NCBI GenBank assembly: GCA_002898215.1
Contig: BEIF01000004.1
Span: 62,001-126,000 of the forward strand
Source: a bacterium HR29
Lineage (GTDB): Bacteria; Chloroflexota; Dehalococcoidia; Tepidiformales; Tepidiformaceae
Length of the DNA stretch: 64,000 nt
Direction: 5' to 3'
How positions within the stretch are numbered: position 1 is the first letter of the stretch; each line of letters starts with the position of its first letter. Positions 1 through 64,000 of this stretch are shown here, piece by piece. A program made the position numbers and the translations under genes. The notes under the pieces are model-generated. The model was not told where the DNA came from. It did no database searches and worked only from the letters and a program-made list of their open reading frames with translations.

Positions 1-1
1 C

Positions 2-1195
2 AGCACGACCACCTTCATGACCCAGGTGTTCGCCGGCATCGAGGTGCCGGACGACGAGACGGTCATCGTCAAGCTGAATGCCCCCGATGCGCGGGCCTTC
101 ACCAGCACGGCCCTCGGCGGTGTGATCACGAGTTCCATCATCCCCGAGGAGATCTGTGCCCAGCCGGAGTTCATGGATCGGGACATCATCGGTAGTGGCC
201 GGTTCGTCTTCGAGGGGCACGAAGGCGGAACGAACTTCCGCCTCCGCCGCTTCGAGAAGTGGCGGATCCCGGGCGAGCCGTGGCTCGCCGGCATGCGCTG
301 GTTCCTCATCCAGGAGCAAGCACAGGCCCTGGCAGCGTTCTCCGCTCAGGACATCGACACCGTCGGCCTGGCGAACGTGCTCGAGCGGGACCAGCTCGTG
401 CAGCGGCACGGGAAGGACATCGAAATCGACTCCGACATCTCCCGTTCGGTGTGGGTGGTCCTCACCCGCGCCGATGGCCGGTGGGCGGACCCACGGGTAC
501 GGCGGGCGGTGAACCTCGCCATCGACCGCGACGAAATCATCGAGATCATGACGTTCGGCGAAGGTCTGAAATCCGGGATCATGCCGCCCGCATTCGCGTC
601 CGTGTCCCTTTCCGAACAGGAGTTGGCGGAGACGCTCTGGAAGTTCGACCCGACCCAGGCGAAGCAGCTCCTGGCGCAAGCGGGGTTCGATACGTCCCAA
701 CCAATCGAGATCAAGGTTGCCGCTCTCGGTGATAACTACTCGAAGTTCGCTCAGGCAATCGCCGCGCAGCTCGAAAAGAACCTCGGTGTGAAGACGAATA
801 TCGTCACCGAGGATTTCGGAACGTGGCTGCAGAAGTCTCTCTACGGGAGCGAATACAAGGACCTCATCGTCTTCCCGACGCTCGCCTACGATGAGCCGAG
901 CCAGTACCTGCGCCCGTACGAGAAGGAAATCGGCGGCCGGCCGAATTGGGCCCGCTTCTTCGATGACGAGCTCAACCAGATGATTGCGAAGTCACGAACC
1001 ATCATGGATGAAGAAGAACGGTTCGAAGCACTGAAGGAGATACAGCGGAAGGCCATCGAGAAGGTGGCACCGGCCTTCCCAATCTACGTGCCGCGCACCT
1101 TCGCGGCCTACTGGTACTGGGTGAAAGGGCGGGTGACAGGCCGCGGGAGCTTCGGACTTTTCAACGGCAGGCTGTACATCGATAAACGGCGGTAG
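2..1195 (+). CDS. Peptide-type ABC transporter substrate-binding protein, 5'-truncated
   Basis: Extracytoplasmic solute-binding protein of the SBP_bac_5 family, which delivers peptides or related solutes to a DppBC-type permease. The frame is open to the left edge, so the N-terminus and signal peptide lie outside the window; the visible part covers about 397 residues. Family features are the DPRVRRAVNLAIDRDEI segment near residue 160 of the visible part and the C-terminal stretch ending FNGRLYIDKRR. Two permease genes follow after 11 bp, so it is the binding component of the same importer. The substrate cannot be read from the sequence; peptide, nickel or glycoside ligands are all possible in this family. 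Confidence 0.9.
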   Translation, partial: STTTFMTQVFAGIEVPDDETVIVKLNAPDARAFTSTALGGVITSSIIPEEICAQPEFMDRDIIGSGRFVFEGHEGGTNFRLRRFEKWRIPGEPWLAGMRWFLIQEQAQALAAFSAQDIDTVGLANVLERDQLVQRHGKDIEIDSDISRSVWVVLTRADGRWADPRVRRAVNLAIDRDEIIEIMTFGEGLKSGIMPPAFASVSLSEQELAETLWKFDPTQAKQLLAQAGFDTSQPIEIKVAALGDNYSKFAQAIAAQLEKNLGVKTNIVTEDFGTWLQKSLYGSEYKDLIVFPTLAYDEPSQYLRPYEKEIGGRPNWARFFDDELNQMIAKSRTIMDEEERFEALKEIQRKAIEKVAPAFPIYVPRTFAAYWYWVKGRVTGRGSFGLFNGRLYIDKRR

Positions 1196-1206
1196 CGGGG
1201 AAAGCG

Positions 1207-2157
1207 GTGCGACAGTACGCCCTCCGGCGGTTGGCCTACCTCCCCCTCATCGCGGCCCTCGTCTCGGTGATCACCTTCTTCACCCTTCGCATGCCGTGGG
1301 CGGGCGACCCGGTGACCTACATGTCGACCCAGAACACCACCGTGGAGGACCAGGAGCGTCTGCGGAAAGAGCTGGGACTCGACAAGCCCGTCGCCGTGCA
1401 GTTCGGCCTCTGGCTGGGCGACGTGCTGCGGGGGGACTTCGGTGAGACCTTTCGCGGACGCCAGCCGGTGCTCGACGAGGTGATGCGGCGGTTCCCCGCT
1501 ACCTTGGAGATCATGGTCCTCTCGCTCGGGTTCACGGTCCTCTTCGGGGTCACGTTCGGCGTTGTTTCGGCCGTCCGCCAGGATTCCTTCGCCGACTACG
1601 GCCTGCGCGTGTTCGCCGTGTTCGGGCAGTCAGTTCCCGATTTCTTCCTGCTCATCCTGCTCATTGTCTTGCCGTCGATATGGTGGAACTACAGCCACCC
1701 CATCGGTGGCCACGTGAGCATCTTCGAGGACCCTATCCGGAACCTGCGGCTGTACGTGCCACCAACACTCCTCCTCGCCGTCGGTGGGTCGGCGCTGATG
1801 ATGAGGGTGACGCGCTCGGCCATGCTCGAGGTACTGCGACAGGATTACATGCGCACAGCGAGAGCGAAGGGCCTGGGTGCATACGCAGTGATCGTGCGCC
1901 ACGGACTGCGGAACGCGCTCATTCCGATCATCACCCTCGCGGGGAATCACCTCGTCGCCCTCTTCTTCGGGGCTGTCATCCTCGAACAAGTGTTCAGCAT
2001 CAACGGCCTGGGGCAGTTCTTCCTCACGTCCGCCGCCCAGCGTGACTTCCCCGTCATGCAGTTCCTCGTGCTCTATTCGGCACTGGTGGTGATGGGGCTC
2101 AACTTGGTGGTCGACCTCTCCTACGCGCTCATCGACCCGCGGATCAAGTACTCCTGA
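1207..2157 (+). CDS. ABC transporter permease, DppB-like
   Basis: Integral membrane permease (316 aa) of the binding-protein-dependent transport family, DppB/OppB type. It starts MRQYALRRLAYLPLIAALVSVITFF, with the usual N-terminal membrane helix, then the GLDKPVAVQFGLWL periplasmic segment and the cytoplasmic EAA loop DYMRTARAKGLGAYAVIVRHGLRNA near residues 215-240, which contacts the ATPase. The GTG start follows a GGGGAAAG ribosome site. It lies 11 bp after the binding-protein gene and 10 bp before the second permease, so the three are cotranscribed. No ATPase gene of this system is present in the window; it may lie to the left. Confidence 0.93.
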   Translation: MRQYALRRLAYLPLIAALVSVITFFTLRMPWAGDPVTYMSTQNTTVEDQERLRKELGLDKPVAVQFGLWLGDVLRGDFGETFRGRQPVLDEVMRRFPATLEIMVLSLGFTVLFGVTFGVVSAVRQDSFADYGLRVFAVFGQSVPDFFLLILLIVLPSIWWNYSHPIGGHVSIFEDPIRNLRLYVPPTLLLAVGGSALMMRVTRSAMLEVLRQDYMRTARAKGLGAYAVIVRHGLRNALIPIITLAGNHLVALFFGAVILEQVFSINGLGQFFLTSAAQRDFPVMQFLVLYSALVVMGLNLVVDLSYALIDPRIKYS

Positions 2158-2167
2158 GCGAGGAGCC

Positions 2168-3064
2168 ATGGCGACCGCTGCCGAATCCCTGCGCAGCTTC
2201 GATACGGTCCCCCGGGAGCGGCCCCGTCTCGTCCGCCTCGCGCGGCTCGCTCGCCAGCACCCGACGGGGGTGTTCGGGCTGGTCGTGATCGCCGGCTTCG
2301 TCGTGCTCGGGATCTTCGGGCCCGCCATCGCCCCCTACGACCCCCGGGAGCTGCGGACCGGCGGGGTGCTGGAGGGGCCAAGCCGAGCCCATCCGTTCGG
2401 AACGAACGCCCTGGGGCAGGACGTCCTCAGCAGAGTGATTGCCGGGGCCCGCATTTCGCTCATCATCTCCTTTTCGGCGGTCTTCATCGGGGGAAGCATC
2501 GGCTCGTTCCTCGGCATCGTCTCCGGGTACTACGGGCGGTGGGTCGACTACCTCATCCAGCGCTCTGGCGAGGCGTGGGCGGCGTTCCCCTCCATCGTCT
2601 TCTATTTCATGCTCATCACCGCGTTCGGCCAGGGCGTGAAGACGATCATCATCGCTATCGCCATCGGCGCCCTCTTCGGCGGCTCGCGCGTGCTGCGGGG
2701 CGCGACGATGGTCGAGGCGCGCAGCACCTACGTCGAAGCCGCTCGCGCCCTCGGTGCCTCCGAAGCGCGCATCTTCTTCCGACACGTCCTCCCCAACGTG
2801 CTGCCGCTGACGGTCGTGCTCATGAGCACATCGCTCGGCGGCGCGATCCTCGCCGAATCGGCGCTGGCCTTCCTCGGCATCGGCGTGGAGCCGGGCACGC
2901 CGAGCTGGGGCATCGACATGAGCGGAGAGAACCTCACCGTGGCGAGGTTGGGCTACTGGCACGTGGTGGTGTTCCCCGGCCTCGCCATCAGCCTCGTCGT
3001 GCTGGGGGCGAACCTCCTCGGGGACGCCCTCCGCGACATCTGGGACCCGCGGCTGCGGCGCTGA
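2168..3064 (+). CDS. ABC transporter permease, DppC-like
   Basis: Second membrane permease (298 aa) of the peptide-type importer, DppC/OppC family. It has the DppC N-terminal region with a membrane helix at about residues 38-60, the HPFGTNALGQDVLSRV motif typical of the family, and the EAA loop around STYVEAARALGASEARIFFRHVLPN. The ATG is preceded by GAGGAG at 2160-2165. It is the last gene of the transport operon as seen here; the next gene converges on it from the minus strand 6 bp away, with no obvious strong terminator between them. Confidence 0.93.
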   Translation: MATAAESLRSFDTVPRERPRLVRLARLARQHPTGVFGLVVIAGFVVLGIFGPAIAPYDPRELRTGGVLEGPSRAHPFGTNALGQDVLSRVIAGARISLIISFSAVFIGGSIGSFLGIVSGYYGRWVDYLIQRSGEAWAAFPSIVFYFMLITAFGQGVKTIIIAIAIGALFGGSRVLRGATMVEARSTYVEAARALGASEARIFFRHVLPNVLPLTVVLMSTSLGGAILAESALAFLGIGVEPGTPSWGIDMSGENLTVARLGYWHVVVFPGLAISLVVLGANLLGDALRDIWDPRLRR

Positions 3065-3070
3065 GGCCCG

Positions 3071-4054
3071 CTAGAGACGAAGGACGATCTTCCCGAAGTT
3101 GGCGTTCGCCTCCATGTAACGGTGCGCGTCCGCTACCTGCTCGAGAGGGAACACCCGGTCGACCACGGTGCGGATGCGTCCCGACGCGAGGTGAGGGAGC
3201 ACCATCCTCTCGAACGCGCGAACGGCTGCCGCCTTCTCCTCGAGCGGGCGAGCTCGCAACGTGGTGCCGCGCACCTGGAGCCTGCCCCTGAGGAGCATCC
3301 CCAGGTCGAGCTCGGCCTTCGACCCACCCAAGAGCCCGACGACGATCATGCGGCCCTTGGGCGAGAGGGAGCGGAGGTTCTCGTCGAGGTACGAGGCGCC
3401 CACCACGTCGAGGATGACGTCGACGCCCCGGCCCTCGGTCGCCTCCCGCACGACGTCGGGGAACGATTCCGTTCGATAGTTGATTCCCACGTCGAGTCCG
3501 AGCTCCCGCGCCCGCGCTAGCTTCTCGTCGCTGCCGGCGGTGCCGAGGACGAGCGACGCGCCCATCATCTTCGCGATCTGGAGAGCATGTGTGCCGACGC
3601 CCGACCCCACGGCGTGGATGAGGACCCGCTCGCCCGGAGCCAGCCCGCACTGGAGCAGCGCATCGAGGGCGGTGATGGCCGTTTCCGGCGTGCCGCCAGC
3701 TTCCTCCCAGGAGAGGGAGGGCGGAACGAGAACGCAGTGACGGGCGTTGACCGACACGAGTTCGGCGTACCCTTCGCCGGCGAGCAGCCCCATGACGCGG
3801 TCACCGGGCCGGAACCCCTCCACTCGCCAACCGGCCTCGAGGACTTCGCCAGCGAATTCGAGGCCGGGAATTTCGTGCGGTCCACGCGGGCCCGGCTGCG
3901 GGTAGCCACCCATCCGCTGGAGGATGTCGGCGCGGTTGACGCCGGCCGCCCGCACCCGAACGAGCAGGTCGTCGGGTCCGGGCACGGGGTCCGCCACCTC
4001 GCGAACTTCGAGCACCTCGGGCCCGCCGGGACGGGCAATCACGACAGCGCGCAT
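3071..4054 (-). CDS. NADPH:quinone oxidoreductase (zeta-crystallin family)
   Basis: Medium-chain dehydrogenase/reductase of 327 residues that would reduce quinones or enones with NADPH in the cytoplasm. It starts MRAVVIARPGGPEVLEV, has the AAGVNRADILQRMGGYP motif of the quinone oxidoreductase branch, and a Rossmann segment around GSGVGTHALQIAKMMGA. Zinc ligands of alcohol dehydrogenases are absent, as expected for this branch. The start was placed at the ATG at 4054, where family similarity begins; a longer in-frame extension would run into the upstream hydrolase gene. It follows that hydrolase by 4 bp, so the two form an operon. The true substrate is unknown. Confidence 0.9.
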   Translation of the reverse strand: MRAVVIARPGGPEVLEVREVADPVPGPDDLLVRVRAAGVNRADILQRMGGYPQPGPRGPHEIPGLEFAGEVLEAGWRVEGFRPGDRVMGLLAGEGYAELVSVNARHCVLVPPSLSWEEAGGTPETAITALDALLQCGLAPGERVLIHAVGSGVGTHALQIAKMMGASLVLGTAGSDEKLARARELGLDVGINYRTESFPDVVREATEGRGVDVILDVVGASYLDENLRSLSPKGRMIVVGLLGGSKAELDLGMLLRGRLQVRGTTLRARPLEEKAAAVRAFERMVLPHLASGRIRTVVDRVFPLEQVADAHRYMEANANFGKIVLRL

Positions 4055-4058
4055 CGGC

Positions 4059-4823
4059 CTACTCCGCGGGGAGGGAGTCCAGGAATTCGAGGACGGCGGC
4101 ATTGAACTCCGCCGGTCTATCGAGGTTGGCGGCGTGTCCCGCACCCTCGATGACGACCTTCCGGGCGCCCGGAATCTTGGCTGCCATGTAGTCGGTGGCG
4201 CCGAGGAACGGCGTGTCTTCGGAGCCGACGAGCACGAGCGTCGGCACACGGATGCGTTCGAGCGATTCGATGACGCGGGAATCGAACTGGGCAAGCATGC
4301 CGCGGGCCGCCTTGGCAAGCCCTGCTGCCGACCGGTGCTGGGCGATCCGCACCTCGGCGCCCTGGCCGAGCGCGGCCAGGCCGTCGCGCTCGAAGGCTTC
4401 GGCCCGTTGGAAGGCGGTGGCGTTCCACGCCTCCCGGCCCTTCGGGTTCCGGTAGCCGGGGCCGGTGTCGAAGAGCATGAGGGCGCGCGTCCGCTCCGGG
4501 TAGGCGAGATGGAAGGCGAGCGACATGTACCCGCCGAGGGAGAGCCCGCCGATCACGGCTCGGTCCACGCCGCAGGCGTCGAGGATGGCAGCCATGTCGT
4601 CCACGGTCTTCGCTTCGGAGTACTCCTCCTGAGCTTCCGGGCTATCGGATTGGCCGTGGCCACGCATGTCCCACACGATGACGCGGTATCGGGGGGTGAG
4701 GGCTTCGACCTGTCCGCGCCACATCTGGGAGGTGGCGCTGTAGCCGTGGCTCAGCAAGACGGCTGGCCCACTGCCGTGGACCTCGTAGTAGATGCGGACG
4801 CCGCCGCGGTCGACGAAGGGCAT
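4059..4823 (-). CDS. Alpha/beta hydrolase
   Basis: Alpha/beta-hydrolase fold protein of 254 residues, closest in style to 3-oxoadipate enol-lactone hydrolases and related esterases. Visible landmarks are the oxyanion segment LLSHGYSATSQMW near residue 25, the nucleophile elbow GLSLGGYM near residue 92, a late aspartate in LVGSEDTPF and the catalytic histidine in GAGHAANLDRP near the C-terminus. The ATG at 4823 follows a GAGGAGG ribosome site, which rules out the longer open frame upstream. It is first in a two-gene operon with the quinone oxidoreductase. The substrate cannot be inferred. Confidence 0.88.
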   Translation of the reverse strand: MPFVDRGGVRIYYEVHGSGPAVLLSHGYSATSQMWRGQVEALTPRYRVIVWDMRGHGQSDSPEAQEEYSEAKTVDDMAAILDACGVDRAVIGGLSLGGYMSLAFHLAYPERTRALMLFDTGPGYRNPKGREAWNATAFQRAEAFERDGLAALGQGAEVRIAQHRSAAGLAKAARGMLAQFDSRVIESLERIRVPTLVLVGSEDTPFLGATDYMAAKIPGARKVVIEGAGHAANLDRPAEFNAAVLEFLDSLPAE

Positions 4824-4892
4824 CGTAGCCTCCTCGGGAAAGGTGCGCCTGCATTCTAGCGGGCGCTGTCGCAGCGAGCCGGGGCGGTCGGC

Positions 4893-4919
4893 GAAACACG
4901 TTCGTAACGTGAGCGCAAC
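4893..4919 (+). promoter_or_regulatory. Candidate GlnR-type operator (three GNAAC half-sites)
   Basis: GAAAC (4893-4897), GTAAC (4904-4908) and GCAAC (4915-4919) form a direct repeat with exact 11-bp periodicity, 72 bp before amtB. The actinobacterial nitrogen regulator GlnR is known to bind GNNAC half-sites separated by 6 bp. A perfect palindrome, CACGTT-CGT-AACGTG at 4897-4911, overlaps it. Binding by a GlnR homologue is inference from pattern and gene context. Confidence 0.5.
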
Positions 4920-4990
4920 GGGGGCGAAATCCGCGGGGCCTACCTTCGCCGCTGTCGGAGCGGAACCCAGCGGAAAGGACTGGCGACGGT

Positions 4991-6723
<1,733 letters not shown>

Positions 6724-6754
6724 CGTGCGGTCAGCCCCGGTGCAAGCGGCGTCA

Positions 6755-6776
6755 GCGGGGGCCGGCTAGCCCCCGC
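6755..6776. terminator. GC-rich hairpin between converging genes
   Basis: A seven-base-pair stem GCGGGGG/CCCCCGC with an eight-base loop lies between glnK and the convergent lipoprotein gene. No T-run follows on either side, so termination is plausible but weakly supported. Confidence 0.45.
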
Positions 6777-6782
6777 GGTGGG

Positions 6783-7247
6783 TCACTCTCCGAAGAGGCC
6801 GAGCCCCTGGCACTCCTCGACGTTCCGCGCCACCTCACGCAAGCGATTGTTCGTCTCCTCCGGCAGCTTGGTGAATGGCGATTCGTCCTCAAACGCAGAT
6901 TCGAAGTCGCCTCTCTCCAACGCCTCCGCTGCCCGCCGAAGCTCGGCCGTAAGCACCTCGTGGTACTCCCGCACCGAGGATGGAGGTCGGATGCGGCTCA
7001 AATCGTCGACGAGCTCACTGAAGAGCTCGGCGTATCGCTCGGCCACGTCACTTCCCTCGTCGGACGCCCCCTCGTCGTTGATGAGCTCCGTCAGCTCCCG
7101 GTCGAAGGTCGCAAAAGCGTTGCACAGCGCCCGGACGTACTGCTCTTCACTCCCTCCGCCGTTCCCGCCATCACCTCCGCAGGCAGCGACGCCGAGAGCG
7201 GCGGCAACCGCCGCGAAGAGCACGAAGTGCCTTCCGAGAAGCCGCAT
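6783..7247 (-). CDS. Putative lipoprotein of unknown function
   Basis: Small exported protein of 154 residues. The N-terminus MRLLGRHFVLFAAVAAALG is a signal peptide followed by the lipobox GVAAC, so the mature protein should be lipid-anchored at Cys-23, followed by a Gly/Asp-rich linker. The rest is predicted mostly helical and rich in Glu, Arg and Leu, with no motif I recognise. The ATG follows GGGAGCGA. It stands alone between amtB-glnK, on which it converges, and the end of the thiamine operon. No function can be given. Confidence 0.7.
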   Translation of the reverse strand: MRLLGRHFVLFAAVAAALGVAACGGDGGNGGGSEEQYVRALCNAFATFDRELTELINDEGASDEGSDVAERYAELFSELVDDLSRIRPPSSVREYHEVLTAELRRAAEALERGDFESAFEDESPFTKLPEETNNRLREVARNVEECQGLGLFGE

Positions 7248-7386
7248 CGCGTTCGCTCCCTGAGCTGAGATGCTCGGCGGACTTGAAACGTCCGCACGCG
7301 AATCTCGCGTTCGGAAAGAACGTCAGACGGCCAAATCCTGCCACGCCACCCGCGATACCGCAATGGCGCCCATGCGCGACCGCGCT

Positions 7387-9038
<1,652 letters not shown>

Positions 9039-10142
9039 TCATCCCTTCATGAACCGGCGGGGGTCGGTCTCCGCCAAGAGCGGGTCGGGCCTCCCCTCGA
9101 GCGAAGCGCGCACGAGGTCAGCGGTGAGCGGGGCGAGCTCGATCCCCTTCCGGTAGTGGCCGGCCGCGACGATGAGCGTCCGCTCCTCGTCGAGCGCTCC
9201 GATGGCAGGGACTCCGTCCCGGATTCCCGGCCGGAAGCCCACGGCGAGCTCCGCGACCGGCATGTCGTCGACGGAGGGGACCGCCCGGCGGCCCTCCTTG
9301 AGGAGCTCGAAGACGCCCCCGGCCAAGGCCTCACGAGCCCAGCCGCGCTCCTCGACCGTAGCGCCGAGGAGGGTGGAATCCTCCCTGGGCACGATGTACG
9401 CGCGCGGCGTGCGGACCACCGCGCGGGACTCCAGTGGCGTCCCGAGACGGATGACGGTGCCCCGCACCGGCCGGACCGGTAGCGGCACACCGGGCGGCAT
9501 CACCGAGGCGCTCCAGGCGCCGGCGGCGATGACGACCCGCCGGGCCACGGCGGATTCGCCACCGGCGAGACGGAGGAGCCAGGCCCCATCGTGCCGCTCG
9601 ATGCCCACGACCGGGGCGTGTTCGCGCAGCGTGCCCCCGGCGGAGCGAAGCGCCGTGGCAAGGGCAACCAGCAGGCGGCGAGGGTCGACCTGCCAGTCGT
9701 GCGGGAGGAGGAGGCCACCAACCACCGCGGGCCCTACGGATGGCTGGAGCGCACGCACCTCATCTCGGGAAAGGCGGCGGGTTTCGAATCCTGCGCGCCG
9801 CTGCGCCTCCTCGTGGTGCACAAGCTCACGGAGGTCGTCGGCATCGAGCGCGACCATCACCGTGCCCGTTTGGTCGAACCCCACGTCGATGCCGGAGGCC
9901 CGGGAGAGCCGTTCCGCCCAGCTCGGAAAGCGGCGGTGGCTTTCCACGGCGAGCCGGGTCGTTGGCGCGGGCGTCGCGTCCACCTCGGCGGCAGGGGCCA
10001 GCATCCCCGCGGCCGCGGCGGCGGCGCACCCCTCCCCCAGCGCATCACGCTCGAACACCGTCACCTCGTGACCCGCCCGGGCGAGCTCCTCGCCCACCGC
10101 GAGCCCGATGATCCCGCCTCCGACCACCGCGATCTCGGTCAC
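9039..10142 (-). CDS. thiO: Glycine oxidase ThiO
   Basis: FAD-dependent oxidase of the DAO family that converts glycine to dehydroglycine (iminoacetate) for thiazole synthesis. Length 367 residues. The N-terminal dinucleotide fold is clear (IAVVGGGIIGLAVGEELARAG, then a terminal Glu in VFERD), and the C-terminal substrate region VGFRPGIRDGVPAIGAL is typical. Two adjacent GTG codons (10145 and 10142) could start it. The second is preferred: AAAGGAG then lies 7 bases upstream and it forms a GTGA overlap with the thiE stop. The oxygen-using ThiO route to dehydroglycine implies an aerobic thiazole pathway. Confidence 0.94.
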   Translation of the reverse strand: MTEIAVVGGGIIGLAVGEELARAGHEVTVFERDALGEGCAAAAAAGMLAPAAEVDATPAPTTRLAVESHRRFPSWAERLSRASGIDVGFDQTGTVMVALDADDLRELVHHEEAQRRAGFETRRLSRDEVRALQPSVGPAVVGGLLLPHDWQVDPRRLLVALATALRSAGGTLREHAPVVGIERHDGAWLLRLAGGESAVARRVVIAAGAWSASVMPPGVPLPVRPVRGTVIRLGTPLESRAVVRTPRAYIVPREDSTLLGATVEERGWAREALAGGVFELLKEGRRAVPSVDDMPVAELAVGFRPGIRDGVPAIGALDEERTLIVAAGHYRKGIELAPLTADLVRASLEGRPDPLLAETDPRRFMKG

Positions 10143-10798
10143 CACGGAGCTCCTTTCGCGGCCAACGCCCTATCGAGCGCCTCCCGACAGGCGCGGACGG
10201 CGGCCATGGGGTCGTCGGCGCACACCACCGCCGAGACGACGGCGACCCCGTGGGCGCCGGCCGCGATGACGTCCGGTATGCGCTCGGGTGTGATGCTTCC
10301 GATGGCTACCACGGGGACGGGCGAGTCCCGGCAGATGGCGGCGAGCGCCTCGAGCCCGAGCGGTGGGGCGGGATTCGCCTTCGTCAGGGTGCCGAACACC
10401 GGTCCCACGCCCAGGTAGTCGATTGGGCCGTGCCACACGGCAGCGGCCTCCGCGTACGAATTCGCCGTCCTGCCGATGAGGGCACCAGGCCCGAGGAGGC
10501 GTCGGGCCGTATCCGGGTCGAGGTCGTCGCGGCCGAGGTGCACGCCGTGGGCGGCGGCCGCCGCCGCCACGTCGGCTCGGTCGTCGACGACGAGCAGGGC
10601 GTGGGAGCCTTCGCAAACGGCGCGAATGGCCCGCGCCGTCTCGACGAGCTCGCGGGTCGTGCGGAGCCGCTTCTCGCGGAACTGGACGGCGTCGGCTCCG
10701 CCGGCAACGGCGAAGCGGGCGATGTCGAGATGGGACCAGCGGCTCTGGACCGTCTCGTCGGTAAGGATGTGGAGGCGGGGGACGGGGGCCGAGCTCAC
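10139..10798 (-). CDS. thiE: Thiamine-phosphate synthase ThiE
   Basis: Joins HMP-diphosphate and thiazole phosphate to make thiamine phosphate. TIM-barrel protein, 219 residues. Active-site motifs are intact: VQFREKRL, LLVVDDRADVA, GVHLGRDD, the DYLGVGPVFGTLTK loop and VVAIGSITPERIPDVIAAG. The GTG at 10798 is chosen because a GAAGGAGT ribosome site precedes it and it forms a GTGA overlap with thiD; an in-frame upstream ATG would overlap thiD by 34 bp. Compare the degenerate paralogue at the end of the same operon. Confidence 0.95.
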   Translation of the reverse strand: MSSAPVPRLHILTDETVQSRWSHLDIARFAVAGGADAVQFREKRLRTTRELVETARAIRAVCEGSHALLVVDDRADVAAAAAAHGVHLGRDDLDPDTARRLLGPGALIGRTANSYAEAAAVWHGPIDYLGVGPVFGTLTKANPAPPLGLEALAAICRDSPVPVVAIGSITPERIPDVIAAGAHGVAVVSAVVCADDPMAAVRACREALDRALAAKGAPW

Positions 10799-11625
10799 GG
10801 CGTGACTCCTTCGGCGGTCTCCGGCCATTCGGGTGCGGCGCTCGGGAGGAAGAAGCCGTGGTCGAGCGGGCGCGCCCCCGCGCCGAGGGGCAAACCGGCG
10901 GCCATGGCGCGCCGAACGTACCGCTTCGCCGCCCGCGCGGCGAGCGGAAGCGGTTCACCCCAGGCGAGCCGGGCGGCGAGCGCGGCGGCGAAGGTGCAGC
11001 CGGTGCCGTGGGTGTTGCGCGTCTCCAGCCGAGGTGCCTCGAGTCGTTCGGTGCCATCGCGCGTGACGAGGACATCGAGCGCGTCGGCGCCGAAGTGTCC
11101 ACCCTTCACGACGGCGGCCTCCGCCCCCAATTCGATGAGCCGCCGGCCAGCGGCCTCAGCGCTGGAAGCGTCCCGCACAGGGATCCCCGTGAGCGCTTCC
11201 GCTTCGGGTGCGTTGGGCGTCACGACGGCAGCGAGGGGCAGCAGCTCGTCACGCACCGCCGCAACCGCATCGGCGGTCAGGAGGGGCGCTCCCGACTTCG
11301 CCACCATCACCGGGTCGATGACGACGTTCCGGGCCCCGGCCTCCCGCAGGAGCCGGGCCACGAGCCGCACCCGTTCGGCGTCGGCGAGCATGCCGGTCTT
11401 CACCGCGGCGACGGGGAAGTCCTCCCACACGGCCCGGAACTGCGCCTCGATCAAGTCCAACGGCAGCGGGAGAACGGCCGTTACTGCGGCCGTGTTCTGA
11501 GCCGTCACGGCCGTGATGACGCTGGTCCCGAAGGCGCCATGGGCGAGGAACGTCTTCAGGTCGGCCTGGATACCGGCCCCGCCGCCACTATCGGAGCCGG
11601 CGATGGTGAGAACCACCGGGCGCAT
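10795..11625 (-). CDS. thiD: Hydroxymethylpyrimidine (phosphate) kinase ThiD
   Basis: Ribokinase-fold kinase of 276 residues that phosphorylates HMP and HMP-phosphate for thiamine synthesis. It begins [26 protein letters not shown] (shown here as the family signature), has [24 protein letters not shown] and the C-terminal anion-hole/catalytic motif [16 protein letters not shown]. It is the first gene of the thi operon, 85 bp below the TPP riboswitch, with GGGAGG before the ATG. No thiC is seen in the window, so HMP may be made elsewhere in the genome or salvaged by TenA. Confidence 0.96.
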
Positions 11626-11710
11626 GCTGACCTCCCGCGCGGAAGAGTGGCGGTGGCCTGCGCCGGGACCTGGGGGAGCCGAAGTGGGCGAGAGCGAGCA
11701 TTCGCGCGCA

Positions 11711-11787
11711 ATCCCTCCGCCGGCATTACCCGGATCAGGTTCGACGGGTCTTTCTCAGGCCGGCCGAACGCCGACCACCCCGTGCGC
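11711..11787 (-). promoter_or_regulatory. TPP riboswitch (THI element)
   Basis: Read on the minus strand, the element shows the conserved CTGAGA box, then ACCCG, GAACCTGATCCGGGTAAT and GCCGGCGGAGGGA in the standard order, with a GGGGTGG 5' arm. This is the TPP aptamer. It precedes thiD by 85 nt. No intrinsic terminator is evident between aptamer and gene; a GCGCGCG stretch just after the aptamer could pair with CGCGCGG next to the thiD ribosome site, which would favour translational control (inference). Confidence 0.95.
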
Positions 11788-11853
11788 TCGCCTCCATCGT
11801 GGTTTGCGGAAGGCAGGGCGTCAAGCTCGAAGCCGAGGCACGGCACGGCCGTC

Positions 11854-11862
11854 TGGTAGAGT
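11854..11862 (+). promoter_or_regulatory. Candidate extended -10 of the mrp operon
   Basis: TGGTAGAGT fits an extended -10 element (TGN-TANNNT) 35 bp before the mrpA start. No clear -35 box is visible. Confidence 0.4.
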
Positions 11863-11897
11863 GGGCTTCGGTCTTCCATTCGGGCGGAGGGCGTCGC

Positions 11898-14183
11898 GTG
11901 GAGCTGTTCGCGCTTGTCGGTGCTCCCTTCCTCGTCGCGGCAGCCGCGCCGCTCATCTGGAGGCTGCGAGGCCCACTGCGGGCGGCCGCGTTCGTCGCCG
12001 TGCCCGCGGCCGCCTTCGCCTGGCTCTGGGTCGCCCCCAGCGGCGACGAGCGGGCGGAGCTCCCCTGGGTGACGGAGCTCGGCCTCCGCCTGGTGTTCGA
12101 GCTCGACGGCCTCAGCCGCCTCTTCGCCCTGCTCATCACCGGCGTCGGCGCGGTCATCGCAGCGTACACCCCTTCGTACTTCGGGAAGAAGCGGGAGGGA
12201 GGTTGGTTCGCTGCGGCGGTGTTCGCCTTCATGGGCTCGATGCTCGGGGCGGTGTGCGCGGCGAACGTTCTGACGCTCTTCGTCTTCTGGGAGCTCACGA
12301 GCCTCGCGTCGTACGCCCTGATCGGCTTCCGTCATACGGACGCGTCCGCACGAGAGAGCGCCTTGCAGGCCCTGTTCGTGACCACGGCGGGCGGGCTGGC
12401 GATGCTGGCCGGACTCGTGTTGTGGGGCCAGGCGGCAGGCGGGTACGACCTGGCGGACCTGTTGTCGTTCGACCTCCGCAGCCACCACCGGTACCCGGCC
12501 GTCCTCGCGCTCGTGTTGGCCGGGGCCGCAACGAAATCCGCGCAGGTGCCGTTCCACTTCTGGCTGCCGAACGCGATGGCTGCCCCGACGCCCGCGAGCG
12601 CCTACCTGCACTCGGCGACGATGGTGAAGCTGGGCGTCTACCTGCTGGCGCGGTTCGCACCCGCCCTTGGCGGGACGGAAGCATGGACGGCAGCGGTTGG
12701 CACCCTCGGGGGGATGACGCTCGTCACGGGAGCCGTCCTCGCCCTCACGACGAGGGACGCGAAACGGCTGCTCGCGTACACGACGGTCGGGGCTCTCGGA
12801 GCGATGCTTCTTCTTGTCGGGCTGGACACGCCCGGAGCGGCGAAGGCAGCGGCGGCGTTCATCCTGGCCCATGCCCTCTACAAAGCCCCGCTCTTCCTGG
12901 CCGTGGGCGCCATCGAGCACGGAACTGGCACCCGCGACCTCGGAGAGCTGCGCGGCCTGGCGGGTCGCATGCCGGCAACCTGCGCCGTGGCGGCGTTGGG
13001 CGCCGCTGGGATGGCGGGGGTTCCGCCGACGATCGGCTTCCTTGCCAAGGAAGCCGCGCTCGAGGCAGCGGACGGACCCTTCCCCGAGGCGCTGGCGTTC
13101 GCCGCCCTCGGGGTCGGGGGAGCGGGCTTCGCCGCTGCCGCCGCGCTCGTCGGGCTGTTGCCTTGGCTCGGGCGGGCTTCGGCCCGAGCCAGGTCGGCGC
13201 ACGAGGCACCGTTCGGCATGTGGGCGGGCCCGCTCCTGATGGCAGCGGCAGGTGCCGCCGCGGGGCTCCTCCATCCGGAGACGTCGCTCCGCCTCGTTTC
13301 TCCCGCCGCGTCGGCGATCGCCGGGGAGACGCTCCAGGCGAAGTTCGCCTTCTGGCACGGCTGGAACGCGCCCGTGATGGCGACCGCCGCCAGTCTCGTG
13401 GCTGGCGCCGCGCTGGCGGTGCGATGGGACGCGCTGAGGCCGGCGCTTGCCGCAGCGACGGCGAAGCCCGGGAGGCTCCGGCCCGAAGCCTGGTACGCCG
13501 CGGCCCTCGCCGCCGTCCGCCGAGGAGCCACCGTCACGGTCCGGGCGCTCCAGCACGGAAAGCTCCGCTGGTACATTGCGACCTCCCTGGCCGCCGGGCT
13601 GGCGCTGGCTCTCCTCCCGATGCTGCGGAGCGATGCCGCGGGGCTCTCCATCCCGAAAGCCGAGTGGAGGGTCTACGAGCTCGCCGTCTGTGCGCTCATC
13701 GTTGTTGGCGCCCTCGGCGCGGCGGCGACGCGTGACCGCATCTTCGCCATCGTCTGCCTCGGAGCGGTAGGGCTGGGAACGACGCTCGTGTACGTGATCT
13801 TCTCCGCGCCCGACCTGGCGCTGACGCAGCTCCTGGTCGATACGCTGGCGGTGATCGTCTTCGTCCTGGCCTACTACCACTTCCCCCGGGCGCTGCCGCA
13901 GCCCCCGCGAAGGACCATCCTGCGCGATGCAGCCTTCGCCGCCGCCGTAGGTGGCTTCGTAACGCTGCTCCTCCTCGGGGCCTCCGCCCAACCAGCCCGC
14001 GAGCGCATCTCCGCCGTGTTCGCAGAGCGCTCACTCACCGAGGCGTTCGGCAGGAACGTGGTGAACGTGATCCTGGTGGACTTCCGCGCCCTCGACACGC
14101 TGGGCGAGATCGCTGTCCTGGCGGCCGCCGGCGTCGGGGTGTACGGCCTTCTGAAGCTGAGGCGGGCGAGGGAAGAGGAATGA
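11898..14183 (+). CDS. mrpA: Mrp/Mnh Na+/H+ antiporter subunit A
   Basis: Largest subunit of the multisubunit Mrp cation/proton antiporter, 761 residues with many membrane helices. The N-terminal two thirds is the NuoL-like proton-channel domain ([47 protein letters not shown] split across helices). The C-terminal third carries the MbhD-like DUF4040 region ([21 protein letters not shown]) and an MbhE-like segment ([19 protein letters not shown]), as usual for full-length MrpA. The GTG at 11898 follows GGAGGG; similarity begins there rather than at an upstream ATG. It overlaps mrpB by ATGA. Confidence 0.95.
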
Positions 14184-14605
14184 GAACGCGTGCGTCGCTC
14201 ATCCTCCGCACAACCGTTCCCGTGCTGCTGCCGCTCTTCTTCGTATTCGCGGTGTTCATCTTCATGCGAGGTCACAACGAGCCAGGCGGTGGGTTTTCGG
14301 CAGGCCTCGTCGCCTCGGCGGCATTCGCGCTCACAACCGTCGCCTTCGGGCCCGAGGCCGGACGCCGTGCGCTGGGCCTGGCGCCGCGCGTCTACCTGGG
14401 CGCCGGCCTCCTCGTCGCGGGAGTGAGCGTAGCCCTGCCCGTGGCGATGGGTGAGGCGTTCGGGAAGGGCCTCTGGACCTCGATCACCGTCCTCGGACGG
14501 GAGTTGAAGGTCGGTACCCCGCTTGCCTTCGACCTGGGCGTCCTCCTGGTGGTCGTGGGGACAGCCGCCGGGATCGTCTTCGCTTTCGCCGAGGAGCGGG
14601 ACTGA
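14180..14605 (+). CDS. mrpB: Mrp antiporter subunit B
   Basis: Small membrane subunit of the Mrp antiporter, 141 residues, four predicted helices. The signature RGHNEPGGGFSAGLV follows the first helix, and VGTPLAFDLGVLLVVVG is typical of MrpB. It overlaps mrpA by 4 bp and its stop overlaps the mrpC start, so translation is coupled along the operon. Confidence 0.95.
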   Translation: MRTRASLILRTTVPVLLPLFFVFAVFIFMRGHNEPGGGFSAGLVASAAFALTTVAFGPEAGRRALGLAPRVYLGAGLLVAGVSVALPVAMGEAFGKGLWTSITVLGRELKVGTPLAFDLGVLLVVVGTAAGIVFAFAEERD

Positions 14606-14970
14606 TGGAAGCGGTGCTCCCCTTCGTCATCGGTGTGCTGTACGCAGCCGGCACCTTCCTGATGTTGCGGCGGGCGTTGGCGCGCATCCTCATCGGGCTG
14701 GCGCTCCTCACCACCGGCACGAACCTGCTCGTGTTCACCGCCGGTGGGGTCATCCGTGGCCGTCCGCCGCTCATCGAGGGGGACAGCGAGCGGCTGACCG
14801 GGCCGTACGCCGATCCGCTGCCGCAAGCGTTCATCCTCACCGCCATCGTCATCGGGTTCGGGGTGCTGGCCTTCGCCATCGCCTTGGCCTACCGAACGCT
14901 CCGGGATGCGGGCACGGAGGACACGGATGAGCTGACCAACAGCGAGGCGCTTCCGGAGGAACGAGCGTGA
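14605..14970 (+). CDS. mrpC: Mrp antiporter subunit C (NuoK-like)
   Basis: NuoK-related subunit of 121 residues with three helices. LIGLALLTTGTNLLVFTAGG corresponds to the conserved helix, and GPYADPLPQAFILTAIVIGFG matches the DPLPQALVLTAIVI family motif. The C-terminal tail is acidic. It is coupled to mrpB and mrpD by start/stop overlaps. Confidence 0.95.
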   Translation: MEAVLPFVIGVLYAAGTFLMLRRALARILIGLALLTTGTNLLVFTAGGVIRGRPPLIEGDSERLTGPYADPLPQAFILTAIVIGFGVLAFAIALAYRTLRDAGTEDTDELTNSEALPEERA

Positions 14971-16463
14971 CCGCGTGGCTGATGGCAGTCCCGCTCGCGG
15001 TTCCTGCGGCGGCCGCAGCGGCATGCTTGCTCGTCGGACGTTCGATGCGGATGCAGGCAGCGATCACCTTCGCCGCCGCCGTCTGCCAGCTCGCGGCTGG
15101 TGTTGCCCTCACCGCGGAGGCTCGAGCCTTCGGACCGGCCGCGCTCGCGGTCGGCGGCTGGCCGGAGGGCGCCGCGATCGCCCTCGTCGCCGATATGGCG
15201 AGCGCGGTCATGGTGGTGCTGGTGGGCACCGTCGCAGTGCTGGCCGTGCCCTTCGCGGCCTCCACGATCGACCGGCGACGGGAGGCGTTCGGGTTCTACC
15301 CGCTCGTGAACGTGCTCCTCTTGGGTGTCGCGGGAATGGTGCTCACCGGCGACCTCTTCAACCTCTACGTGTGGGTCGAGGTCACGCTCATCGCTTCGTT
15401 CGTCCTCATGGCACTCGGTGGCGGACGCCTCCAGATGGAGGGGGCGACGAAGTACGTTGCCCTGAACGTGGTCGCCTCGGCGCTCTTCCTTACCGGCGTG
15501 GGAGTGGTGTACGCCACGATGGGAACCGTCTCCCTCGGGGACCTTGCTCGCGCGGCGCATGAGAGCGGCCTGGCCTGGCCGACCGAATCGGGGACGATGC
15601 TCGTCCTCGCTGCGCTGCTCGTCAAAGCCGCGGCCTTCCCCTTCTTCGCCTGGCTCCCCGCCTCGTATCACACCCCGCCCATCGGCGTTACGGCCCTGTT
15701 CGCCGGCCTGCTGACGAAGGCTGGGGTGTTCGCGCTCCTACGGGTCTCGGGACTGCTGCTCTCCGGCGGCGAGAGCCGGGACACGGCGCAGGCGGTTCTC
15801 CTGACCCTCGGAGGAGTCACTATGGTCGCGGGCGTGCTCGGCGCGGCGGCCCACACGGACATGCGCCGCATCCTCTCGTTCCACATCGTGAGTCAGTGCG
15901 GCTACATGGTGATGGGCGCCGGGTTCTTCAGTAGCGCTGGATACGCAGCGACGCTCTTCTTCCTTGGCCACAACATGGCAGCGAAAACGGGGCTGTTCAC
16001 AGCAGCGGGCATCGCCTACCGCCTCGCGGGAGCCTACGACGTCCGCGCGCTGGGCGGGTTGATGCGCCGCCACCCCGCGTTGGCAGCCTCGTTCGCCGTC
16101 TGCGCGGCGAGCTTGGCGGGATTTCCGCCCTTGGCAGGGTTCTTCGGCAAGCTCGCGCTGGTGCAGGCCGGCTTCACCGGCGGCCATTTCGCCGTCGCGG
16201 GAGTCGCCCTCTTCACGAGCATCCTCACGCTCTACTCCATGACGAAGATCTGGCACGAAGCCTTCTGGAAGCCGCCGCCCTCGGTATCGACCGCCCAGGG
16301 ACGGGCTCCCTGGCCGGCGTGGACCGCGCTCTTCGGCTTCGCGGCCCTCTCGGTGACCGCCGGGCTTGCCGCAGGCGCGCTCTTCGAATTCGCGACCCTG
16401 GCCGGCGAGGCGCTGGCCGACCCAGCCGCCTTCATCCAGCTCACGGGGAGTGCCGAACCGTGA
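14967..16463 (+). CDS. mrpD: Mrp antiporter subunit D (NuoN/NuoM-like)
   Basis: Second proton-channel-like subunit, 498 residues. It has the TGDLFNLYVWVEVTLIASFVL motif (helix with the conserved Glu), VKAAAFPFFAWLPASYHTPP and HIVSQCGYMVMGAGFFS, all characteristic of MrpD. The start is a GTG in a GTGA overlap with mrpC after GGAGGA. Its stop overlaps the mrpE start in the same way. Confidence 0.95.
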   Translation: MTAWLMAVPLAVPAAAAAACLLVGRSMRMQAAITFAAAVCQLAAGVALTAEARAFGPAALAVGGWPEGAAIALVADMASAVMVVLVGTVAVLAVPFAASTIDRRREAFGFYPLVNVLLLGVAGMVLTGDLFNLYVWVEVTLIASFVLMALGGGRLQMEGATKYVALNVVASALFLTGVGVVYATMGTVSLGDLARAAHESGLAWPTESGTMLVLAALLVKAAAFPFFAWLPASYHTPPIGVTALFAGLLTKAGVFALLRVSGLLLSGGESRDTAQAVLLTLGGVTMVAGVLGAAAHTDMRRILSFHIVSQCGYMVMGAGFFSSAGYAATLFFLGHNMAAKTGLFTAAGIAYRLAGAYDVRALGGLMRRHPALAASFAVCAASLAGFPPLAGFFGKLALVQAGFTGGHFAVAGVALFTSILTLYSMTKIWHEAFWKPPPSVSTAQGRAPWPAWTALFGFAALSVTAGLAAGALFEFATLAGEALADPAAFIQLTGSAEP

Positions 16464-16930
16464 GAACGCTCTCTCGCATCCTGCTCCTGGCGCTGGCCTG
16501 GGTCGCCCTCCGCGGTGAGCTTTCACCGTTCGTCTTCGCGGAAGGGGCGGCCATCGGCTACGTCGTGCTCGTCGCGGCACGGCAAGCTCCCACGCCCAGT
16601 TGGCGCCGCATCAGAGCCTGGGTTGCCTTGTGGGCGTACTTCCTCTGGGACCTGCTCCTCTCGAACATCCGGGTCGCGATCGAAGTGGTCACCCCCAACG
16701 ACGACCTCCGATGCGGCGTGGTGGCCGTACCGCTTGATACGAAGAGCGAAGCTGCCACGACGCTCTTCGCCACCCTCATCACCCTCACGCCGGGCGCCGT
16801 CTCCCTCGACGTGTCGGACGATCGCCGCACCCTCTACGTGCACACCATGCATCTGAAGTCGGCCGAGGCGTTCCGGCGGCATTTGAAGGACGGTCTCGAA
16901 CGGCGCGTGAAGGAGGCGTTGGAGCCATGA
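16460..16930 (+). CDS. mrpE: Mrp antiporter subunit E
   Basis: Subunit E, 156 residues, with two N-terminal membrane helices (LLLALAWVALRGE, then an AIGYVVLVAAR segment) and a soluble C-terminal domain. Family marks are FLWDLLLSNIRVAIEVV, LITLTPGAVSLDVSDD and LYVHTMHL. The GTG at 16460 is chosen for its GTGA overlap with mrpD; a longer open frame upstream lies inside mrpD and is not real. Confidence 0.93.
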   Translation: MRTLSRILLLALAWVALRGELSPFVFAEGAAIGYVVLVAARQAPTPSWRRIRAWVALWAYFLWDLLLSNIRVAIEVVTPNDDLRCGVVAVPLDTKSEAATTLFATLITLTPGAVSLDVSDDRRTLYVHTMHLKSAEAFRRHLKDGLERRVKEALEP

Positions 16931-17223
16931 ACCCGAACCCCGTCGAATCGGCTGCCCTCACCATGCTGGCAATCTCCGCCACGCTCGCCGTTTGGCGCCT
17001 GCTCCGCGGCCCGAGCCTGCCCGACCGCGTGCTGGCGGTGGACACCCTGGCGACCATCGGTCTCGCATTCATCGCCGTGCAGGCGATGGTCGCGGGCCGC
17101 GCGGAGATCATCGACGTGGGGATCGCCATGGCACTCATCGTTGGCCTGGCCACGGTCGCCTTCGCCCACTTTCTCGAGCGCAGCATCCGCCCACCGGGAG
17201 AGGAGGGAGAGGATGGCCGCTGA
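16927..17223 (+). CDS. mrpF: Mrp antiporter subunit F
   Basis: Subunit F, 98 residues, three helices. RLLRGPSLPDRVLAVDTLATI is the family signature (GP.xxDRV.A.D). It overlaps mrpE by 4 bp and mrpG by 11 bp. Confidence 0.94.
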   Translation: MNPNPVESAALTMLAISATLAVWRLLRGPSLPDRVLAVDTLATIGLAFIAVQAMVAGRAEIIDVGIAMALIVGLATVAFAHFLERSIRPPGEEGEDGR

Positions 17224-17626
17224 CCTCCTCGTCGCGGTCTGCCTGCTCACGGGCGCCACGCTGGTGCTCGTCTCGGCGCTCGGGCTGGCGCGAATGCCCG
17301 ACCTTCTCCTGCGCATGCACGCCACCAGCAAAGCGACGACGCTCGGTGCCACGCTCATCTTGACCGCGGCGGCCATCGACTTCTCGGCCATCGCAGTGAC
17401 GACTCGTGTGCTCGCCATCGTCGCGTTCCTCTTCCTCACCGCACCGCTAGCGGCGCACCTGCTGGCACGGGTTTCCTACTTCCTCGGCATCCCCTTGTCG
17501 CACCACACCGTGCTCGACGAACTGGCCGGAAAGTACGACCACGCAAGCCACCTCCTCGCCGGTGCGGAGGCCCCCGCCGGGACGAGGGAGGCTCAGGGTC
17601 CGACAGGCCAATCGGCGAGGCGGTAG
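17213..17626 (+). CDS. mrpG: Mrp antiporter subunit G
   Basis: Subunit G, 137 residues, three helices, with the conserved RMPDLLLRMHATSKATTLG motif and FLFLTAPLAAHLLARVSY. The ATG at 17213 follows AGGAGGGAGAGG. The C-terminal tail of about 35 residues is polar and runs 34 bp into the converging tenA gene. With this gene the operon contains all seven subunits A-G, in the canonical order, so a complete antiporter can be assembled. Confidence 0.94.
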   Translation: MAADLLVAVCLLTGATLVLVSALGLARMPDLLLRMHATSKATTLGATLILTAAAIDFSAIAVTTRVLAIVAFLFLTAPLAAHLLARVSYFLGIPLSHHTVLDELAGKYDHASHLLAGAEAPAGTREAQGPTGQSARR

Positions 17627-18279
17627 GCCTGGTCCCAGAACATCCATTCGTAGCGCAGGCTCCGGCGGAAGGCCCGATGCATCTCCTCGCGGAGGGGTTC
17701 GCCTGCCAGCGGGGCGAGCCGATCGACGAGATCGAGTTGGGCGGCGACGCTTTCGGCGAACTGGGGCGAGGCGTACGATTCGACCCACGTTCGGTACAAG
17801 GGGTCCCGAGGCTGCCGAGCAAGGAGCAGCTCTCCCACCTCCGCGTACACCCAGTAGCAAGGGAGGACGGCGGCCACGAGCAGCGGCAGTGGACCCTTGG
17901 CGGCGTGATGGAGGTGGCTCGTGTAGGCGAGCGTCCCGGGCTTCGGTTCCTGGGACCGGACCCCGTCCGCATCGACGCCGAGCGCCGGCAGCAGCGTCTC
18001 GTGCAGCCGCTGTTCCACCGCGCGGACATTGGCAGCGTGCTGGAGGAAGAGCTGGCGGGTATCGGGCGAGTCGGCGAGGACCGCCCCGGCGGCGAGCACC
18101 TTCGCGAACTCGTCGAGGTAGAGCAAGTCCTGGGAGAGGAAGTAGGCGAACGATTCCTTCGGGAGCGAGCCGTCACCGACGCCCCGAACGAACGGGTGTT
18201 CGGCGATCGCCTCGAAGAGCCCGCCGTGAGCCTCGCGGAGCTCGGCCCGGAAGCTGCCGGGAGGAAGCGGGAAGGGCAT
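17593..18279 (-). CDS. tenA: Thiaminase II / aminopyrimidine salvage enzyme TenA
   Basis: All-helical TenA/THI-4 family enzyme, 228 residues, that hydrolyses aminopyrimidines derived from thiamine to recover HMP. The aspartate in FLSQDLLYLDEFAK, the catalytic cysteine in LPCYWVYAEVG and the late glutamate in RYEWMFWDQAY are all present, so this belongs to the cysteine-type (TenA_C) class. The ATG at 18279 follows GGAGGTGCCG. It is separated from the thi operon by the mrp genes and has no TPP riboswitch of its own in view. It overlaps mrpG tail-to-tail by 34 bp. Confidence 0.93.
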   Translation of the reverse strand: MPFPLPPGSFRAELREAHGGLFEAIAEHPFVRGVGDGSLPKESFAYFLSQDLLYLDEFAKVLAAGAVLADSPDTRQLFLQHAANVRAVEQRLHETLLPALGVDADGVRSQEPKPGTLAYTSHLHHAAKGPLPLLVAAVLPCYWVYAEVGELLLARQPRDPLYRTWVESYASPQFAESVAAQLDLVDRLAPLAGEPLREEMHRAFRRSLRYEWMFWDQAYRLADWPVGP

Positions 18280-18384
18280 TCGGCACCTCCGTGCGTGCGT
18301 GCTTCGTCGCACGACGGTGCGCAGCGGTGGGACGCCAGTCAAGCGGGCACGCTGACAACGTCACCAGCTGTCGCCCCAGGGGCG

Positions 18385-18390
18385 TATCGT
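18385..18390 (+). promoter_or_regulatory. -10 element, leaderless type
   Basis: TATCGT ends 7 nt before the ATG of the nuclease gene. Spacing places the transcript start at or next to the start codon. Confidence 0.5.
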
Positions 18391-18397
18391 TGATGGC

Positions 18398-19237
18398 ATG
18401 CGACATCGAGTGACGGCCCTGTTCGCCGTAGCGGCAACGCTCGTCGCCATCCTCGCGGCGGCCTGTACCCCGCCGACGAGCGGGGACGGCGAACCGACGG
18501 CTGCGTCGAAGGCGGCAACGACCGCTCGCTCGGCCACCCCCACGCCGCCCCCAACCTCCTCCCCTGCTCTCACCCCCACCGCGACGCCGTACGCTCGACC
18601 GGTGCGGGGAGCGCTGCCTTCGGAGTGCGAGCCAGCGCAACTCCTCCGCGTCATCGATGGCGACACGATCGCCGTCGTGGTGGGAGGGCAGTCGGAAACC
18701 GTCCGCCTCATCGGGGTGGATGCGCCAGAGCTACACCATCCGACCCGCGGAGCGGAGCCGTACGGCGCCGAGGCGGCCGCTTACCTCGCCAGACTGCTCG
18801 CGGGGCAGCGCTTCTGCCTCGAGCGGGACATCTCCGAACGGGACCGATACGGCCGCCTGCTCCGGTACGTCTGGCTGGAGGACGGCACGCTCGTGAACGA
18901 GGCGCTCGTGGCGGCGGGGATGGCGATGGTCGTGACCTACCCGCCCGACGTGAAGTACGCCGCCTCCCGCTTCCTGCCGGCGCAGACGGCCGCCCGCGAA
19001 GCCGGCCGTGGGCTGTGGGGCGAAGCGGCGGCGCTGCCGACCATTCCACCGCCGAACCCTGGCGGGAGCGGAGGGTTCGCGCCGCCCGCCTGCTACGTGC
19101 CCGGCCGGAACACCTGCAACTGCAGCGACTTCTCCAGCCGGGCGCAGGCTCAATGGTTCCACGAGACACTCGACCCCCGGGACATCAACCGCCTGGATGC
19201 CGATGGCGACGGCCTAGCGTGCGAGTCGCTTCCGTAG
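18398..19237 (+). CDS. Lipoprotein nuclease with SNase and Excalibur domains
   Basis: Surface-anchored nuclease of 279 residues. The signal peptide ends in the lipobox LAAAC (Cys-24), followed by a Pro/Thr/Ser/Ala linker to about residue 68. The staphylococcal-nuclease domain spans about residues 75-205: RVIDGDTIAVVV, VRLIGVDAPELHHP, GRLLRYVWLEDGTLVNEALVAAG. The C-terminus (about 225-279) is an Excalibur-type calcium-binding domain with CNCSDF and a DADGDGLACE loop. It would degrade extracellular DNA or RNA with Ca2+. There is no ribosome site; a -10 hexamer 7 nt upstream indicates a leaderless mRNA. Confidence 0.92.
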   Translation: MRHRVTALFAVAATLVAILAAACTPPTSGDGEPTAASKAATTARSATPTPPPTSSPALTPTATPYARPVRGALPSECEPAQLLRVIDGDTIAVVVGGQSETVRLIGVDAPELHHPTRGAEPYGAEAAAYLARLLAGQRFCLERDISERDRYGRLLRYVWLEDGTLVNEALVAAGMAMVVTYPPDVKYAASRFLPAQTAAREAGRGLWGEAAALPTIPPPNPGGSGGFAPPACYVPGRNTCNCSDFSSRAQAQWFHETLDPRDINRLDADGDGLACESLP

Positions 19238-19264
19238 GATGCTGGCGTCGAGCAGCGGGGAGCG

Positions 19265-19270
19265 TACCAT
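19265..19270 (+). promoter_or_regulatory. -10 element, leaderless type (proB)
   Basis: TACCAT ends 7 nt before the GTG chosen as the proB start. This supports that start over the ATG at 19239. Confidence 0.5.
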
Positions 19271-19277
19271 CGGCTGC

Positions 19278-20387
19278 GTGAAGTACCGTCGCATCGTCGC
19301 CAAGTGCGGCACCAGCTTGCTCACGGCTGGGTCCGACCGTCTCGACCTGGAGGCGATGTCGCGCATCGTCGGCCAGGTCGTGCGCCTGCGCGAACGCGGC
19401 GCCGACGTGGTGATCGTCTCGAGCGGAGCCCAGGCGGCTGGCCGCCACCGGCTTGCCCATCGACTGCGGCCGGGCAAGGAGCCGAGCAGGCAGGCGTTCG
19501 CCAGCGTGGGGCAGAGCCACCTCATGCAGAGTTGGGACGAGCTCTTCGATTGGCACGACGTGGTGGTGGCGCAGGTGCTGCTGACCCGTCGCGACCTCGC
19601 CGATCGCCTCGGCTACCTGAACGCCCGCACCACGCTGCGCGACCTTCTCGACGCGGGAACGGTTCCCATCGTGAACGAGAACGATGCCGTGGCGCTCGAC
19701 CACGTGCTCGCTTCGCGTATCGGCGAGAACGACACGCTCTCCGCACACGTGGCCAACCTCATCGACGCCGACCTGCTCGTCATCCTCACCGACGTCGACG
19801 GCCTCTTCGATGCCGACCCGCGCACGAGCCCGGAGGCGAAACTCATCCCTCGTGTGGAGCGGATCGATTCGACCATCGAGCGGTTCGCCTCCGGTGCACA
19901 CGGCCCCGGGACGGGTGGGATGGTGACGAAGCTGATGGCGGCACGCATCGCCGTCCAAGGGGGCGCCGACGTCGTCATCGCCAACGGGCACCTGCCGAAC
20001 GTGCTCGTTCGCATCGCCGAGGGCGAGCCCGTCGGCACCTTCTTCCCAGCGACGGCGAACCCGCTCGAGAGCCGGAAGCGTTGGATCCTGGGGAGTGTGA
20101 CGACCACGGGCAGCATCGTGGTCGACGCAGGGGCGGCCGCGGCCCTGCGCGAACGGGGCCGGAGCCTCCTACCGGCGGGCGTTCGCGACGTACGAGGGAC
20201 CTTCGAACGGGGCGAGGCGGTTCCCGTGGTCGACCTCGATGGCGAACGGGTGGCCGTCGGCGTGACGAACTACTCGAGCGGCGAGCTCGCCCGCATCAAG
20301 GGCCTACGGAGCGACCGGATCGCCGGTGTTTTGGGGTACACGTACGGCGAGGAGGTCATCCACCGGGACAACCTGGTGGTGCTTTAG
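19278..20387 (+). CDS. proB: Glutamate 5-kinase ProB
   Basis: First enzyme of proline synthesis from glutamate: ATP-dependent phosphorylation to glutamyl 5-phosphate. 369 residues: amino-acid-kinase domain followed by a C-terminal PUA domain (from about residue 270). Motifs: AKCGTSLLT, VIVSSGAQAAG, VNENDAVALD, LTDVDGLFDADPR, GTGGMVTKLMAARIA. The GTG at 19278 is preferred because similarity starts there and a TACCAT hexamer sits 7 nt upstream. proA, which normally follows, is not in the window. Confidence 0.93.
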   Translation: MKYRRIVAKCGTSLLTAGSDRLDLEAMSRIVGQVVRLRERGADVVIVSSGAQAAGRHRLAHRLRPGKEPSRQAFASVGQSHLMQSWDELFDWHDVVVAQVLLTRRDLADRLGYLNARTTLRDLLDAGTVPIVNENDAVALDHVLASRIGENDTLSAHVANLIDADLLVILTDVDGLFDADPRTSPEAKLIPRVERIDSTIERFASGAHGPGTGGMVTKLMAARIAVQGGADVVIANGHLPNVLVRIAEGEPVGTFFPATANPLESRKRWILGSVTTTGSIVVDAGAAAALRERGRSLLPAGVRDVRGTFERGEAVPVVDLDGERVAVGVTNYSSGELARIKGLRSDRIAGVLGYTYGEEVIHRDNLVVL

Positions 20388-20890
20388 CCTCGGGACCGTT
20401 CGACCGCCAGGCCCTCCACCGATTCGGCGCCCAGCTTGAACAACTCCTGCGGCGACAGCTTCACCTTCAGGTTGCGGCTGCCGCCGCCCACGATGACCCA
20501 GGGCTGGCCGAAGACGCGCGCATCGACCCAGAGGGGAACACCGGGCGGGAGGCCGGCGACGGTCACACCGCCGACCTCCATGCCGGTGAGAGCCCGCGTT
20601 TCCTCCGCGTCGGCGAAGGAGCACCGCCGCACCCCCAGCCGCCGGCGCACGGTGTGGTTCACGTCGAGGCGGGTACTGGCTAGGAGCACGCAGGCGGCGT
20701 ACCGTCTCGGCTCTGTCCGCGAGGCGACCAGGATGGTGTTCGCGGAGTGCTCGAGGGGAACGCCGTAGCGCTCGCAAAAGGCCGCCGTATCGGCGAACTC
20801 GGGGTCACAGGGGACGACCTCGTAAATCACGCCCGCGGCATCGAGCGCGGCGAGGACGCGGGCCGCCACTGGGTCGGGCGAGGCTGTCAT
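20384..20890 (-). CDS. YbaK/EbsC-family deacylase
   Basis: Protein of 168 residues in the YbaK/ProX editing-domain family, which hydrolyses misacylated tRNAs such as Cys- or Ala-tRNA(Pro). Visible family features are IYEVVPCDPEFADTAAF, the lysine-poor but conserved ANTILVASRTEP strand and GMEVGGVTVAGLPPGVPLWVD. Specificity cannot be assigned. It overlaps the upstream tesB by 4 bp, and its stop overlaps the end of proB by 4 bp tail-to-tail. Confidence 0.88.
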   Translation of the reverse strand: MTASPDPVAARVLAALDAAGVIYEVVPCDPEFADTAAFCERYGVPLEHSANTILVASRTEPRRYAACVLLASTRLDVNHTVRRRLGVRRCSFADAEETRALTGMEVGGVTVAGLPPGVPLWVDARVFGQPWVIVGGGSRNLKVKLSPQELFKLGAESVEGLAVERSRG

Positions 20891-21762
20891 GCCCCTTCGC
20901 CATCACCCCGCGGCAGCCGGATGAGGCCTTCCTGGGCGACTGTCGCCACCAGGGTCCCGTCGGGCCGGTACATGTGCCCGAAGATGAGTGCCCGGGCGGC
21001 GTGAGCCACGGGGCTCTCGCTCGTGTACAGGATCCAGCCGTCGAAGCGAGGCGGGCGGTGGAACCAGACCGCGTGGTCGAGGCTGGCTGCCATGCCCCGG
21101 TGCCGCCACCGCTGCATCGTCGGACGGGCCGTACTCAAGAGGCCCATGTCGCTCGAATAGGCGAGCACGGCGGCGTGAACCATCGGGTCCTCCGGCAGTT
21201 CCCCCTTCGGACGCATCCACACTCGCCGCATCGGCGTCTCGCCAGGCCTCGGCTCCGGCGTTTCGATAGCGCGGACCTCGATCGGCCGCTCCCGCACCCA
21301 GCGCTGCATCTCTTCCGGGAGCTCGTCCTTCCCGGGGCGGAAAAAGGCCCACTCCGGCAGGTTGTCGGGAGGCGGAACGGCCGGCATCGGCTCCTGGTGG
21401 TCGTAGCCAGGCTCCGGGTTCGTGAAGCTGGCCGAAAGGTTGAAGATCGCCTCGCCCGATTGGTAGGCCACCACGTCGCGAGTGGTGAAGGACTTGCCGT
21501 CGCGGATCCGGTAGACGACGTACCGGATCGGCACATCGTGGCGGCCCGGCCGGAGGAAGTAGGCGTGAAGCGAGTGGATGGAACGGCCTTCGACCGTTCG
21601 GTAGGCAGCGGCGACCGACTGCGCGAGGACGAGCCCTCCGAAGAGACGTCCTTCACCCTTGCCGGGGTCGCCGAGGAAGAGGTCACGGTCGAGCTGTTCG
21701 AGCTGGAGCTGTTCTAGCAGCTGCTGCAGCTGCGGAGTGAGGGAAGGCTGTGAAGCGTCCAT
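20887..21762 (-). CDS. tesB: Acyl-CoA thioesterase II (TesB)
   Basis: Double-hotdog thioesterase, 291 residues, hydrolysing medium/long acyl-CoAs. Family motifs: FGGLVLAQSVAAAYRTV, SIHSLHAYFLRPGRHDVPI, DGKSFTTRDVVAYQ in the first half, and SLDHAVWFHRPPRFDGWILY with the catalytic Asp region in the second. The N-terminus is a Gln/Leu-rich helix (LTPQLQQLLEQLQLEQL). A TAGAAT hexamer at 21769-21774 ends 6 nt before the ATG with no ribosome site, indicating a leaderless mRNA. It is cotranscribed with the YbaK-like gene. Confidence 0.94.
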   Translation of the reverse strand: MDASQPSLTPQLQQLLEQLQLEQLDRDLFLGDPGKGEGRLFGGLVLAQSVAAAYRTVEGRSIHSLHAYFLRPGRHDVPIRYVVYRIRDGKSFTTRDVVAYQSGEAIFNLSASFTNPEPGYDHQEPMPAVPPPDNLPEWAFFRPGKDELPEEMQRWVRERPIEVRAIETPEPRPGETPMRRVWMRPKGELPEDPMVHAAVLAYSSDMGLLSTARPTMQRWRHRGMAASLDHAVWFHRPPRFDGWILYTSESPVAHAARALIFGHMYRPDGTLVATVAQEGLIRLPRGDGEGA

Positions 21763-21768
21763 ACGGCC

Positions 21769-21774
21769 ATTCTA
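21769..21774 (-). promoter_or_regulatory. -10 element, leaderless type (tesB)
   Basis: TAGAAT on the minus strand ends 6 nt before the tesB ATG. A TAGAAT at 21813-21818 on the plus strand serves the divergent enoyl-CoA hydratase gene, 33 nt from its start. Confidence 0.5.
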
Positions 21775-21851
21775 CCGGGCGGGGGGCTCGGGCCGGATTC
21801 GGCCCCAGCCCCTAGAATCGGCTGGAAGCCCGCAGCACACGAGGTGCGTCC

Positions 21852-22622
21852 GTGACCGTTCGGTACGAGACCCAGGGTCCCATCGCCATCGTGACCATCG
21901 ACCGCCCGGAGGTGCGGAACGCGGTCGACCGGCCTACCGCCGAGGCGTTGGCTGCCGCCTTCCGCCGGTTCGAAGCGGACGAGGCCCTGCTGGCCGCCGT
22001 CCTCACGGGAGCGGGCGGCACGTTCTGCGCCGGCGCGGACCTGAAGGCCGTTGCGGAAGGGCGAGGCAACCGCACCGCGCCGGACGGCGACGGCCCGATG
22101 GGCCCGACCCGGATGTTCCTCGAAAAACCGGTCATCGCCGCCGTCGAGGGGTACGCGGTCGCGGGCGGCCTCGAGCTAGCCCTCTGGTGCGACCTGCGCG
22201 TGGCCGCCCGTGACGCGGTCTTCGGGGTGTTCTGCCGTCGCTGGGGCGTGCCGCTCATCGACGGCGGGACGGTCCGGCTGCCACGGCTCATCGGGCACAG
22301 CCGGGCCATGGACCTCATCCTCACCGGACGGCCTGTGAGCGGGGAGGAAGCGTACCAGATCGGCCTGGTCAACCGGCTGGCGGAACCAGGGAAAGCGCTC
22401 GAGGTGGCCTTGGAGCTGGCCAAAGAGCTCGCTCGCTTCCCACAACGCTGCCTGCGGAGCGATCGCCGCTCGGCATACGAGCAATGGGACCTCTCGTTCG
22501 AAGAGGCGATGCGGAACGAGTTCCGCCTCGGGATGGCGACGATCGAGTCGGGCGAGACGCGCGCCGGGGCGAGCCGGTTCGCTGCCGGCAAGGGGCGTCA
22601 CGGCTCGTTCGACGACCTGTGA
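21852..22622 (+). CDS. Enoyl-CoA hydratase/isomerase family protein
   Basis: Crotonase-fold enzyme, 256 residues. The CoA/oxyanion motifs are clear: AAVLTGAGGTFCAGADLKAVAEG (oxyanion hole) and AVEGYAVAGGLELALWCDLRVA. The active-site region reads CRRWGVPLIDGGTVRLPRLIG, a variant found in a crotonase subgroup that lacks the usual PE..LG pattern, so hydratase activity is probable but not certain. The GTG at 21852 follows GAGGTG, with a TAGAAT -10 33 nt upstream. It converges on a hydrolase gene 4 bp downstream. Confidence 0.9.
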   Translation: MTVRYETQGPIAIVTIDRPEVRNAVDRPTAEALAAAFRRFEADEALLAAVLTGAGGTFCAGADLKAVAEGRGNRTAPDGDGPMGPTRMFLEKPVIAAVEGYAVAGGLELALWCDLRVAARDAVFGVFCRRWGVPLIDGGTVRLPRLIGHSRAMDLILTGRPVSGEEAYQIGLVNRLAEPGKALEVALELAKELARFPQRCLRSDRRSAYEQWDLSFEEAMRNEFRLGMATIESGETRAGASRFAAGKGRHGSFDDL

Positions 22623-22626
22623 GCCC

Positions 22627-23424
22627 TCAGGGGGTCGCCCCGGCCAGGACGCGGTCCAGGAAGCGGGCGACGATGGCGTTGTACTCCTCCGCTGCTTCGT
22701 AGTAGACGTTGTGCGGTGCGCCTTCGATGACGTGGAATTCGGAGCCCGGCACGAGGCGGTGGAGCCGCTCGGCGTTGGGGAGGAGACGGTCGAGGGAGCC
22801 GACGATGATGCTCATGGGGGAGCGGATGGTGCCGACGTGCTGGGCCAGCGCCGCGCGTTCCTGGATCGACTTCGGTGAGGGCCGGCGGGGGTACCGGAGC
22901 GCCTCGAGGCGTGTGGCCGTGGAACGGATCCGGAGGTACCGCTCGTAGAGGAGCGGGCGCTCACGGCGAAGCCGGTCCGTAAGGGCATCGCCGGTCGGGA
23001 TGAACAGCACCTCCGTTCCGAGGGGTTCACGGAACGGCGGGCGGTACTCCTCGCCCTCCAGCGGGACGCCCATGCCCGAGGGAATGAGGGCGAGAGCGCG
23101 CTCCGGATGGCGAACGGCCCAGCGCAGGAGCGTGTTCGCCCCCATGGAGTTCCCGGCGAGGATGGGGCGCTCGACCCCGAGCGCGGCGAGCACCGCCTCG
23201 AGTTCATCCGCACGGTCGGGTTCGTCGGCGTCGCGAGGTGAGTTCGACGAGTGCCCGTGGTTCACGCTGTCGTAGGCGATGCAGCGGAAGCGGGCTCGGA
23301 ACGCTTCGAACTGCTGCCACCACGCTTCCGCGCAGGAGCTGTTGCCGTGGAGGAAGACGAGGGGTGGCCCGCTGCCCTCCTCCAGGTAGTAGATGTCGCC
23401 ATGGGGAAGTTCGAGCCAGGGCAC
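22627..23424 (-). CDS. Alpha/beta hydrolase
   Basis: Alpha/beta-hydrolase of 265 residues. LVFLHGNSSCAEAWWQQ near residue 24 gives the oxyanion region, GNSMGAN the nucleophile elbow, VGSLDRLLPNAERL the acid region and VIEGAPHNVYYE the catalytic histidine. The GTG at 23424 is preceded by GGAGGGTTGCC; a longer open frame upstream has no ribosome site. It lies 35 bp after the dienelactone-hydrolase-like gene on the same strand. Substrate unknown. Confidence 0.87.
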   Translation of the reverse strand: MPWLELPHGDIYYLEEGSGPPLVFLHGNSSCAEAWWQQFEAFRARFRCIAYDSVNHGHSSNSPRDADEPDRADELEAVLAALGVERPILAGNSMGANTLLRWAVRHPERALALIPSGMGVPLEGEEYRPPFREPLGTEVLFIPTGDALTDRLRRERPLLYERYLRIRSTATRLEALRYPRRPSPKSIQERAALAQHVGTIRSPMSIIVGSLDRLLPNAERLHRLVPGSEFHVIEGAPHNVYYEAAEEYNAIVARFLDRVLAGATP

Positions 23425-23459
23425 GGCAACCCTCCGCGAGGGATGTCCGCTCAAGCCGG

Positions 23460-24236
23460 TCAGGGACCGGCGCCGCCCGCGTGCCGCCGGATGAACTCCA
23501 GGCACCGACGCCAGGCATCGGCCGACTCCTGGGCGTACTCCTCGTACCGGCGGTCGAAGAAGCTGTGCGGAGCGCCCGGGTAGACGACGACCTCGTGCTC
23601 CACGCCCGCCTCCTCGAGCGCCCGGCGCAGCTCCTCCACCTGTTCGAGCGGAATGCCTTGGTCAGCGCCGCCCATGAGCGCGAGGACGGGGCATGCCATC
23701 TCCCGGGCACGGTCCACCGGGCCGGGGGCACCGTCGCGCGTGGGCCCCGGGCGGCCGTAGAAGCCGATGACCCCGGAGAGGCCGTGGCCGTTCGCTGCCT
23801 GGAGCCAGGACTGCTGGCCGCCAAAGCAGAACCCGACCGTGAAGACATGCCGAGCCCCAGCCCCCTCGGGAGAACGGAGGAATGCGACCGCAGCGCGGAC
23901 GTCATCGGCGATTTGCGATGACTTCGTTTGCATGACGTGCTCCATGAACGGGAAGTCCTCACCGCGCTTGCCGACACCGGCGGTTCGGCCGAAGTAGTCG
24001 ATGGCCACGGCGTCGATGCCTTCCTCGGCGAAGCGGAGCGCCAGCTCTTCGTAGAAGCGGTAGAGCCCTCGGACATCGGGCAGGATGACGACCGCCGCAC
24101 CCGTCGGCCGCTCGGCCTTCGCGAAGAAGGCGGCGAAGCGGGTGCCATCGCGCGATTCCAGGACGAGGTCGCGGGCATCGACCGCGGCCCCGGCGATGGG
24201 CGGGATGGGCGGAGAGGAATCGAGCTCGAAGCACAT
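23460..24236 (-). CDS. Dienelactone hydrolase family protein
   Basis: Dienelactone-hydrolase-fold protein of 258 residues. The cysteine nucleophile motif GFCFGGQQSW, the acid region ALMGGADQGIP and the histidine in YPGAPHSFFDRR are present. The core begins VVILPDVRGLYRFYEELALRFAEEG with the lid segment VDYFGRT-like (AIDYFGRTAGVG). The ATG at 24236 follows GAGGGGG with good spacing; an upstream GTG at 24251 is less likely. A paralogue of the same family is encoded at 35465-36130. Confidence 0.88.
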   Translation of the reverse strand: MCFELDSSPPIPPIAGAAVDARDLVLESRDGTRFAAFFAKAERPTGAAVVILPDVRGLYRFYEELALRFAEEGIDAVAIDYFGRTAGVGKRGEDFPFMEHVMQTKSSQIADDVRAAVAFLRSPEGAGARHVFTVGFCFGGQQSWLQAANGHGLSGVIGFYGRPGPTRDGAPGPVDRAREMACPVLALMGGADQGIPLEQVEELRRALEEAGVEHEVVVYPGAPHSFFDRRYEEYAQESADAWRRCLEFIRRHAGGAGP

Positions 24237-24300
24237 GGCGCGCCCCCTCACGTGAACGTGAACGGGAGCATGGTACTCCGCCCGTAGCGGTCCTGCACGC

Positions 24301-24306
24301 TACCCT
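24301..24306 (+). promoter_or_regulatory. -10 element, leaderless type
   Basis: TACCCT ends 6 nt before the ATG of the phosphotransferase-like gene. The same hexamer and spacing occur before lysC. Confidence 0.5.
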
Positions 24307-24312
24307 GAGGGT

Positions 24313-25326
24313 ATGCTGCCGTCGGATGCGGTGGGGGAGGCAATCGCGACGTGGTTCCCACAGGTCGGCCACGTTCGCGCCGTGCGCCCCGTCGGTGAGG
24401 GCCCAGGCCTCGCCTGGTGGAGCGTCGAGGCGTCGGAGGGACGCTTCCTCGCCCGCACGATGGACGGTCGCCACGAGGTGCGAGCGCTTCCCTTCGAAGT
24501 GTTCGCTGTCAGGCATCTCGCCGAACGCACCCCGCTCGTGCCCGAGGCGTTGCTGACCAAGGACGGGCGCAGCTACGGCGAAATCGGAGGGATGGCGATG
24601 CTCCTCTTCGCCGCCGGCGAAGGGGAGCCGTCGCGCCCTGGAGTCGAAGGCGCGAGGGCCGCCGGACAGGCGCTCGCCGCCGTCCACGTGGCCGGCCTGG
24701 ACTTCGGCCCGCCACCACGCCCCAGCTTCCCGAGCTGGGAGAGCCTCGATTGGGAATTGAACGAGCCATGGACGTGGGCCGACCTCGAGCGGGCCAGCCG
24801 GCGGATTGCAGCCTCCGGCGCCGCCGGCCGGGAGCTGGCCGCGGCGCTGCCTTTCTTGCGACAGGCGCGCGACGAGGTTTCCGCCTGGCTGGAAGCCGCC
24901 CGCGACGCGGGACCGGCGTTCGGCCTGGTGCACGGCGGCCTAGCCCCGGGAGCGCTGTTGGTGCGCGACGGCCACCCTACCGCCGTGCACGACTGGCACC
25001 GATGCCGTGGCGATTGGTTGGTGGCCGACCTCGCCATCGCAGCCTGGGAGTTCGCGCGTCGACCCGGAAGCTCCGCCCCCGACCCCGCGCTGGCCACCGA
25101 GCTCACCGAGGCGTACCTCGAGGCGGGCGGGCCGATGCCCCTCGACGACCTGCGCTGGCTGAGCGGGATGGTCCGGGCCGAGCTTCTGCGCCGCCTCTGC
25201 GAACTCGCCTTCGTCGACCCCGACGCGCTCGTCGGCCCGGCCCAGGAGCTCATCCGGGGGATCGAAGCCGTCGATGCTGCCGTGCCCCTCGTAATCCCGA
25301 AGCCCCGTCCCGGAGGACCACCGTGA
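24313..25326 (+). CDS. Aminoglycoside-phosphotransferase-fold protein with degenerate active site
   Basis: Protein of 337 residues with the APH/choline-kinase fold. The catalytic loop that is normally HGDLHPGNLLV reads HGGLAPGALLV (about residues 207-217): the catalytic Asp and the Mg-binding Asn are both replaced. The later metal-binding Asp is kept (AVHDWHRCRGDWLVADLA, Asp-227). This suggests a pseudokinase or a nucleotide-binding scaffold rather than an active phosphotransferase (inference). It is first of three overlapping genes with a PIG-L deacetylase and a P-loop kinase. Leaderless-type start. Confidence 0.82.
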   Translation: MLPSDAVGEAIATWFPQVGHVRAVRPVGEGPGLAWWSVEASEGRFLARTMDGRHEVRALPFEVFAVRHLAERTPLVPEALLTKDGRSYGEIGGMAMLLFAAGEGEPSRPGVEGARAAGQALAAVHVAGLDFGPPPRPSFPSWESLDWELNEPWTWADLERASRRIAASGAAGRELAAALPFLRQARDEVSAWLEAARDAGPAFGLVHGGLAPGALLVRDGHPTAVHDWHRCRGDWLVADLAIAAWEFARRPGSSAPDPALATELTEAYLEAGGPMPLDDLRWLSGMVRAELLRRLCELAFVDPDALVGPAQELIRGIEAVDAAVPLVIPKPRPGGPP

Positions 25327-26066
25327 CCACCTCTGCCCCCCTGCCGGTGCCCGAATCGGCGATGGTCATCGTCGCCCACCCCGACGACGCGGAGTTCATG
25401 ACCGCCGGCACCGTGGCACGCTGGACGCGTGCGGGCGCCCGCGTCGTTTATGTCGTCGTGACGAAGGGCGACAAGGGAAGTGACGACCCGGAGATGACGC
25501 CGGAGAAGCTCGCACGCATCCGGGAGGAGGAGCAGCGCGCGGCCGCCGCCATCCTCGGCGTCGAAGAGGTCGTCTTCCTCGGGTACCCGGATGCATACCT
25601 GCAGTACACGCTGGAGCTGCGACGCGACCTGGTGCGCCTCATTCGGCGGTATCGCCCCGAGGTGGTAGTGACGTTCGACCCCACGACGCGGTTCTTCCGC
25701 GACTCGTACACCAACCATCCCGACCACCGCGTGACGGGCGACGCGGCCGTCGATGCCGTCTACCCGGCGGCTCGCGACCGGTTGACCTTCGCCGAGCTCC
25801 TGGCCGAAGGATTGGAGCCCCACAAGGTCCGCGAACTTTGGCTGGGCACCACCCACGAGCCGAACTTCTGGGTGGATATCGGTTCGGTGCTCGAGGTGAA
25901 ACGGCAGGCGCTTTTGGCCCACCCGAGCCAGCTCGACGAGGGCGTGGCAGCGTTCGTGACCCTCCTCGCCCGCGAGTCGGCCCGAGGGCAGCCGTTCGAA
26001 TACGCGGAGGCGTTCCGGCGAATCGTCATGGAGCAGCCCCCGATCGAACCCCGCGATGCGCCCTGA
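25323..26066 (+). CDS. PIG-L family deacetylase
   Basis: Zinc-dependent de-N-acetylase of the LmbE/PIG-L family, 247 residues. The metal motif VAHPDDAEFMTAG (AHPDDxE) and the third ligand in YTNHPDHRVTGDAAVDAVYP are intact. Family members act on N-acetylglucosaminyl conjugates such as mycothiol or bacillithiol precursors or on other sugars; the substrate here is unknown. The GTG at 25323 forms a GTGA overlap with the preceding kinase-like gene, and the end overlaps the next gene by 11 bp. Confidence 0.92.
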   Translation: MTTSAPLPVPESAMVIVAHPDDAEFMTAGTVARWTRAGARVVYVVVTKGDKGSDDPEMTPEKLARIREEEQRAAAAILGVEEVVFLGYPDAYLQYTLELRRDLVRLIRRYRPEVVVTFDPTTRFFRDSYTNHPDHRVTGDAAVDAVYPAARDRLTFAELLAEGLEPHKVRELWLGTTHEPNFWVDIGSVLEVKRQALLAHPSQLDEGVAAFVTLLARESARGQPFEYAEAFRRIVMEQPPIEPRDAP

Positions 26067-26634
26067 GGACCAGCGACCGAGGGTCGGCCCCAGAGCGGTG
26101 GTCGTCGGGGCACCGTGTGCTGGGAAGTCGACCCTGGCGCGTTCCCTTGCCGCGAAGCTGGGCGCTCCCCACGTCGAACTCGATGCCCTCTACTGGGAGC
26201 CGGGCTGGCAGCCCGCGGAGCGGACCTCCTTCCGCTCCCGCGTGGAGGCCGCTACCCGAGGCAGCCGTTGGGTCCTCGACGGGAACTACCGGGAGACGCG
26301 CGACATCGTCTGGGCGCGCGCGACCGACGTCGTATGGCTGGACGTGTCCCTGCCGACGGTGCTGTGGCGCGTGGCGCGACGGTCGTGGCGACGGTGGCGA
26401 AGCCGCGAGCTCCTCTGGGGGACCAACCGCGAGTCGTTTTGGAAGCAGCTCCGGCCGACGGACGAATCGCTCCTCTGGTGGGCGTTGAGGACGCATCGAC
26501 GGCGCCGGCGGGAGTACGCCCGGGCGGCTAGCGGCGCCGCCTTTCCCCATCTCCGCTGGACGCGCCTCCGCTCGGGAAAGGACATCGCCCGTTGGCTCGA
26601 ATCGGTGGAGCCCGACGAGGCGTCCGTCACCTGA
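26056..26634 (+). CDS. Small P-loop kinase (adenylate-kinase-like)
   Basis: P-loop protein of 192 residues resembling the topology-modulation/adenylate-kinase-like family. Walker A is GAPCAGKST at about residues 18-26; PHVELDALYWEPGWQ and WVLDGNYRETRDIVW are typical of that group. The region RVARRSWRRWRSRELLW is very basic and aromatic. It is the last gene of a three-gene operon. Substrate unknown. A 439-bp gene-free stretch follows. Confidence 0.82.
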   Translation: MRPEDQRPRVGPRAVVVGAPCAGKSTLARSLAAKLGAPHVELDALYWEPGWQPAERTSFRSRVEAATRGSRWVLDGNYRETRDIVWARATDVVWLDVSLPTVLWRVARRSWRRWRSRELLWGTNRESFWKQLRPTDESLLWWALRTHRRRRREYARAASGAAFPHLRWTRLRSGKDIARWLESVEPDEASVT

Positions 26635-27073
26635 GCGCCAGGGAGGTCGGCCGACCCCCGCAACCGATCCCGTCCCCGTCGCCACCGACGTCATCGGGAC
26701 CCGCCATGAGCGCCAGGAGACGGCGACGGGGGACGTTCCGAGCCGGCGCTGTCGGGCGGGCCAGCGGATTACCGGCGGAGGATACGTCGGGTGACACACC
26801 GGGGTCGCGGTAGGAGTTTTCCCCGCCAATCCGCACGACGACCACCGCTCGCCCTCGCCGTCGACGTGGAGCAGAGGGCCCAAGGGAACGCGCGAAGCGA
26901 CGAGCGTTGTTCTTTGCTAGCCCCGACGTGTCTGCCCCATGCGGAGGGGGCGCCTACGGAACGAGCGGGGGAAGCGCCGGAGCCGCTCCGACACCTGCGC
27001 CTCCGGCCCGTACGAAACGAATCTTGCGTGCGCAGCCGGCTTCCACGAAATCCCCGCCGCGGGGAGCTCTGCG
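26635..27073. other. Gene-free stretch with inverted repeats
   Basis: No credible ORF, tRNA or promoter is seen. Two inverted repeats stand out. CGTCCCCGTCGCC at 26671-26683 pairs with GGCGACGGGGGACG at 26722-26735 with one bulged base. GCGGATT at 26763-26769 pairs with AATCCGC at 26830-26836. The second pair encloses 60 nt, as in a tRNA acceptor stem, but no T- or D-arm is present. Confidence 0.5.
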
Positions 27074-27811
27074 TCACTGAGTCCCGCGGAGCTGGTACCG
27101 CTCCAGCGCCCAGACGGCGGCGGCGAAGCCACCAGCGAGAGCCGCGGCGAGCAGCGCCGGAGCCCAGGGCAGCGGCTCATCGAAGCGGAACGGGGGGAGC
27201 CCCGCGAGCGCGTCGGCGATGCCCAGGGCGTAGCGGCGTATGCTGAACCACCTCGCCCCTTCGAAGAGGGAGCTCACCACCCACTCCCAGATGAAGGTGT
27301 ACGCCAGGCCGACGACCAGGGCGCGCGACGTCAAGGCGGCCAGGGCCGTGAACACGGCGGTGTAGGTTGCCGAGGCCGCGACCGCGCCGACGAGGAAGGC
27401 GGCCACGGCCTGCCGGCTTCCGCCCTCCCAGGTAGCGATGATGCCGGAGGCCGCGGCGGCCACGGCGACGGCACCCACGGCGACCGTACCCGCCGCTAGC
27501 AACTCCGTTGCGACGATGCGCCAGCGAGCCACCGGCTTCGTTAGGAGGAAAACGATCGTTCCTTCCTCGATCTCGGAGCCCATGGCGGCGGTGGCGGCAA
27601 GGAGTGCCACCAACGGAGCCACGGCCGAAATCACGATGCCGTTCATCAGCACGTTGGCGGTCCACCGCTCCGGCTCGGCTCGGCCGACGGCGAGGTACAC
27701 CGAGGCGACGGCAGCAGGAAGCAGGGAGAGAAGCCCAACCAACCAGAGACGGCGGCGACCGGCGAGCTGGGCAACCGCCAACGTCCAAAGTGCTCCCGAC
27801 GCCCCGTTCAT
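27074..27811 (-). CDS. ABC-2 type transporter permease
   Basis: Membrane protein of 245 residues with six predicted helices, of the ABC-2 exporter family. IEEGTIVFLLTKPVARWRIV is the recognisable ABC-2 segment (EE.G....L..P..R). The other features are alanine-rich helices and the C-terminal ALERYQL. It overlaps the preceding ATPase gene by 4 bp (ATGA). It ends a run of four genes coding two permease/ATPase pairs. Cargo unknown. Confidence 0.85.
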   Translation of the reverse strand: MNGASGALWTLAVAQLAGRRRLWLVGLLSLLPAAVASVYLAVGRAEPERWTANVLMNGIVISAVAPLVALLAATAAMGSEIEEGTIVFLLTKPVARWRIVATELLAAGTVAVGAVAVAAAASGIIATWEGGSRQAVAAFLVGAVAASATYTAVFTALAALTSRALVVGLAYTFIWEWVVSSLFEGARWFSIRRYALGIADALAGLPPFRFDEPLPWAPALLAAALAGGFAAAVWALERYQLRGTQ

Positions 27812-28731
27812 CTCCCCACCAGGTAGGCGAACACGCTCTCGAGCGACTCGTCGGTCGGCCGCAACTCGTAGATGCGGATGCCGTGCTCTTTGGCCGCGCG
27901 CGGCAGGAATCGCGTGAGCGACCCGAAGTCCGTCGTTCGGAGGATGACGCAGTCGTCGGCGAATTCGATTGCCCGAACGGCCGCGTCGCCAACGAGGCAG
28001 GCCGCCAGGCGGCGGGGGTCGCTGGCGCGAACGGTGAACGTGTGCGGGCGGTCTCGCATGAGCCGGCGGATCTCGCGGAAGTCCCCCACGGCCGCGAGCC
28101 GACCGGCGTACAGAACGACGATCTGCTCGGCGAGCCGCTCGACCTCCTCGAGGATGTGAGAGGAGATGAGGATGGTTCGCCCTTCCGTGGCCATCCGGCG
28201 AAAGAGGTCCATGAGTGCCAGGCGCTGGGCGGGGTCGGTGCCGTTGAACGGCTCGTCGAGGACCAGTACCTCCGGTTCATGGACGATGGCGGCCGCCACC
28301 TTGATGCGCTGCCGCATGCCTTTCGAATAGGTGGCAATCGGGCGATCCTCCGCTCCCTCCATCCCCACCGCAGCGATCGCCCTCCGTGCCGCCGCGTCCG
28401 GCTCCTGGAGACCGAAGAGGGCGGCGCTCGCCCGCACGTACTGGCGCCCCGTCAGGAAGCCGTAGGTGGTGTCGCGTTCGGGAACGAGGCCAACTCGGCG
28501 GTAGATTCCCGGGTTGCCGCGAGGGATCTCCCCAAGCACGCGAACCTCACCTGAGGAGGGTGCGAGCAGACCCGCCAGCATGTGCAGGAGCGTCGACTTC
28601 CCCGCGCCGTTCGGGCCGAGGAGCGCCGTGATGCCGGGCCCCGCAGCGAAGCTGACCCCGTTGACGGCAACCACGTTGCCGTACCAGCGGGAGACGTTCC
28701 GCGCTTCCAGGGCAGGCGGCTGGCCGGTCAC
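27808..28731 (-). CDS. ABC transporter ATP-binding protein
   Basis: ABC-2 exporter ATPase, 307 residues. Walker A GPNGAGKST near residue 40, signature YSKGMRQRIKVAAAIVHEP near residue 130, Walker B VLVLDEPFNGTDP, and H-loop ISSHILEEVERL. The C-terminal 90 residues form the usual regulatory tail of DrrA/CcmA-type ATPases. The GTG start overlaps the stop of the preceding permease (GTGA). Confidence 0.93.
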   Translation of the reverse strand: MTGQPPALEARNVSRWYGNVVAVNGVSFAAGPGITALLGPNGAGKSTLLHMLAGLLAPSSGEVRVLGEIPRGNPGIYRRVGLVPERDTTYGFLTGRQYVRASAALFGLQEPDAAARRAIAAVGMEGAEDRPIATYSKGMRQRIKVAAAIVHEPEVLVLDEPFNGTDPAQRLALMDLFRRMATEGRTILISSHILEEVERLAEQIVVLYAGRLAAVGDFREIRRLMRDRPHTFTVRASDPRRLAACLVGDAAVRAIEFADDCVILRTTDFGSLTRFLPRAAKEHGIRIYELRPTDESLESVFAYLVGR

Positions 28732-29612
28732 ACGGCCACCTCGCGATACCGCCGGAGCAGGACGTAGGTGCCGCCGGCGGCAAGCGCGAGCGCCGCCAGC
28801 AGGTAGAAACCGCCGAAGAGGTCGGCGGTTGCCATCGGCGAGCTCGGCTCGGGGTCGGCGCCGAACAGCCAGAGGGTCGAGCCGCGGATAACGTGGAAGG
28901 GGCTCGCGAGCAGGACGTACCCCGAGGGCCCCCCGCCTGCCGCTTCGACGATCGCGCTGGCGACCCCCCAGGGGAGGAAGAAGGCCGCGAAGATCCCCAC
29001 CGTGGTGTAGGCCCGCCGTGGGCTCTGGGAGGCGATGGCAGCGCCCAAGGCGGCTGACATGGCGACGATCACCGCCGCGCTGGCCACGATGGCGGGGAGG
29101 GTATCCGCCTCACGGGCGAGGTATCCGAACGTGTCGTCGCTGGCGAAGGCGTTCCCCAGGAAGAGGACGAGCTGCGGTCCGAGCGTGATCACGAGGAGCG
29201 CAGCGGAGAGAGCGCCGAGTTTGGTGAGCGCATACGCCTCCCGCGAAAGCGGCCGCACGAGGTAGAGGACGAGCGCACCCGTGCGGCGGTCTCGCCCATA
29301 CAGTTCGGGCGCCGTCGCGGCCACGAAGAGCGCGATCACCACCTGGATGTAGCCGTAGTACTCCTCCGCTCGGAACACCTCCACCTCGCGCGGGATGAGG
29401 GCTCCGATGGCCAGCTGCGCGAAGGCCGGGATGGCGGCCAACACCGCCAGCCCCATCGGTGCCACCTTGCTGCCCAGGCCTCGACCCAAGCCGAAGATTC
29501 CCCGAACCGAGTAGCGGAAGAGCTCGGTGAGGATCGCTGCCTGGCCGAGGCGAGGGCCGGAGTACCGTGCGTAGCCGAGGTCGTAGATGGAGCTTGCCGC
29601 CTGCTCAGACAC
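28728..29612 (-). CDS. ABC-2 type transporter permease
   Basis: Membrane protein of 294 residues. The N-terminus SIYDLGYARYSGPRLGQ is a motif seen in this permease group, and YGRDRRTGALVLYLVRPLSREAYALTK is the cytoplasmic ABC-2 segment. About six helices follow. The GTG at 29612 is chosen because it overlaps the upstream ATPase gene by 8 bp and similarity begins there; the longer open frame lies within that gene. Confidence 0.86.
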   Translation of the reverse strand: MSEQAASSIYDLGYARYSGPRLGQAAILTELFRYSVRGIFGLGRGLGSKVAPMGLAVLAAIPAFAQLAIGALIPREVEVFRAEEYYGYIQVVIALFVAATAPELYGRDRRTGALVLYLVRPLSREAYALTKLGALSAALLVITLGPQLVLFLGNAFASDDTFGYLAREADTLPAIVASAAVIVAMSAALGAAIASQSPRRAYTTVGIFAAFFLPWGVASAIVEAAGGGPSGYVLLASPFHVIRGSTLWLFGADPEPSSPMATADLFGGFYLLAALALAAGGTYVLLRRYREVAV

Positions 29613-30534
29613 GGACCGCCTCCGGTGTCGCGGCCTCGGAGCGGCGGAAGAGGTCCTCGAGCTGCCGGCGGGCCGGCTCGAGACGGACCAGGCCGAGTCC
29701 GAGCTCCGCGACCACGTCGCGCACGAGGTCGAGCGTCCTGTCGTCAGCCGGCTCGACGAGGAAGACCGAGCGGCCATCGGTGGTCACCCGCAGGCCGCGG
29801 GCGCGGAGGGCCGCCGCTGCCGCGTCGCGGTCGCCATCGACCTCGACGACGAGACGTCCCGTGGCGGCGGTGAAGTTCCGCAGGGGACCCGCCTCCACGA
29901 GTCGGCCGGCGTCGAGCACGACGAGTGAATCGCACACGCGCTCGATTTCGCCCAGCAGGTGCGAGGCCATGAGGATGGCGATGCCGAACTCCCTCCCCGT
30001 CCGCCGGATGAGGTCGAGCATCTCGTCGCGCCCTTCCGGGTCGAGCCCGTTCGTCGGCTCATCGAGAAAGAGGAGGCGCGGGTCGTGGACGAGCGCCTGA
30101 GCCAGCTTCGCGCGCTGCCGCATCCCGGTCGAGTACGTCCCCATCGGCCGGTACCGCTCCTCGAACAGCCCGACGTGGCGGAGGATGTCAGCGGTGCGCT
30201 CCCGGGCGGCGTTCCGAGGCAGGCCCGATAGCTGTGCCATGTGAGCCACGAATTCGGTCGCCGAGACATCGGAGGGAAGGCAGTCGTGCTCGGGCATGTA
30301 CCCGACGATCCGGCGAAGGTGAGGCCGATCCCGGCACACGTCGAATCCGAGCACAGCCGCCGTGCCCTGCGTCGGCTCGATGAGCCCCAGAAGGAGTTTG
30401 ATGAGGGTCGATTTGCCCGCTCCGTTGGCGCCGACGAGCCCCACGATGCCGCCTTCGATGGAAACGGTGAGGTCGTCGAGGGCGATGACACCGGGATACC
30501 GCTTCGTCAATCCCGCCGCCTCGATGAGCGCCAT
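29605..30534 (-). CDS. ABC transporter ATP-binding protein
   Basis: ABC-2 exporter ATPase, 309 residues, first of the four-gene exporter cluster. Walker A GANGAGKST near residue 37, signature YSTGMRQRAKLAQALVHDP, Walker B LLFLDEPTNGLDP and H-loop MASHLLGEIERV. It is similar in architecture to the ATPase at 27808-28731, so the cluster looks like a duplicated permease/ATPase pair. A TAGGAT hexamer (extended TGGTAGGAT) at 30541-30546 ends 6 nt before the ATG, indicating a leaderless mRNA. Confidence 0.93.
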   Translation of the reverse strand: MALIEAAGLTKRYPGVIALDDLTVSIEGGIVGLVGANGAGKSTLIKLLLGLIEPTQGTAAVLGFDVCRDRPHLRRIVGYMPEHDCLPSDVSATEFVAHMAQLSGLPRNAARERTADILRHVGLFEERYRPMGTYSTGMRQRAKLAQALVHDPRLLFLDEPTNGLDPEGRDEMLDLIRRTGREFGIAILMASHLLGEIERVCDSLVVLDAGRLVEAGPLRNFTAATGRLVVEVDGDRDAAAAALRARGLRVTTDGRSVFLVEPADDRTLDLVRDVVAELGLGLVRLEPARRQLEDLFRRSEAATPEAVRV

Positions 30535-30540
30535 GCCCCC

Positions 30541-30546
30541 ATCCTA
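30541..30546 (-). promoter_or_regulatory. -10 element, leaderless type (ABC exporter cluster)
   Basis: TAGGAT, extended upstream by TGG, ends 6 nt before the ATG of the first exporter ATPase. Confidence 0.5.
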
Positions 30547-30570
30547 CCACCGGCCGGCGAGGCGTCGGCC

Positions 30571-31095
30571 TCAGGCCTGCTCGTCGGCGGGTGCCCCTTC
30601 GAGAAAACCACGTACCGGCTCCTCGAAGGAGTGCGGGAGGATTCGGAGGACCAGCGGCGTCGCTTCGAGCATTCGCCGGGCGACCGGTGAGGCGTCGATC
30701 TCGCCTCGTAGGTCGGGGTCGGGGAAGGCCACCAGGGCGATGAGCACCGCCTGGGCGATGAGGAACCCCTTCGCGAAGCCGAAGAGTCCGCCCGCGACGC
30801 GGTCGGCGGCGCCGAGGTCGAGCAGCTCGACGCCCCGGCGGAGCGTGTACGCCACGACCTGTCCGGCGACGATGACGGCGAAGAGGATGGAGAGGAAGGC
30901 GATGAGCCGCGCCAGGAGCTCGTTCGCCACGATTGGCTCCACCTTCGGCGCCATGTCGTCGTAGAGGATGCCGGCGAGGGGAATCGCCAACACGACCGCG
31001 GCCAGCGAGACGAGTTCACGGATGAGCCCCCGGCGGTAGGCCCGCCAGGTGAGGAGCGCGATACCGCCCACGATGACCAGCGAGATCCAATCCAC
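30571..31095 (-). CDS. CvpA family membrane protein
   Basis: Membrane protein of 174 residues with four predicted helices, CvpA family (named after colicin V production; the general role is unclear). It starts at a GTG coding DWISLVIVGGIALLTWRAYRRGL; the GLFGFAKGFLIAQAVLIAL segment corresponds to the conserved Gly-rich helix. The C-terminal tail is soluble. It is separate from the ABC cluster by about 36 bp on the same strand, and divergent from the Trm112-like gene. Confidence 0.87.
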   Translation of the reverse strand: MDWISLVIVGGIALLTWRAYRRGLIRELVSLAAVVLAIPLAGILYDDMAPKVEPIVANELLARLIAFLSILFAVIVAGQVVAYTLRRGVELLDLGAADRVAGGLFGFAKGFLIAQAVLIALVAFPDPDLRGEIDASPVARRMLEATPLVLRILPHSFEEPVRGFLEGAPADEQA

Positions 31096-31184
31096 AGCAG
31101 CGGAGCTCCGGCGCCGGATGGTTCAACCTTGCAGAGGGCACACGGAAGGTTCAACAGCAACAGGAGCGTAGGGCCAAGGCGTAG

Positions 31185-31190
31185 TAGGAT
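31185..31190 (+). promoter_or_regulatory. -10 element, leaderless type
   Basis: TAGGAT ends 6 nt before the GTG of the Trm112-like gene. Confidence 0.5.
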
Positions 31191-31196
31191 GCTTCC

Positions 31197-31379
31197 GTGC
31201 GTACCGAACTGCTCGAGATCCTCATCTGCCCGCTGTGCAAGGGCGAGCTGGAGCTCCAGACCGAGGAGGAGCGCGACGGGGAGATCGTCCGCGGGCGGCT
31301 CATCTGCCAGGCTTGCGGCGAACGGTACCCCATCGAAGACGGCATCCCGAACATGCTCCCGCCCGACCTGCGCGACTAG
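31197..31379 (+). CDS. Trm112 family zinc-ribbon protein
   Basis: Protein of 60 residues of the Trm112/YcaR family. It has a four-cysteine zinc ribbon, CPLCKGEL near residue 11 and CQACGERYPIEDGIPNMLP near residue 37, including the conserved YP..DGIP end. In other organisms such proteins activate methyltransferases. The GTG start has no ribosome site but a TAGGAT hexamer 6 nt upstream. It is followed 3 bp later by a small membrane protein gene. Confidence 0.9.
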   Translation: MRTELLEILICPLCKGELELQTEEERDGEIVRGRLICQACGERYPIEDGIPNMLPPDLRD

Positions 31380-31382
31380 ACC

Positions 31383-31652
31383 ATGTCCGACCCCTGCGCC
31401 GAGGAGCGGTTCCCCAGGAAGCCGCCACGTCCTTGGATCGAGCTGGCGCCCTGGCCGCTTGCGAGCCGTGGCCTCGGCCTGCTGCTCCTCGCCGCGGTAT
31501 TCGCCGCCCTCGCGTGGTTCGGGTTGCGGACGTTCTCCTGGTGGTTCGTCCCGGCCGCGGCGGTGTCCGGCGTGGCCGCGGTGCTGGCGCTATGGGCGGC
31601 GCTCATTCACCTCACCGGTGGCGAGGAGTTCGACGACCATCCCTTCGTGTAG
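31383..31652 (+). CDS. Small membrane protein, unknown function
   Basis: Protein of 89 residues with two predicted helices (LGLLLLAAVFAALAWFG and the FVPAAAVSGVAAVLALWAAL stretch), a charged Pro-rich N-terminus and an acidic C-terminus. It follows the Trm112-like gene by 3 bp and so is probably cotranscribed. Its 3' end overlaps the converging membrane-protein gene by 41 bp. No family recognised. Confidence 0.6.
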   Translation: MSDPCAEERFPRKPPRPWIELAPWPLASRGLGLLLLAAVFAALAWFGLRTFSWWFVPAAAVSGVAAVLALWAALIHLTGGEEFDDHPFV

Positions 31653-32058
31653 CCTCGGCGCCGGAACGCCGGGCGAAGCCTGCGAGCAGGACGGCCGATA
31701 GCGTACCCGCCGCCACCAAGGACGCGGCACCCGGCGGCACCCACCACTCGAGCTCCCGTCCGGCCGAAGCCCACAGTGCCCCTCCCGCAAAGACGAGGGC
31801 GAGGCCAGTGTGGAGGACCCACCAGACCGGGGAGCGCCGGCGTCTTCCGCCCAGCATCCACGCAACCGCCGGGAGCGAAGCCGCGGAGAGGTAGATGAGG
31901 CCCACGGCCGCCGCGAAGAGCCAGTCGAGGCCGGCCGCGCCCGCAGCCATGTGGAGAGCGAACGCGAAAGCGAAAGCACCCACCGCCGCGGTGCTGCCGA
32001 GCAGCGGCCGAAGCCGCGCGAAGTTGAGTTGGAGCGCCCGGCGCGTCACTGCCTCCAT
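31612..32058 (-). CDS. Membrane protein, unknown function
   Basis: Protein of 148 residues with four predicted membrane helices, starting MEAVTRRALQLNFARLRP. The C-terminus is Arg-rich (GAEATRRDGRRTPRHR). The ATG at 32058 follows GGGAG and lies just past the rsmE stop, so it is the last gene of the dnaJ-prmA-rsmE operon. No family recognised. It overlaps the gene on the other strand by 41 bp at its 3' end. Confidence 0.62.
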   Translation of the reverse strand: MEAVTRRALQLNFARLRPLLGSTAAVGAFAFAFALHMAAGAAGLDWLFAAAVGLIYLSAASLPAVAWMLGGRRRRSPVWWVLHTGLALVFAGGALWASAGRELEWWVPPGAASLVAAGTLSAVLLAGFARRSGAEATRRDGRRTPRHR

Positions 32059-32060
32059 CG

Positions 32061-32774
32061 CTACTCCCAGCGAGTCCGGATGAGAGCGGTCGCGACCACC
32101 GCCGCCGTCTCGCTTCGGAGGGTATGCGGCCCGAACGAGGCCAGCAACGCGCCGCATGCCTCGGCGGCCGCTAGCTCCCGTTCCGAAAAGCCCCCTTCGG
32201 GTCCGACGAGGACCGTGAGGCGGCCCGATTCGGGGATCCGGCGAGCCGCTTCGCCGAAGGCCATCCCTCGAGCATCCCCGACGAGGATCGGCCCCGCAGC
32301 AGCCTGAAGGGCCTCCTCCAGCCGTGATGTGGGCGCGATCGCCGGGACCCAAAGCCGTCCGCTCTGCTCGGCAGCCTCGGCGGCGATGCGCTCCCACCGC
32401 GCCCGCCGCGCGCCGTCCGTGCTGCGCTCGGTGGTGCGCTCGGTAACCAGGGCGCCGATCACGTCGGCACCGGCCTCCGTCACCTTCTCCACCGCCCAGT
32501 CGAAGCGCTGCGGACGAACCAGGGCGCAGCGGACATCGAGGAGAAGTCGCGGTGGCGCACCGAGGCGGGCGAGCTCCACGACTTCGGCGAGCACAGCGCG
32601 CGCTTCCACCCGGCGTATGCGCGCAAGCCACTCGCGGCCGTCGCCTGCGAAGAGGAGGAGCGGGTCGTCCTCCCGCAGCCGGAGGACGTTTGCCAAACGA
32701 CGGGCAACCTCCCCCTCCAACCGGTGGAGGCCGGGGCCGGCGCTCGGGAAGTAGATGCGGGGAAGCCGCGCCAC
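32061..32774 (-). CDS. rsmE: 16S rRNA m3U1498 methyltransferase RsmE
   Basis: SPOUT-class methyltransferase of 237 residues that methylates U1498 of 16S rRNA. The N-terminal PUA-like part is RIYFPSAGPG...HRLEGEVARRLANVLRLREDD. The SAM-binding knot is seen in LTVLVGPEGGFSERELAAA and LGPHTLRSETAAVVA-like SFGPHTLRSETAAVV. The GTG at 32774 is chosen because the family N-terminus starts there and GAGG lies 8-9 nt upstream, 10 bp after the prmA stop. The pairing with prmA is common. Confidence 0.93.
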   Translation of the reverse strand: MARLPRIYFPSAGPGLHRLEGEVARRLANVLRLREDDPLLLFAGDGREWLARIRRVEARAVLAEVVELARLGAPPRLLLDVRCALVRPQRFDWAVEKVTEAGADVIGALVTERTTERSTDGARRARWERIAAEAAEQSGRLWVPAIAPTSRLEEALQAAAGPILVGDARGMAFGEAARRIPESGRLTVLVGPEGGFSERELAAAEACGALLASFGPHTLRSETAAVVATALIRTRWE

Positions 32775-32784
32775 CTTCGAGGCC

Positions 32785-33678
32785 TCACCCCACCCGGGAG
32801 GCCTCGAGCAGAGCCCACTCTCCCTCGTGGCGCGCAGCCGTCGGCCTGAGCCCCGCGCGCCGGAGCGCCGCACGCACCGCTGGCAGGTCCACGGCGAGGA
32901 AGCCGCTGACGATGGCGAGCCCGCCTGGAACGAGCGCTTCGGCCAGGGCAGGAGCGAGGGCGATGTCGGCCTCGGTGTTGATGTTGGCGACCGCTACGTC
33001 GTACGCGCCGTTCGCCGCATCGGCGATCGAACCGAGCGCAACCCGAACCGCACCCCTCACGCCGTTCGCGTCGACGTTCGCCCGCGCGACATCGACGGCC
33101 ACCGGGTCAATGTCGCAGGCATCGACAGCGCACGCCCCGAGCTTCACCGCGGCGATGGAGAGGATCCCGGACCCGGTACCGACGTCGAGGACGCGGTGTC
33201 CCGGACGGACGACAGCAGCGAGCGCGGCAAGACAAAGACGGGTCGTTTCGTGGTGGCCGGTACCGAACGCCTGGCCGGGGTCGAGACGGATCACCACCTC
33301 CCCGTCGGCCGGAGCGTGCTCCACCCAGGTGGGAACGACGGTAAGGCAGCTTCCTGTCCGGACGACACCGAAGAATTCCCGCCAGCTTGTCTGCCAGTCG
33401 CGCTCGTACATCGGACGGGCCACCAGCTCGACCTCCGGGAAGGAGGCGAATTCTTCGCGGAGGCGGGCAACGACGACGGCGCCGAGTTCGCTGCTGGGAA
33501 CGTACGCGCGGACCAGCACCGGGCCCTCGACGACACGGAAGCCTTGCTCCGGACCGAGCGGCTCGATGGGCTCTTCGATGCTGACCCCAGCGGGCACGTG
33601 TCGACGGAGGATCTCGGCGACCGCCTCGGCGAGCACCGGTGGCGAGGCGGCTGTGAGTTCGTACCAGAGGCCGCTCAT
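32785..33678 (-). CDS. prmA: Ribosomal protein L11 methyltransferase PrmA
   Basis: SAM-dependent methyltransferase of 297 residues that trimethylates ribosomal protein L11. Motif I is VLDVGTGSGILSIAAVKLGA; DPGQAFGTGHHETTRLCLAAL upstream of it and ANINTEADIALAPALAEALVPGG downstream are PrmA signatures. The substrate-binding N-terminal domain covers about residues 1-120. It lies 9 bp after dnaJ and 10 bp before rsmE. Confidence 0.95.
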   Translation of the reverse strand: MSGLWYELTAASPPVLAEAVAEILRRHVPAGVSIEEPIEPLGPEQGFRVVEGPVLVRAYVPSSELGAVVVARLREEFASFPEVELVARPMYERDWQTSWREFFGVVRTGSCLTVVPTWVEHAPADGEVVIRLDPGQAFGTGHHETTRLCLAALAAVVRPGHRVLDVGTGSGILSIAAVKLGACAVDACDIDPVAVDVARANVDANGVRGAVRVALGSIADAANGAYDVAVANINTEADIALAPALAEALVPGGLAIVSGFLAVDLPAVRAALRRAGLRPTAARHEGEWALLEASRVG

Positions 33679-33687
33679 CGCTGGGAG

Positions 33688-34830
33688 CTACCCGGCAACA
33701 GCATCGCGCAGCCTCTCGAAGAAGCTCTTCTTCCCGTTCCGGCGGGGGAGCGCCGGGGTACCCATCGTCTCCGCGAGCCTTTCGAGCAGGTGGCGCTGCT
33801 CGTCGGTGAGCCGCTCGGGCACGACGACGGCCACCCGCACCACCAGGTCGCCTCGGCCCGGACCGCGGAGGCGCGGAACGCCCTCGCCGCGAATGACGAA
33901 CTCGTCCCCGTGCTGCGTGCCCGGCGGAATCTCCAGCTCAATTTCGCCTCCCGCCGGGTCGAGCTTGGGAATGCGGACGGTGGTGCCTAGCGCAGCCTGG
34001 GCGATGTTCAGCGGGAGCTCGTAGAGGAGGTGGTCCTCCACCCGCGTGAAGTGAGGATGCGGCGCCACCGAGACGACGACGTAGAGGTTCCCCCGCGGCC
34101 CACCCCGGAGGCCGGCCTCACCTTCGCCCGAGAGCCGGATCTGCGAGCCCGTATCGACGCCGGGCGGGATGCGGACCACCAACCGGCGGGTGACGCGCTC
34201 GCGGCCGGTGCCGCGGCAGCGGGAGCACGGGGTGACGATAATCCGACCTTCGCCACCGCAGCGGCCACACGTGGATACGTTGACGAATTGGCCGAAGATG
34301 CTCGTGGCCGCGCGGCGGATTTCGCCGGCGCCGCGACAATCGGGGCAGACGGCAAGGTCCGTGCCGGGCGCCGTTCCGCGGCCACGGCACTCGCTGCACA
34401 CCTCGTGGCGCTGGAACTCGATCTCCTTCTCGGCGCCGAAGGCCGCCTCCTCGAACGTGAGCTCCAGGGTGTAGCGGAGGTCGGCCCCCCGGACCGGACC
34501 TTGGCGGCGCCGGGCGCGGGTACCACCGAAGAAGGCCTCGAAGATGTCGCCGAACCCTTCGAAGGGGTTGAAGCCCTCGAACCCAGCCGCCCCGGCGGTG
34601 CCATCGACTCCGGCGTGGCCGAAGCGGTCGTACGCCGCTCGCTTCTCCGGGTCGGAAAGCACCTCGTAGGCGCGGTTGATCTCCTTGAACCGCTCCTCCG
34701 CGTCCGGCGACGGGTTCCGGTCGGGATGGTACTGCATGGCCAGACGGCGGTACGCCTTCTTGATCTCCGCCTGGCTCGCATCCCGGGGAACACCGAGGAT
34801 TTCGTAGTAGTCGCGCTGCTGGGCTGGCAC
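33688..34830 (-). CDS. dnaJ: Chaperone DnaJ
   Basis: Hsp40 cochaperone of DnaK, 380 residues. J domain at the N-terminus with the HPD motif ([15 protein letters not shown]), a Gly/Phe-rich segment, and four zinc-finger repeats ([32 protein letters not shown]). The C-terminal substrate-binding domains follow. All four CxxCxGxG motifs are intact. No dnaK or grpE is seen in the window. The GTG start has a TAGGCT hexamer (TGGTAGGCT) 6 nt upstream and no ribosome site, so the operon with prmA and rsmE is likely leaderless. Confidence 0.97.
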
Positions 34831-34836
34831 GGTTCT

Positions 34837-34842
34837 AGCCTA
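34837..34842 (-). promoter_or_regulatory. -10 element, leaderless type (dnaJ)
   Basis: TAGGCT, extended by TGG, ends 6 nt before the dnaJ GTG on the minus strand. Confidence 0.45.
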
Positions 34843-34910
34843 CCAATCCGAATTGCCGGCATCGAAGGGCCGGCGCCGCAGCCGCTCTCCTCTGCTATCA
34901 TCGGCTGGCC

Positions 34911-35405
34911 GTGCCTTCCATTCCAGCGGCGCACCGCGAGGCGTTCGAGGCGTACCTCGCCGGTCCGAGCCGTATCCGCGAGGCCGTTACAGGCCTCGAC
35001 CAGACACGGCTGAGCCAGCGCCCCGCCGGCTCCGAGTGGAGCGTGCGGGACGTGATCATCCACCTCAGCGATGCCGAGCTCGTCCGAGCGGAACGACTCC
35101 GGAGGATCGTCGCCGAGGAGTCGCCGGAGCTTCGGCCCTTCGACCAGGACCTGTGGAAGCGGCGCCTCGCCTATCTGTGGCGCGACCCGGAGCTCGCCCT
35201 TACCCTCCTGGAGCTCCTCTGTCACGCGAACGCGGAGCTGCTGCGGCAGCTCGACGCGGCCGGCTGGGAGCGGTCGGGGCTCCACCCCGAGTTCGGCCCA
35301 ATGACCGTGGGCAGGCTCGTGCGCCTCGGCGCCGACCATTTCGCGGACCACGCCGCCCACATCCGCGCGTTGCGGAACGCGCTGGCGGAAACACCCAGGG
35401 CCTGA
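34911..35405 (+). CDS. DinB/YfiT family protein
   Basis: Four-helix-bundle protein of 164 residues in the DinB/YfiT-like metal-binding family. The pattern of three histidines is visible: DVIIHLSDAELVRAERL near residue 46, and DHFADHAAHIRALRNAL near the C-terminus. Members are often thiol-dependent transferases; the substrate is unknown. The GTG start is preceded by TATCAT 9 nt upstream with no ribosome site, close to leaderless. Confidence 0.85.
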   Translation: MPSIPAAHREAFEAYLAGPSRIREAVTGLDQTRLSQRPAGSEWSVRDVIIHLSDAELVRAERLRRIVAEESPELRPFDQDLWKRRLAYLWRDPELALTLLELLCHANAELLRQLDAAGWERSGLHPEFGPMTVGRLVRLGADHFADHAAHIRALRNALAETPRA

Positions 35406-35464
35406 CAACCGACTTCCCGGCAAGTACCCTGTCCGCCGACAGGTCGCTGGGAGGCATTCGCGAC

Positions 35465-36130
35465 ATGGGCGAGATGATTGAGTTCCCGGCCAACGGCAGG
35501 ACGTGCCCTGGCTACCTCGCCAAGCCTGTTTCAGGCACGGGGAAGGGCGTGGTCGTCATCCAGGAGTGGTGGGGGCTGAACTCCAACATCCGGAACATCG
35601 CCGATCGCTTCGCCGCCGAGGGGTTCGTCGCCCTGGCGCCCGACCTGTATCACGGCAAGGTGACGAAGGAGCCGGACGAAGCCGGAAAGCTGATGATGGC
35701 GCTGCGGATCGACGAGGCGGAAAAGGACCTGCGCGGCGCCATCCGCTACCTGAGGGAGCTCACGGGCGGTCCTGTGGGAACGGTGGGGTTCTGTATGGGC
35801 GGGGCACTCAGCCTCTTCGCTGCCTGCAAGGCTGGGGACGATGTGGGAGCCTGCGTCGACTTCTACGGCGGGCACCCGGCTGTCACCTACGATTGGGACG
35901 GGCTCACCGCCCCCCTCCTCGGCATCTGGGCCGAACACGATGACTTCGTGAACCCGAACATCCCCCGCTACGAAGAGGAGCTGAAGCGCCGAGGGAAGAA
36001 GTACGAGTTCGTCACCTACCCGGGCACGCAGCACGCCTTCTTCAACGACGAACGGCCCGGCATCTACCATCCCCAGGCAGCGGAAGACAGCTGGAAGCGC
36101 GTTCTGGCTTTCTTCCGCGAACACCTGTGA
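35465..36130 (+). CDS. Dienelactone hydrolase family protein
   Basis: Dienelactone hydrolase of 221 residues. The nucleophile is the cysteine in VGFCMGGALS, the acid lies in AEHDDFVNP and the histidine in YPGTQHAFFNDERP. The N-terminal VVVIQEWWGLNSNIRNIADR contains the conserved glutamate of the family. The ATG follows GGGAGG, with a TACCCT hexamer at 35425-35430 as a possible -10. The short-chain dehydrogenase that follows is 15 bp away, so they are probably cotranscribed. Confidence 0.92.
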   Translation: MGEMIEFPANGRTCPGYLAKPVSGTGKGVVVIQEWWGLNSNIRNIADRFAAEGFVALAPDLYHGKVTKEPDEAGKLMMALRIDEAEKDLRGAIRYLRELTGGPVGTVGFCMGGALSLFAACKAGDDVGACVDFYGGHPAVTYDWDGLTAPLLGIWAEHDDFVNPNIPRYEEELKRRGKKYEFVTYPGTQHAFFNDERPGIYHPQAAEDSWKRVLAFFREHL

Positions 36131-36145
36131 ACGCGTGAGACACCG

Positions 36146-36946
36146 ATGGGACTCCTGGAGGGCCGCGTCGCCATCGTGACGGGCGGCGCGTCCGGCATCG
36201 GACGGGCCATCGCCGGCGCGTTCGCCGCCGAGGGCGCTCGCATCTTCATCGTCGACGTGAACGCGGAGGGCATCGCCGGGGTCATCGCCGACCACGGCCA
36301 CAACACGGCCGATGGCTGCGAAGCCGATGTGCGGGACGAAGCCGCCGTGCGGCGGGCGGTCGAACGATGCGTGCGACGTTTCGGCCGGCTCGATATCGCG
36401 GTCAACAACGCCGGGACCGGCGCCTTCTCGCCCGTGCACGAAATGCCGCTCGAGGAATGGCAGCGCGTGCTCGACGTGAACCTCACCGGGGTGTTCCTCT
36501 GCCTGAAGCACGAGGCTGCGCAGATGATCCGTCAGGGCGACGGCGGCGCGATCGTGAACATCGCCTCGCTGAACGCGCGCCAGCCTGCCGAAGGGATGGC
36601 CGCCTACTGTGCCGCGAAGGCGGGCGTAGCCATGCTCACCGAGGTAGCCGCCCTCGAGCTGGGCCGTCACGGCATTCGCGTGAACGCCATCGGACCAGGG
36701 CTCGTGCGCACGCCCATGACGGAGCCGCTGCGGGCGGTGCCGGGGGTGGAGGCCGCGTACCTCGCCGAGACGCCGCTCGGCTTCGTCGGCGAACCGTCCG
36801 ACGTGGCAGCCCTGGCGCTCTGGATGGTCTCGCCCGCGGCGCGGTGGCTCACGGGACAAACCATCTACCTCGACGGCGGTGCGAGCTTGCGGAAGTACCC
36901 GCCCCTCTTCGACCTCTTCGCCCACTCGCAAGCCACTTCGGAGTGA
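36146..36946 (+). CDS. Short-chain dehydrogenase/reductase
   Basis: Classical SDR of 266 residues, NAD(P)-dependent, cytoplasmic. Cofactor motif TGGASGIGRAIAGAF at residues 12-26, NNAGTGAF near 90, catalytic Ser in ASLNARQ and YCAAK near 155, with the PG..RTPM C-terminal segment. An acidic residue at the end of the second strand (VDVNAEG) suggests NAD preference. Substrate unknown. It lies between the dienelactone hydrolase and a DUF1232 gene on the same strand. Confidence 0.92.
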   Translation: MGLLEGRVAIVTGGASGIGRAIAGAFAAEGARIFIVDVNAEGIAGVIADHGHNTADGCEADVRDEAAVRRAVERCVRRFGRLDIAVNNAGTGAFSPVHEMPLEEWQRVLDVNLTGVFLCLKHEAAQMIRQGDGGAIVNIASLNARQPAEGMAAYCAAKAGVAMLTEVAALELGRHGIRVNAIGPGLVRTPMTEPLRAVPGVEAAYLAETPLGFVGEPSDVAALALWMVSPAARWLTGQTIYLDGGASLRKYPPLFDLFAHSQATSE

Positions 36947-36952
36947 GCCTCG

Positions 36953-37345
36953 ATGCTGCCCTGGTGGGCGTGGCTCCTGCTAGGACTCGGCGGTGCGTCG
37001 GCAGTTGGTGCTGTCGCTGCCTACGTGGTGTTGCGGGCGACCGCCGCAGGCCGGCGCTTCCTCGCCCTTTCCCGGCGGGGCAAGGTCCGATTCGGGCGCT
37101 CCCTCGTTCGCGACCCCGCCGTGCCACGTCGCGCCAAGTGGATTCTCGGTGGGCTCGCGATCTACCTGGCCTTCCCCCTCGACATCATCCCCGACGCCGT
37201 GCCCATCCTGGGGCACCTCGACGACCTCCTGGTCGCCCTGCTGGCGATCGCGCTCGTGTTGGTCTCGACGCCGCGCGAGGCGCTGGAGCGCGCCCTGCGG
37301 GAAGGGGAGGCGTACGACGCTGGGCGCCGCCGGGCCGCCCCATAG
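36953..37345 (+). CDS. DUF1232 / YkvA-like membrane protein
   Basis: Protein of 130 residues with an N-terminal membrane helix and a DUF1232 domain. YLAFPLDIIPDAVPILGHLDDLLV is the domain signature (PLDLIPD.IP..G..DD), running from about residue 70 and split here only for identification. A second hydrophobic segment follows. Function of the family is not established. It is 6 bp after the dehydrogenase gene. Confidence 0.85.
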   Translation: MLPWWAWLLLGLGGASAVGAVAAYVVLRATAAGRRFLALSRRGKVRFGRSLVRDPAVPRRAKWILGGLAIYLAFPLDIIPDAVPILGHLDDLLVALLAIALVLVSTPREALERALREGEAYDAGRRRAAP

Positions 37346-37460
37346 GGGGACGATTGACCAAGTGGGGACCATTCGGACCCCGTGAAATGTCCATCCGGCC
37401 ATCGGAACCACGAATACGCGCCAGTAGCCTGACGGCACAGTTCGCGAGGAGGCAACCGCC

Positions 37461-37649
37461 ATGGAGCTTCGGCTCACCCGCGAGCAGGCTGACGTGCTGG
37501 AGCACGTCGTGGAGCGGTACGTCGACGTGATCCGCACGGCGGTGCGATTCTCCACCTCGCGCCGGGTCCAGCCTGATTTGGAGCGGGAGCAGCTCGTGTT
37601 GGAGGAGATCCTCCGCGCGCTCCGCCGGGCGCGCGGTATCCACGCCTGA
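37461..37649 (+). CDS. Small conserved-looking protein, unknown function
   Basis: Protein of 62 residues, highly charged and predicted helical: MELRLTREQADVLEHVVERY followed by an Arg-rich half. The ATG is preceded by a strong GAGGAGG at 8-9 nt, and TAGCCT at 37425-37430 could be the -10, so it is a real gene. No cysteine, no membrane segment, no motif I recognise. It converges on the VOC-family gene 10 bp downstream. Confidence 0.68.
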   Translation: MELRLTREQADVLEHVVERYVDVIRTAVRFSTSRRVQPDLEREQLVLEEILRALRRARGIHA

Positions 37650-37659
37650 GGCCGCTGGC

Positions 37660-38544
37660 TCAGCGCTCGTACTGCAGCAGCTGCAGCGCCATCCCCGCCA
37701 GTTCCCCGGCGGGGATGGTCGCTGTCCGGGTGCCGGGAAGCGGCCCCTGCGAGGGGTCGGTCACCGTGAACCCGCGCTCACGGGCCAGGCGGACCGCCTC
37801 GTCGACGTCGGGAACCTCGACCGCCGCCATGCTCACGAGGCCACGCGGACGGACCGCGACGGGACTTTCCGGTCCGGTGGGGGCGATGAGCTCGATCACC
37901 GCGTTGCCGGCGTCGAGCTGGCGGATGACCATGGCAGGGGTCCGGACCTCGCCGCGCGTGGCAACGCCCAGCAGCTCCTCCCAGCCGCGAGCCGCCGCCT
38001 CCACGTCGTCGACGATGACGGCGATATGGTCGAGCCGGACGGCGGGGAAGCGATGAGCGAAGAGCCCGTTCGCCTGCCGGGTCTCCCACCGCCGTTCGGC
38101 CGGCACTGCATACTCGATGAGCCCCACGGCAGCGCCCAACCGATCCCTGGCGGGCACGGCCAGGGTGCTGGCGACCGGAGAGCCGTCGATGCGGCGCACG
38201 TGTGTCGGGGCAACGGGATAGCCGGCGGCGCGCAGTCGCTCGAGCGCCTCGCCGAGACGGCTCGTCGCGAGGAAAAGCCGGGAGAGCCCCCCACCTCGAG
38301 CGAGCACCTCGAACTCCGCCTCGCGGCCGGGGATGCGGCGCGCCTCCGCCTCGTCACGGATGGCCAACAGCTCGATGTAGGCGTGGCCGGGTCCCTCGCC
38401 CAAAAAGAGCGCGCGGAGCTCCGTTCCCATGCCTGGGTGGGCAGTCGTCGGCGAGAGGACGAACCCCAGGCGCTCGAACCGCTCCGCTGCGGAGGCAAGG
38501 CGGGGAACGGCGAGGACGAGGTGGTCGAGCGCATCGACGAGCAT
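37660..38544 (-). CDS. VOC-superfamily (glyoxalase-like) protein, two-domain
   Basis: Protein of 294 residues with two vicinal-oxygen-chelate halves. The first begins LVDALDHLVLAVPRLASAAERFERLGF, the second VRLDHIAVIVDDVEAAARGWEELLG near residue 170; such pairs occur in glyoxalase-like and methylmalonyl-CoA epimerase-like proteins. Metal ligands in each half look partly conserved (DH near each start, VIELIAP). The ATG at 38544 is chosen because TAGAAT ends 7 nt upstream, a leaderless pattern; an ATG 9 bp further upstream overlaps that hexamer. Substrate unknown. Confidence 0.82.
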   Translation of the reverse strand: MLVDALDHLVLAVPRLASAAERFERLGFVLSPTTAHPGMGTELRALFLGEGPGHAYIELLAIRDEAEARRIPGREAEFEVLARGGGLSRLFLATSRLGEALERLRAAGYPVAPTHVRRIDGSPVASTLAVPARDRLGAAVGLIEYAVPAERRWETRQANGLFAHRFPAVRLDHIAVIVDDVEAAARGWEELLGVATRGEVRTPAMVIRQLDAGNAVIELIAPTGPESPVAVRPRGLVSMAAVEVPDVDEAVRLARERGFTVTDPSQGPLPGTRTATIPAGELAGMALQLLQYER

Positions 38545-38551
38545 CTCCCGC

Positions 38552-38557
38552 ATTCTA
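38552..38557 (-). promoter_or_regulatory. -10 element, leaderless type
   Basis: TAGAAT on the minus strand ends 7 nt before the ATG chosen for the VOC-family gene. Confidence 0.45.
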
Positions 38558-38638
38558 CCCGGGCGGGCCGTCAATGACGCCGGCTCCGCGCCCGGCTACA
38601 CTGCCGCCGAACAGTTCCTGGAGCAGAGAGGGGGCAGC

Positions 38639-39451
38639 ATGGGGCACCTGGACGGGAAAGTGGCACTCGTGACCGGAGCGGCGTCCGGCAATGGACGGGC
38701 GATGGCGGTGCGCTTCGCCCGGGACGGAGCCGACGTGGCCATCGCCGACATCGACACGGCCGGCCTTGAGGAGACCGCGCGTCTGGTGCGGCAGCAGGAG
38801 CGGCGCGTCCTCGCCGTCGAATGTGACGTGGCGAAGAAGGAGGACATCGACCGGCTCGTGGCCGAAACCGTGCGGACGTTCGGAGGACTGCACATCGCCG
38901 TCGCCAACGCGGGGGTGGTCGAGCGGGAGACCGACTGTTTCACCATGACGGAGGAGCAGTGGGACCGGACGATTTCGGTGAACCTCAAGGGAGTGTTCTT
39001 CACGCTCCAAGCTGCCGCCAACCAGATGCGGGCCCAGGGCACCGGCGGACGCCTCATCGCCATCGCCAGCATCATGGCCGAATGGGGCAGCGCGGGCACG
39101 CCCGCCTACTGCGCCAGCAAGGGTGGCGTGAAGCAGCTCGTCCGCTCCTTCGCGCTCGCCTGTGCACCGTACGGCATCACCTGCAACGCCATCGGCCCCG
39201 GGTTCATCGAAACGCAGATGACCGCGCCGCTGCGGGAATTCCCGCCCCTGGCCCAGTACCTCATCGACCGCACCCCGGTGGGAAGGATCGGCACACCCGA
39301 GGACGTAGCGGCGGTGGCGAGCTTCCTCGCCTCGGACGAGGCCTCGTTCGTGACGGGCACGATCGTCTTCCCGGATGGCGGCATCACGGCGGGGCTGTAC
39401 AGCCGTGCCCTGGCCATGGCGCGGGAGCAAGCGGCGCAGGGCCGGAGCTGA
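38639..39451 (+). CDS. Short-chain dehydrogenase/reductase
   Basis: Classical SDR of 270 residues. TGAASGNGRAMAVRF replaces the last Gly-x-Gly with a Gly-Asn-Gly variant at the cofactor site; ADIDTAGLEE suggests NAD; VANAGVVE, the catalytic Ser in AIASIMAEWG and YCASK complete the site. It ends GLYSRALAMAREQAAQG after the FPDGGITAG motif. The ATG follows AGAGAGGGGG. Substrate unknown. The next gene, on the minus strand, begins its stop codon immediately after. Confidence 0.91.
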   Translation: MGHLDGKVALVTGAASGNGRAMAVRFARDGADVAIADIDTAGLEETARLVRQQERRVLAVECDVAKKEDIDRLVAETVRTFGGLHIAVANAGVVERETDCFTMTEEQWDRTISVNLKGVFFTLQAAANQMRAQGTGGRLIAIASIMAEWGSAGTPAYCASKGGVKQLVRSFALACAPYGITCNAIGPGFIETQMTAPLREFPPLAQYLIDRTPVGRIGTPEDVAAVASFLASDEASFVTGTIVFPDGGITAGLYSRALAMAREQAAQGRS

Positions 39452-39661
39452 CTACAGCTTCAGGCCGAGGATTTCCCGGGTGAGCTCACCGTTTTCGCGC
39501 ACGGTGACGTTCACCCAGGTAACGCGCACCTTGATGCGGCGCCCCTTGGCCTCGATCCAGATCTCGTCCCCTTTTTCGAACCGGTAGTCGGTGTCGAGGG
39601 TGAGGTAGTGCTCTCCCTTTCCGCCGCTGAAGGGGTCGGCTTCGTAGAAGTCGGTCCGCAT
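39452..39661 (-). CDS. Small protein of unknown function
   Basis: Protein of 69 residues starting MRTDFYEADPFSGGKGEHYL, predicted mostly beta strands with alternating charged residues (IWIEAKGRRIKVRVTWVNVTV). The ATG at 39661 follows GAGGAG with good spacing; the longer open frame upstream lies in plsX. It is 16 bp after plsX and so the third gene of a methyltransferase-plsX operon. No family recognised. Confidence 0.68.
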   Translation of the reverse strand: MRTDFYEADPFSGGKGEHYLTLDTDYRFEKGDEIWIEAKGRRIKVRVTWVNVTVRENGELTREILGLKL

Positions 39662-39677
39662 CGCTCTCCTCGAAGGG

Positions 39678-40712
39678 TCAGGATTCCTCCGCCTCGGCAT
39701 CGCGGCCGGGACGGGCGGGAGCTTCGGATGCCGCTTCGCGCACGACAGCGAGGACGCCGTTCCGAACGGCCTCGCCCGCGGCACGGATGGCGTTGAACAC
39801 CGCCCTCGCCTTGGAGCGGCCGTGGCCGATGACGACGACCCCCTCGACGCCGAGGAGGAGCGCGCCTCCGTACTCGGCGTAGTCGAGGCGTCGCTTCACC
39901 TTCCGCAGCTCCGGCATGAGGAGAAGCCCGGCAATGCGGTTCCACGGCCTCAGTTCGAAGACACGGCGGAGTTCGTTGAAGAGCAGGTCCGCCATCCCCT
40001 CCGCCGTCTTCAGCACCACGTTCCCCGTGAACCCATCCGTGACCACGACGTCGGCCACGTCGCGGGTAAGGTCCTTCCCTTCCACGTTGCCGACGAAGTT
40101 GAGGCGGGACTGGCGGAGGAGACGGTTCGTTTCGAGGACGAGCGCGTTGCCCTTGCTGTCCTCTTCGCCGATGGAGAGGAGGCCGACCCGCGGCCGGGCT
40201 ATGCCGAAGGTTCGCGCCATGTAGCCGGAGCCCATGTGCGCGAACTGGAGGAGATGGAGCGGGCGGCAATCGGCGTTGGCACCGACGTCGAGCAGCAGTC
40301 CCACCCCGGCCTGACCGTTGGGGACGACCGTCGCGAGAGCGGGACGCGCGATCCCCCGCACACGGCCGAGGGTGAGGAGCGCCCCAGCCATCGCCGCTCC
40401 GGTGTTTCCGCAGGTAACGAAGGCGTCGGCGCGCCCCTCCTTCACCAGACGGAGCCCGACCATCATCGAGGAGTCGGGCTTTCCCCGCACGGCGTCGGTG
40501 GGGTGTTCGTCCATCGCGACGACCTCGGGGGCCTCCACGACCGTAATTCGCCGGGATTCGGAGGTAACGCCAGGCTCAGCGCGGAGCGCCTCCGGGCGGC
40601 CCACGAGGAGGACCTCGATGGCGAGGCTCCGGACAGCCATCAAGGTGCCGGCGACCACCTCGGCGGGCGCGAAGTCGCCCCCCATGGCATCGACCGCGAT
40701 CCGGACGTTCAC
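39678..40712 (-). CDS. plsX: Phosphate acyltransferase PlsX
   Basis: Makes acyl-phosphate from acyl-ACP for phospholipid synthesis. Length 344 residues. IAVDAMGGDFAP at the N-terminus is diagnostic; TVVPNGQAGVGLLLDVGANADC, LSIGEEDSKGN and DVVVTDGFTGNVVLKTAEG are all conserved. The GTG start overlaps the stop of the upstream methyltransferase (GTGA). The acidic C-terminal tail is dispensable in the family. The usual partners acpP and fabD are not adjacent. Confidence 0.96.
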   Translation of the reverse strand: MNVRIAVDAMGGDFAPAEVVAGTLMAVRSLAIEVLLVGRPEALRAEPGVTSESRRITVVEAPEVVAMDEHPTDAVRGKPDSSMMVGLRLVKEGRADAFVTCGNTGAAMAGALLTLGRVRGIARPALATVVPNGQAGVGLLLDVGANADCRPLHLLQFAHMGSGYMARTFGIARPRVGLLSIGEEDSKGNALVLETNRLLRQSRLNFVGNVEGKDLTRDVADVVVTDGFTGNVVLKTAEGMADLLFNELRRVFELRPWNRIAGLLLMPELRKVKRRLDYAEYGGALLLGVEGVVVIGHGRSKARAVFNAIRAAGEAVRNGVLAVVREAASEAPARPGRDAEAEES

Positions 40713-41476
40713 CCTTCCACCCCCCTGGCGACGACGATCATCCGCTCGCTGTCGTTCGTGAGCGGGCCAAGCTCATAGTCCCCGTAGAGGCCGGTGGGCG
40801 CCAGGCCTGCGGCCCGAAGCACGTATTCGGTCTCGGCCGGATACAGGTAGCGGAGCTGGTGTTCGCTGAGGAACCGGCGCACCGTGCCGTCGGGCGCAGT
40901 GAGCTCGTAGGCCACCCGCAGGACGCGCTCCTGGCGGGCGAGATCGTCTTCGCGAACATGCCAGACGTCGAGCCGCTCGCCGCCGCCGAGCACCCCCGAG
41001 TACACCAAGAGGGGCTGGCCATTGCTTCCGGGGTCGAGCCACTGGGCTGGCCCGGGCAGGTCCAGGATGACGAGGCCATCGAAGTGCAGCAGGCGTCGGG
41101 CGGCGGCCAGGTTCGCGAGCTGCTCATCGGGAGTGGCAAAGGCGAGGAAGACATCGAGCGGAAAGAGCACGAGCCCGAAGCTTCGCGGCTCGAAGGTGAG
41201 CTCCGGGAGTCGACCCTCGATGAGCTGGACATCGAGCGCGTCCCGGTCGGCTTTAGCGCGGGCGACGGCGAGCATCGCCGCCGAAGGGTCGACGCCGACC
41301 ACGTCGAACCCGGCGCGGGCGAGGGCGAGCGCGATGCGGCCCGTTCCCACGCCGACCTCCAGTACGGGACGGTCGGTGCGGGCCGCGAACGACTGCCAGA
41401 GGCCGATGTCGGGCCCGTCGGGCGGGTGCCAGAGGTCGTAGAAGCGCGCGTCGACTTCGTACGGGTCGTGCGTCAC
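40709..41476 (-). CDS. Class I SAM-dependent methyltransferase
   Basis: Methyltransferase of 255 residues. Motif I is VLEVGVGTGRIALALARAGFDVVGVDPS; the rest follows the Rossmann pattern with SFGLVLFPLDVFLAF as motif post-I. The acceptor is unknown. The GTG at 41476 has TAGCAT (extended TGGTAGCAT) ending 7 nt upstream and no ribosome site, indicating a leaderless mRNA. It is cotranscribed with plsX through a GTGA overlap. Confidence 0.87.
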   Translation of the reverse strand: MTHDPYEVDARFYDLWHPPDGPDIGLWQSFAARTDRPVLEVGVGTGRIALALARAGFDVVGVDPSAAMLAVARAKADRDALDVQLIEGRLPELTFEPRSFGLVLFPLDVFLAFATPDEQLANLAAARRLLHFDGLVILDLPGPAQWLDPGSNGQPLLVYSGVLGGGERLDVWHVREDDLARQERVLRVAYELTAPDGTVRRFLSEHQLRYLYPAETEYVLRAAGLAPTGLYGDYELGPLTNDSERMIVVARGVEG

Positions 41477-41483
41477 GGCGGCG

Positions 41484-41489
41484 ATGCTA
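41484..41489 (-). promoter_or_regulatory. -10 element, leaderless type
   Basis: TAGCAT, extended by TGG, ends 7 nt before the methyltransferase GTG on the minus strand. Confidence 0.5.
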
Positions 41490-41574
41490 CCATGGCCACC
41501 TTCCACGGGTGCAGGGCGGTCGCCGCTGGGGTACGCTTGCCGCGCCGAAACTCGCCGTGCGGAGGACCGCATCG

Positions 41575-42795
41575 ATGCGCATCGCACCCATTCCGACGCT
41601 GGACCCGGAGACGAACGACATCCGCCTGCGGACAGCCAAGATCGTCAGCGAGCTCATCATCCCCAACGAGAACATTTTGAGACAACGCACGCCGGAGGCG
41701 CGCCAGCTCCGGAAGGAGATCGAGGAGCGCGTGAAGGCCGAAGGGCTGTGGGCCCCTCACCTGCCGAAGGAGTACGGTGGGATGGGCATCGGCTTCATGA
41801 AGCACGCCTACATGAACGAGATCCTGGCCTGGAGCCCCTTCGGTGCCCGGCTCTTCGGCGTCGTGGCGCCGAACTCGGGGAACCAGACCATCCTCCTCCG
41901 GTACGGAACCGAGGAGCAGAAGAAGAAGTGGCTCGAGCCGCTCATCCGAGGGGAGATCGAGTCCTGCTTCGCCATGACCGAGCCCAACGCGCCGGGGTCC
42001 GACCCCTACGCGATCCAGACGAGAGCCGTCCGCGAAGGGGACGAGTGGGTGATCAACGGTCACAAGTGGTTCTGCTCGAACGCCAGCCGGGCACACTTCG
42101 CCATCGTGATGTGCCGCACCGCCGAGGACGACGGGACCGGCAAGGCAAAGGACCGCATGACCCAGATCATCGTTCCCACCGACACCCCCGGCTTCCGCAT
42201 CGTCCGGAGTGTGCCCGTGTGGGGGCACACCGACGGTGACCACTGCGAGATCATCCTCGAGAACGTGCGCGTTCCCGTGACGAACACCTTGGGACGGGAA
42301 GGGAGCGGCCACGAGGCGGCCCAGGAGCGGCTGGGGGCGGGGCGCGTCTTCCACTGCATGAACTGCGTCGGCCAGATGTGGCGCGCCTTCGACCTCATGG
42401 TCCGCCGGGCCACGGAGCGCGTCGTCCACGGGGGCAAGCTCGAAGAGAAGCAGTTCATCCAGGGGTTCATCGCCGATTCGTACATCGACATCATGGCGGC
42501 GCGTCTGATGACGATTCACACCGCGCAGGTGATCGACTCCGGGGTCGGCGACGTGCGGGCGAACATCTCGGCCATCAAGGTCTTCGTGCCGGCGGCCCTC
42601 GAACGCGTGGTCGACCGTGCCATCCAGGTGTGGGGCGCGGCCGGCGTTTCCAGCGACCTGCCCCTCGAGGGGATGTACCGGGGCGCGCGGACGCTCCGCA
42701 TCGCCGACGGACCCGACGAGGTGCACCGGATCCTCATCGCGAAGCATGTGCTGAAGGTGTACCACGACGGAGGGAACTGGGACTTCGGCTTCTAG
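41575..42795 (+). CDS. Acyl-CoA dehydrogenase family protein
   Basis: FAD-dependent acyl-CoA dehydrogenase of 406 residues. The FAD/substrate region CFAMTEPNAPGSDPYAIQT and WVINGHKWFCSNAS are typical; LRIADGPDEVHRILIAKHVL at the end is the pattern of the ACAD10/11-like branch. The ATG at 41575 follows GGAGGA; TACGCT at 41532-41537 may be the -10. It converges on an enoyl-CoA hydratase gene with a 4-bp overlap. It would start beta-oxidation of an unknown acyl-CoA. Confidence 0.92.
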   Translation: MRIAPIPTLDPETNDIRLRTAKIVSELIIPNENILRQRTPEARQLRKEIEERVKAEGLWAPHLPKEYGGMGIGFMKHAYMNEILAWSPFGARLFGVVAPNSGNQTILLRYGTEEQKKKWLEPLIRGEIESCFAMTEPNAPGSDPYAIQTRAVREGDEWVINGHKWFCSNASRAHFAIVMCRTAEDDGTGKAKDRMTQIIVPTDTPGFRIVRSVPVWGHTDGDHCEIILENVRVPVTNTLGREGSGHEAAQERLGAGRVFHCMNCVGQMWRAFDLMVRRATERVVHGGKLEEKQFIQGFIADSYIDIMAARLMTIHTAQVIDSGVGDVRANISAIKVFVPAALERVVDRAIQVWGAAGVSSDLPLEGMYRGARTLRIADGPDEVHRILIAKHVLKVYHDGGNWDFGF

Positions 42796-43646
42796 GCGCT
42801 GGCTGCGGGCGGCGCGGCGGGCCCGGCTTCCGACGGGCTCGGCCTCGCCGCCCGCACCGCCCGCACAAGGGTCAGGAGGTCGGCATCGGCGTAGGCGCCG
42901 TGGGCCGGGACCATCGCGTCGGCGAGGGCGCGCGTCTGGGACTTCGTGAGGGCGACGGCCAGGGGGTCCGTCGCCAGGAGCCGCGCCGCCCACGCCCTCG
43001 CCGTCTCCCGCGCGAACCCGCGGGCCGTGACCGCGTTCAGGAAGCCCCACCGCTCCGCCGCTTCGGCCGAGAAGCGGTCGCCGAAGAGAACGAGTTCGCG
43101 GACCCGGGCAGGCCCGAGCTCGCGCACGAGGCGTGGGAGGGCGCCCCAGGTCAACGGGATTCCGAGCGGCACCTCGGGGATGGAGAACCAGGTGCCGGCC
43201 TCGGCCAGGCGGAGGTCCATGCAGGCGAGCAGCACCACCGCCCCGCCAACGGCGAAGCCGTGCACGGCGCCGATGGTGACCTGAGGCAGCGCCTCGATGG
43301 CCTCAGCGGTGCGGACTCCCGTCAGCGCCCGCTCCCGCTCCACGAGGGGCGGCTCCCGGAGCGTCATCGCCTCATCGGCGAAACGGGCGCCGTCGCGCGT
43401 GGAGCGGCCGAGGTCGGCCCCGGCCGAGAAGGCGCGACCTTCGCCCGCGAACACCACCACGCGAATGGCGGGTTCCCGGGCGATGATGGCGCACGCTTCC
43501 TGCAGCTCGCGGTGCATCGCCGCGTCGATGGCGTTCAGCTTCTCGGGACGGGCAAGGCTCACCGTGACGAGACCGTCCAACTCGGGGTCGGCCTCGATAC
43601 GGAGGCGGGACCAGGAGCGGGAGGCGAGGGGTTCGGGTAGGGCCAT
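42792..43646 (-). CDS. Enoyl-CoA hydratase/isomerase family protein
   Basis: Crotonase-fold protein of 284 residues. The oxyanion segment VVVFAGEGRAFSAGADLG and IGAVHGFAVGGAVVLLACMDLRLA are clear; the active-site region FSIPEVPLGIPLTWGALPRLV keeps the first glutamate (PEV) but replaces the second glycine-rich stretch with TWGA, so isomerase or thioesterase-like activity is possible. The ATG at 43646 is favoured over a TTG 39 bp upstream. The C-terminus is Pro/Ala-rich. Leading gap to lysC is about 93 bp. Confidence 0.87.
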   Translation of the reverse strand: MALPEPLASRSWSRLRIEADPELDGLVTVSLARPEKLNAIDAAMHRELQEACAIIAREPAIRVVVFAGEGRAFSAGADLGRSTRDGARFADEAMTLREPPLVERERALTGVRTAEAIEALPQVTIGAVHGFAVGGAVVLLACMDLRLAEAGTWFSIPEVPLGIPLTWGALPRLVRELGPARVRELVLFGDRFSAEAAERWGFLNAVTARGFARETARAWAARLLATDPLAVALTKSQTRALADAMVPAHGAYADADLLTLVRAVRAARPSPSEAGPAAPPAASA

Positions 43647-43727
43647 GGCCTTCGCATCGTGGCATCGGACCTCGGGGTGCGGCAAGATGCCGGACGGCAG
43701 TCCCTATCTCGTGGAGCGAGCGGTCGC

Positions 43728-43733
43728 TACCCT
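43728..43733 (+). promoter_or_regulatory. -10 element, leaderless type (lysC)
   Basis: TACCCT ends 6 nt before the lysC GTG. No ribosome site lies at normal spacing. Confidence 0.5.
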
Positions 43734-43739
43734 CGTGTC

Positions 43740-44975
43740 GTGCTCGTTGTCCAGAAGTACGGTGGAACCTCGGTCGCCGATGCCGAACGGATCAAGCACG
43801 TGGCGGGGCGGATTGTGCGCCGGGTGCGCCAGGGCGACCAGGTGGTGGTGGTCGTTTCGGCCATGGGGAACACCACCGACGAGCTCATCGACCTGGCCCT
43901 GCAGGTGACCGACGACCCGGACCCACGGGAGCTCGACATGCTCCTCTCGACGGGCGAGCAGGTCTCGATCGCTCTCGTTTCCATGGCGCTGCGAGCGCTC
44001 GGTCAGGAGGCAGTTTCGCTCACGGGCACGCAGGCAGGCATCTACACCAGGCCGACGTACGGGGCTGGGCGCATCATCCGGGTCGATACCGCCCGCATCC
44101 GCTTCGAGCTGGAGCGAGGCAGGGTGCCGATCGTCGCCGGCTTCCAAGGGGCGACGGAGGACCAGGAGATCGTGACGCTGGGCCGGGGGGCGAGCGACAC
44201 AACCGCCGTCGCCCTGGCCGTCGCCCTCGGGGCAGCCCGCTGCGAGAACTACAAGGACGTGGAAGGAGTCTATACCGCCGACCCGCGTATCGTGCCAACC
44301 GCCCGACGGCTGAGCGAGATCACCTACGAGGAGATGCTGGAGCTGGCGACGCAGGGGGCGCAGGTGATGCACAACCGCGCCGTGGAGCTCGCCTCGGTGT
44401 ACGAGCTGCCGATTCTGGTGACGTCGAGCTTCGTCGATGCGCCGGGTACGCTGATCCACGGAGGGCCGCTGATGGAAGAACGGAACCGGGTGCGGGCCAT
44501 TGCCCACGATACGGACGTGGCGAAGATCACCATCCGCCACGTTCCCGACCGGCCGGGAATCGCGGCCCAGATCTTCGAGCCCCTGGCAGAGGCCGGCATC
44601 AGTGTCGACACCATCGTCCAGAACGCCAGTGAGGCGAACCTGACCGATCTCACTTTCACCGTGGCGACGAAGGACCTGCGGCGGGCGGAGGCCCTCATGC
44701 CCGCCATCTGCGAGGCCATCGGCGCGGCGGGGTACTCCACCGACGCCAACCTCGCCAAGGTGAGCATCGTCGGGACGGGCATCCAGACGGCCCCGGGGTA
44801 CGCGGCACGCATGTTCCGCACCCTGTACGAGCACGGCATCAACATCGAGATGATCTCCACCAGCGAGATCCGCCTCACCTGCATCATCAAGAAGGACCGC
44901 GTGGAGGAGGCGGTCCGGGCCCTCCACGACGCCTTCCAGCTCGAGAGCCGGGACGAAGTGCAGGGAACCGGCTGA
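43740..44975 (+). CDS. lysC: Aspartate kinase LysC
   Basis: First step of the lysine, threonine and methionine pathway: phosphorylation of aspartate. 411 residues. The kinase domain has QKYGGTSVADAERIKHVA, VVVSAMGNTTDELI, ELDMLLSTGEQVS, VAGFQGATEDQEIVTLGRGASD and CENYKDVEGVYTADPR. Two ACT domains follow (from about residue 265: ITIRHVPDRPGIAAQIF), typical of feedback-inhibited enzymes. The GTG at 43740 is supported by the TACCCT hexamer 6 nt upstream. It is followed by a 736-bp region with no conventional gene. Confidence 0.96.
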   Translation: MLVVQKYGGTSVADAERIKHVAGRIVRRVRQGDQVVVVVSAMGNTTDELIDLALQVTDDPDPRELDMLLSTGEQVSIALVSMALRALGQEAVSLTGTQAGIYTRPTYGAGRIIRVDTARIRFELERGRVPIVAGFQGATEDQEIVTLGRGASDTTAVALAVALGAARCENYKDVEGVYTADPRIVPTARRLSEITYEEMLELATQGAQVMHNRAVELASVYELPILVTSSFVDAPGTLIHGGPLMEERNRVRAIAHDTDVAKITIRHVPDRPGIAAQIFEPLAEAGISVDTIVQNASEANLTDLTFTVATKDLRRAEALMPAICEAIGAAGYSTDANLAKVSIVGTGIQTAPGYAARMFRTLYEHGINIEMISTSEIRLTCIIKKDRVEEAVRALHDAFQLESRDEVQGTG

Positions 44976-45034
44976 GGCGAGCTTCGCCAGACACGATTCT
45001 TCCGGAATTCCGCCGGACGGACCCGCTCCCACCC

Positions 45035-45040
45035 TTGACA
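45035..45040 (+). promoter_or_regulatory. TTGACA -35-like element, unit 1
   Basis: Perfect TTGACA 73 nt before the first small ORF. At the standard 17-nt spacing the -10 would be GTGCCG, which is poor; TATTGT at 45048-45053 is too close. The second unit carries the same hexamer, which argues that it is functional. Confidence 0.35.
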
Positions 45041-45112
45041 GCGGTGCTATTGTTGAAGTGCCGGCGGAGTTCACTCCCCGGCCAGACATCGGGAGGTATG
45101 GGAGGTAGCCAG

Positions 45113-45175
45113 ATGAGAGCCAAGCTCCATACCTTCTACGGGGTCTGGATCGTGCAGGGAGCATGCCCGCGCTGA
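45113..45175 (+). CDS. Candidate small ORF 1 of the tandem unit
   Basis: ORF of 20 codons encoding MRAKLHTFYGVWIVQGACPR, preceded by GGGAGG with 7-nt spacing to the ATG. Its stop codon lies at the junction of stem and loop of a GC-rich hairpin (45165-45187). The second unit 392 bp downstream starts with the same ATGAGA and GCTCCAT words. No family recognised. The middle is hydrophobic, including Trp, Tyr and Phe. Translation is a hypothesis resting on the ribosome site and the paralogous unit. Confidence 0.4.
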   Translation: MRAKLHTFYGVWIVQGACPR

Positions 45176-45187
45176 TGAAGCGCGGGC
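45165..45187 (+). other. Hairpin enclosing the stop of small ORF 1
   Basis: GCCCGCGCT (45165-45173) pairs with AGCGCGGGC (45179-45187) around a GATGA loop. The TGA stop codon of small ORF 1 (45173-45175) begins with the last stem base and continues into the loop. Confidence 0.6.
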
Positions 45188-45338
45188 GTGAAGGCGGGGC
45201 GCCCGCCGGCGCCGCTCGTTGCCTTCGCCGATGACCTGCCCGACGCGGAAGCGCGGCAGCATCGCCCCCGGAAGGGGCGGCAGGAGCGGAAGCTCGGAAT
45301 GGAAGCGCTCCCGCCGACTCGGCCAATCGGTCGACGTG

Positions 45339-45366
45339 AATCGGGCCCCCGGCAGGGGGCCCGATT
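45339..45366 (+). terminator. Terminator-like stem of unit 1
   Basis: A perfect 12-bp stem, AATCGGGCCCCC (45339-45350) with GGGGGCCCGATT (45355-45366), closes a GGCA loop. It is followed by GCTTCT, a weak U-tract. It would end the first small transcript. Confidence 0.65.
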
Positions 45367-45404
45367 GCTTCTGCCCCATACGCTCACGATTCCTGACAAT
45401 GATC

Positions 45405-45433
45405 TTGACAGGGTTCGGCGTGTGTGGTAGGAA
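45405..45433 (+). promoter_or_regulatory. Candidate promoter, unit 2
   Basis: TTGACA (45405-45410), a 17-nt spacer and TAGGAA (45428-45433) match a sigma70-type promoter upstream of the second small ORF. An additional CTGACA lies 12 bp before the -35. Confidence 0.5.
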
Positions 45434-45504
45434 GGAGGTGGAGAGCCGAGAGGCCTCCCGCGACGGGACAAAGGTCCGTCGGGACGGAAAGGAGGTGGTG
45501 AGCG

Positions 45505-45585
45505 ATGAGAACGCTCCATCGACCGGACCGACCCGCGGCCGGAGTCCCGGGGACTTCGCCCGTCCAGCGGCCCACCGCCCGCTGA
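45505..45585 (+). CDS. Candidate small ORF 2 of the tandem unit
   Basis: ORF of 26 codons starting MRTLHRPDRPAAGV, with a strong AAAGGAGGTGGTGAGCG ribosome site before the ATG. The 5' leader contains a hairpin (CGACGGGAC with GTCCGTCG near 45461-45481). The TGA stop lies in the TGAA loop of the next hairpin. The first codons resemble small ORF 1 (ATGAGA, then GCTCCAT). Very Pro/Arg-rich; no family recognised. Coding is a hypothesis. Confidence 0.42.
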   Translation: MRTLHRPDRPAAGVPGTSPVQRPTAR

Positions 45586-45593
45586 AGCGGGCG
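45576..45593 (+). other. Hairpin enclosing the stop of small ORF 2
   Basis: CGCCCGC (45576-45582) pairs with GCGGGCG (45587-45593) around a TGAA tetraloop holding the stop codon of small ORF 2. GTGCCGGCGCC follows; unit 1 also has GCCGGCGCC after its hairpin. Confidence 0.6.
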
Positions 45594-45670
45594 TGCCGGC
45601 GCCCCGGGTAGGGGCAAGGCGGGACGACGGCCGCGTCGCTCTCGTCCGGGACAACTGGATAGCGAAGTCC

Positions 45671-45705
45671 GAGGCGGCACGAGCTCCGTGCCGCCTCCGC
45701 GTTTT
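45671..45705 (+). terminator. Intrinsic terminator of unit 2
   Basis: An 11-bp stem, GAGGCGGCACG with CGTGCCGCCTC, around AGCTC, followed by CGCGTTTT. Good rho-independent terminator for plus-strand transcription, just before the convergent menA stop. Confidence 0.75.
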
Positions 45706-45711
45706 CGGCCC

Positions 45712-46620
45712 TCACCGGCCCAGGGCCAAGCCCCCGCCGAAGAGCGCCCCGAAGACGAAAACCAGCCGCGCGGTGTCACGCAGGGCGGTATTCAGCGGCC
45801 GTCCCGAGACGCCGCTGGCAACAGCCCGAGCCGGGCCGCGCGCAACCGGCAAGCTCGCGTAGGCCATCGTCGCCCAGGGAGAAGCGAGCCCCCCCAGCGA
45901 TAGTGCTACCGGTACTGCGTAGGAAACCACGACGAGCGCCAGGTACCAAAGCCGGGTGCCGCGGTCGCCGAGCACGACCGCGAGGGTGATCTTTCCCGCG
46001 CGCGCATCCTGTTCGCGGTCGCGGAGATTGTTGACCACGAGGATGGCTGTGACCAGGGCGCCCATCGGCAGCGAGGCGAGCCACGACAACAAGGGGGCCT
46101 CTTGGGCCTGGACCCACACCGTCCCCACGACCGCCGCCGGCCCGAAGAAGAGGAACACGAAGAGGTCGCCCAGAGCACGGTAGCCGTACGGGAACGGCCC
46201 CCCGGTGTAAGCGACCGCGGCAGCGATGGCGGAGAGACCGATGGCGACGACCGGCCATCCGCCCTCCGCGACCAAGTACACGCCCACGAGAAAGGCAGCA
46301 CCGAACACTGCGACCATGCCGGCGATGAGTTCGCGCTCGCTGAGGAGCCCGAGCTGCGCGGCCCTCGGCGGACCGAGGCGCTCGGCCGTATCCGCGCCGC
46401 GACGGAAGTCGAAGAGGTCGTTGGCGAGGTTGGCGCCGATTTGGAGGAGCACTGCCCCGGCCAGAGCGGCGCAGGCGGGGCCCAGCCGAAACCCTCCGAG
46501 AGCCCAGGCGACGCCCCAGCCCACGAGGACGGGCCCCACCGAAGCGGTGAGCGTGGGCGGGCGCACGGCCAGCCGCCACGCCCCCAGCTTCGAAGTCGTG
46601 GCTGCGACCGCTTCGCTCAC
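45712..46620 (-). CDS. menA: 1,4-dihydroxy-2-naphthoate polyprenyltransferase MenA
   Basis: Membrane UbiA-family prenyltransferase of 302 residues that attaches the isoprenoid chain in menaquinone synthesis. The two aspartate motifs are NLANDLFDFRRGAD (near residue 60) and VNNLRDREQDARAGK (near residue 180), the latter a MenA hallmark. About eight helices. The GTG at 46620 overlaps the menG stop (GTGA), so the two last steps of menaquinone synthesis are cotranscribed; the longer open frame upstream lies inside menG. Confidence 0.93.
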   Translation of the reverse strand: MSEAVAATTSKLGAWRLAVRPPTLTASVGPVLVGWGVAWALGGFRLGPACAALAGAVLLQIGANLANDLFDFRRGADTAERLGPPRAAQLGLLSERELIAGMVAVFGAAFLVGVYLVAEGGWPVVAIGLSAIAAAVAYTGGPFPYGYRALGDLFVFLFFGPAAVVGTVWVQAQEAPLLSWLASLPMGALVTAILVVNNLRDREQDARAGKITLAVVLGDRGTRLWYLALVVVSYAVPVALSLGGLASPWATMAYASLPVARGPARAVASGVSGRPLNTALRDTARLVFVFGALFGGGLALGR

Positions 46621-47315
46621 GCCCTCACCGCCGAAATCGCCTGGATGGCGCCGAACATGAACTGCCGCTTCCGGATGTCGCGGAACCCCGCCTCGCGGAG
46701 CCAGCCGGCGAGCGTGCGCGCATCGGGAAGGTAGACCGCCGACTGGGGAAGATACCGGTACGCCTGGCGATCGCCCGAAAGCCAGCCCCCGACGACCGGT
46801 ACGACGCGCCGGAAGTACAGCCGGTGTCCGGCGCGGAACAGCGGGTTTGCCGGTTCGTCGACCTCCAGGAGGCCCAGCCGTCCGCCCGGCCGCAGCACCC
46901 GCGCCAGCTCGGCGAACACGGGCGGGAGGGCGGCGAAATTGCGCAGGGCGAACCCGCAGAGGGCGGCATCGAAGGAGACGTCGGCAAAGGGAAGCCGGAG
47001 CGCGTCCCCCTGCACCCACTCCGTCCGCGGGACCCCGCGGCGCTGGGCGAGAGCGAGCATCCTACCAGCGAAGTCGAGGCCGACGACCTCCGCCCCGGCC
47101 GCCACGGCGATGGCTGCGAAGTCGCCCGTGCCGCAGGCGAGGTCGAGCACCCGGTCGCCCGGCCGGATGGCCAGACGTCGTACGAGCTCCCGCCGCCAGC
47201 GAAGGTCCGAGCCGCCGGTGAGGATGCGGTTCAGCCGGTCGTAGCGCGGCGCGATGCGGTCGAACATGGTGCGTACGGCGCGCGGCTTCTCCTCTGGAGA
47301 CGGGAGCACGGACAT
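46617..47315 (-). CDS. menG: Demethylmenaquinone methyltransferase MenG/UbiE
   Basis: SAM-dependent methyltransferase of 232 residues finishing menaquinone synthesis. Motifs: VRTMFDRIAPRYDRLNRILTGG at the N-terminus, VLDLACGTGDFAAIAV, VVGLDFAGRMLALAQRR, ALCGFALRNFAALPPVFAELARVLRPGGRL, and YRYLPQSAVYLPDA with the conserved Y.YL..S. The ATG at 47315 was chosen at the start of similarity; no strong ribosome site is visible, and a TTG/GTG start further upstream cannot be excluded. Confidence 0.94.
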   Translation of the reverse strand: MSVLPSPEEKPRAVRTMFDRIAPRYDRLNRILTGGSDLRWRRELVRRLAIRPGDRVLDLACGTGDFAAIAVAAGAEVVGLDFAGRMLALAQRRGVPRTEWVQGDALRLPFADVSFDAALCGFALRNFAALPPVFAELARVLRPGGRLGLLEVDEPANPLFRAGHRLYFRRVVPVVGGWLSGDRQAYRYLPQSAVYLPDARTLAGWLREAGFRDIRKRQFMFGAIQAISAVRA

Positions 47316-47468
47316 GCACCGATCGTCGCAGCCGCGTGGCATAGGGAGAACTGGGTCCATTGGGGAAGCCTCACTACCCCCATCGGCCGACCCAGGATCA
47401 TCGAGGAAGGGAGACGCTTGTGATGCGCAGAACAAGCTGCGCAGTCCGGAACGAGGAGGACTCCAGTC

Positions 47469-48029
47469 ATGAGAATCTCAGCACGGAAGGTCTTCATCGC
47501 CGGCGGCCTCGTCTCCAGCGTCCTGCTGGTGGCGGTGGGCGTCGCCCTCATCGTCATGGGCGTCTGGGGCCGGAGTGAGGTCCGCAGCCAGCTCCGAAGC
47601 GAGCAGATCTACGGCACCGAGGACAGCTCCATCGCCGGCCAACTGGTGGACACCGGCGCAGAGGCGAAGGTCTTCGCGGACACCATCAAGAAGCACGCCC
47701 TCGAAGCAGCTGGCGGCAAGACGTACGCACAGCTAGGCCGCTACCTCAAGGTTGGCGGGGGCGACACCAACAATCCCGACGAAGCGGTGAAGGATGCGAA
47801 CGGGAATCCCGTCGCCAACCCGGCACGGAACACGTGGGTCACGGCTACGGCTCTCCGGACCGCCCTGTACATGTCGTACTTCGCGGAGCAGGTCTCGACC
47901 TTCAGCATCGTGATGGGAGTGGTGCTCATCGTCACGGGCGGCGGCTTCGGGGTGCTCACCCTGGCAGCCCTCTGGCGGCCAGCGATCGTCCGCGAGGAGG
48001 TCACGTCTGCGGTCCCGGCCCACGCCTAG
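47469..48029 (+). CDS. Two-helix membrane protein, unknown function
   Basis: Protein of 186 residues with an N-terminal helix (residues 9-33), an extracytoplasmic domain of about 105 residues rich in Gly, Asn and Asp (GGGDTNNPDEAVKDANGN), and a second helix (about 147-170). The ATG follows GAGGAGG at 8 nt. The leader upstream has a 7-bp hairpin TGCGCAG/CTGCGCA at 47424-47443. It lies between the divergent menG and a conserved-looking gene. I do not recognise the family. Confidence 0.72.
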   Translation: MRISARKVFIAGGLVSSVLLVAVGVALIVMGVWGRSEVRSQLRSEQIYGTEDSSIAGQLVDTGAEAKVFADTIKKHALEAAGGKTYAQLGRYLKVGGGDTNNPDEAVKDANGNPVANPARNTWVTATALRTALYMSYFAEQVSTFSIVMGVVLIVTGGGFGVLTLAALWRPAIVREEVTSAVPAHA

Positions 48030-48048
48030 GGGCGCCCCCCGCTCCCCG

Positions 48049-48078
48049 GACGGCCCCGGCGAGGTTGCCGGGGCCGTC
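48049..48078 (+). terminator. GC-rich terminator-like hairpin
   Basis: A 12-bp stem, GACGGCCCCGGC with GCCGGGGCCGTC, around GAGGTT. It lies after the membrane-protein gene. The following TGGTATCAT looks like the -10 of the next gene rather than a U-tract. Confidence 0.55.
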
Positions 48079-48097
48079 TGGTATCATCGGGGGCGTT

Positions 48098-48877
48098 ATG
48101 GCGAGGCAGCGGAGCGAAGCGCCGGCGCCCCTTCTCGCCGAGGGCGACAAAGCCCTCGCGCCGGCCGACGTCATCGCCGAGATGCGGCGCGCCATCCTCG
48201 AAGGGGAACACTGGTTCACCGCCCTCCTGGAAGCGGTGCGCCGGTGGCGCGTCCCCGAGGAGGTCATCGACGGCCACCGCTACCGCTACCTCATCGGCGG
48301 CGAAGCCTTCGATTGGCTTCGCCTCGCCGAGCGGCTGGTGGACGCAGCCGCCGACCTCATCCCGCCCGAGGAAGCGGAGGCGCTCCTCTTCGAAGGCAGG
48401 TGGCCCATCGAGCTGGCCGAGGAGGAGTTCGCCGCCCGCATCGGCCCGGCCAAGCACTCGGCCCATCTCAACTTCCTCTACGGCGTCCTCGTCGAACAAG
48501 CGCTCCAGCTCTCCGTGGAGGAGGAGCTCCACAAGGAGGCGAGCGCCTGCGTCTGGGGGCTGACCCCACGCGTCGACCGGGGCGTGTACGAGCGGATTTA
48601 TGGCAAGCCCCCAGAGGAGCTGTTCGCCGCCTACTACGAGGAGACGGGCATCATCCTCGAGCGGGAGGTCTCCTACGACGACCTCCTCGAGTTCACGTAC
48701 TGGCTGTTCAAGTACCGGTTGAAGCGTCAGGAGAAGGCGCGGGTGGCGAGCGACACGCGGAAGGGACTGGCGCAGCTCAGCCGGATGGAGATGGCAGTAG
48801 CAGCGCGCCGCCGGGGAGCGCGCCTCGACGAAGCGGAGTTCAGCGAGCGGTACGTGCTCGACGGCGCAGCGGGCTGA
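48098..48877 (+). CDS. Uncharacterised protein, 259 aa
   Basis: Soluble protein of 259 residues, rich in Glu, Arg and Leu and predicted all-helical. Recognisable blocks are RYLIGGEAFDWLRLAERLVD and LEFTYWLFKYRLKRQEKARVA, but I do not know the family. An internal WGLTPRVDRGVYERIYGK block has several aromatic residues. The ATG is preceded by TATCAT (extended TGGTATCAT) 10 nt upstream and no ribosome site, a near-leaderless start. It ends 6 bp from the convergent purH. Confidence 0.72.
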   Translation: MARQRSEAPAPLLAEGDKALAPADVIAEMRRAILEGEHWFTALLEAVRRWRVPEEVIDGHRYRYLIGGEAFDWLRLAERLVDAAADLIPPEEAEALLFEGRWPIELAEEEFAARIGPAKHSAHLNFLYGVLVEQALQLSVEEELHKEASACVWGLTPRVDRGVYERIYGKPPEELFAAYYEETGIILEREVSYDDLLEFTYWLFKYRLKRQEKARVASDTRKGLAQLSRMEMAVAARRRGARLDEAEFSERYVLDGAAG

Positions 48878-48883
48878 CGAGGC

Positions 48884-50446
48884 TCAGTGCCGGAAGTGCC
48901 GGACGCCGGTGAAGACCATCGCCACCCCGTACTGGTCGCAGCAGTCGATGGCGTCCTGGTCGCGGAGGCTACCCCCGGGCTGGATGATCGCCGTGATGCC
49001 GGCCCGACAGGCGCGTTCCACCGCATCGTTCCACGCGAAGGGGAAGAAGGCATCGCTGGCGAGCACGGCCCCCTTCGCCGCTTCGCCCGCCTTCTCGAGG
49101 GCGAGCTCGACGCTCTTCAGGCGGTTCGGCTGGCCCGAGCCCATCCCCAGCAGCCGCGCGTCCTTCGCCACCGTGATGGCGTTGCTCTTCACGTGCTTGA
49201 CGCACCGCCAGGCGAAGGCGAGGTCCCGGCGCTCCTCGTCGGTTGGGGCGCGCTTCGTCACCACCGTCCAGGTCACGTCGTCGGGGCCGAGCTCATCGGC
49301 GTCCTGGAGCAGCCAGCCTCCGCCCACCTGCCGCAAGGAGCGCGTCCCGCGCGCCAAAGGCGGCGCCTCCAGGATGCGCAGGTCGCGCGACTTCCCCTTC
49401 AGCACGGCCAGCCCTTCGGGGGTGTATCCGGGCGCGACCACGATCTCGTAGAACATCCGCGTCTGGCCATCGAGGGGGCTGCGGAACTCGCGGATCTCCC
49501 GCGCCAGACGTTCGTCCACCGGCCGGTTGAAGGCGACGATGCCGCCGAACGCGCTCACGGGGTCGGCGGCCACGGCGAGCCGGTACGCCTCGACCAGGTC
49601 GCCTCGGGAGGCCGCTCCGCACGGGTTCGTGTGCTTCACGATGACGCAGGAGGGCTCGGGGAACTCGTTCACCGCATTCCAGGCCGCGTCGGCATCGAGG
49701 AAGTTGTTGTACGACATCTCCTTGCCGTGATGCTGGACGGCGAGGGCGATGCCGCCCCGGCCCGCGGCAGCGAGCGAGCGGTCGCGGTAGAAGGCGGCGC
49801 GCTGATGGGGGTTCTCGCCGTAGCGCAACGGCTGAACCAGCTCGAGCGGTAGCGTGAGCGATGGCGGAAAGCCTTCGTCCGGCCAGAGCCACTCCGCGAC
49901 GGCGCTGTCGTAGGCCGAAACGTGGGCGAACGCCTTCCAGGCCAGCCGCCGACGGAGGGCGTCGTCGGCGCGGCCCTCGCGGAGCGCTTCGAGGAGCGGT
50001 TCGTAGTCGTCCGGGTCGCACACGACGATGACGTCACGGTGGTTCTTCGCGGCCGCCCGAAGGAGCGTCGGACCGCCGATGTCGATCTGTTCGATGGCCT
50101 CGTCGAAGGTGACCCCGGGACGGGAGACGGTGGCCACGAAGGGGTAGAGGTTGCACGCCACCAGGTCGATGGTGGCGATGCCGTGGCGGTCGAGCGCTTC
50201 GAGGTGGGCCACACGGTCGCGACGGGCGAGGATGCCGGCGTGGATGCGCGGGTGGAGCGTCTTCACCCGCCCGTCGAGCATTTCGGGGAAGCCGGTGACG
50301 TCCTCGACCTTCTGGACGCGCAGGCCAGCGGCGCGGAGGGCTTCGAACGTGCCGCCGGTGGAGACCAGTTCCCAGCCGAGCTCGGCCAGGCCGCGGGCGA
50401 ACGCTTCGATGCCGCGCTTGTCGTAGACGGTGAGCAGCGCACGCAT
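48884..50446 (-). CDS. purH: Bifunctional AICAR transformylase/IMP cyclohydrolase PurH
   Basis: Last two steps of IMP synthesis, 520 residues. The N-terminal cyclohydrolase (MGS-like) domain begins ALLTVYDKRGIEAFARGLAE and has LHPRIHAGILARRD. The C-terminal transformylase has RYGENPHQRAAFY, FLDADAAWN, KHTNPCGAA, SDAFFPF and the final FTGVRHFRH. All are intact. The ATG at 50446 follows GGGAGG with 10-nt spacing. It is monocistronic, convergent with the gene at 48098. No purine riboswitch is seen upstream. Confidence 0.97.
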   Translation of the reverse strand: MRALLTVYDKRGIEAFARGLAELGWELVSTGGTFEALRAAGLRVQKVEDVTGFPEMLDGRVKTLHPRIHAGILARRDRVAHLEALDRHGIATIDLVACNLYPFVATVSRPGVTFDEAIEQIDIGGPTLLRAAAKNHRDVIVVCDPDDYEPLLEALREGRADDALRRRLAWKAFAHVSAYDSAVAEWLWPDEGFPPSLTLPLELVQPLRYGENPHQRAAFYRDRSLAAAGRGGIALAVQHHGKEMSYNNFLDADAAWNAVNEFPEPSCVIVKHTNPCGAASRGDLVEAYRLAVAADPVSAFGGIVAFNRPVDERLAREIREFRSPLDGQTRMFYEIVVAPGYTPEGLAVLKGKSRDLRILEAPPLARGTRSLRQVGGGWLLQDADELGPDDVTWTVVTKRAPTDEERRDLAFAWRCVKHVKSNAITVAKDARLLGMGSGQPNRLKSVELALEKAGEAAKGAVLASDAFFPFAWNDAVERACRAGITAIIQPGGSLRDQDAIDCCDQYGVAMVFTGVRHFRH

Positions 50447-50640
50447 GGGCGATGACCTCCCGAGCTTGGTATCACGGCCCAGGCGGGCGGCCATCCCGAG
50501 GTCCGGGCTCCCCCGCGGTGCTCCGCGCGACGCCAGTCACCCGGACGGCCGCAGGATACCAGATGGAGGGCCCGGCCGGCGATTGCCAGCCTCCTCGGCG
50601 AGGCGTATACCGTGCGTATCTCGAATCGGAGGCGAACGCG

Positions 50641-51531
50641 ATGACGACGCCCGCAGCAGCAGCCGATTTCATCGAGGAGGGAGGGGTCCTCGTCGGGCCG
50701 TGGCGGGAGCCCCGAAACGAGGCCGCCGACCAGCGGGGCAGCATCCACGACGACGAAACGGCACGCCGGCTCGGCTTCCGCGGCGGTACCGTCGCCGGGT
50801 CCATCCACCTGGAGCAGTTCCCGCCCTCGTTCCTCCGTCTCTGGGGGCCACGGTGGTTCGAACGGGGCAGCATCTCGGCCTACTTCCGGAACGCCACCAC
50901 CGACCGCGAGGCGGTCCGCACCTACGTCCGCATCCCCGACAGAACGGACGACGTGCAGACGGAGATCTGGATGGAGGACCGCGAAGGTCGCCAGGTCCTG
51001 GAAGGCACGGCCTCGGTGGGCGACCCCGGGGCGCCGACGCGCCTCGCGCAGCTCCTGGCCAGCCAGCGGACGGGCGGCGACGTGCGCATCCTTGGTCACC
51101 TCGCGCCGGGGACGGAGCTTCCCCCCGTTCCGACGCGCCTTCCGCTGGAGGCAGGCGAACAGCGGATGCGGGTCATCACAGAACCGCTGCCCTGGTATGC
51201 GACGGAGTCGCCCTGGGGCGGCCCGATTGCGACGCCGGCGCTCGTGGTGCGGGCGATGCGGCCGGTGGAACAGGGGATGGACTTACGGCGCCACCGGGCC
51301 GTCGGCCTCTTCGGCGCCATCGAGCTTCGCTTCCTGGCGGGACCGGTGTTCCTCGGCCGCGACTACCAGGTACGAGGGCGGCTCGTGGCCATCGGCGAAA
51401 CCCCGAAATCGGAGTTCGCCTGGTACGAGGCGGTTCTCTTCGAGCCGGAGAGCGGCCGCGACGTGGCGGCGATGCTGATGATGCTCCGCTTCATGAAGGC
51501 GTCCTCGCCGCTCTGGCAGGACCACGCCTGA
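50641..51531 (+). CDS. Uncharacterised protein with MaoC-like hotdog features
   Basis: Protein of 296 residues. The segment QRGSIHDDETARRLGFRGG with VAGSIHLEQF resembles the hydration motif of MaoC-type hotdog enzymes (N.IH.D...A...G....). The C-terminal half has GRDYQVRGRLVAIGETPK, a second hotdog-like strand pair, so a double-hotdog fold is plausible (inference). The ATG follows GGAGGCG at 6 nt. It converges on the ADP-ribosylglycohydrolase, stops abutting. A role in acyl-CoA metabolism is possible but not shown. Confidence 0.72.
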   Translation: MTTPAAAADFIEEGGVLVGPWREPRNEAADQRGSIHDDETARRLGFRGGTVAGSIHLEQFPPSFLRLWGPRWFERGSISAYFRNATTDREAVRTYVRIPDRTDDVQTEIWMEDREGRQVLEGTASVGDPGAPTRLAQLLASQRTGGDVRILGHLAPGTELPPVPTRLPLEAGEQRMRVITEPLPWYATESPWGGPIATPALVVRAMRPVEQGMDLRRHRAVGLFGAIELRFLAGPVFLGRDYQVRGRLVAIGETPKSEFAWYEAVLFEPESGRDVAAMLMMLRFMKASSPLWQDHA

Positions 51532-52629
51532 TCAACCCGCAGGCACGAACGCCCGAACGCGCTCGACCAGTTCGTGGACGCGGCCTGGGTCGCCGCCGTC
51601 GACTTCGCCCGGAAGCCCTTCGCGCCACCGTTCGGGGAAGGCGGCAGCCCCATGGAGCGCGCCGACGGCCGCCCCGACGATGGCCGCCACCGTGTCGTTG
51701 TCGCGGGTGTCGTTTACGGCTCGGACCACCGCCTCCTCGGGATCGTCGGCGTACCACATGAGGATGTAGAGCACGGAGGGCACGGTCTCGAGGAGGTAGG
51801 CGCCCGAGTACCACCCGTTGCACGCCTCGAGGACCGGCTTCCGCTGCCGCCACGCGGATGGCACCGCCCATTCGACGAACCGGGAGAGCGGTCCTTCGAA
51901 TCGGTCCACGAACGGGCCGCCACGGGGCCGATACGACCGGGTCTCGAGCCCGGCGGCCGTGCTCACGAACCGCTCGACCCACCACATAGGGTCGGGCGTC
52001 CGCGCGCACCGGAGCAGCTCCCACAGGATATCGACGAAGGCGATGCAGGAGGCGGTGGACGCCGGGTCCCGGTGGGTTAGGTGCGCGAGCACCGCCGTAT
52101 CGCACCACAGGTCCGCGCTCGGGCGGCGTAGGTGGAGGAGGAGGGCCGGGGCGATGCGCATCAGCGCCCCGTTTCCCGCGGAAGGTTCGCCAACTTCGTA
52201 CCAGGGCACGCCCTGCTGGTACCGCTGGAGCGCGGCCCGGACGGCCGAGCCGATTCCCCTGATTCGGCGCCCCGCGAACCGGCGCAGCAGGCTGTCGGGG
52301 TCCAGCTGCCCGTCCTCAACGAACCCCTCGACCGTCCGGAACGTGAGCTGGGCGTCGTCCGACGGGCGTCCGCGGGGGACGATGCTATCCTGCGGGATGG
52401 CGTAGTCGCGGATTTCGCCGAATCGCCGTCGCCGCTCGGCGGGGAGCATCGATTCGGAAGGGTTCCCGAGCGCGTCGCCGATGGCGACACCCAGCAGCAT
52501 GCCCGCGACGCGGTCGAACAGGAGGTTGGGAGGCAGCGGTTCGGGTACCCGGGCGAGCACGGCTCCCTCGCCGAGCTCGAGGTAGCCGCGGCTCCGCAGC
52601 CATTCGAACCGGCGTCGTTGGGCGGACAC
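51532..52629 (-). CDS. ADP-ribosylglycohydrolase family protein
   Basis: DraG/ARH-type hydrolase of 365 residues that would remove ADP-ribose from proteins or small molecules with two Mg ions. The metal-binding motifs are GVAIGDALGNPSE near residue 50, RPSDDAQLTF, and the C-terminal NDTRDNDTVAAIVGAAVGALHG. An N-terminal extension of about 35 residues is basic. The GTG at 52629 follows AGAGGGG. It is the last gene downstream of the B12-type ECF operon (73 bp gap), which may be coincidental. Confidence 0.88.
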   Translation of the reverse strand: MSAQRRRFEWLRSRGYLELGEGAVLARVPEPLPPNLLFDRVAGMLLGVAIGDALGNPSESMLPAERRRRFGEIRDYAIPQDSIVPRGRPSDDAQLTFRTVEGFVEDGQLDPDSLLRRFAGRRIRGIGSAVRAALQRYQQGVPWYEVGEPSAGNGALMRIAPALLLHLRRPSADLWCDTAVLAHLTHRDPASTASCIAFVDILWELLRCARTPDPMWWVERFVSTAAGLETRSYRPRGGPFVDRFEGPLSRFVEWAVPSAWRQRKPVLEACNGWYSGAYLLETVPSVLYILMWYADDPEEAVVRAVNDTRDNDTVAAIVGAAVGALHGAAAFPERWREGLPGEVDGGDPGRVHELVERVRAFVPAG

Positions 52630-52702
52630 GGAAACCCCTCTGTCGTCAGGTACCACTGTTTGCAATGTCGGCGTGGCCGCCCCTCCCCCAAAGCGGAGCG
52701 GC

Positions 52703-53539
52703 CTATTCCGCCGGCTGAAGCCGCCAGCGGAATCGCGCGTGGAAGCGCAACAACGCCGGCAACAGGGCCCAGCCGGCGGCTGCCAGGGCGGCGACGTTCG
52801 CGAAGCTGCGGAAGAGGTCCCACCCCAGGCTGGTGAGCAGGTAGAAGTTCCAGTAGCGGCGGATGGTCTCGGCGAACCCGAGCCCAGGCTCGTAGGAGAT
52901 GTCCGGACCGCCGACGAAGAAGGGCCAGAACCAGAGGTTGATGATGGCGCCGTAGAGGAGCCCCCACACGAAGCCGAGGGCCAGGAGCGCAGCGTAGTGG
53001 CCCCGCATGCCCAGTCCCAGCCGTTCGACGAGGGGCCGCGCAATCCCCACGCTGAGGCCCATCCAGGCCGACGCGAACATCTGGAAGGGAAGCCAGGGAC
53101 CGACGCCGGCGGTCACGAGCGCCGACAGGAAGAACGAAAAGGCGCCCAGAAGGAACCCCATCCGCGGGCCGAACACATAGGCGCCCATGATGACGAGGAA
53201 GAAGTACAGGTTCGCGCCCGCGGGCAGGGTGAACGTCCGCAGCACGGCTGCGAGGGCCGCGAGCACCCCCAGCGCCGCCAGCGATTTGCTGTCGAGACCG
53301 CCGTTGGTGAGCTCGCCCACCAACAGAGCGAGAGCGAGGGCCGTGACTGCGGCGATGAGGATCGGCCCGTCGCCGCGGTGCATGTACCAGTCGGCATCCG
53401 GCCGCTGCACGTCGGCGAGGAGGAAAGGATAGACGTAGGCCGCCAGCCCCACCAGGTTGAGGAGCACGAAGCTCACGGGAGCCAGCCACCGTGCGGGCAC
53501 GGCAGCGGGCCGAGGGATGACCGCCTCAACCGTCGCCAC
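52703..53539 (-). CDS. ECF transporter S component (putative cobalamin-specific)
   Basis: Membrane substrate-binding (S) subunit of 278 residues with about seven predicted helices. The pattern FFLVIMGAYVFGPRMGFLLGAFSFFLSALVTAGVGPWLPFQ (residues about 115-155, shown in part: GAYVFGPRMGFLLGAF) is typical of EcfS proteins, and WMGLSVGIARPL follows. The start is a GTG after AAGGAGG, overlapping the DUF4430 gene by 14 bp. Cobalamin specificity is inferred from the operon and its riboswitch, not from this protein alone. Confidence 0.83.
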   Translation of the reverse strand: MATVEAVIPRPAAVPARWLAPVSFVLLNLVGLAAYVYPFLLADVQRPDADWYMHRGDGPILIAAVTALALALLVGELTNGGLDSKSLAALGVLAALAAVLRTFTLPAGANLYFFLVIMGAYVFGPRMGFLLGAFSFFLSALVTAGVGPWLPFQMFASAWMGLSVGIARPLVERLGLGMRGHYAALLALGFVWGLLYGAIINLWFWPFFVGGPDISYEPGLGFAETIRRYWNFYLLTSLGWDLFRSFANVAALAAAGWALLPALLRFHARFRWRLQPAE

Positions 53540-54365
53540 GTCGGGACCTCCTTGCAAGGGCGGCAACCGCAATGGCGGCGGCGAGGGCACCGGCGAGGCC
53601 GCCGAATGCGGCGAGGCGGCCCACCGGCAGGCGGTCGGAGCCGGCAGGGGCGCGCTCCTCGGCGGGAGCGAACGTCGGAGAGGGCAGCTCGGGAGCGCCT
53701 GCATGCTCCCCCGCGGTCGGTGAGGCCGGAAGCGGCGTGAAACCCCCGGCCAGCGTCGGCTCCGGCGAGGGCGACTCCTCCCCGGAAGCCGGCGACGCGG
53801 CCGGGCTGGGCGATACGGCACCGGCTCCGGTGGTAGGCGGCGGAGCCGGCGAGCCGGAGGCCGGAGGCGGGCTCCCCGTGGGGGACGGTCCGGCGCCACC
53901 GCAGACGTCCGCGAAGGTGAGCGGAGGAGGCTTCGGCGCGCTCCCGGCCGTGCCCTTCCCCCAACGCCACCCGTGCAGGTCGCCGTGCCGCGCAACCTGC
54001 GATTGGAATCCAAGGGAGGAGTACACCCAGCCGCCGTCGTTCCGCTGGACGAAGTAGGCCCAGTAGGTGCAGTCGCTCAGGTCCTCGCACTGGCAGTGGC
54101 AGCTGGCGAAGTTACCTTGATGGCGGCAGCCGACGCCGTCGATCGCGCAGACCATGCCCGAAAACTGGTTGACGTCGAGCCCGGCGCGCTCCAGCAGTTC
54201 CTGCCCGGTGATCCGGTCCCCCTCGAATGCCACGCAGTACGTCTCGACCCGCCCATCGCCGTAATCGATGACGAGCCCGGCCTCGCCGTCCGCCAGCGCC
54301 GCCAGGGGAAGCGCTGCGACGCACGCGACCGCGACGGGAAGGACGGCGCGGAACAGGCGTCTCAT
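53526..54365 (-). CDS. Membrane-anchored transcobalamin-C-terminal-like (DUF4430) protein
   Basis: Exported protein of 279 residues: signal peptide (1-25), a cysteine-rich DUF4430-type domain (about 28-125), a Pro/Ser/Thr/Ala linker (about 143-245), a C-terminal membrane helix (about 246-268) and RRSRRGDG. Landmarks are YGDGRVETYCVAFEGDRITG, TGQELLERAGL, GVGC, a CHCQC cluster and WAYFVQRNDGGWVYSSLG. The DUF4430 family is related to the C-terminal domain of transcobalamin/intrinsic factor. Position in an ECF operon under a cobalamin riboswitch implies B12 or corrinoid binding on the outer face of the membrane (inference). ATGA overlap with ecfA. Confidence 0.85.
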   Translation of the reverse strand: MRRLFRAVLPVAVACVAALPLAALADGEAGLVIDYGDGRVETYCVAFEGDRITGQELLERAGLDVNQFSGMVCAIDGVGCRHQGNFASCHCQCEDLSDCTYWAYFVQRNDGGWVYSSLGFQSQVARHGDLHGWRWGKGTAGSAPKPPPLTFADVCGGAGPSPTGSPPPASGSPAPPPTTGAGAVSPSPAASPASGEESPSPEPTLAGGFTPLPASPTAGEHAGAPELPSPTFAPAEERAPAGSDRLPVGRLAAFGGLAGALAAAIAVAALARRSRRGDG

Positions 54366-55933
54366 GCGGCCGCCACCTCCTCGGGCAGGAGCGCCCCCGG
54401 GATGATCTGGGCCACGGCCGTGGGATACGGCCCTGTACTGCCGAACGCCTCGCGAGCCGGCCCGTCGAAGACGACGCGCCCACCATCGAGAACGATGGCC
54501 CGTGCGGCCCACCGCGCGGCGAACTCGACGTCGTGCGTGGCCACGATCGCCGCGCCGCCCCGGGAGGCGTGGTCGCGAAGGACTCCGGCGAGCCACTCCT
54601 TCGTCGCGTGGTCCGCGCCGCGGGTGGGTTCGTCCAACAGCCAGACGGGCGGTTCGTGGACGAGCATGACCGCGAGCGCCGCGCGCTGCTGTTGACCGAC
54701 GCTCAGGTCGTACGGATGCCGGCCGAGGAGGCCATCGAGGCGCCACCGGGCAGCGACGTGTTCGACGTGGCCAACCGGAAGCCCGCGCGCCTCGAGGCTG
54801 GCTCGCAGCTCCTCGGCCAGCGTGCGCCGGGAGAGGACGTAGGCAGGATTCTGAGGCAGAAGAGCGGCGAACGCCGAACGCTCGCGCACGCCGGCAGGAG
54901 CGGGCGCCCCGCGGAATCGGATCTCGCCGGATTCGAGGCGCGCCAGGCCGACGAGGCTCCGAAGCAGCGTCGTCTTGCCCGCCCCGTTCCGACCCAACAG
55001 AGCGACGAGCTCTCCTTCGCGCAGGCCAAGCGAAACCCCCGCGAGGGCGACGCACTCCCCGTACGAGACGGTCACTCCCGCAGCCCGGAGAAGCTCCGCG
55101 CCGGGAGAAGGAGCCTCCTTCGCCGGCACGAGGGCAACGCTCCGGCCGGCAAGGGCGGCCCGAGCCTCCTCCAGCGTGAGTGGAGGTGGGTAGAGACCCA
55201 AGCGGATCCCCAGGCGCGGCAGCGCAGGCGCCCCAGGCAGGCTGCCGGCCTCGCGAGGCCCGAGGCTCACGACGCGGCCGCCATCCACGTGGAGGACGCG
55301 CGAGGCGATGGCTTGAATGCGCTCCCGCCGATGTTCGGCGATGAGCACCGTGAGGCCCGACCGCTGGTGAAGGTCGAGCACTGCCTCGACGAACTGCTCC
55401 GCTCCTTCCGGGTCGAGCTGGGAGGTCGGCTCGTCGAGGGCCAGCAGCTGTGGCTGGAGAGCCAGCACCGCCGCCAGCGCCACCCGCTGCCGTTCGCCCC
55501 CGGATAGCGTCGAGAGGCGCCGGACACGGAGATGGCCGATCCCGAGCATCTCTAGCACCGCTTCGATCCGCCGGCGCGCCTCGTCGCCCGGGACCGCGTG
55601 AAGCTCCAACCCGAAGGCGATCTCCTCTTCGACGGTCTCGGCGATGGCCTGGGCCTCCGGTTCCTGGAACACCATCCCGACGCGCGTGGCCATCGTGCGG
55701 GTCGGCGTGCGGGCAGGGTCGAGACCGCAGACTCGCAGCCTTCCCTGAAGGGTGCCGCCGTGGAACTGCGGGACGAGGCCGTTCAGGGTGCGAAGGAGGG
55801 TCGACTTTCCCCCGCCGGAGGGACCGGCGACGAGCACGAGCTCGCCCGCTTCGAGGGAGAGGGTGACGTCCGCGAGTGCGGGGACCGCACCGCCGGGGTA
55901 GGTATAGGTTACGCGCTCCCAGCGGGCGATCAT
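54362..55933 (-). CDS. ECF transporter ATPase, two fused ABC domains
   Basis: Energy-coupling ATPase of 523 residues with two ABC domains in one chain, replacing separate EcfA1 and EcfA2. Domain 1: Walker A GPSGGGKST (about 36-44), signature LSGGERQRVALAAVLAL, Walker B LLALDEPTSQLDPEG. Domain 2: Walker A GRNGAGKTT (about 315-323), signature LSVGQQQRAALAVML, Walker B VWLLDEPTRGAD. Both domains look catalytically intact. The start overlaps the ecfT stop (ATGA). Longer minus-strand open frames over this region are spurious. Confidence 0.92.
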   Translation of the reverse strand: MIARWERVTYTYPGGAVPALADVTLSLEAGELVLVAGPSGGGKSTLLRTLNGLVPQFHGGTLQGRLRVCGLDPARTPTRTMATRVGMVFQEPEAQAIAETVEEEIAFGLELHAVPGDEARRRIEAVLEMLGIGHLRVRRLSTLSGGERQRVALAAVLALQPQLLALDEPTSQLDPEGAEQFVEAVLDLHQRSGLTVLIAEHRRERIQAIASRVLHVDGGRVVSLGPREAGSLPGAPALPRLGIRLGLYPPPLTLEEARAALAGRSVALVPAKEAPSPGAELLRAAGVTVSYGECVALAGVSLGLREGELVALLGRNGAGKTTLLRSLVGLARLESGEIRFRGAPAPAGVRERSAFAALLPQNPAYVLSRRTLAEELRASLEARGLPVGHVEHVAARWRLDGLLGRHPYDLSVGQQQRAALAVMLVHEPPVWLLDEPTRGADHATKEWLAGVLRDHASRGGAAIVATHDVEFAARWAARAIVLDGGRVVFDGPAREAFGSTGPYPTAVAQIIPGALLPEEVAAA

Positions 55934-57015
55934 GGGCGACCCACCTCGGCCACGCCGGCCGCGGGCAGGCCCCGGGGCGCCGGCTTCCAGCGGCCTGCGA
56001 GGAAGAGGGACGGCCACACCACGCTCAGGACGAACCCAGCCTCCAACGGCGCGAACGGAGGCCAGGCCAGCCCGGCGAAGGGGGAGTAGCCGAGCTCGAG
56101 CCAGCCCGGAGCGCGCCCGAAGATGGCCAGCGCCGCGATGGCGGCGGCGAAGGCGACAGCGGCGCGCTCCGACCCGGTCAGGCGCTCGGGGCGGAGGCGG
56201 TTCCCCACGCGTCGACGAGAGGCGGCCGTGAGCCACGCTCCGAAGAGCACGACCGCAACGCCGCCCAGGAGGGCACCGACCCACCGGGCATCGCCGAGGT
56301 AGAGCCAACACAAGCCCCCGGCGAGGCCGAGGGGCGCCGAAAGGAGGGCCGCGGCGCGCGCCCATGCAGGCGGCGAAGGGGGTGGCGCGAATCCCCGCGC
56401 TTCCATCGCCTCGGCGAGACGGAGGGAGCGCTCGAGCCCACCGAGGACGACGGGCACGGCAAGCCCCGGGAGCTGGCGCAGCCCCGTCCCGCCTCCCCGC
56501 AGCGCCTGTGCTTCGCGGATGCGGCGGGAATCCTCGATAGTCGCCGGCAGGAGCGTCAAGCCGATGGTGGCGACGAGCGCAGCATGGAAGAGCGCCGCTG
56601 GCGCCGCCCGCAGGAGTCGCTGTGGGGTGACCGCCGCGTTGACAGTCGCGAAGGCGAGGACGATCGCGAGGATCGCCAGCCCGCGGATGGCCGCGTTCAC
56701 GAGCTGCTCGGCGGTGACGGGGCCACCGAGCCGCAGCCCTCCCAGCCATTCGGGCACCCGCAGGCTGGGGACGCGGAAGAGCTCGTGCTCACCGTAGCTC
56801 CCGTTGATGACGGCCACGAGCGCGGCGAAGAGCAGGACGCTGGCGCCGAAGAACGCCATCACCCGGAGGCCGGCGGCCCCGGCGGCGTCCTTCGGCGCCA
56901 GCACCGCCACGAGGATGACGCCGAGGACGACGACGGCCAGGTAGAAGGGGTTGGTGACGGTGAGGGCCACCGCCATCACCATCGCCGCCCACGCCAACCA
57001 GGCCGTCGTCGCCAT
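55930..57015 (-). CDS. ecfT: ECF transporter transmembrane component EcfT
   Basis: Scaffold subunit of 361 residues that couples the ATPase to the S component. The two cytoplasmic coupling motifs are visible as EAQALRGGG and EAMEARGF in the middle of the protein. About eight predicted helices, longer than a typical EcfT (about 265), with extra C-terminal helices. The N-terminus is MATTAWLAWAAMVMAVALT. The start lies 4 bp after the preceding gene. Confidence 0.88.
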   Translation of the reverse strand: MATTAWLAWAAMVMAVALTVTNPFYLAVVVLGVILVAVLAPKDAAGAAGLRVMAFFGASVLLFAALVAVINGSYGEHELFRVPSLRVPEWLGGLRLGGPVTAEQLVNAAIRGLAILAIVLAFATVNAAVTPQRLLRAAPAALFHAALVATIGLTLLPATIEDSRRIREAQALRGGGTGLRQLPGLAVPVVLGGLERSLRLAEAMEARGFAPPPSPPAWARAAALLSAPLGLAGGLCWLYLGDARWVGALLGGVAVVLFGAWLTAASRRRVGNRLRPERLTGSERAAVAFAAAIAALAIFGRAPGWLELGYSPFAGLAWPPFAPLEAGFVLSVVWPSLFLAGRWKPAPRGLPAAGVAEVGRP

Positions 57016-57019
57016 CGCC

Positions 57020-58126
57020 TCAGCTCCTTCGGCCCCGTGCCGCCCCGGCAGCCGCCCCCGCCGTCAACAAGGCCGCGCCGGCAAGGACCGCTGCCCACGT
57101 CCAGCCGCTGCCGCTCGAGGAGGCCGACCCGGTGCCCGTCTTCGCCACCGCAGGAGTGGGGGTCCGTGTGGCGGCGGGGGTAGCGGTCGAGGTGGGAGTC
57201 GCCGTCGGAGTGGGCGTCTCCTGGACGAGGGGAGTAAACGGCGCGTTCAGGAACGTCCGCCCCATGAGCGCCGGCACGACTTGGTTGGTGGCGAAGGCAG
57301 GGTCGTAGCCGACGAAGGAGCCGTCAGCCTGCTGCTGGGAGAGCAGGAACTGGATCGGGTTTCCGCCGGGCTTCGTGTAGGTAGGGCCTTCCGGGTCCTC
57401 GCCCGCGGCAATGAGCGCCTGCACAACGAACGCCGTGGAGTTGACGTTCGAGGCGGCCGGGTCGAAGCCCCAGCCGCCGTCGTTCGCCTGGGAGGCGCGC
57501 AGGTAACCGAGCGCCTCCTGGACGTCGGGGTCGGAGACGGGAAGGCCGGCAGCCAGGAGCGCCTGGAGGACGATGGCGGTGCTGTCGGGGTCGCTCGAAC
57601 CGCCGAACCCCCACCCACCGTCGGCCACCTGCGAGCTTCGCAGGGCCGCCACGGCCGCGGACGGCACAGGGTCGCCGGCGGCGACGAGGCCGATGATGGC
57701 CAGCGCCTGGTTGAAGTCATCGCTCGCGTACCGACCGGTGCCGGCATCGTACGCGCCGCGGACGACGGCCGTGAGGTCGGTGCCATCGACGTTCCGCGGG
57801 TCCAGGCCGAGGGCGAGGGCGCCGAGGATGAACTTCGCCGCCAGGCCGGGGCGGTTCACCGCCGCAGCGTTGGCGCGGAGGAAGTCGGCCGGCGTCTTTC
57901 CGTCCTTCACGAAGGTATTCGGGTCGATACCGACGGAGCGGATGGCGAAGATGGCGTCCATCGTTTGGCCGGGCCCGAAGCCGCCGAAGCCGCCATCCGA
58001 CTGCTGGGTCGTGCGGATGAATTCGACGCCGCGGAGGGCCGCATCCCGCGCGGGGAGTGCCGCCGCAGCCGCGGCAACGAGAGCTGCCGCGAGCGTAAGA
58101 CCGATAGCCGACAATCGGATGAACAT
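57020..58126 (-). CDS. Membrane-anchored prenyltransferase/squalene-oxidase-repeat protein, transcobalamin-alpha-like
   Basis: Exported protein of 368 residues: signal peptide (1-22), an all-helical domain with repeats of the prenyltransferase/squalene-cyclase barrel type (QQSDGGFGGFG at 41, QVADGGWGFGGSSDPDSTA at 165, QANDGGWGFDPAASNVNSTA at 212, QQADGSFVGYD at 264), a Thr/Pro linker (about 302-330), a membrane helix (about 345-363) and basic RRS end. No catalytic DxDD/QW terpene cyclase site is seen. The (alpha/alpha) barrel is also the fold of the transcobalamin N-terminal domain. First gene of the operon below a cobalamin riboswitch and terminator; ATG after GAGGAGGG. Confidence 0.85.
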   Translation of the reverse strand: MFIRLSAIGLTLAAALVAAAAAALPARDAALRGVEFIRTTQQSDGGFGGFGPGQTMDAIFAIRSVGIDPNTFVKDGKTPADFLRANAAAVNRPGLAAKFILGALALGLDPRNVDGTDLTAVVRGAYDAGTGRYASDDFNQALAIIGLVAAGDPVPSAAVAALRSSQVADGGWGFGGSSDPDSTAIVLQALLAAGLPVSDPDVQEALGYLRASQANDGGWGFDPAASNVNSTAFVVQALIAAGEDPEGPTYTKPGGNPIQFLLSQQQADGSFVGYDPAFATNQVVPALMGRTFLNAPFTPLVQETPTPTATPTSTATPAATRTPTPAVAKTGTGSASSSGSGWTWAAVLAGAALLTAGAAAGAARGRRS

Positions 58127-58223
58127 ATCCCTCCTCGGTGACGTGGAATGGCCACCAGGGCGTGGCAAGAGCGGGGCCACGCGGGGTGGTTGTACCGGAC
58201 TGGTCAGGAGAGCGGGGAATACG

Positions 58224-58249
58224 AAGAAACCCGCCCTCGCCGGCGGGTT
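58224..58249 (-). terminator. Attenuator terminator below the cobalamin riboswitch
   Basis: On the minus strand, AACCCGCC (58249-58242) pairs with GGCGGGTT (58235-58228) around GGCGAG, followed by TCTTCG. It lies between the aptamer and the first ORF, so it is the likely transcription-termination platform of the riboswitch. Confidence 0.75.
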
Positions 58250-58284
58250 ACGTCACACGTGTACACATGTGCCGGTCCCCTTTG

Positions 58285-58445
58285 ACGCGAAGGTTACCGA
58301 GCGGGCGGCGAGGCAGGGTTTTCTGGCTTCTCCCGAAGCGGGAGTTACAGTTGCGCGACAGCCCCGGACTTTCACCGGAGTTGCCCCTGGTCCCCGAGGG
58401 GACACGCACAGCCGAACGCGGCTGCGGTCTCGGCCGCCGTATGCG
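58285..58445 (-). promoter_or_regulatory. Cobalamin (B12) riboswitch
   Basis: On the minus strand the conserved core is present in order: CCGGTGAAAGTCCGG, CTGTCGCGCAACTGTAA, and the B12-box end AGCCAGAAAACCCTGCC. The exact 5' and 3' limits are approximate. It precedes the ECF/transcobalamin-like operon by about 160 nt. It ties that operon to cobalamin supply. The stretch 58127-58557 contains only this element, its terminator and, on the plus strand, the start region of the enoyl-CoA hydratase. Confidence 0.93.
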
Positions 58446-58557
58446 GTTGTCGCCGGCACTATGCCGGACCGCGGAGGTACCGTCAACCCCTGGGCAGGTG
58501 ATGGCCCCACCTTCGCCGGCGTACGATGGCCCCGATGCTTCCGCGAAGGAGGGCCTC

Positions 58558-59397
58558 GTGTACCGTGACGTGCTGCTCGACATCGACGACCCGGTAGCCC
58601 TCATCACCCTCAACAGGCCGGAGAAGCTGAACGCCCTCACGGATCGGACGCTGCAGGAGCTTCGCCACGCCGTGGCCACGGCCGAGGGGGACGAACGGGT
58701 GGTGGGTATCGTGATCACCGGAGCGGGCCGAGCCTTCTCGGCCGGCGTGGACATGGGAGCGCTGGCACGAATCCAGGCCGCCGGCGAGATCGCTGCCATG
58801 CGGGAGGAGACCGAGCTCGAGCCGCGCGAGCCGGGCGACCCGACCATGGGCGAGGACTTCCGGTCGGGCTGGGGCGTTCTCCTGTCGGTGCGGAAGCCGG
58901 TCATCGCCGCCGTCAACGGGCCGTGCGTCGGGCTCGGGTTCTCCATCGCCATGTTCTGCGACCTCCGCTTCGCAGCGGAGGAGGCGTACTTCCTGCCCAC
59001 GTTCGCACAGCGAGGCCTCGTCGCCGAGCACGGCACGAGCTGGATCCTGCCGCGGCTCGTCGGCCCCTCCCGGGCGCTCGACATCTTCTGGAGCGGCCGC
59101 CGCATCGGCGCCGCCGAGGCGAAGGAGCTGGGACTCGTCAACCGGGTGACCCCCGGCGGGCAGCTGCTCAACGAGGCGCGGGAGTGCGTTCGCCAACTTG
59201 CGCGGGCCTCGTCACCGACCTCGCTCATGTACATGAAGCGGCAGGTGTGGCGCCACCTGACGCTCCCCCTCGGGGAAGCGATGCGGGAGACGAACGCCCT
59301 CCAAGACGCGAGCGTGACCTGGCCCGACTTCGCCGAGGGCTTGGCCAGCTTCCGGGAGCGACGGGAGCCCCGCTTCGCGCGCCTTCGCCTTCCGTAG
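58558..59397 (+). CDS. Enoyl-CoA hydratase/isomerase family protein
   Basis: Crotonase-fold protein of 279 residues. VIVGIVITGAGRAFSAGVDMGALARI-like oxyanion segment (VITGAGRAFSAGVDMG), AAVNGPCVGLGFSIAMFCDLRFA and the active-site region FLPTFAQRGLVAEHGTSWILPRLVG place it in a variant crotonase group with EH in place of the usual second motif. The GTG at 58558 follows AAGGAGGG at 5-6 nt; an ATG at 58501 lacks a ribosome site. Divergent from the B12 operon. Confidence 0.9.
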   Translation: MYRDVLLDIDDPVALITLNRPEKLNALTDRTLQELRHAVATAEGDERVVGIVITGAGRAFSAGVDMGALARIQAAGEIAAMREETELEPREPGDPTMGEDFRSGWGVLLSVRKPVIAAVNGPCVGLGFSIAMFCDLRFAAEEAYFLPTFAQRGLVAEHGTSWILPRLVGPSRALDIFWSGRRIGAAEAKELGLVNRVTPGGQLLNEARECVRQLARASSPTSLMYMKRQVWRHLTLPLGEAMRETNALQDASVTWPDFAEGLASFRERREPRFARLRLP

Positions 59398-59411
59398 ACG
59401 ATGAACGAAGC

Positions 59412-59440
59412 TTGATAATATCGTTGTCAGCCTTTACCCT
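59412..59440 (+). promoter_or_regulatory. Candidate clpB promoter
   Basis: TTGATA (59412-59417), 17-nt spacer and TACCCT (59435-59440) fit a housekeeping promoter. No CIRCE or HAIR repeat is seen, so heat-shock control is not evident from this stretch. Confidence 0.55.
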
Positions 59441-59469
59441 GGAAGGGAACCGCGCGAGGGAGCGAAGCC

Positions 59470-62070
59470 ATGAACCTGAACAAGTACACCGAGAAAGCCC
59501 AAGAGGCGGTCATCGGTGCCAAGCGGCTAGCGGAGGAGCTACAGCACCAGGAGCTCACCGTGGCCCACCTGACGGCCGCCCTCGTCGAGCAGGAGGGCGG
59601 CGTCGTGCCCCGACTGCTCGACCTCCGCGGCATCGACCCGAGGCAGGTCGGCCGTCGGATTCGCTCGCTGCTGGAGCGGCAGCCGAAGGTGTTCGGCGCC
59701 CCCCAGGTATACCTGAGCCCGAAGCTGAACGCCGCCTTCACCTTCGCCGAGAAGGAGGCGGAGCGGCTGCGGGACGAGTACGTTTCCACCGAGCACCTCT
59801 TCGTCGCCTGTCTCGAACACGCCGAGGGGGAGCTCGCCGCCTACTTCCAATCCCTAGGGTTGACTCGGGACGAGGTCTACAAGACCCTGGCCCAGCTTCG
59901 CGGCAGCCAGCGGGTGACCGACCCCAACCCCGAGGGGAAGTACGAAGCCCTCACCAAGTACGGCACCGACCTCACCGAGCTCGCCCGGCAGGGGAAGCTC
60001 GACCCCGTCATCGGTCGGGATGAGGAGATCCGGCGGGTCATCGAGATCCTCTCGAGGCGGACGAAGAACAATCCTGTGCTCGTCGGGCCGCCCGGTGTCG
60101 GCAAGACAGCGATCGTCGAAGGGCTCGCCCAGCGGATCGTTCGCGGCGACGTTCCCGAAGGGCTGAAGAACAAGCGGGTCATCGCCCTCGACATCGGCGC
60201 CCTCCTTGCCGGGGCGAAGTACCGGGGCGAGTTCGAAGAGCGGCTGAAGGCCGTCCTCCGCGAGGTGAAGGAGTCGGAGGGGAACATCATCCTCTTCATC
60301 GACGAGCTGCACACGGTGGTGGGCGCCGGAGCTGCCGAAGGTGCCGTCGACGCCGCCAACATGCTGAAGCCGATGCTGGCGCGGGGCGAGCTCCACGCCA
60401 TCGGCGCTACCACGCTCGACGAGTACCGGAAGCACGTCGAGAAGGACCCCGCCCTCGAACGCCGCTTCCAGCCTGTCTACGTCGCCGAGCCCTCCGTGGA
60501 GGACACCATCTCCATCCTCCGCGGCCTGCGCGAGCGGTACGAAGTCCACCACGGTGTTCGCATCAAGGACGCGGCGCTCGTCGCCGCGGCCGTCCTCGCC
60601 CACCGGTACATCAGCGACCGCTTCCTGCCCGACAAGGCCATCGACCTCGTCGACGAAGCGGCCGCCCGCATCCGGACGGAGATCGATAGCATGCCGGTGG
60701 AGCTCGACGAGGTCGAGCGGCGCATCCTCCAGCTCGAGGTGGAGCGCGAGGCCCTGCGGAAGGAGGACGACCCGGCCTCGAAGGAGCGGCTCGAACGCCT
60801 CGAGCGGGAGCTGGCCGAGCTGAAGGAGCGCCAGGCGGCCCTCCGCGCCCAATGGCAGCGGGAGAAGGAGCAGATCCAGGCCATCCAGTCCATCAAGGAA
60901 CAGATCGAGCGGACGCATCACGAGATCGAGCAGGCGGAGCGCGCCGCCGACTACGAGCGCGCAGCCCGCTTGCGCTACACCACCCTGCGCGAGCTCGAAG
61001 CGAAGCTGAAGGAGCTCGAGGCCGAGATGGAAGCCTCCGGACCGCGGCTCCTGAAGCAGGAGGTGGACGAGGATGACATCGCCGAGGTCGTCTCCCGCTG
61101 GACGGGCATCCCCGTGGCGAAGCTGATGGAGGGCGAGACGGCGAAGCTCATCCACATGGAGGAACGCCTCCGGGAGCGCGTCGTCGGCCAGGACGAGGCC
61201 CTGCGGGCGGTGGCGAACGCCATCCGCCGGGCACGGGCCGGCCTCCAAGACCCGAACCGGCCGCTGGGCTCCTTCATCTTCCTCGGACCGACGGGCGTCG
61301 GGAAGACGGAGCTCGCTCGCGCCCTGGCCGAATTCCTCTTCGACGACGAGCGCGCCATGGTGCGCATCGACATGAGCGAGTACATGGAGAAGCACTCCGT
61401 GTCCCGGCTCATCGGTGCGCCGCCCGGCTACGTCGGTTACGAAGAGGGCGGCCAACTCACGGAAGCGGTGCGGCGGCGGCCCTACAGCGTCGTCCTCTTC
61501 GACGAGATCGAGAAGGCCCACCCGGACGTCTTCAACGTGCTCCTGCAGGTCCTCGATGACGGACGCCTCACCGACGGCCAAGGGCACGTCGTCGACTTCC
61601 GGAACACCATCCTCATCATGACGAGCAACCTCGGCAGCACGTACATCCTGGAGCCGAACCTGGACCCGGCGACGATGCGGGAGCGGGTGATGTCGGCGGT
61701 GCGGGCGCACTTCCGGCCGGAGTTCCTGAACCGCATCGACGAAATCGTCATCTTCCGGCAGCTCGGCCGGGAGGACATCCTGCGCATCGTCGACATCCAG
61801 ATTCGGAACGTCGCCAAACGGCTGGCCGACCGCCGCATCACCTTGGTGGTCGAGGACTCCGCGCGGCAGGCGCTCGCCGACGAAGGATTCGACCCCGTGT
61901 ACGGCGCCCGGCCGCTCAAGCGGACCATCCAGCGCGAACTCCTCGACCCCTTGGCGATGAAGCTCCTCCAGGGCGAGCTGCACGAGGGCTCGGAAGTGCA
62001 CGTGTCCTACGAAGGCGGCCAGTTCACCTTCCGCGAGGTGCGCGTCGCCGAGCCCGTGGCCGCCGGCTGA
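59470..62070 (+). CDS. clpB: ATP-dependent disaggregase ClpB
   Basis: Hsp100 chaperone of 866 residues that dissolves protein aggregates with DnaK/DnaJ. Domains in order: ClpN repeats (1-145), AAA1 with Walker [10 protein letters not shown] (about 209-217) and Walker [13 protein letters not shown], a coiled-coil middle domain (about 410-530, rich in Glu/Arg/Leu), AAA2 with Walker [10 protein letters not shown] (about 610-618) and Walker [13 protein letters not shown], and the ClpB D2-small domain. No IGF/IGL ClpP-loop is seen, as expected for ClpB. The middle domain excludes ClpA/C. Confidence 0.97.
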
Positions 62071-62103
62071 GGCGCTCACCGCGGACCCTCCCTCACAACC
62101 TCC

Positions 62104-62141
62104 GCCCCCTCTCCTGCTCACGCGGAAGAGGGGGCTCTTTT
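62104..62141 (+). terminator. Intrinsic terminator of clpB
   Basis: A 9-bp stem, GCCCCCTCT (62104-62112) with AGAGGGGGC (62127-62135), followed by TCTTTT. Good rho-independent terminator. Confidence 0.8.
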
Positions 62142-62244
62142 CTCCCGTCCGTCCACGGCCGGCGCGCGAAGCGACGAGCCGCCCACGCCGGCGCGCCCCC
62201 TGCCGACGGACGAACCTAGCCCCCGCGCCGCGCCCGAACACGAA

Positions 62245-62274
62245 CCCCCTCGCCCACTGCTGCGGGCGAGGGGG
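62245..62274 (-). terminator. Terminator-like hairpin of the acyl-CoA dehydrogenase gene
   Basis: An 11-bp stem, CCCCCTCGCCC with GGGCGAGGGGG, around an 8-nt loop, just past the convergent dehydrogenase gene. On the minus strand it is followed by TTCGTGTTCG, a weak U-tract. Confidence 0.6.
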
Positions 62275-62297
62275 CAAAGAACGAGGGAGCTTACGCG

Positions 62298-63464
62298 TCA
62301 GTCGCGCGGAAGCCCGAGGCCGCGCTGAGCGATGATGTTCCGCTGGATCTCGCTCGTCCCCGAATAGATGGTCGGGGCTACGGCCACCAGGTGCCCTTTC
62401 TCGATGGCGCCACCGTACAGGGCGTACTTCGAGTCGGGCTCCAATTGTCCGTAGAGCCCAAGGAGGTTCACGCCGAAGTTCATGATCTTCTGGCCCAGCT
62501 CGGTGGCGAACACCTTGATGACCGAGGCCTCGTAGTTCGGGACCTGGCCGTGGTCCTGCATCCAGGCGATCCGGTAGCTGAGCATCCGGCCCGTCTCGTT
62601 CGCGATCCACAGGTCGGCCAGCTTGTGGCGGAGGACGTCGCGGTACGGTCCGCCCGGCTTCCGCTCCCGGAGGTGCTGGGCGAGCGTCTCCAGGGTCCGC
62701 TGGTTGCCAGCGATGGAGGCCACGTTCGACCGCTCGAAGTCGAGCAGCGTCATGGCCACGTACCAGCCGCGGTTCTCCTCGCCGACGCGGTTCTTCACCG
62801 GCACGCGCACGTCCTCGAAGAAGACCTCGTTGAACTCGTGGTAGCCGGCCATGTTGACGATGGGCCGCACGGTGATGCCGGGGGTCTTCATGTCCACGAG
62901 GAGGAAGGTGATGCCACGATGCTTCGGCGCGTCGGGATCGGTGCGCACCAGCATGAACATCCAGTCGGCATGGTGCGCGCCCGTGGTCCAGATCTTCTGG
63001 CCGTTCACGATGTAGTCGTCGCCGTCGCGTACGGCCCGGGTCTGGAGGCTGGCGAGGTCCGACCCGGCGCCGGGCTCGCTATACCCCTGGCACCACACCA
63101 CTTCGGCGTTCGTGATCCGAGGCAAATGCTCCCGCTTCTGCTCCTCGGTTCCGTGCACGATGAGCGTGGGGCCGATCATGCCGACGTTGAAGACGCGGCC
63201 CCCGTCCGGTGCGCCCGCGTAGGCGAGCTCCTCGGCGAAGATCATCTGCTGGATGTGAGACCAGCCGAGCCCGCCGTACTCAGGCGGCCAGGCCGGCGCG
63301 ATCCACTTCCGGGCGGCCAGCTTCTTGTTGAACTGCAGTTGGAACTCCCAGTTGTCCTGGTCGGTGGGCCGAACCGGCCGGAAATCGGGAGGGAGGTTCT
63401 CCTTCAGGAACTGCCGAATCTCCTGACGGAGCTGCTCCTGCTCGGGGGTAAAGTGGAAGTCCAT
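62298..63464 (-). CDS. Acyl-CoA dehydrogenase family protein
   Basis: FAD-dependent acyl-CoA dehydrogenase, 388 residues. MDFHFTPEQEQLRQEIRQFL at the N-terminus, QGYSEPGAGSDLASLQT and IVNGQKIWTTGAHHADWMF in the middle, YSGTSEIQRNIIAQRGLGLPRD at the end (shown in part as YSGTSEIQRN). The usual YEGTSEI is replaced by YSGTSEI, so the catalytic base must be elsewhere, as in several actinobacterial FadE-type subunits. The ATG at 63464 follows AGGAG. It may act with a partner subunit outside the window. Confidence 0.92.
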   Translation of the reverse strand: MDFHFTPEQEQLRQEIRQFLKENLPPDFRPVRPTDQDNWEFQLQFNKKLAARKWIAPAWPPEYGGLGWSHIQQMIFAEELAYAGAPDGGRVFNVGMIGPTLIVHGTEEQKREHLPRITNAEVVWCQGYSEPGAGSDLASLQTRAVRDGDDYIVNGQKIWTTGAHHADWMFMLVRTDPDAPKHRGITFLLVDMKTPGITVRPIVNMAGYHEFNEVFFEDVRVPVKNRVGEENRGWYVAMTLLDFERSNVASIAGNQRTLETLAQHLRERKPGGPYRDVLRHKLADLWIANETGRMLSYRIAWMQDHGQVPNYEASVIKVFATELGQKIMNFGVNLLGLYGQLEPDSKYALYGGAIEKGHLVAVAPTIYSGTSEIQRNIIAQRGLGLPRD

Positions 63465-63625
63465 CGTCGTGCTCCTGACGGTTTCTCGCGACGGTGCCTC
63501 CAGTCTACCGGAGGGTAGGGAAACGCGCCCCCGCCGTTCGGGGATGCCTGGCCGCCACGGTCGGTCCACCGGCACGGGCACAGGACCGCCGACCGGGAGG
63601 CTCCCTTCGGCAGGGCCTATCGGTC

Positions 63626-63631
63626 TATACT
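63626..63631 (+). promoter_or_regulatory. Candidate -10 of the methylmalonyl-CoA mutase gene
   Basis: TATACT, 39 nt before the GTG of the mutase gene, is a good -10 match. No clear -35 is visible. Confidence 0.45.
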
Positions 63632-63670
63632 GTCGGTCGAACACTCGCTCGCCGAGGGAGGGCTTGCCCC

Positions 63671-64000
63671 GTGCACATCGACCCCGACCGCGCCCGTGAA
63701 CTCCGCCGCCGCTACGACGAGCAGGTCGAGGCCGAAGGCACCGAGCGTCCGGGCCCCTTCATGACCGTCTCCAGCCGCCCCGTGGCCCGGCTGTACGACC
63801 CCACCGACGTGTTCGACCTCGATTACGAGCGGGACATCGGCCTCCCGGGAAGCTACCCGTTCACGCGCGGCATCCACAGGACCGGGTATCGCGGGAAGCC
63901 CTGGACCATCCGCATGTTCAGCGGCTTCGGCTCCGCCGAGGAGACGAACGCCCGCTACAAGGAGCTCCTCCGCGCCGGGAACAACGGCCTCTCCATCGCC
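63671..64000 (+). CDS. Methylmalonyl-CoA mutase large subunit, N-terminal part
   Basis: First 110 codons of a methylmalonyl-CoA mutase catalytic subunit; the gene runs off the window. The enzyme is adenosylcobalamin-dependent and interconverts methylmalonyl-CoA and succinyl-CoA in propionate and odd-chain fatty-acid metabolism. The diagnostic substrate-domain segment YPFTRGIHRTGYRGKPWTIR and MFSGFGSAEETNARYKELL is present. The GTG at 63671 follows GAGGGAGGG, with a TATACT -10 upstream. Its proximity to a B12-riboswitch operon fits a need for cobalamin import. Confidence 0.94.
   Translation, partial: MHIDPDRARELRRRYDEQVEAEGTERPGPFMTVSSRPVARLYDPTDVFDLDYERDIGLPGSYPFTRGIHRTGYRGKPWTIRMFSGFGSAEETNARYKELLRAGNNGLSIA

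Follow-up and report, generated by a model that had tools for sequence, protein, structure and literature searches.

The window analysed here is a 64,000-nucleotide stretch of DNA that the relatives of its lysC place in the Chloroflexota. Its lysC gene ends at position 44975, and the interval from there to a UbiA/menA-like gene contains two short units, of which unit 1 (45035-45365) lies just 3' of lysC. Direct reading confirmed the layout given in a preliminary description of this DNA, which had noted in both units a TTGACA box, a ribosome site, an ORF of 20 or 26 codons, a hairpin at the stop codon, and a terminator (Table 1). The same description rightly stated that no same-strand gene follows the units, since the menA/UbiA-like gene is encoded on the minus strand. 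Compared with dinucleotide shuffles of their sequences, the two units fold more stably, with z values of -5.5 (unit 1) and -4.8 (unit 2). The two promoter-like boxes of unit 1 are separated by only 7 nt; the usual spacing between such boxes is 16-18 nt, and the arrangement at 45035-45053 does not fit a sigma-70 promoter. No tRNA or tmRNA was found in the window, and the only Rfam matches in it were three minus-strand riboswitches located away from the two units: a TPP riboswitch (11694-11792), a ZMP/ZTP riboswitch adjoining a purH-like gene (50470-50550), and a borderline cobalamin riboswitch (58299-58422).

Table 1 Features of the two units 3' of lysC, with the basis of each assignment
Feature	Coordinates	Strand	Basis
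Unit 1, promoter-like element TTGACA (45035-45040)-N7-TATTGT	45035-45053	+	Direct reading
Unit 1, possible stem GGTATGGGAG (45095-45104) / CTCCATACC (45125-45133), would hide the ribosome site	45095-45133	+	Weak test
Unit 1, Shine-Dalgarno (SD) sequence GGGAGG	45100-45105	+	Direct reading
Unit 1, ORF 1, MRAKLHTFYGVWIVQGACPR-stop, 20 aa, TGA	45113-45175	+	Family consensus M..KLHA.YGV.IVQ; pN/pS
Unit 1, stop-codon hairpin P1, core GCCCGCGCT-GATGA-AGCGCGGGC, TGA (45173-45175) at apex	45165-45187	+	Covariation in 43 sequences
Unit 1, downstream hairpin ATCGCCCC..GGGGCGGC	45261-45281	+	Covarying helix 2 of alignment A2
Unit 1, terminator stem	45340-45365	+	Direct reading; covarying helix 3 of alignment A2
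Unit 2, promoter-like element TTGACA-N17-TAGGAA	45405-45433	+	Direct reading
Unit 2, extended Shine-Dalgarno sequence GGAAAGGAGGTG	45486-45497	+	Direct reading; same kind in L035 copies
Unit 2, ORF 2, MRTLHRPDRPAAGVPGTSPVQRPTAR-stop, 26 aa, TGA	45505-45585	+	Coding not supported; frame-breaking gaps against L035
Unit 2, hairpin GCCCGC-TGAA-GCGGGC, TGA in loop	45577-45592	+	Direct reading
Unit 2, hairpin motif CGCCCCGGGTAGGGGCA	45600-45616	+	Exact forms of degenerate motif in G006 and G018
Unit 2, terminator stem, then CGCGTTTT	45671-45697	+	Direct reading

In a DNA search of 60 relatives, several genomes of the window's family had short stretches matching the beginning of ORF 1, and the matched relatives share an ORF of the form M(R/K)xK(L/I)HA(L/F/V)(Y/F)GV(W/F/L)IVQ, with a GC hairpin and then a terminator behind it. 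The degenerate pattern HAxYGVWIVQ matched 9 of the 393 genomes of the class, all of them in the window's family; when up to three mismatches were allowed, 25 of the 38 family genomes were matched, although a few of the hits (L139-L141) are fortuitous and fall in ORFs that are long or unrelated. The homologue search by covariance model, proposed in the preliminary description, was productive for unit 1: model R1 (110 positions) matched 36 of the 38 genomes of the window's Chloroflexota family (E 8e-25 to 3e-4), the two genomes without a match being small (1.4 and 1.9 Mb). The class-wide search added two genomes, both from another family, f21, and a second covariance model, R2, then matched all 20 f21 genomes, the weaker ones only at E values of about 0.001-0.01. 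Among 400 phylum-wide genomes, R2 matched these two families and no others at E ≤ 1e-5. The existence of these homologues shows that unit 1 is more than a chance feature, and their presence in nearly all genomes of the two families suggests a genuine peptide/RNA gene that had not been described before. At the gathering score, Rfam gave no match for the region or for 18 related loci (weak matches were at chance level only); the Pfam and NCBIfam profiles did not match the peptide, although peptides this short could be missed, and no description of the element was found in the literature. A plasmid or phage origin was dismissed, as plasmids, phages and viral contigs contained no match.

The homologues occur either as type A, with one ORF, or as type B, in which two such ORFs stand in tandem. 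The substitution test of coding, also proposed earlier, gave a clear outcome for unit 1: in 23 distinct type A cores, the in-frame pN/pS was 0.34, the other two frames giving 1.41 and 1.60, and among 28 usable column shuffles the observed ratio was reached in no case. Heterozygosity in the type A cores was 0.16, 0.15 and 0.43 at the three codon positions. These comparisons demonstrate amino-acid selection on the predicted ORF 1, so that a conserved coding ORF is present in unit 1 as in a dual-function small RNA. The ORF of the family members is preceded by an SD sequence, which was itself a criterion of that scan, and encodes a peptide of 15-21 residues, M(R/K)xKLHAxYGVxIVQ(...), whose conserved residues are no more than about 11-16 codons away from the stop. 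Conservation is partly at the nucleotide level, since the core Gly codons are mostly GGA or GGG although GGA accounts for 10% of Gly codons across five long window ORFs; despite this rarity, the ORF retains an internal GGAGT that is rich in purines and resembles an SD sequence. No run of codons for a regulating amino acid was found, and the window peptide has a single Trp, at a position where many relatives have Leu or Phe.

The RNA of unit 1 is conserved as well. In 43 sequences, 97.3% of the cells of the P1 stop hairpin were paired and 23 cells had two-sided changes, compared with 6.1 ± 1.9 after shuffling. Across the 25 complete units of alignment A2, 13 pairs of three helices (stop hairpin, second hairpin and terminator) had two-sided changes, compared with 5.0 ± 1.3 after shuffling; such counts are inflated by related sequences, and slid controls, with at most 6 pairs, lacked the same signal. 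The covariation score of the 25 units was 0.264, compared with 0.119 ± 0.010 in shuffles. In nearly all members, the stop codon either falls within the hairpin loop, which is the case in the window, or immediately precedes the first pair, and since the ORF may end at either place, the hairpin is kept at the RNA level irrespective of its translation. The earlier idea of a structured RNA with a decoy ORF is thus borne out for unit 1 in its first half, by covariation, and contradicted in its second, by the amino-acid selection on ORF 1. A related alternative is a small regulatory RNA that functions by base pairing with other messages, translation serving only to control its fold or decay. The covarying downstream hairpin and terminator and the strong folds of both units speak for it; however, the selection on ORF 1 does not, nor does one genus in which the 3' RNA region is much shortened, yet the ORF, hairpin and terminator are retained, and we consider this alternative improbable. 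Even less credit can be given to the view that the units are functionless and arose by chance in GC-rich intergenic DNA. Hairpins do arise easily in such DNA and unit 2 has few homologues, but for unit 1 this explanation is already refuted by its distribution, coding signal and covariation, and overall it is extremely unlikely.

Some further structures were examined in unit 1. A stem between the ribosome site and the ORF is suggestive only: in a weak duplex test, 5' flanks paired better with their own ORF than with those of others, and, out of 2000 permutations, exchanged pairs equalled or exceeded the own pairs 6 times when all sequences were used and 90 times when representatives were used. 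No antiterminator was seen by eye or in the consensus folds. A stem inside the ORF, CTxCAC/GTGCAG, was set aside because it is nearly invariant and so proves nothing; it is also lost in VD variants. A hammerhead-like CTGATGA in the window was likewise dismissed, the loop letters differing in relatives.

The possibility that unit 2 also belongs to the unit 1 family was considered and rejected: model R1 did not find it in its own genome. It instead resembles part of the lysC-menA interval of a related genome, G006 (L035; BLASTN E 3e-7, 64% identity over 154 columns), and both have the extended ribosome site as well as the hairpin motif CGCYCCGGKYAGGRGCA. Exact copies of this motif occur three times in that interval and once 3' of lysC in G018, and homologues of unit 2 were found in these two related genomes only. 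The alignment gaps with L035 break the frame, so coding by ORF 2 is not supported. The stretch between lysC and menA in G006 (L035:5640-6520) carries a number of short units that have extended ribosome sites and the hairpin motif CGCTCCGGKTAGGAGCA, and one of them has its stop codon, TAG, within the loop of that motif. Unit 2 is best described as a putative lineage-specific element, local and separate in descent, that shares the stop-in-hairpin layout; there is little support for it as a gene, and it may act only as an RNA. Several of the initial proposals must accordingly be divided between the two units. The 'like design' ascribed to them holds for the stop-in-loop layout and not for kinship, as unit 2 belongs to a separate local group; the reading as small peptides is upheld by amino-acid selection for unit 1 and is not supported for unit 2; and the expected covariation and ORF conservation were found in unit 1, with its three covarying helices, whereas the frame of unit 2 is not conserved.

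The genomic settings of unit 1 bear on whether it acts in cis. Neighbouring genes, named here from sequence reading rather than profile search, and their orientation vary between genera. The lysC neighbourhood is common to the window, G006, G018, G014 and genus g13, where a short unit lies between lysC and an rpiB-like gene; in several genomes of genera g8 and g14, the type A unit is followed by a secreted-protein gene. Type B loci (L115, L117, L118, L122, L124, L126, L133 and L135-L137) usually lie 3' of an M48-like peptidase gene; their ORFs, for example MNEIRLHALYRVWIVQS and MKVKLHALYRVWFGPIVGSR, are followed by a hairpin after the second ORF only. Unit 1 has a short ORF with a ribosome site ahead of a terminator, as an attenuator does. 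However, because it stands beside different genes and no same-strand gene lies 3' of it in the window, it does not act here as an ordinary cis leader would, and the comparison of loci establishes its independence of neighbouring genes within the window's family. The situation is different in f21, in which a same-strand gene does follow the terminator: the element, whose peptide in genus g38 is MRKLNIHL(V/L/R)(Y/F)GVLQVDR(P/L)GSR or close to it, is separated by a terminator-like stem from a sirtuin (Sir2/CobB-like) gene that starts soon after the stem (L237-L249, near 1500-1680), and so looks like a 5' leader of that gene. The earlier claim that the units are not leaders of an adjacent operon is therefore valid for the window and does not extend to f21. 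A putative promoter and a terminator of its own can be recognized by sequence in most type A relatives; the window copy has the abnormal 7-nt promoter spacing. Most type A copies away from lysC carry TTGAC(A)-N16-TAnnnT, with 7 nt in L196, while the lysC-linked copies have spacings of 7 or 8 nt, except L178 (16), and no TTGAC/TAnnnT pair was found in L181-L184.

Taken together, the comparisons establish for unit 1 a predicted short peptide ORF with its own ribosome site, a stop codon in or against a covarying hairpin, and a closing terminator. The explanation that we favour, and to which we would give an even chance, is that unit 1 is an autonomous dual-function micro-gene. Its RNA would be transcribed on its own and translated; the terminating ribosome would open the stop hairpin, which would re-form after ribosome release and thereby protect the message or switch its fold, and the released peptide would act in trans. 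Support comes from the covariance matches (36/38 and 20/20 genomes) together with amino-acid selection and three covarying helices, from the promoter-like TTGACA-N16-TAnnnT of most type A copies away from lysC, from the varying neighbours and the lack of a following same-strand gene in the window, and from the survival of the ORF, hairpin and terminator after 3' shortening as well as the existence of a two-peptide tandem form. The abnormal box spacing in the window and the nucleotide-level share of the conservation, seen in the GGA/GGG codons, weaken it, as does the leader-like position of the f21 element directly before the sirtuin gene.

This last observation is also the best argument for the main rival, a ribosome-arrest leader, in which the nascent peptide would hold the ribosome at or near the stop so that the hairpin stays open, altering how far transcription runs beyond the terminator or how the released RNA folds, with no later role for the peptide. 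A stop codon that abuts or lies in a hairpin in nearly all members, conserved residues close to that stop, and the retention of the SD-like GGAGT are all consistent with arrest; on the other hand, the window and several genera have no same-strand gene downstream, and neither inspection by eye nor the consensus folds offered an antiterminator alternative. We regard arrest as possible, if on balance doubtful. A more speculative version, which we think rather unlikely, is an 'orphan' arrest peptide: the ribosome would be held at the stop codon in the hairpin loop, the readout would be, instead of a downstream gene, a free RNA whose fold reports the state of translation, and the sister family would have wired this device to a sirtuin gene. 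The fixed stop-in-hairpin layout of unit 1 makes it possible to test directly if ribosomes that terminate there can determine how their own message folds. The free-standing and before-sirtuin settings provide a natural comparison of trans-acting and leader use of one element. In addition, a gene of 16-21 codons that is kept in nearly all members of two families and is absent from the RNA and protein family libraries searched shows the extent of conserved coding below annotation limits.

Among known systems, dual-function small RNAs of the SgrS/SgrT and SR1/SR1P type resemble unit 1 in being stand-alone short RNAs with a terminator and a conserved short ORF, but the stop codon of unit 1 is fixed in or at a hairpin and its peptide is much shorter. 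The arrest leaders TnaC, SecM and Erm likewise have a short conserved nascent chain near a stop or stall site with an RNA hairpin beside it; in contrast to them, unit 1 has no regulated downstream gene in the window, and arrest is putative here. The V-W-I of the unit 1 peptide recalls part of the SecM sequence FSTPVWISQAQGIRAGP (PMC10192921), which is a lead only; the residue spacing of SecM is unlike that of the unit 1 peptide. Finally, one report describes a trp leader peptide, peTrpL, as acting in trans, away from its own operon (PMC7298713). The peptide peTrpL comes from the attenuator of an adjacent operon, whereas unit 1 has no such operon in the window and its peptide is unrelated in sequence; what the two have in common is a tiny leader-like peptide.

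Follow-up and report, generated by a model that had tools for sequence, protein, structure and literature searches.

A putative cobalamin ECF importer operon in Chloroflexota encoding a split, transcobalamin-like protein pair

The window analysed here (the whole 64,000-nucleotide stretch of contig BEIF01000004.1 from bacterium HR29) raises the question of why an operon for an ECF-type importer should also encode two exported, membrane-anchored proteins. ECF importers usually have no need for an extracytoplasmic binding protein, which counts against reading such proteins as a receptor; those for vitamins have been described with the S component as sole substrate binder, a description that a two-part extracellular receptor would alter. 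We nevertheless consider it likely (probability roughly 0.8) that this operon specifies a CbrT-type ECF importer for cobalamin, supplied by a receptor that resembles transcobalamin but consists of two chains. Computation supports this reading through the order of the genes, the riboswitch, the folds, the kinship of the S component, the auxotrophy, the conservation of the pair and its natural fusions; that the pair binds the ligand, closes around it and hands it over, and that the terminator acts as a switch, is inferred. On the minus strand, from 58422 to 52703, a cobalamin riboswitch is followed by a barrel gene (SQC), EcfT, a fused EcfAA', a small gene (T) and the S component, with the following features:

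58458..58486, minus strand: promoter-like hexamers TTGACG-17-CATAGT (consensus scan, 9/12 matches; weak evidence)
58299..58422, minus strand: cobalamin riboswitch aptamer (RF00174, 32.2 bits against a gathering threshold of 31.5)
58228..58249, minus strand: intrinsic-terminator-like hairpin (scan and RNA fold)
57020..58126, minus strand: SQC, exported, C-terminally anchored alpha/alpha-barrel protein, proposed counterpart of the transcobalamin alpha domain (Pfam, AF2)
55930..57015, minus strand: EcfT (PF02361 CbiQ 6.1e-11, EARG motif)
54362..55933, minus strand: fused EcfA-EcfA' ATPase (PF00005 1.5e-57, ECF_ATPase 5.6e-84)
53526..54365, minus strand: T, exported, C-terminally anchored small protein, proposed counterpart of the transcobalamin beta domain (fold, SCO2322 family)
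52703..53539, minus strand: S component, CbrT type (PF12822 2.7e-12, family profile to 6FNP)

All five minus-strand genes of the initial annotation were found in the order it gave, and they abut or overlap: SQC and EcfT are 4 nt apart, EcfT overlaps EcfA by 4 nt (ATGA) and EcfA overlaps T by 4 nt, while the 25 nt between T and EcfS become a 14-nt overlap if EcfS begins at GTG 53539, the better start, with AAGGAGG just upstream. The outer proteins had been described there as exported and anchored by way of linkers, and both indeed have an N-terminal export segment, a Pro/Thr-rich linker and a C-terminal hydrophobic anchor. None of the 21 loci searched contained a relative of the downstream ADP-ribosylglycohydrolase gene, which was left out of the operon reading.

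The importer itself fulfils the criteria for an ECF transporter: Pfam matches over cut-off identify EcfT, both ATPase domains and the S component. EcfT has several hydrophobic segments, and in the fused ATPase, which matches PF00005 over two stretches, the Walker A and signature motifs each occur twice. A family profile of the S component has 6FNP (ECF-CbrT) as its top PDB match (E 1.2e-14), although the single sequence found nothing in the PDB by phmmer. ATP-dependent transport of both Cbl and cobinamide is on record for ECF-CbrT (PMC5997447). The S component is of CbrT type by homology, and its transport of cobalamin is an inference from homology, riboswitch and auxotrophy.

The riboswitch match in the window is over threshold but weak taken alone; it is strengthened by the orthologous operons, which have a cobalamin riboswitch at the same place (34–111 bits), so that this element too stands as first proposed. 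A riboswitch precedes the operon in 10/10 complete loci of the class and in 17 of the 19 testable loci of the phylum, and the genome has no cobalamin riboswitch besides the operon's own. According to RNA folding, the 3' arm of the terminator-like hairpin has an alternative partner in the 3' end of the aptamer, with which it could form an antiterminator, and from this we infer switching by terminator and antiterminator. The genome encodes MetH and methylmalonyl-CoA mutase components, with a B12-binding domain beside MeaB, and CbiC, CbiD and CobS are absent. Vitamin B12 is required by this bacterium, which does not appear able to produce its own.

The barrel protein SQC matches Pfam SQHop_cyclase (7.9e-11) and, weakly, the eukaryotic cobalamin-binding family PF01122 (Cobalamin_bind; 0.0036, 16.8 bits against a curated cut-off of 25), which two of its orthologues exceed (L025 and L026, with 26.1 and 27.1 bits); a match to the SCO2321 family (NCBIfam NF053823, 1.9e-24) remains below the curated cut-off. 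Structures were predicted from the window, L002 and L003 sequences only. The AF2 model of SQC is an alpha/alpha toroid (pLDDT 91.5), and the annotation's alpha/alpha barrel, whose fold had been set as a refutation test, survives accordingly. In the VIA comparison this model aligns with the transcobalamin (TC), intrinsic factor (IF) and haptocorrin (HC) barrels at Z 20–22 over 243–257 residues. Its nearest structures are, however, not transcobalamin but squalene-hopene and drimenyl-diphosphate cyclases (Z 25–26), the alpha/alpha barrel being a fold common to the transcobalamin family and the cyclases.

The case for T is less direct. The DUF4430 domain that the initial annotation placed here is not seen by Pfam (PF14478 matched neither T nor any of 34 relatives), and phmmer searches of the PDB with T, as with the single S component, gave chance matches or none, such that profiles were required. 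The domain is nonetheless supported as a DUF4430-fold beta domain by position, by profile–profile comparison and by fold, the last from a model of moderate confidence, and by these alone. A family profile of 35 T sequences aligned with genuine DUF4430 proteins at E 6.7e-6 (hhalign, probability 85), whereas a smaller profile of 12 sequences gave only a weak match (probability 12, E 0.0025); T also matches the SCO2322 family (NCBIfam NF040672, 1.1e-6), below its curated cut-off. The template-free AF2 model reached pLDDT 69.1, the other four models 35–49, with residues 50–75 unresolved. In a PDB search with this predicted model, HC, TC and IF beta domains occupied ranks 1–9 and 11–15 (Z 7.5–8.2), as the proposed superposition on the transcobalamin C-terminal domain would have it; rank 10 went to 3u7z (Z 7.8), a small protein of bacterial origin that bears the title 'putative metal binding', and the unrelated entry that came next had Z 6.0.

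A genome survey of the kind proposed at the outset bore out a strong co-occurrence of the pair with ECF genes and B12 riboswitches, and added natural fusions. Across Chloroflexota, T is present in 47 of 49 SQC-bearing genomes and SQC lies within 6 kb of 46 of the 48 T genes, the two being usually adjacent and behind B12 riboswitches. In relative L114 they form one chain (barrel–barrel–T–TM), and in L090 the order of the fused protein is T–barrel–barrel. Some relatives (L110–L113 and L115) have T with ECF genes but no barrel, which indicates that T can do without its partner in places; the barrel-less T is lipoprotein-like and sits in an ECF operon behind a cobalamin riboswitch in 5/5 loci examined. 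Some operons carry CobS/CobC, and a BtuC-type permease lies beside the T/SQC pair in L100 and L117. Cobalamin specificity is strengthened by these genes in their respective operons, together with the CbrT-type S component and the B12 auxotrophy.

We hypothesize that complete cobalamin would be taken up by this dedicated (group I-like) ECF importer, and that B12 would shut the operon off through the transcription-terminating riboswitch. SQC and T would be the alpha-domain and beta-domain halves of a split, membrane-tethered transcobalamin, each kept near the membrane by its flexible Pro/Thr linker. One half, probably T, might bind cobalamin first, after which the halves could close around the ligand; the loaded pair might then dock at the CbrT-like S component, or close to it, and pass the ligand on, and the S component would join EcfT and EcfAA', with ATP driving release inside. 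Binding, closure and hand-over remain inferences, there being no binding or transport data. When the alpha and beta domains of human TC are expressed separately, they come together only once Cbl is added (PMC5599065).

Other readings of the same operon are conceivable. It is possible, if doubtful, that the importer handles cobalamin but that only T binds the corrinoid, the barrel being a scaffold or cell-surface partner that does not close over the ligand: the barrel-less T genes in cobalamin-riboswitch ECF operons fit such a role, as do the binding of Cbl by human TC beta alone (PMC5599065) and the greater structural closeness of the barrel to cyclases. Yet the barrel, where present, is almost always adjacent or fused to T, and some barrels exceed the cut-off of the eukaryotic cobalamin-binding Pfam family. 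That SQC is instead an enzyme, such as a secreted terpene cyclase, that lies in the operon by chance is hard to credit even with cyclases as its closest structures and a partial DxD motif, as the class II DxDD catalytic motif is not intact in the window (DPDSTA) and is degenerate in its relatives (mostly DTNTTA or DPDTTA, with an intact DVDDTA in 1/39). SQC is moreover a single barrel with an export signal and C-terminal anchor, strictly linked to T and to B12 riboswitches, and we reject a terpene cyclase on the degenerate motif, export and linkage.

The substrate might also be cobalt, a lower-ligand base or some other B12 precursor, given that genes for cobalt and precursor uptake are likewise under B12 riboswitch control. 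This seems very unlikely: the match of the S component is to CbrT, not to an S component for cobalt, transcobalamin-type folds are encoded alongside and, with CbiC, CbiD and CobS missing, cobalt, cobinamide or free base could not be converted to cobalamin by known routes. We reject it on the missing genes and the CbrT match.

The receptor reading invites comparison with several known systems. Animal transcobalamin, haptocorrin and intrinsic factor combine a PF01122 barrel with a PF14478 beta domain, and like the window have both folds co-encoded, exported and linked to cobalamin; their order in one chain, barrel then beta domain, is that of L114. In the window, by contrast, the two are separate membrane-anchored chains adjoining an importer, sequence identity to the animal proteins is about 10–18% in structural alignments, and the beta half, unlike theirs, is rich in Cys and goes undetected by Pfam. 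ECF-CbrT of Lactobacillus delbrueckii shares EcfT, two ATPase domains and a related S component, but is a group II system without outside binding proteins, whereas the window has a dedicated module with fused EcfA/EcfA' and two added exported receptor proteins. The BtuCDF cobalamin ABC importer does the same job, extracytoplasmic capture followed by ATP-driven import, but its binding protein, the class III SBP BtuF, has an unrelated fold and its transporter belongs to another class. Metal ECF systems likewise have additional exported or membrane components (CbiN, NikN, NikK/NikL), but these are metal-specific and their folds are unrelated to those of the pair.

These likenesses suggest that the capture device of the animal carriers also exists in bacteria, in two pieces. 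We lean, by no wide measure, towards the broader proposal that bacteria have a two-chain transcobalamin whose tethered halves come together on cobalamin and supply an ECF transporter, and that the animal carriers share ancestry with this module, of which fused, single-chain forms would still exist. The animal B12 carriers would thereby gain a bacterial context, because both folds co-occur under B12 control across Chloroflexota, sometimes in one chain. The separated halves would be a natural system for cobalamin-driven domain closure, so far studied with an artificially split human protein, and the gene set could serve to predict which uncultured bacteria depend on B12. No description of the SQC/T pair was found in the open literature on DUF4430, SCO2321-2325, CblT/CblS, CbrU/CbrV and riboswitch-plus-cyclase (subscription journals were outside the scope). 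The SEED role name 'additional lipoprotein component of predicted cobalamin ECF transporter' may point to an earlier prediction of part of this system. Finally, the SCO2321 and SCO2322 families, matched by SQC and T respectively, have no assigned function, and their consecutive locus tags suggest that the two are also neighbours in Streptomyces coelicolor.

The operon lies entirely on the minus strand and comprises five genes behind a promoter-like site and a cobalamin riboswitch.

Control elements and genes of the operon in transcription order (window coordinates)
58486-58458, minus strand, promoter-like site
58422-58299, minus strand, cobalamin riboswitch, 32.2 bits (cut-off 31.5 bits)
58249-58228, minus strand, terminator-like hairpin between riboswitch and SQC
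58126-57020, minus strand, SQC gene (barrel protein), first of five genes
57015-55930, minus strand, EcfT gene, second
55933-54362, minus strand, fused EcfAA' gene, third
54365-53526, minus strand, T gene (small protein), fourth
53539-52703, minus strand, EcfS gene; best start GTG 53539, with AAGGAGG immediately 5'

The aptamer is separated from SQC by +172 nt, while the genes follow at +4 (SQC-EcfT), -4 (EcfT-EcfAA') and -4 (EcfAA'-T), and T overlaps EcfS by 14 nt if the latter starts at GTG 53539. In the folded leader RNA, the terminator's 3' arm can pair with the 3' end of the aptamer, as is usual in OFF switches; that this leader switches off through its terminator is our inference, with a fold z-score of only -1.7. 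Both SQC and T have an export segment at the N-terminus and, beyond a Pro/Thr/Ala linker, one hydrophobic anchor at the C-terminus.

The alpha/alpha barrel proposed for SQC in the initial annotation is borne out by its AF2 model, an alpha/alpha toroid (pLDDT 91.5) that matches squalene-hopene cyclase at Z 26 and intrinsic factor, transcobalamin and haptocorrin at Z 20-22. Pfam recognises squalene-cyclase repeats in SQC, which also matches PF01122, the eukaryotic cobalamin-binding family, weakly; two orthologues (L025, L026) exceed that family's 25-bit cut-off at 26.1 and 27.1 bits. The class II cyclase DxDD motif is degenerate (DPDSTA in SQC, mostly DTNTTA or DPDTTA across a 39-member alignment), which argues against SQC being a cyclase enzyme. 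A barrel protein at a related locus (L039:5321-7987) keeps DVDDTA intact; its barrel is followed by a region resembling MgtE_N and by a CARDB domain.

The T model was built by AF2 from three sequences without templates and reaches moderate confidence (69.1 for the best of five, 35-49 for the rest; residues 50-75 poor). The kind of structure it matches is nevertheless unambiguous: in the VIA list, C-terminal domains of haptocorrin, transcobalamin and intrinsic factor take ranks 1-9 and 11-15 (Z 7.5-8.2). The small bacterial protein 3u7z stands at rank 10 (Z 7.8), the next entry falls to Z 6.0, and Foldseek agrees. The DUF4430 domain earlier assigned to T is supported by this fold and by profile kinship (hhalign E 6.7e-6, probability 85, for a wider T profile against nine PF14478-positive domains from the same bacterial class), but not by Pfam, which found DUF4430 in none of 35 T-family members. 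The profile of those PF14478-positive proteins has the haptocorrin beta domain as its first, weak PDB match (E 0.085). SQC and T also match NCBIfam SCO2321 and SCO2322, both below cut-off; the consecutive numbering of these locus tags points to neighbouring genes in Streptomyces.

EcfT, both ATPase halves and the S component all exceed Pfam cut-offs, and an S-component profile (n=15) searched against the whole PDB first matches 6FNP (E 1.2e-14), that is ECF-CbrT, which carries out ATP-driven transport of cobalamin and cobinamide (PMC5997447). The host genome (2.34 Mb) encodes MetH, and a B12-binding domain adjoins MeaB, a methylmalonyl-CoA mutase setting. CbiC, CbiD and CobS were not found in this 97% complete assembly, with positive controls, so that by known routes neither is the corrin ring made nor cobinamide completed, and complete cobalamin should therefore be the cargo. 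The operon's cobalamin riboswitch is the only one in the genome; one FecCD-type importer of unknown substrate is also present, with no cobalamin riboswitch found nearby.

The co-occurrence survey supports the pairing. Among Chloroflexota, T occurs in 60 of 251 genomes, including 47 of the 49 with strong SQC matches (E below 1e-45; Fisher p about 2e-36, uncorrected for kinship), SQC lies within 6 kb of T for 46 of 48 T genes, and a Cobalamin or AdoCbl riboswitch precedes the operon in 17 of 19 loci whose upstream region is covered. In Dehalococcoidia, T occurs in 11 of 148 genomes, and all ten complete operons seen contain SQC, T, EcfT, EcfA and EcfS with a cobalamin riboswitch upstream of SQC. 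PF14478 occurs in seven other Dehalococcoidia genomes: at two loci (L036, L039) such a protein takes T's position in an ECF operon with a barrel gene, and at two (L041, L042) it adjoins a cobalamin riboswitch. At L041:8508-9755 (genome G114) the riboswitch is followed by the DUF4430 protein and a DUF6580 membrane protein, and no ECF module was found nearby; the DUF6580 protein could act on its own as a corrinoid transporter or S component. At L042:7857-12567 the DUF4430 gene lies just 5' of the riboswitch, downstream of which come a BtuF-like binding protein, a FecCD permease and an ABC ATPase.

What the variant loci share is corrinoid handling, not transporter type. L114, downstream of a cobalamin riboswitch and adjoining EcfT/EcfA, encodes a single 828-residue chain with two barrels (43-328, 338-578), a T domain (614-730) that also matches the DUF4430 profile, and a C-terminal hydrophobic segment; L090 is fused in the order T-barrel-barrel. 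Where T accompanies ECF genes without SQC, a cobalamin riboswitch lies upstream in 5/5 loci (L110-L113, L115); at these loci, which have no barrel gene, the N-terminus of T resembles that of a lipoprotein. CobS (L086:5634-6997), or CobS with a CobC-like alpha-ribazole phosphatase (L088:5498-6877), lies between T and EcfT, building cobalamin completion into the import operon. In L100, and similarly by sequence in L117, a BtuC-like permease and an ABC ATPase replace ECF.

When its alpha and beta domains are expressed separately, human transcobalamin assembles only upon cobalamin addition, and the beta domain binds cobalamin by itself (PMC5599065); a natural two-chain, membrane-tethered version could thus capture ligand. 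We infer, without binding data, that tethered SQC and T would close around cobalamin, probably with T as first binder, and might hand it to the CbrT-like S component. ECF-CbrT, DUF4430 within the animal carriers, and the SCO2321/2322 families are each already known separately; in the open literature (subscription literature lay outside the search) we found neither the bacterial pair described as a split transcobalamin nor a link to ECF import. A SEED role name may cover part of the system.

Around the operon, an ADP-ribosylglycohydrolase gene (51532-53043, minus strand; PF03747, 4.7e-58) overlaps the end of EcfS; no counterpart turned up at the related loci examined. A ZTP riboswitch (50470-50550, minus strand) lies at the start of purH (48884-50494); another lies directly 3' of the ECF operon in L030, so the neighbourhood is partly conserved. 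A TPP riboswitch (66.7 bits) is found at 11694-11792, also on the minus strand.
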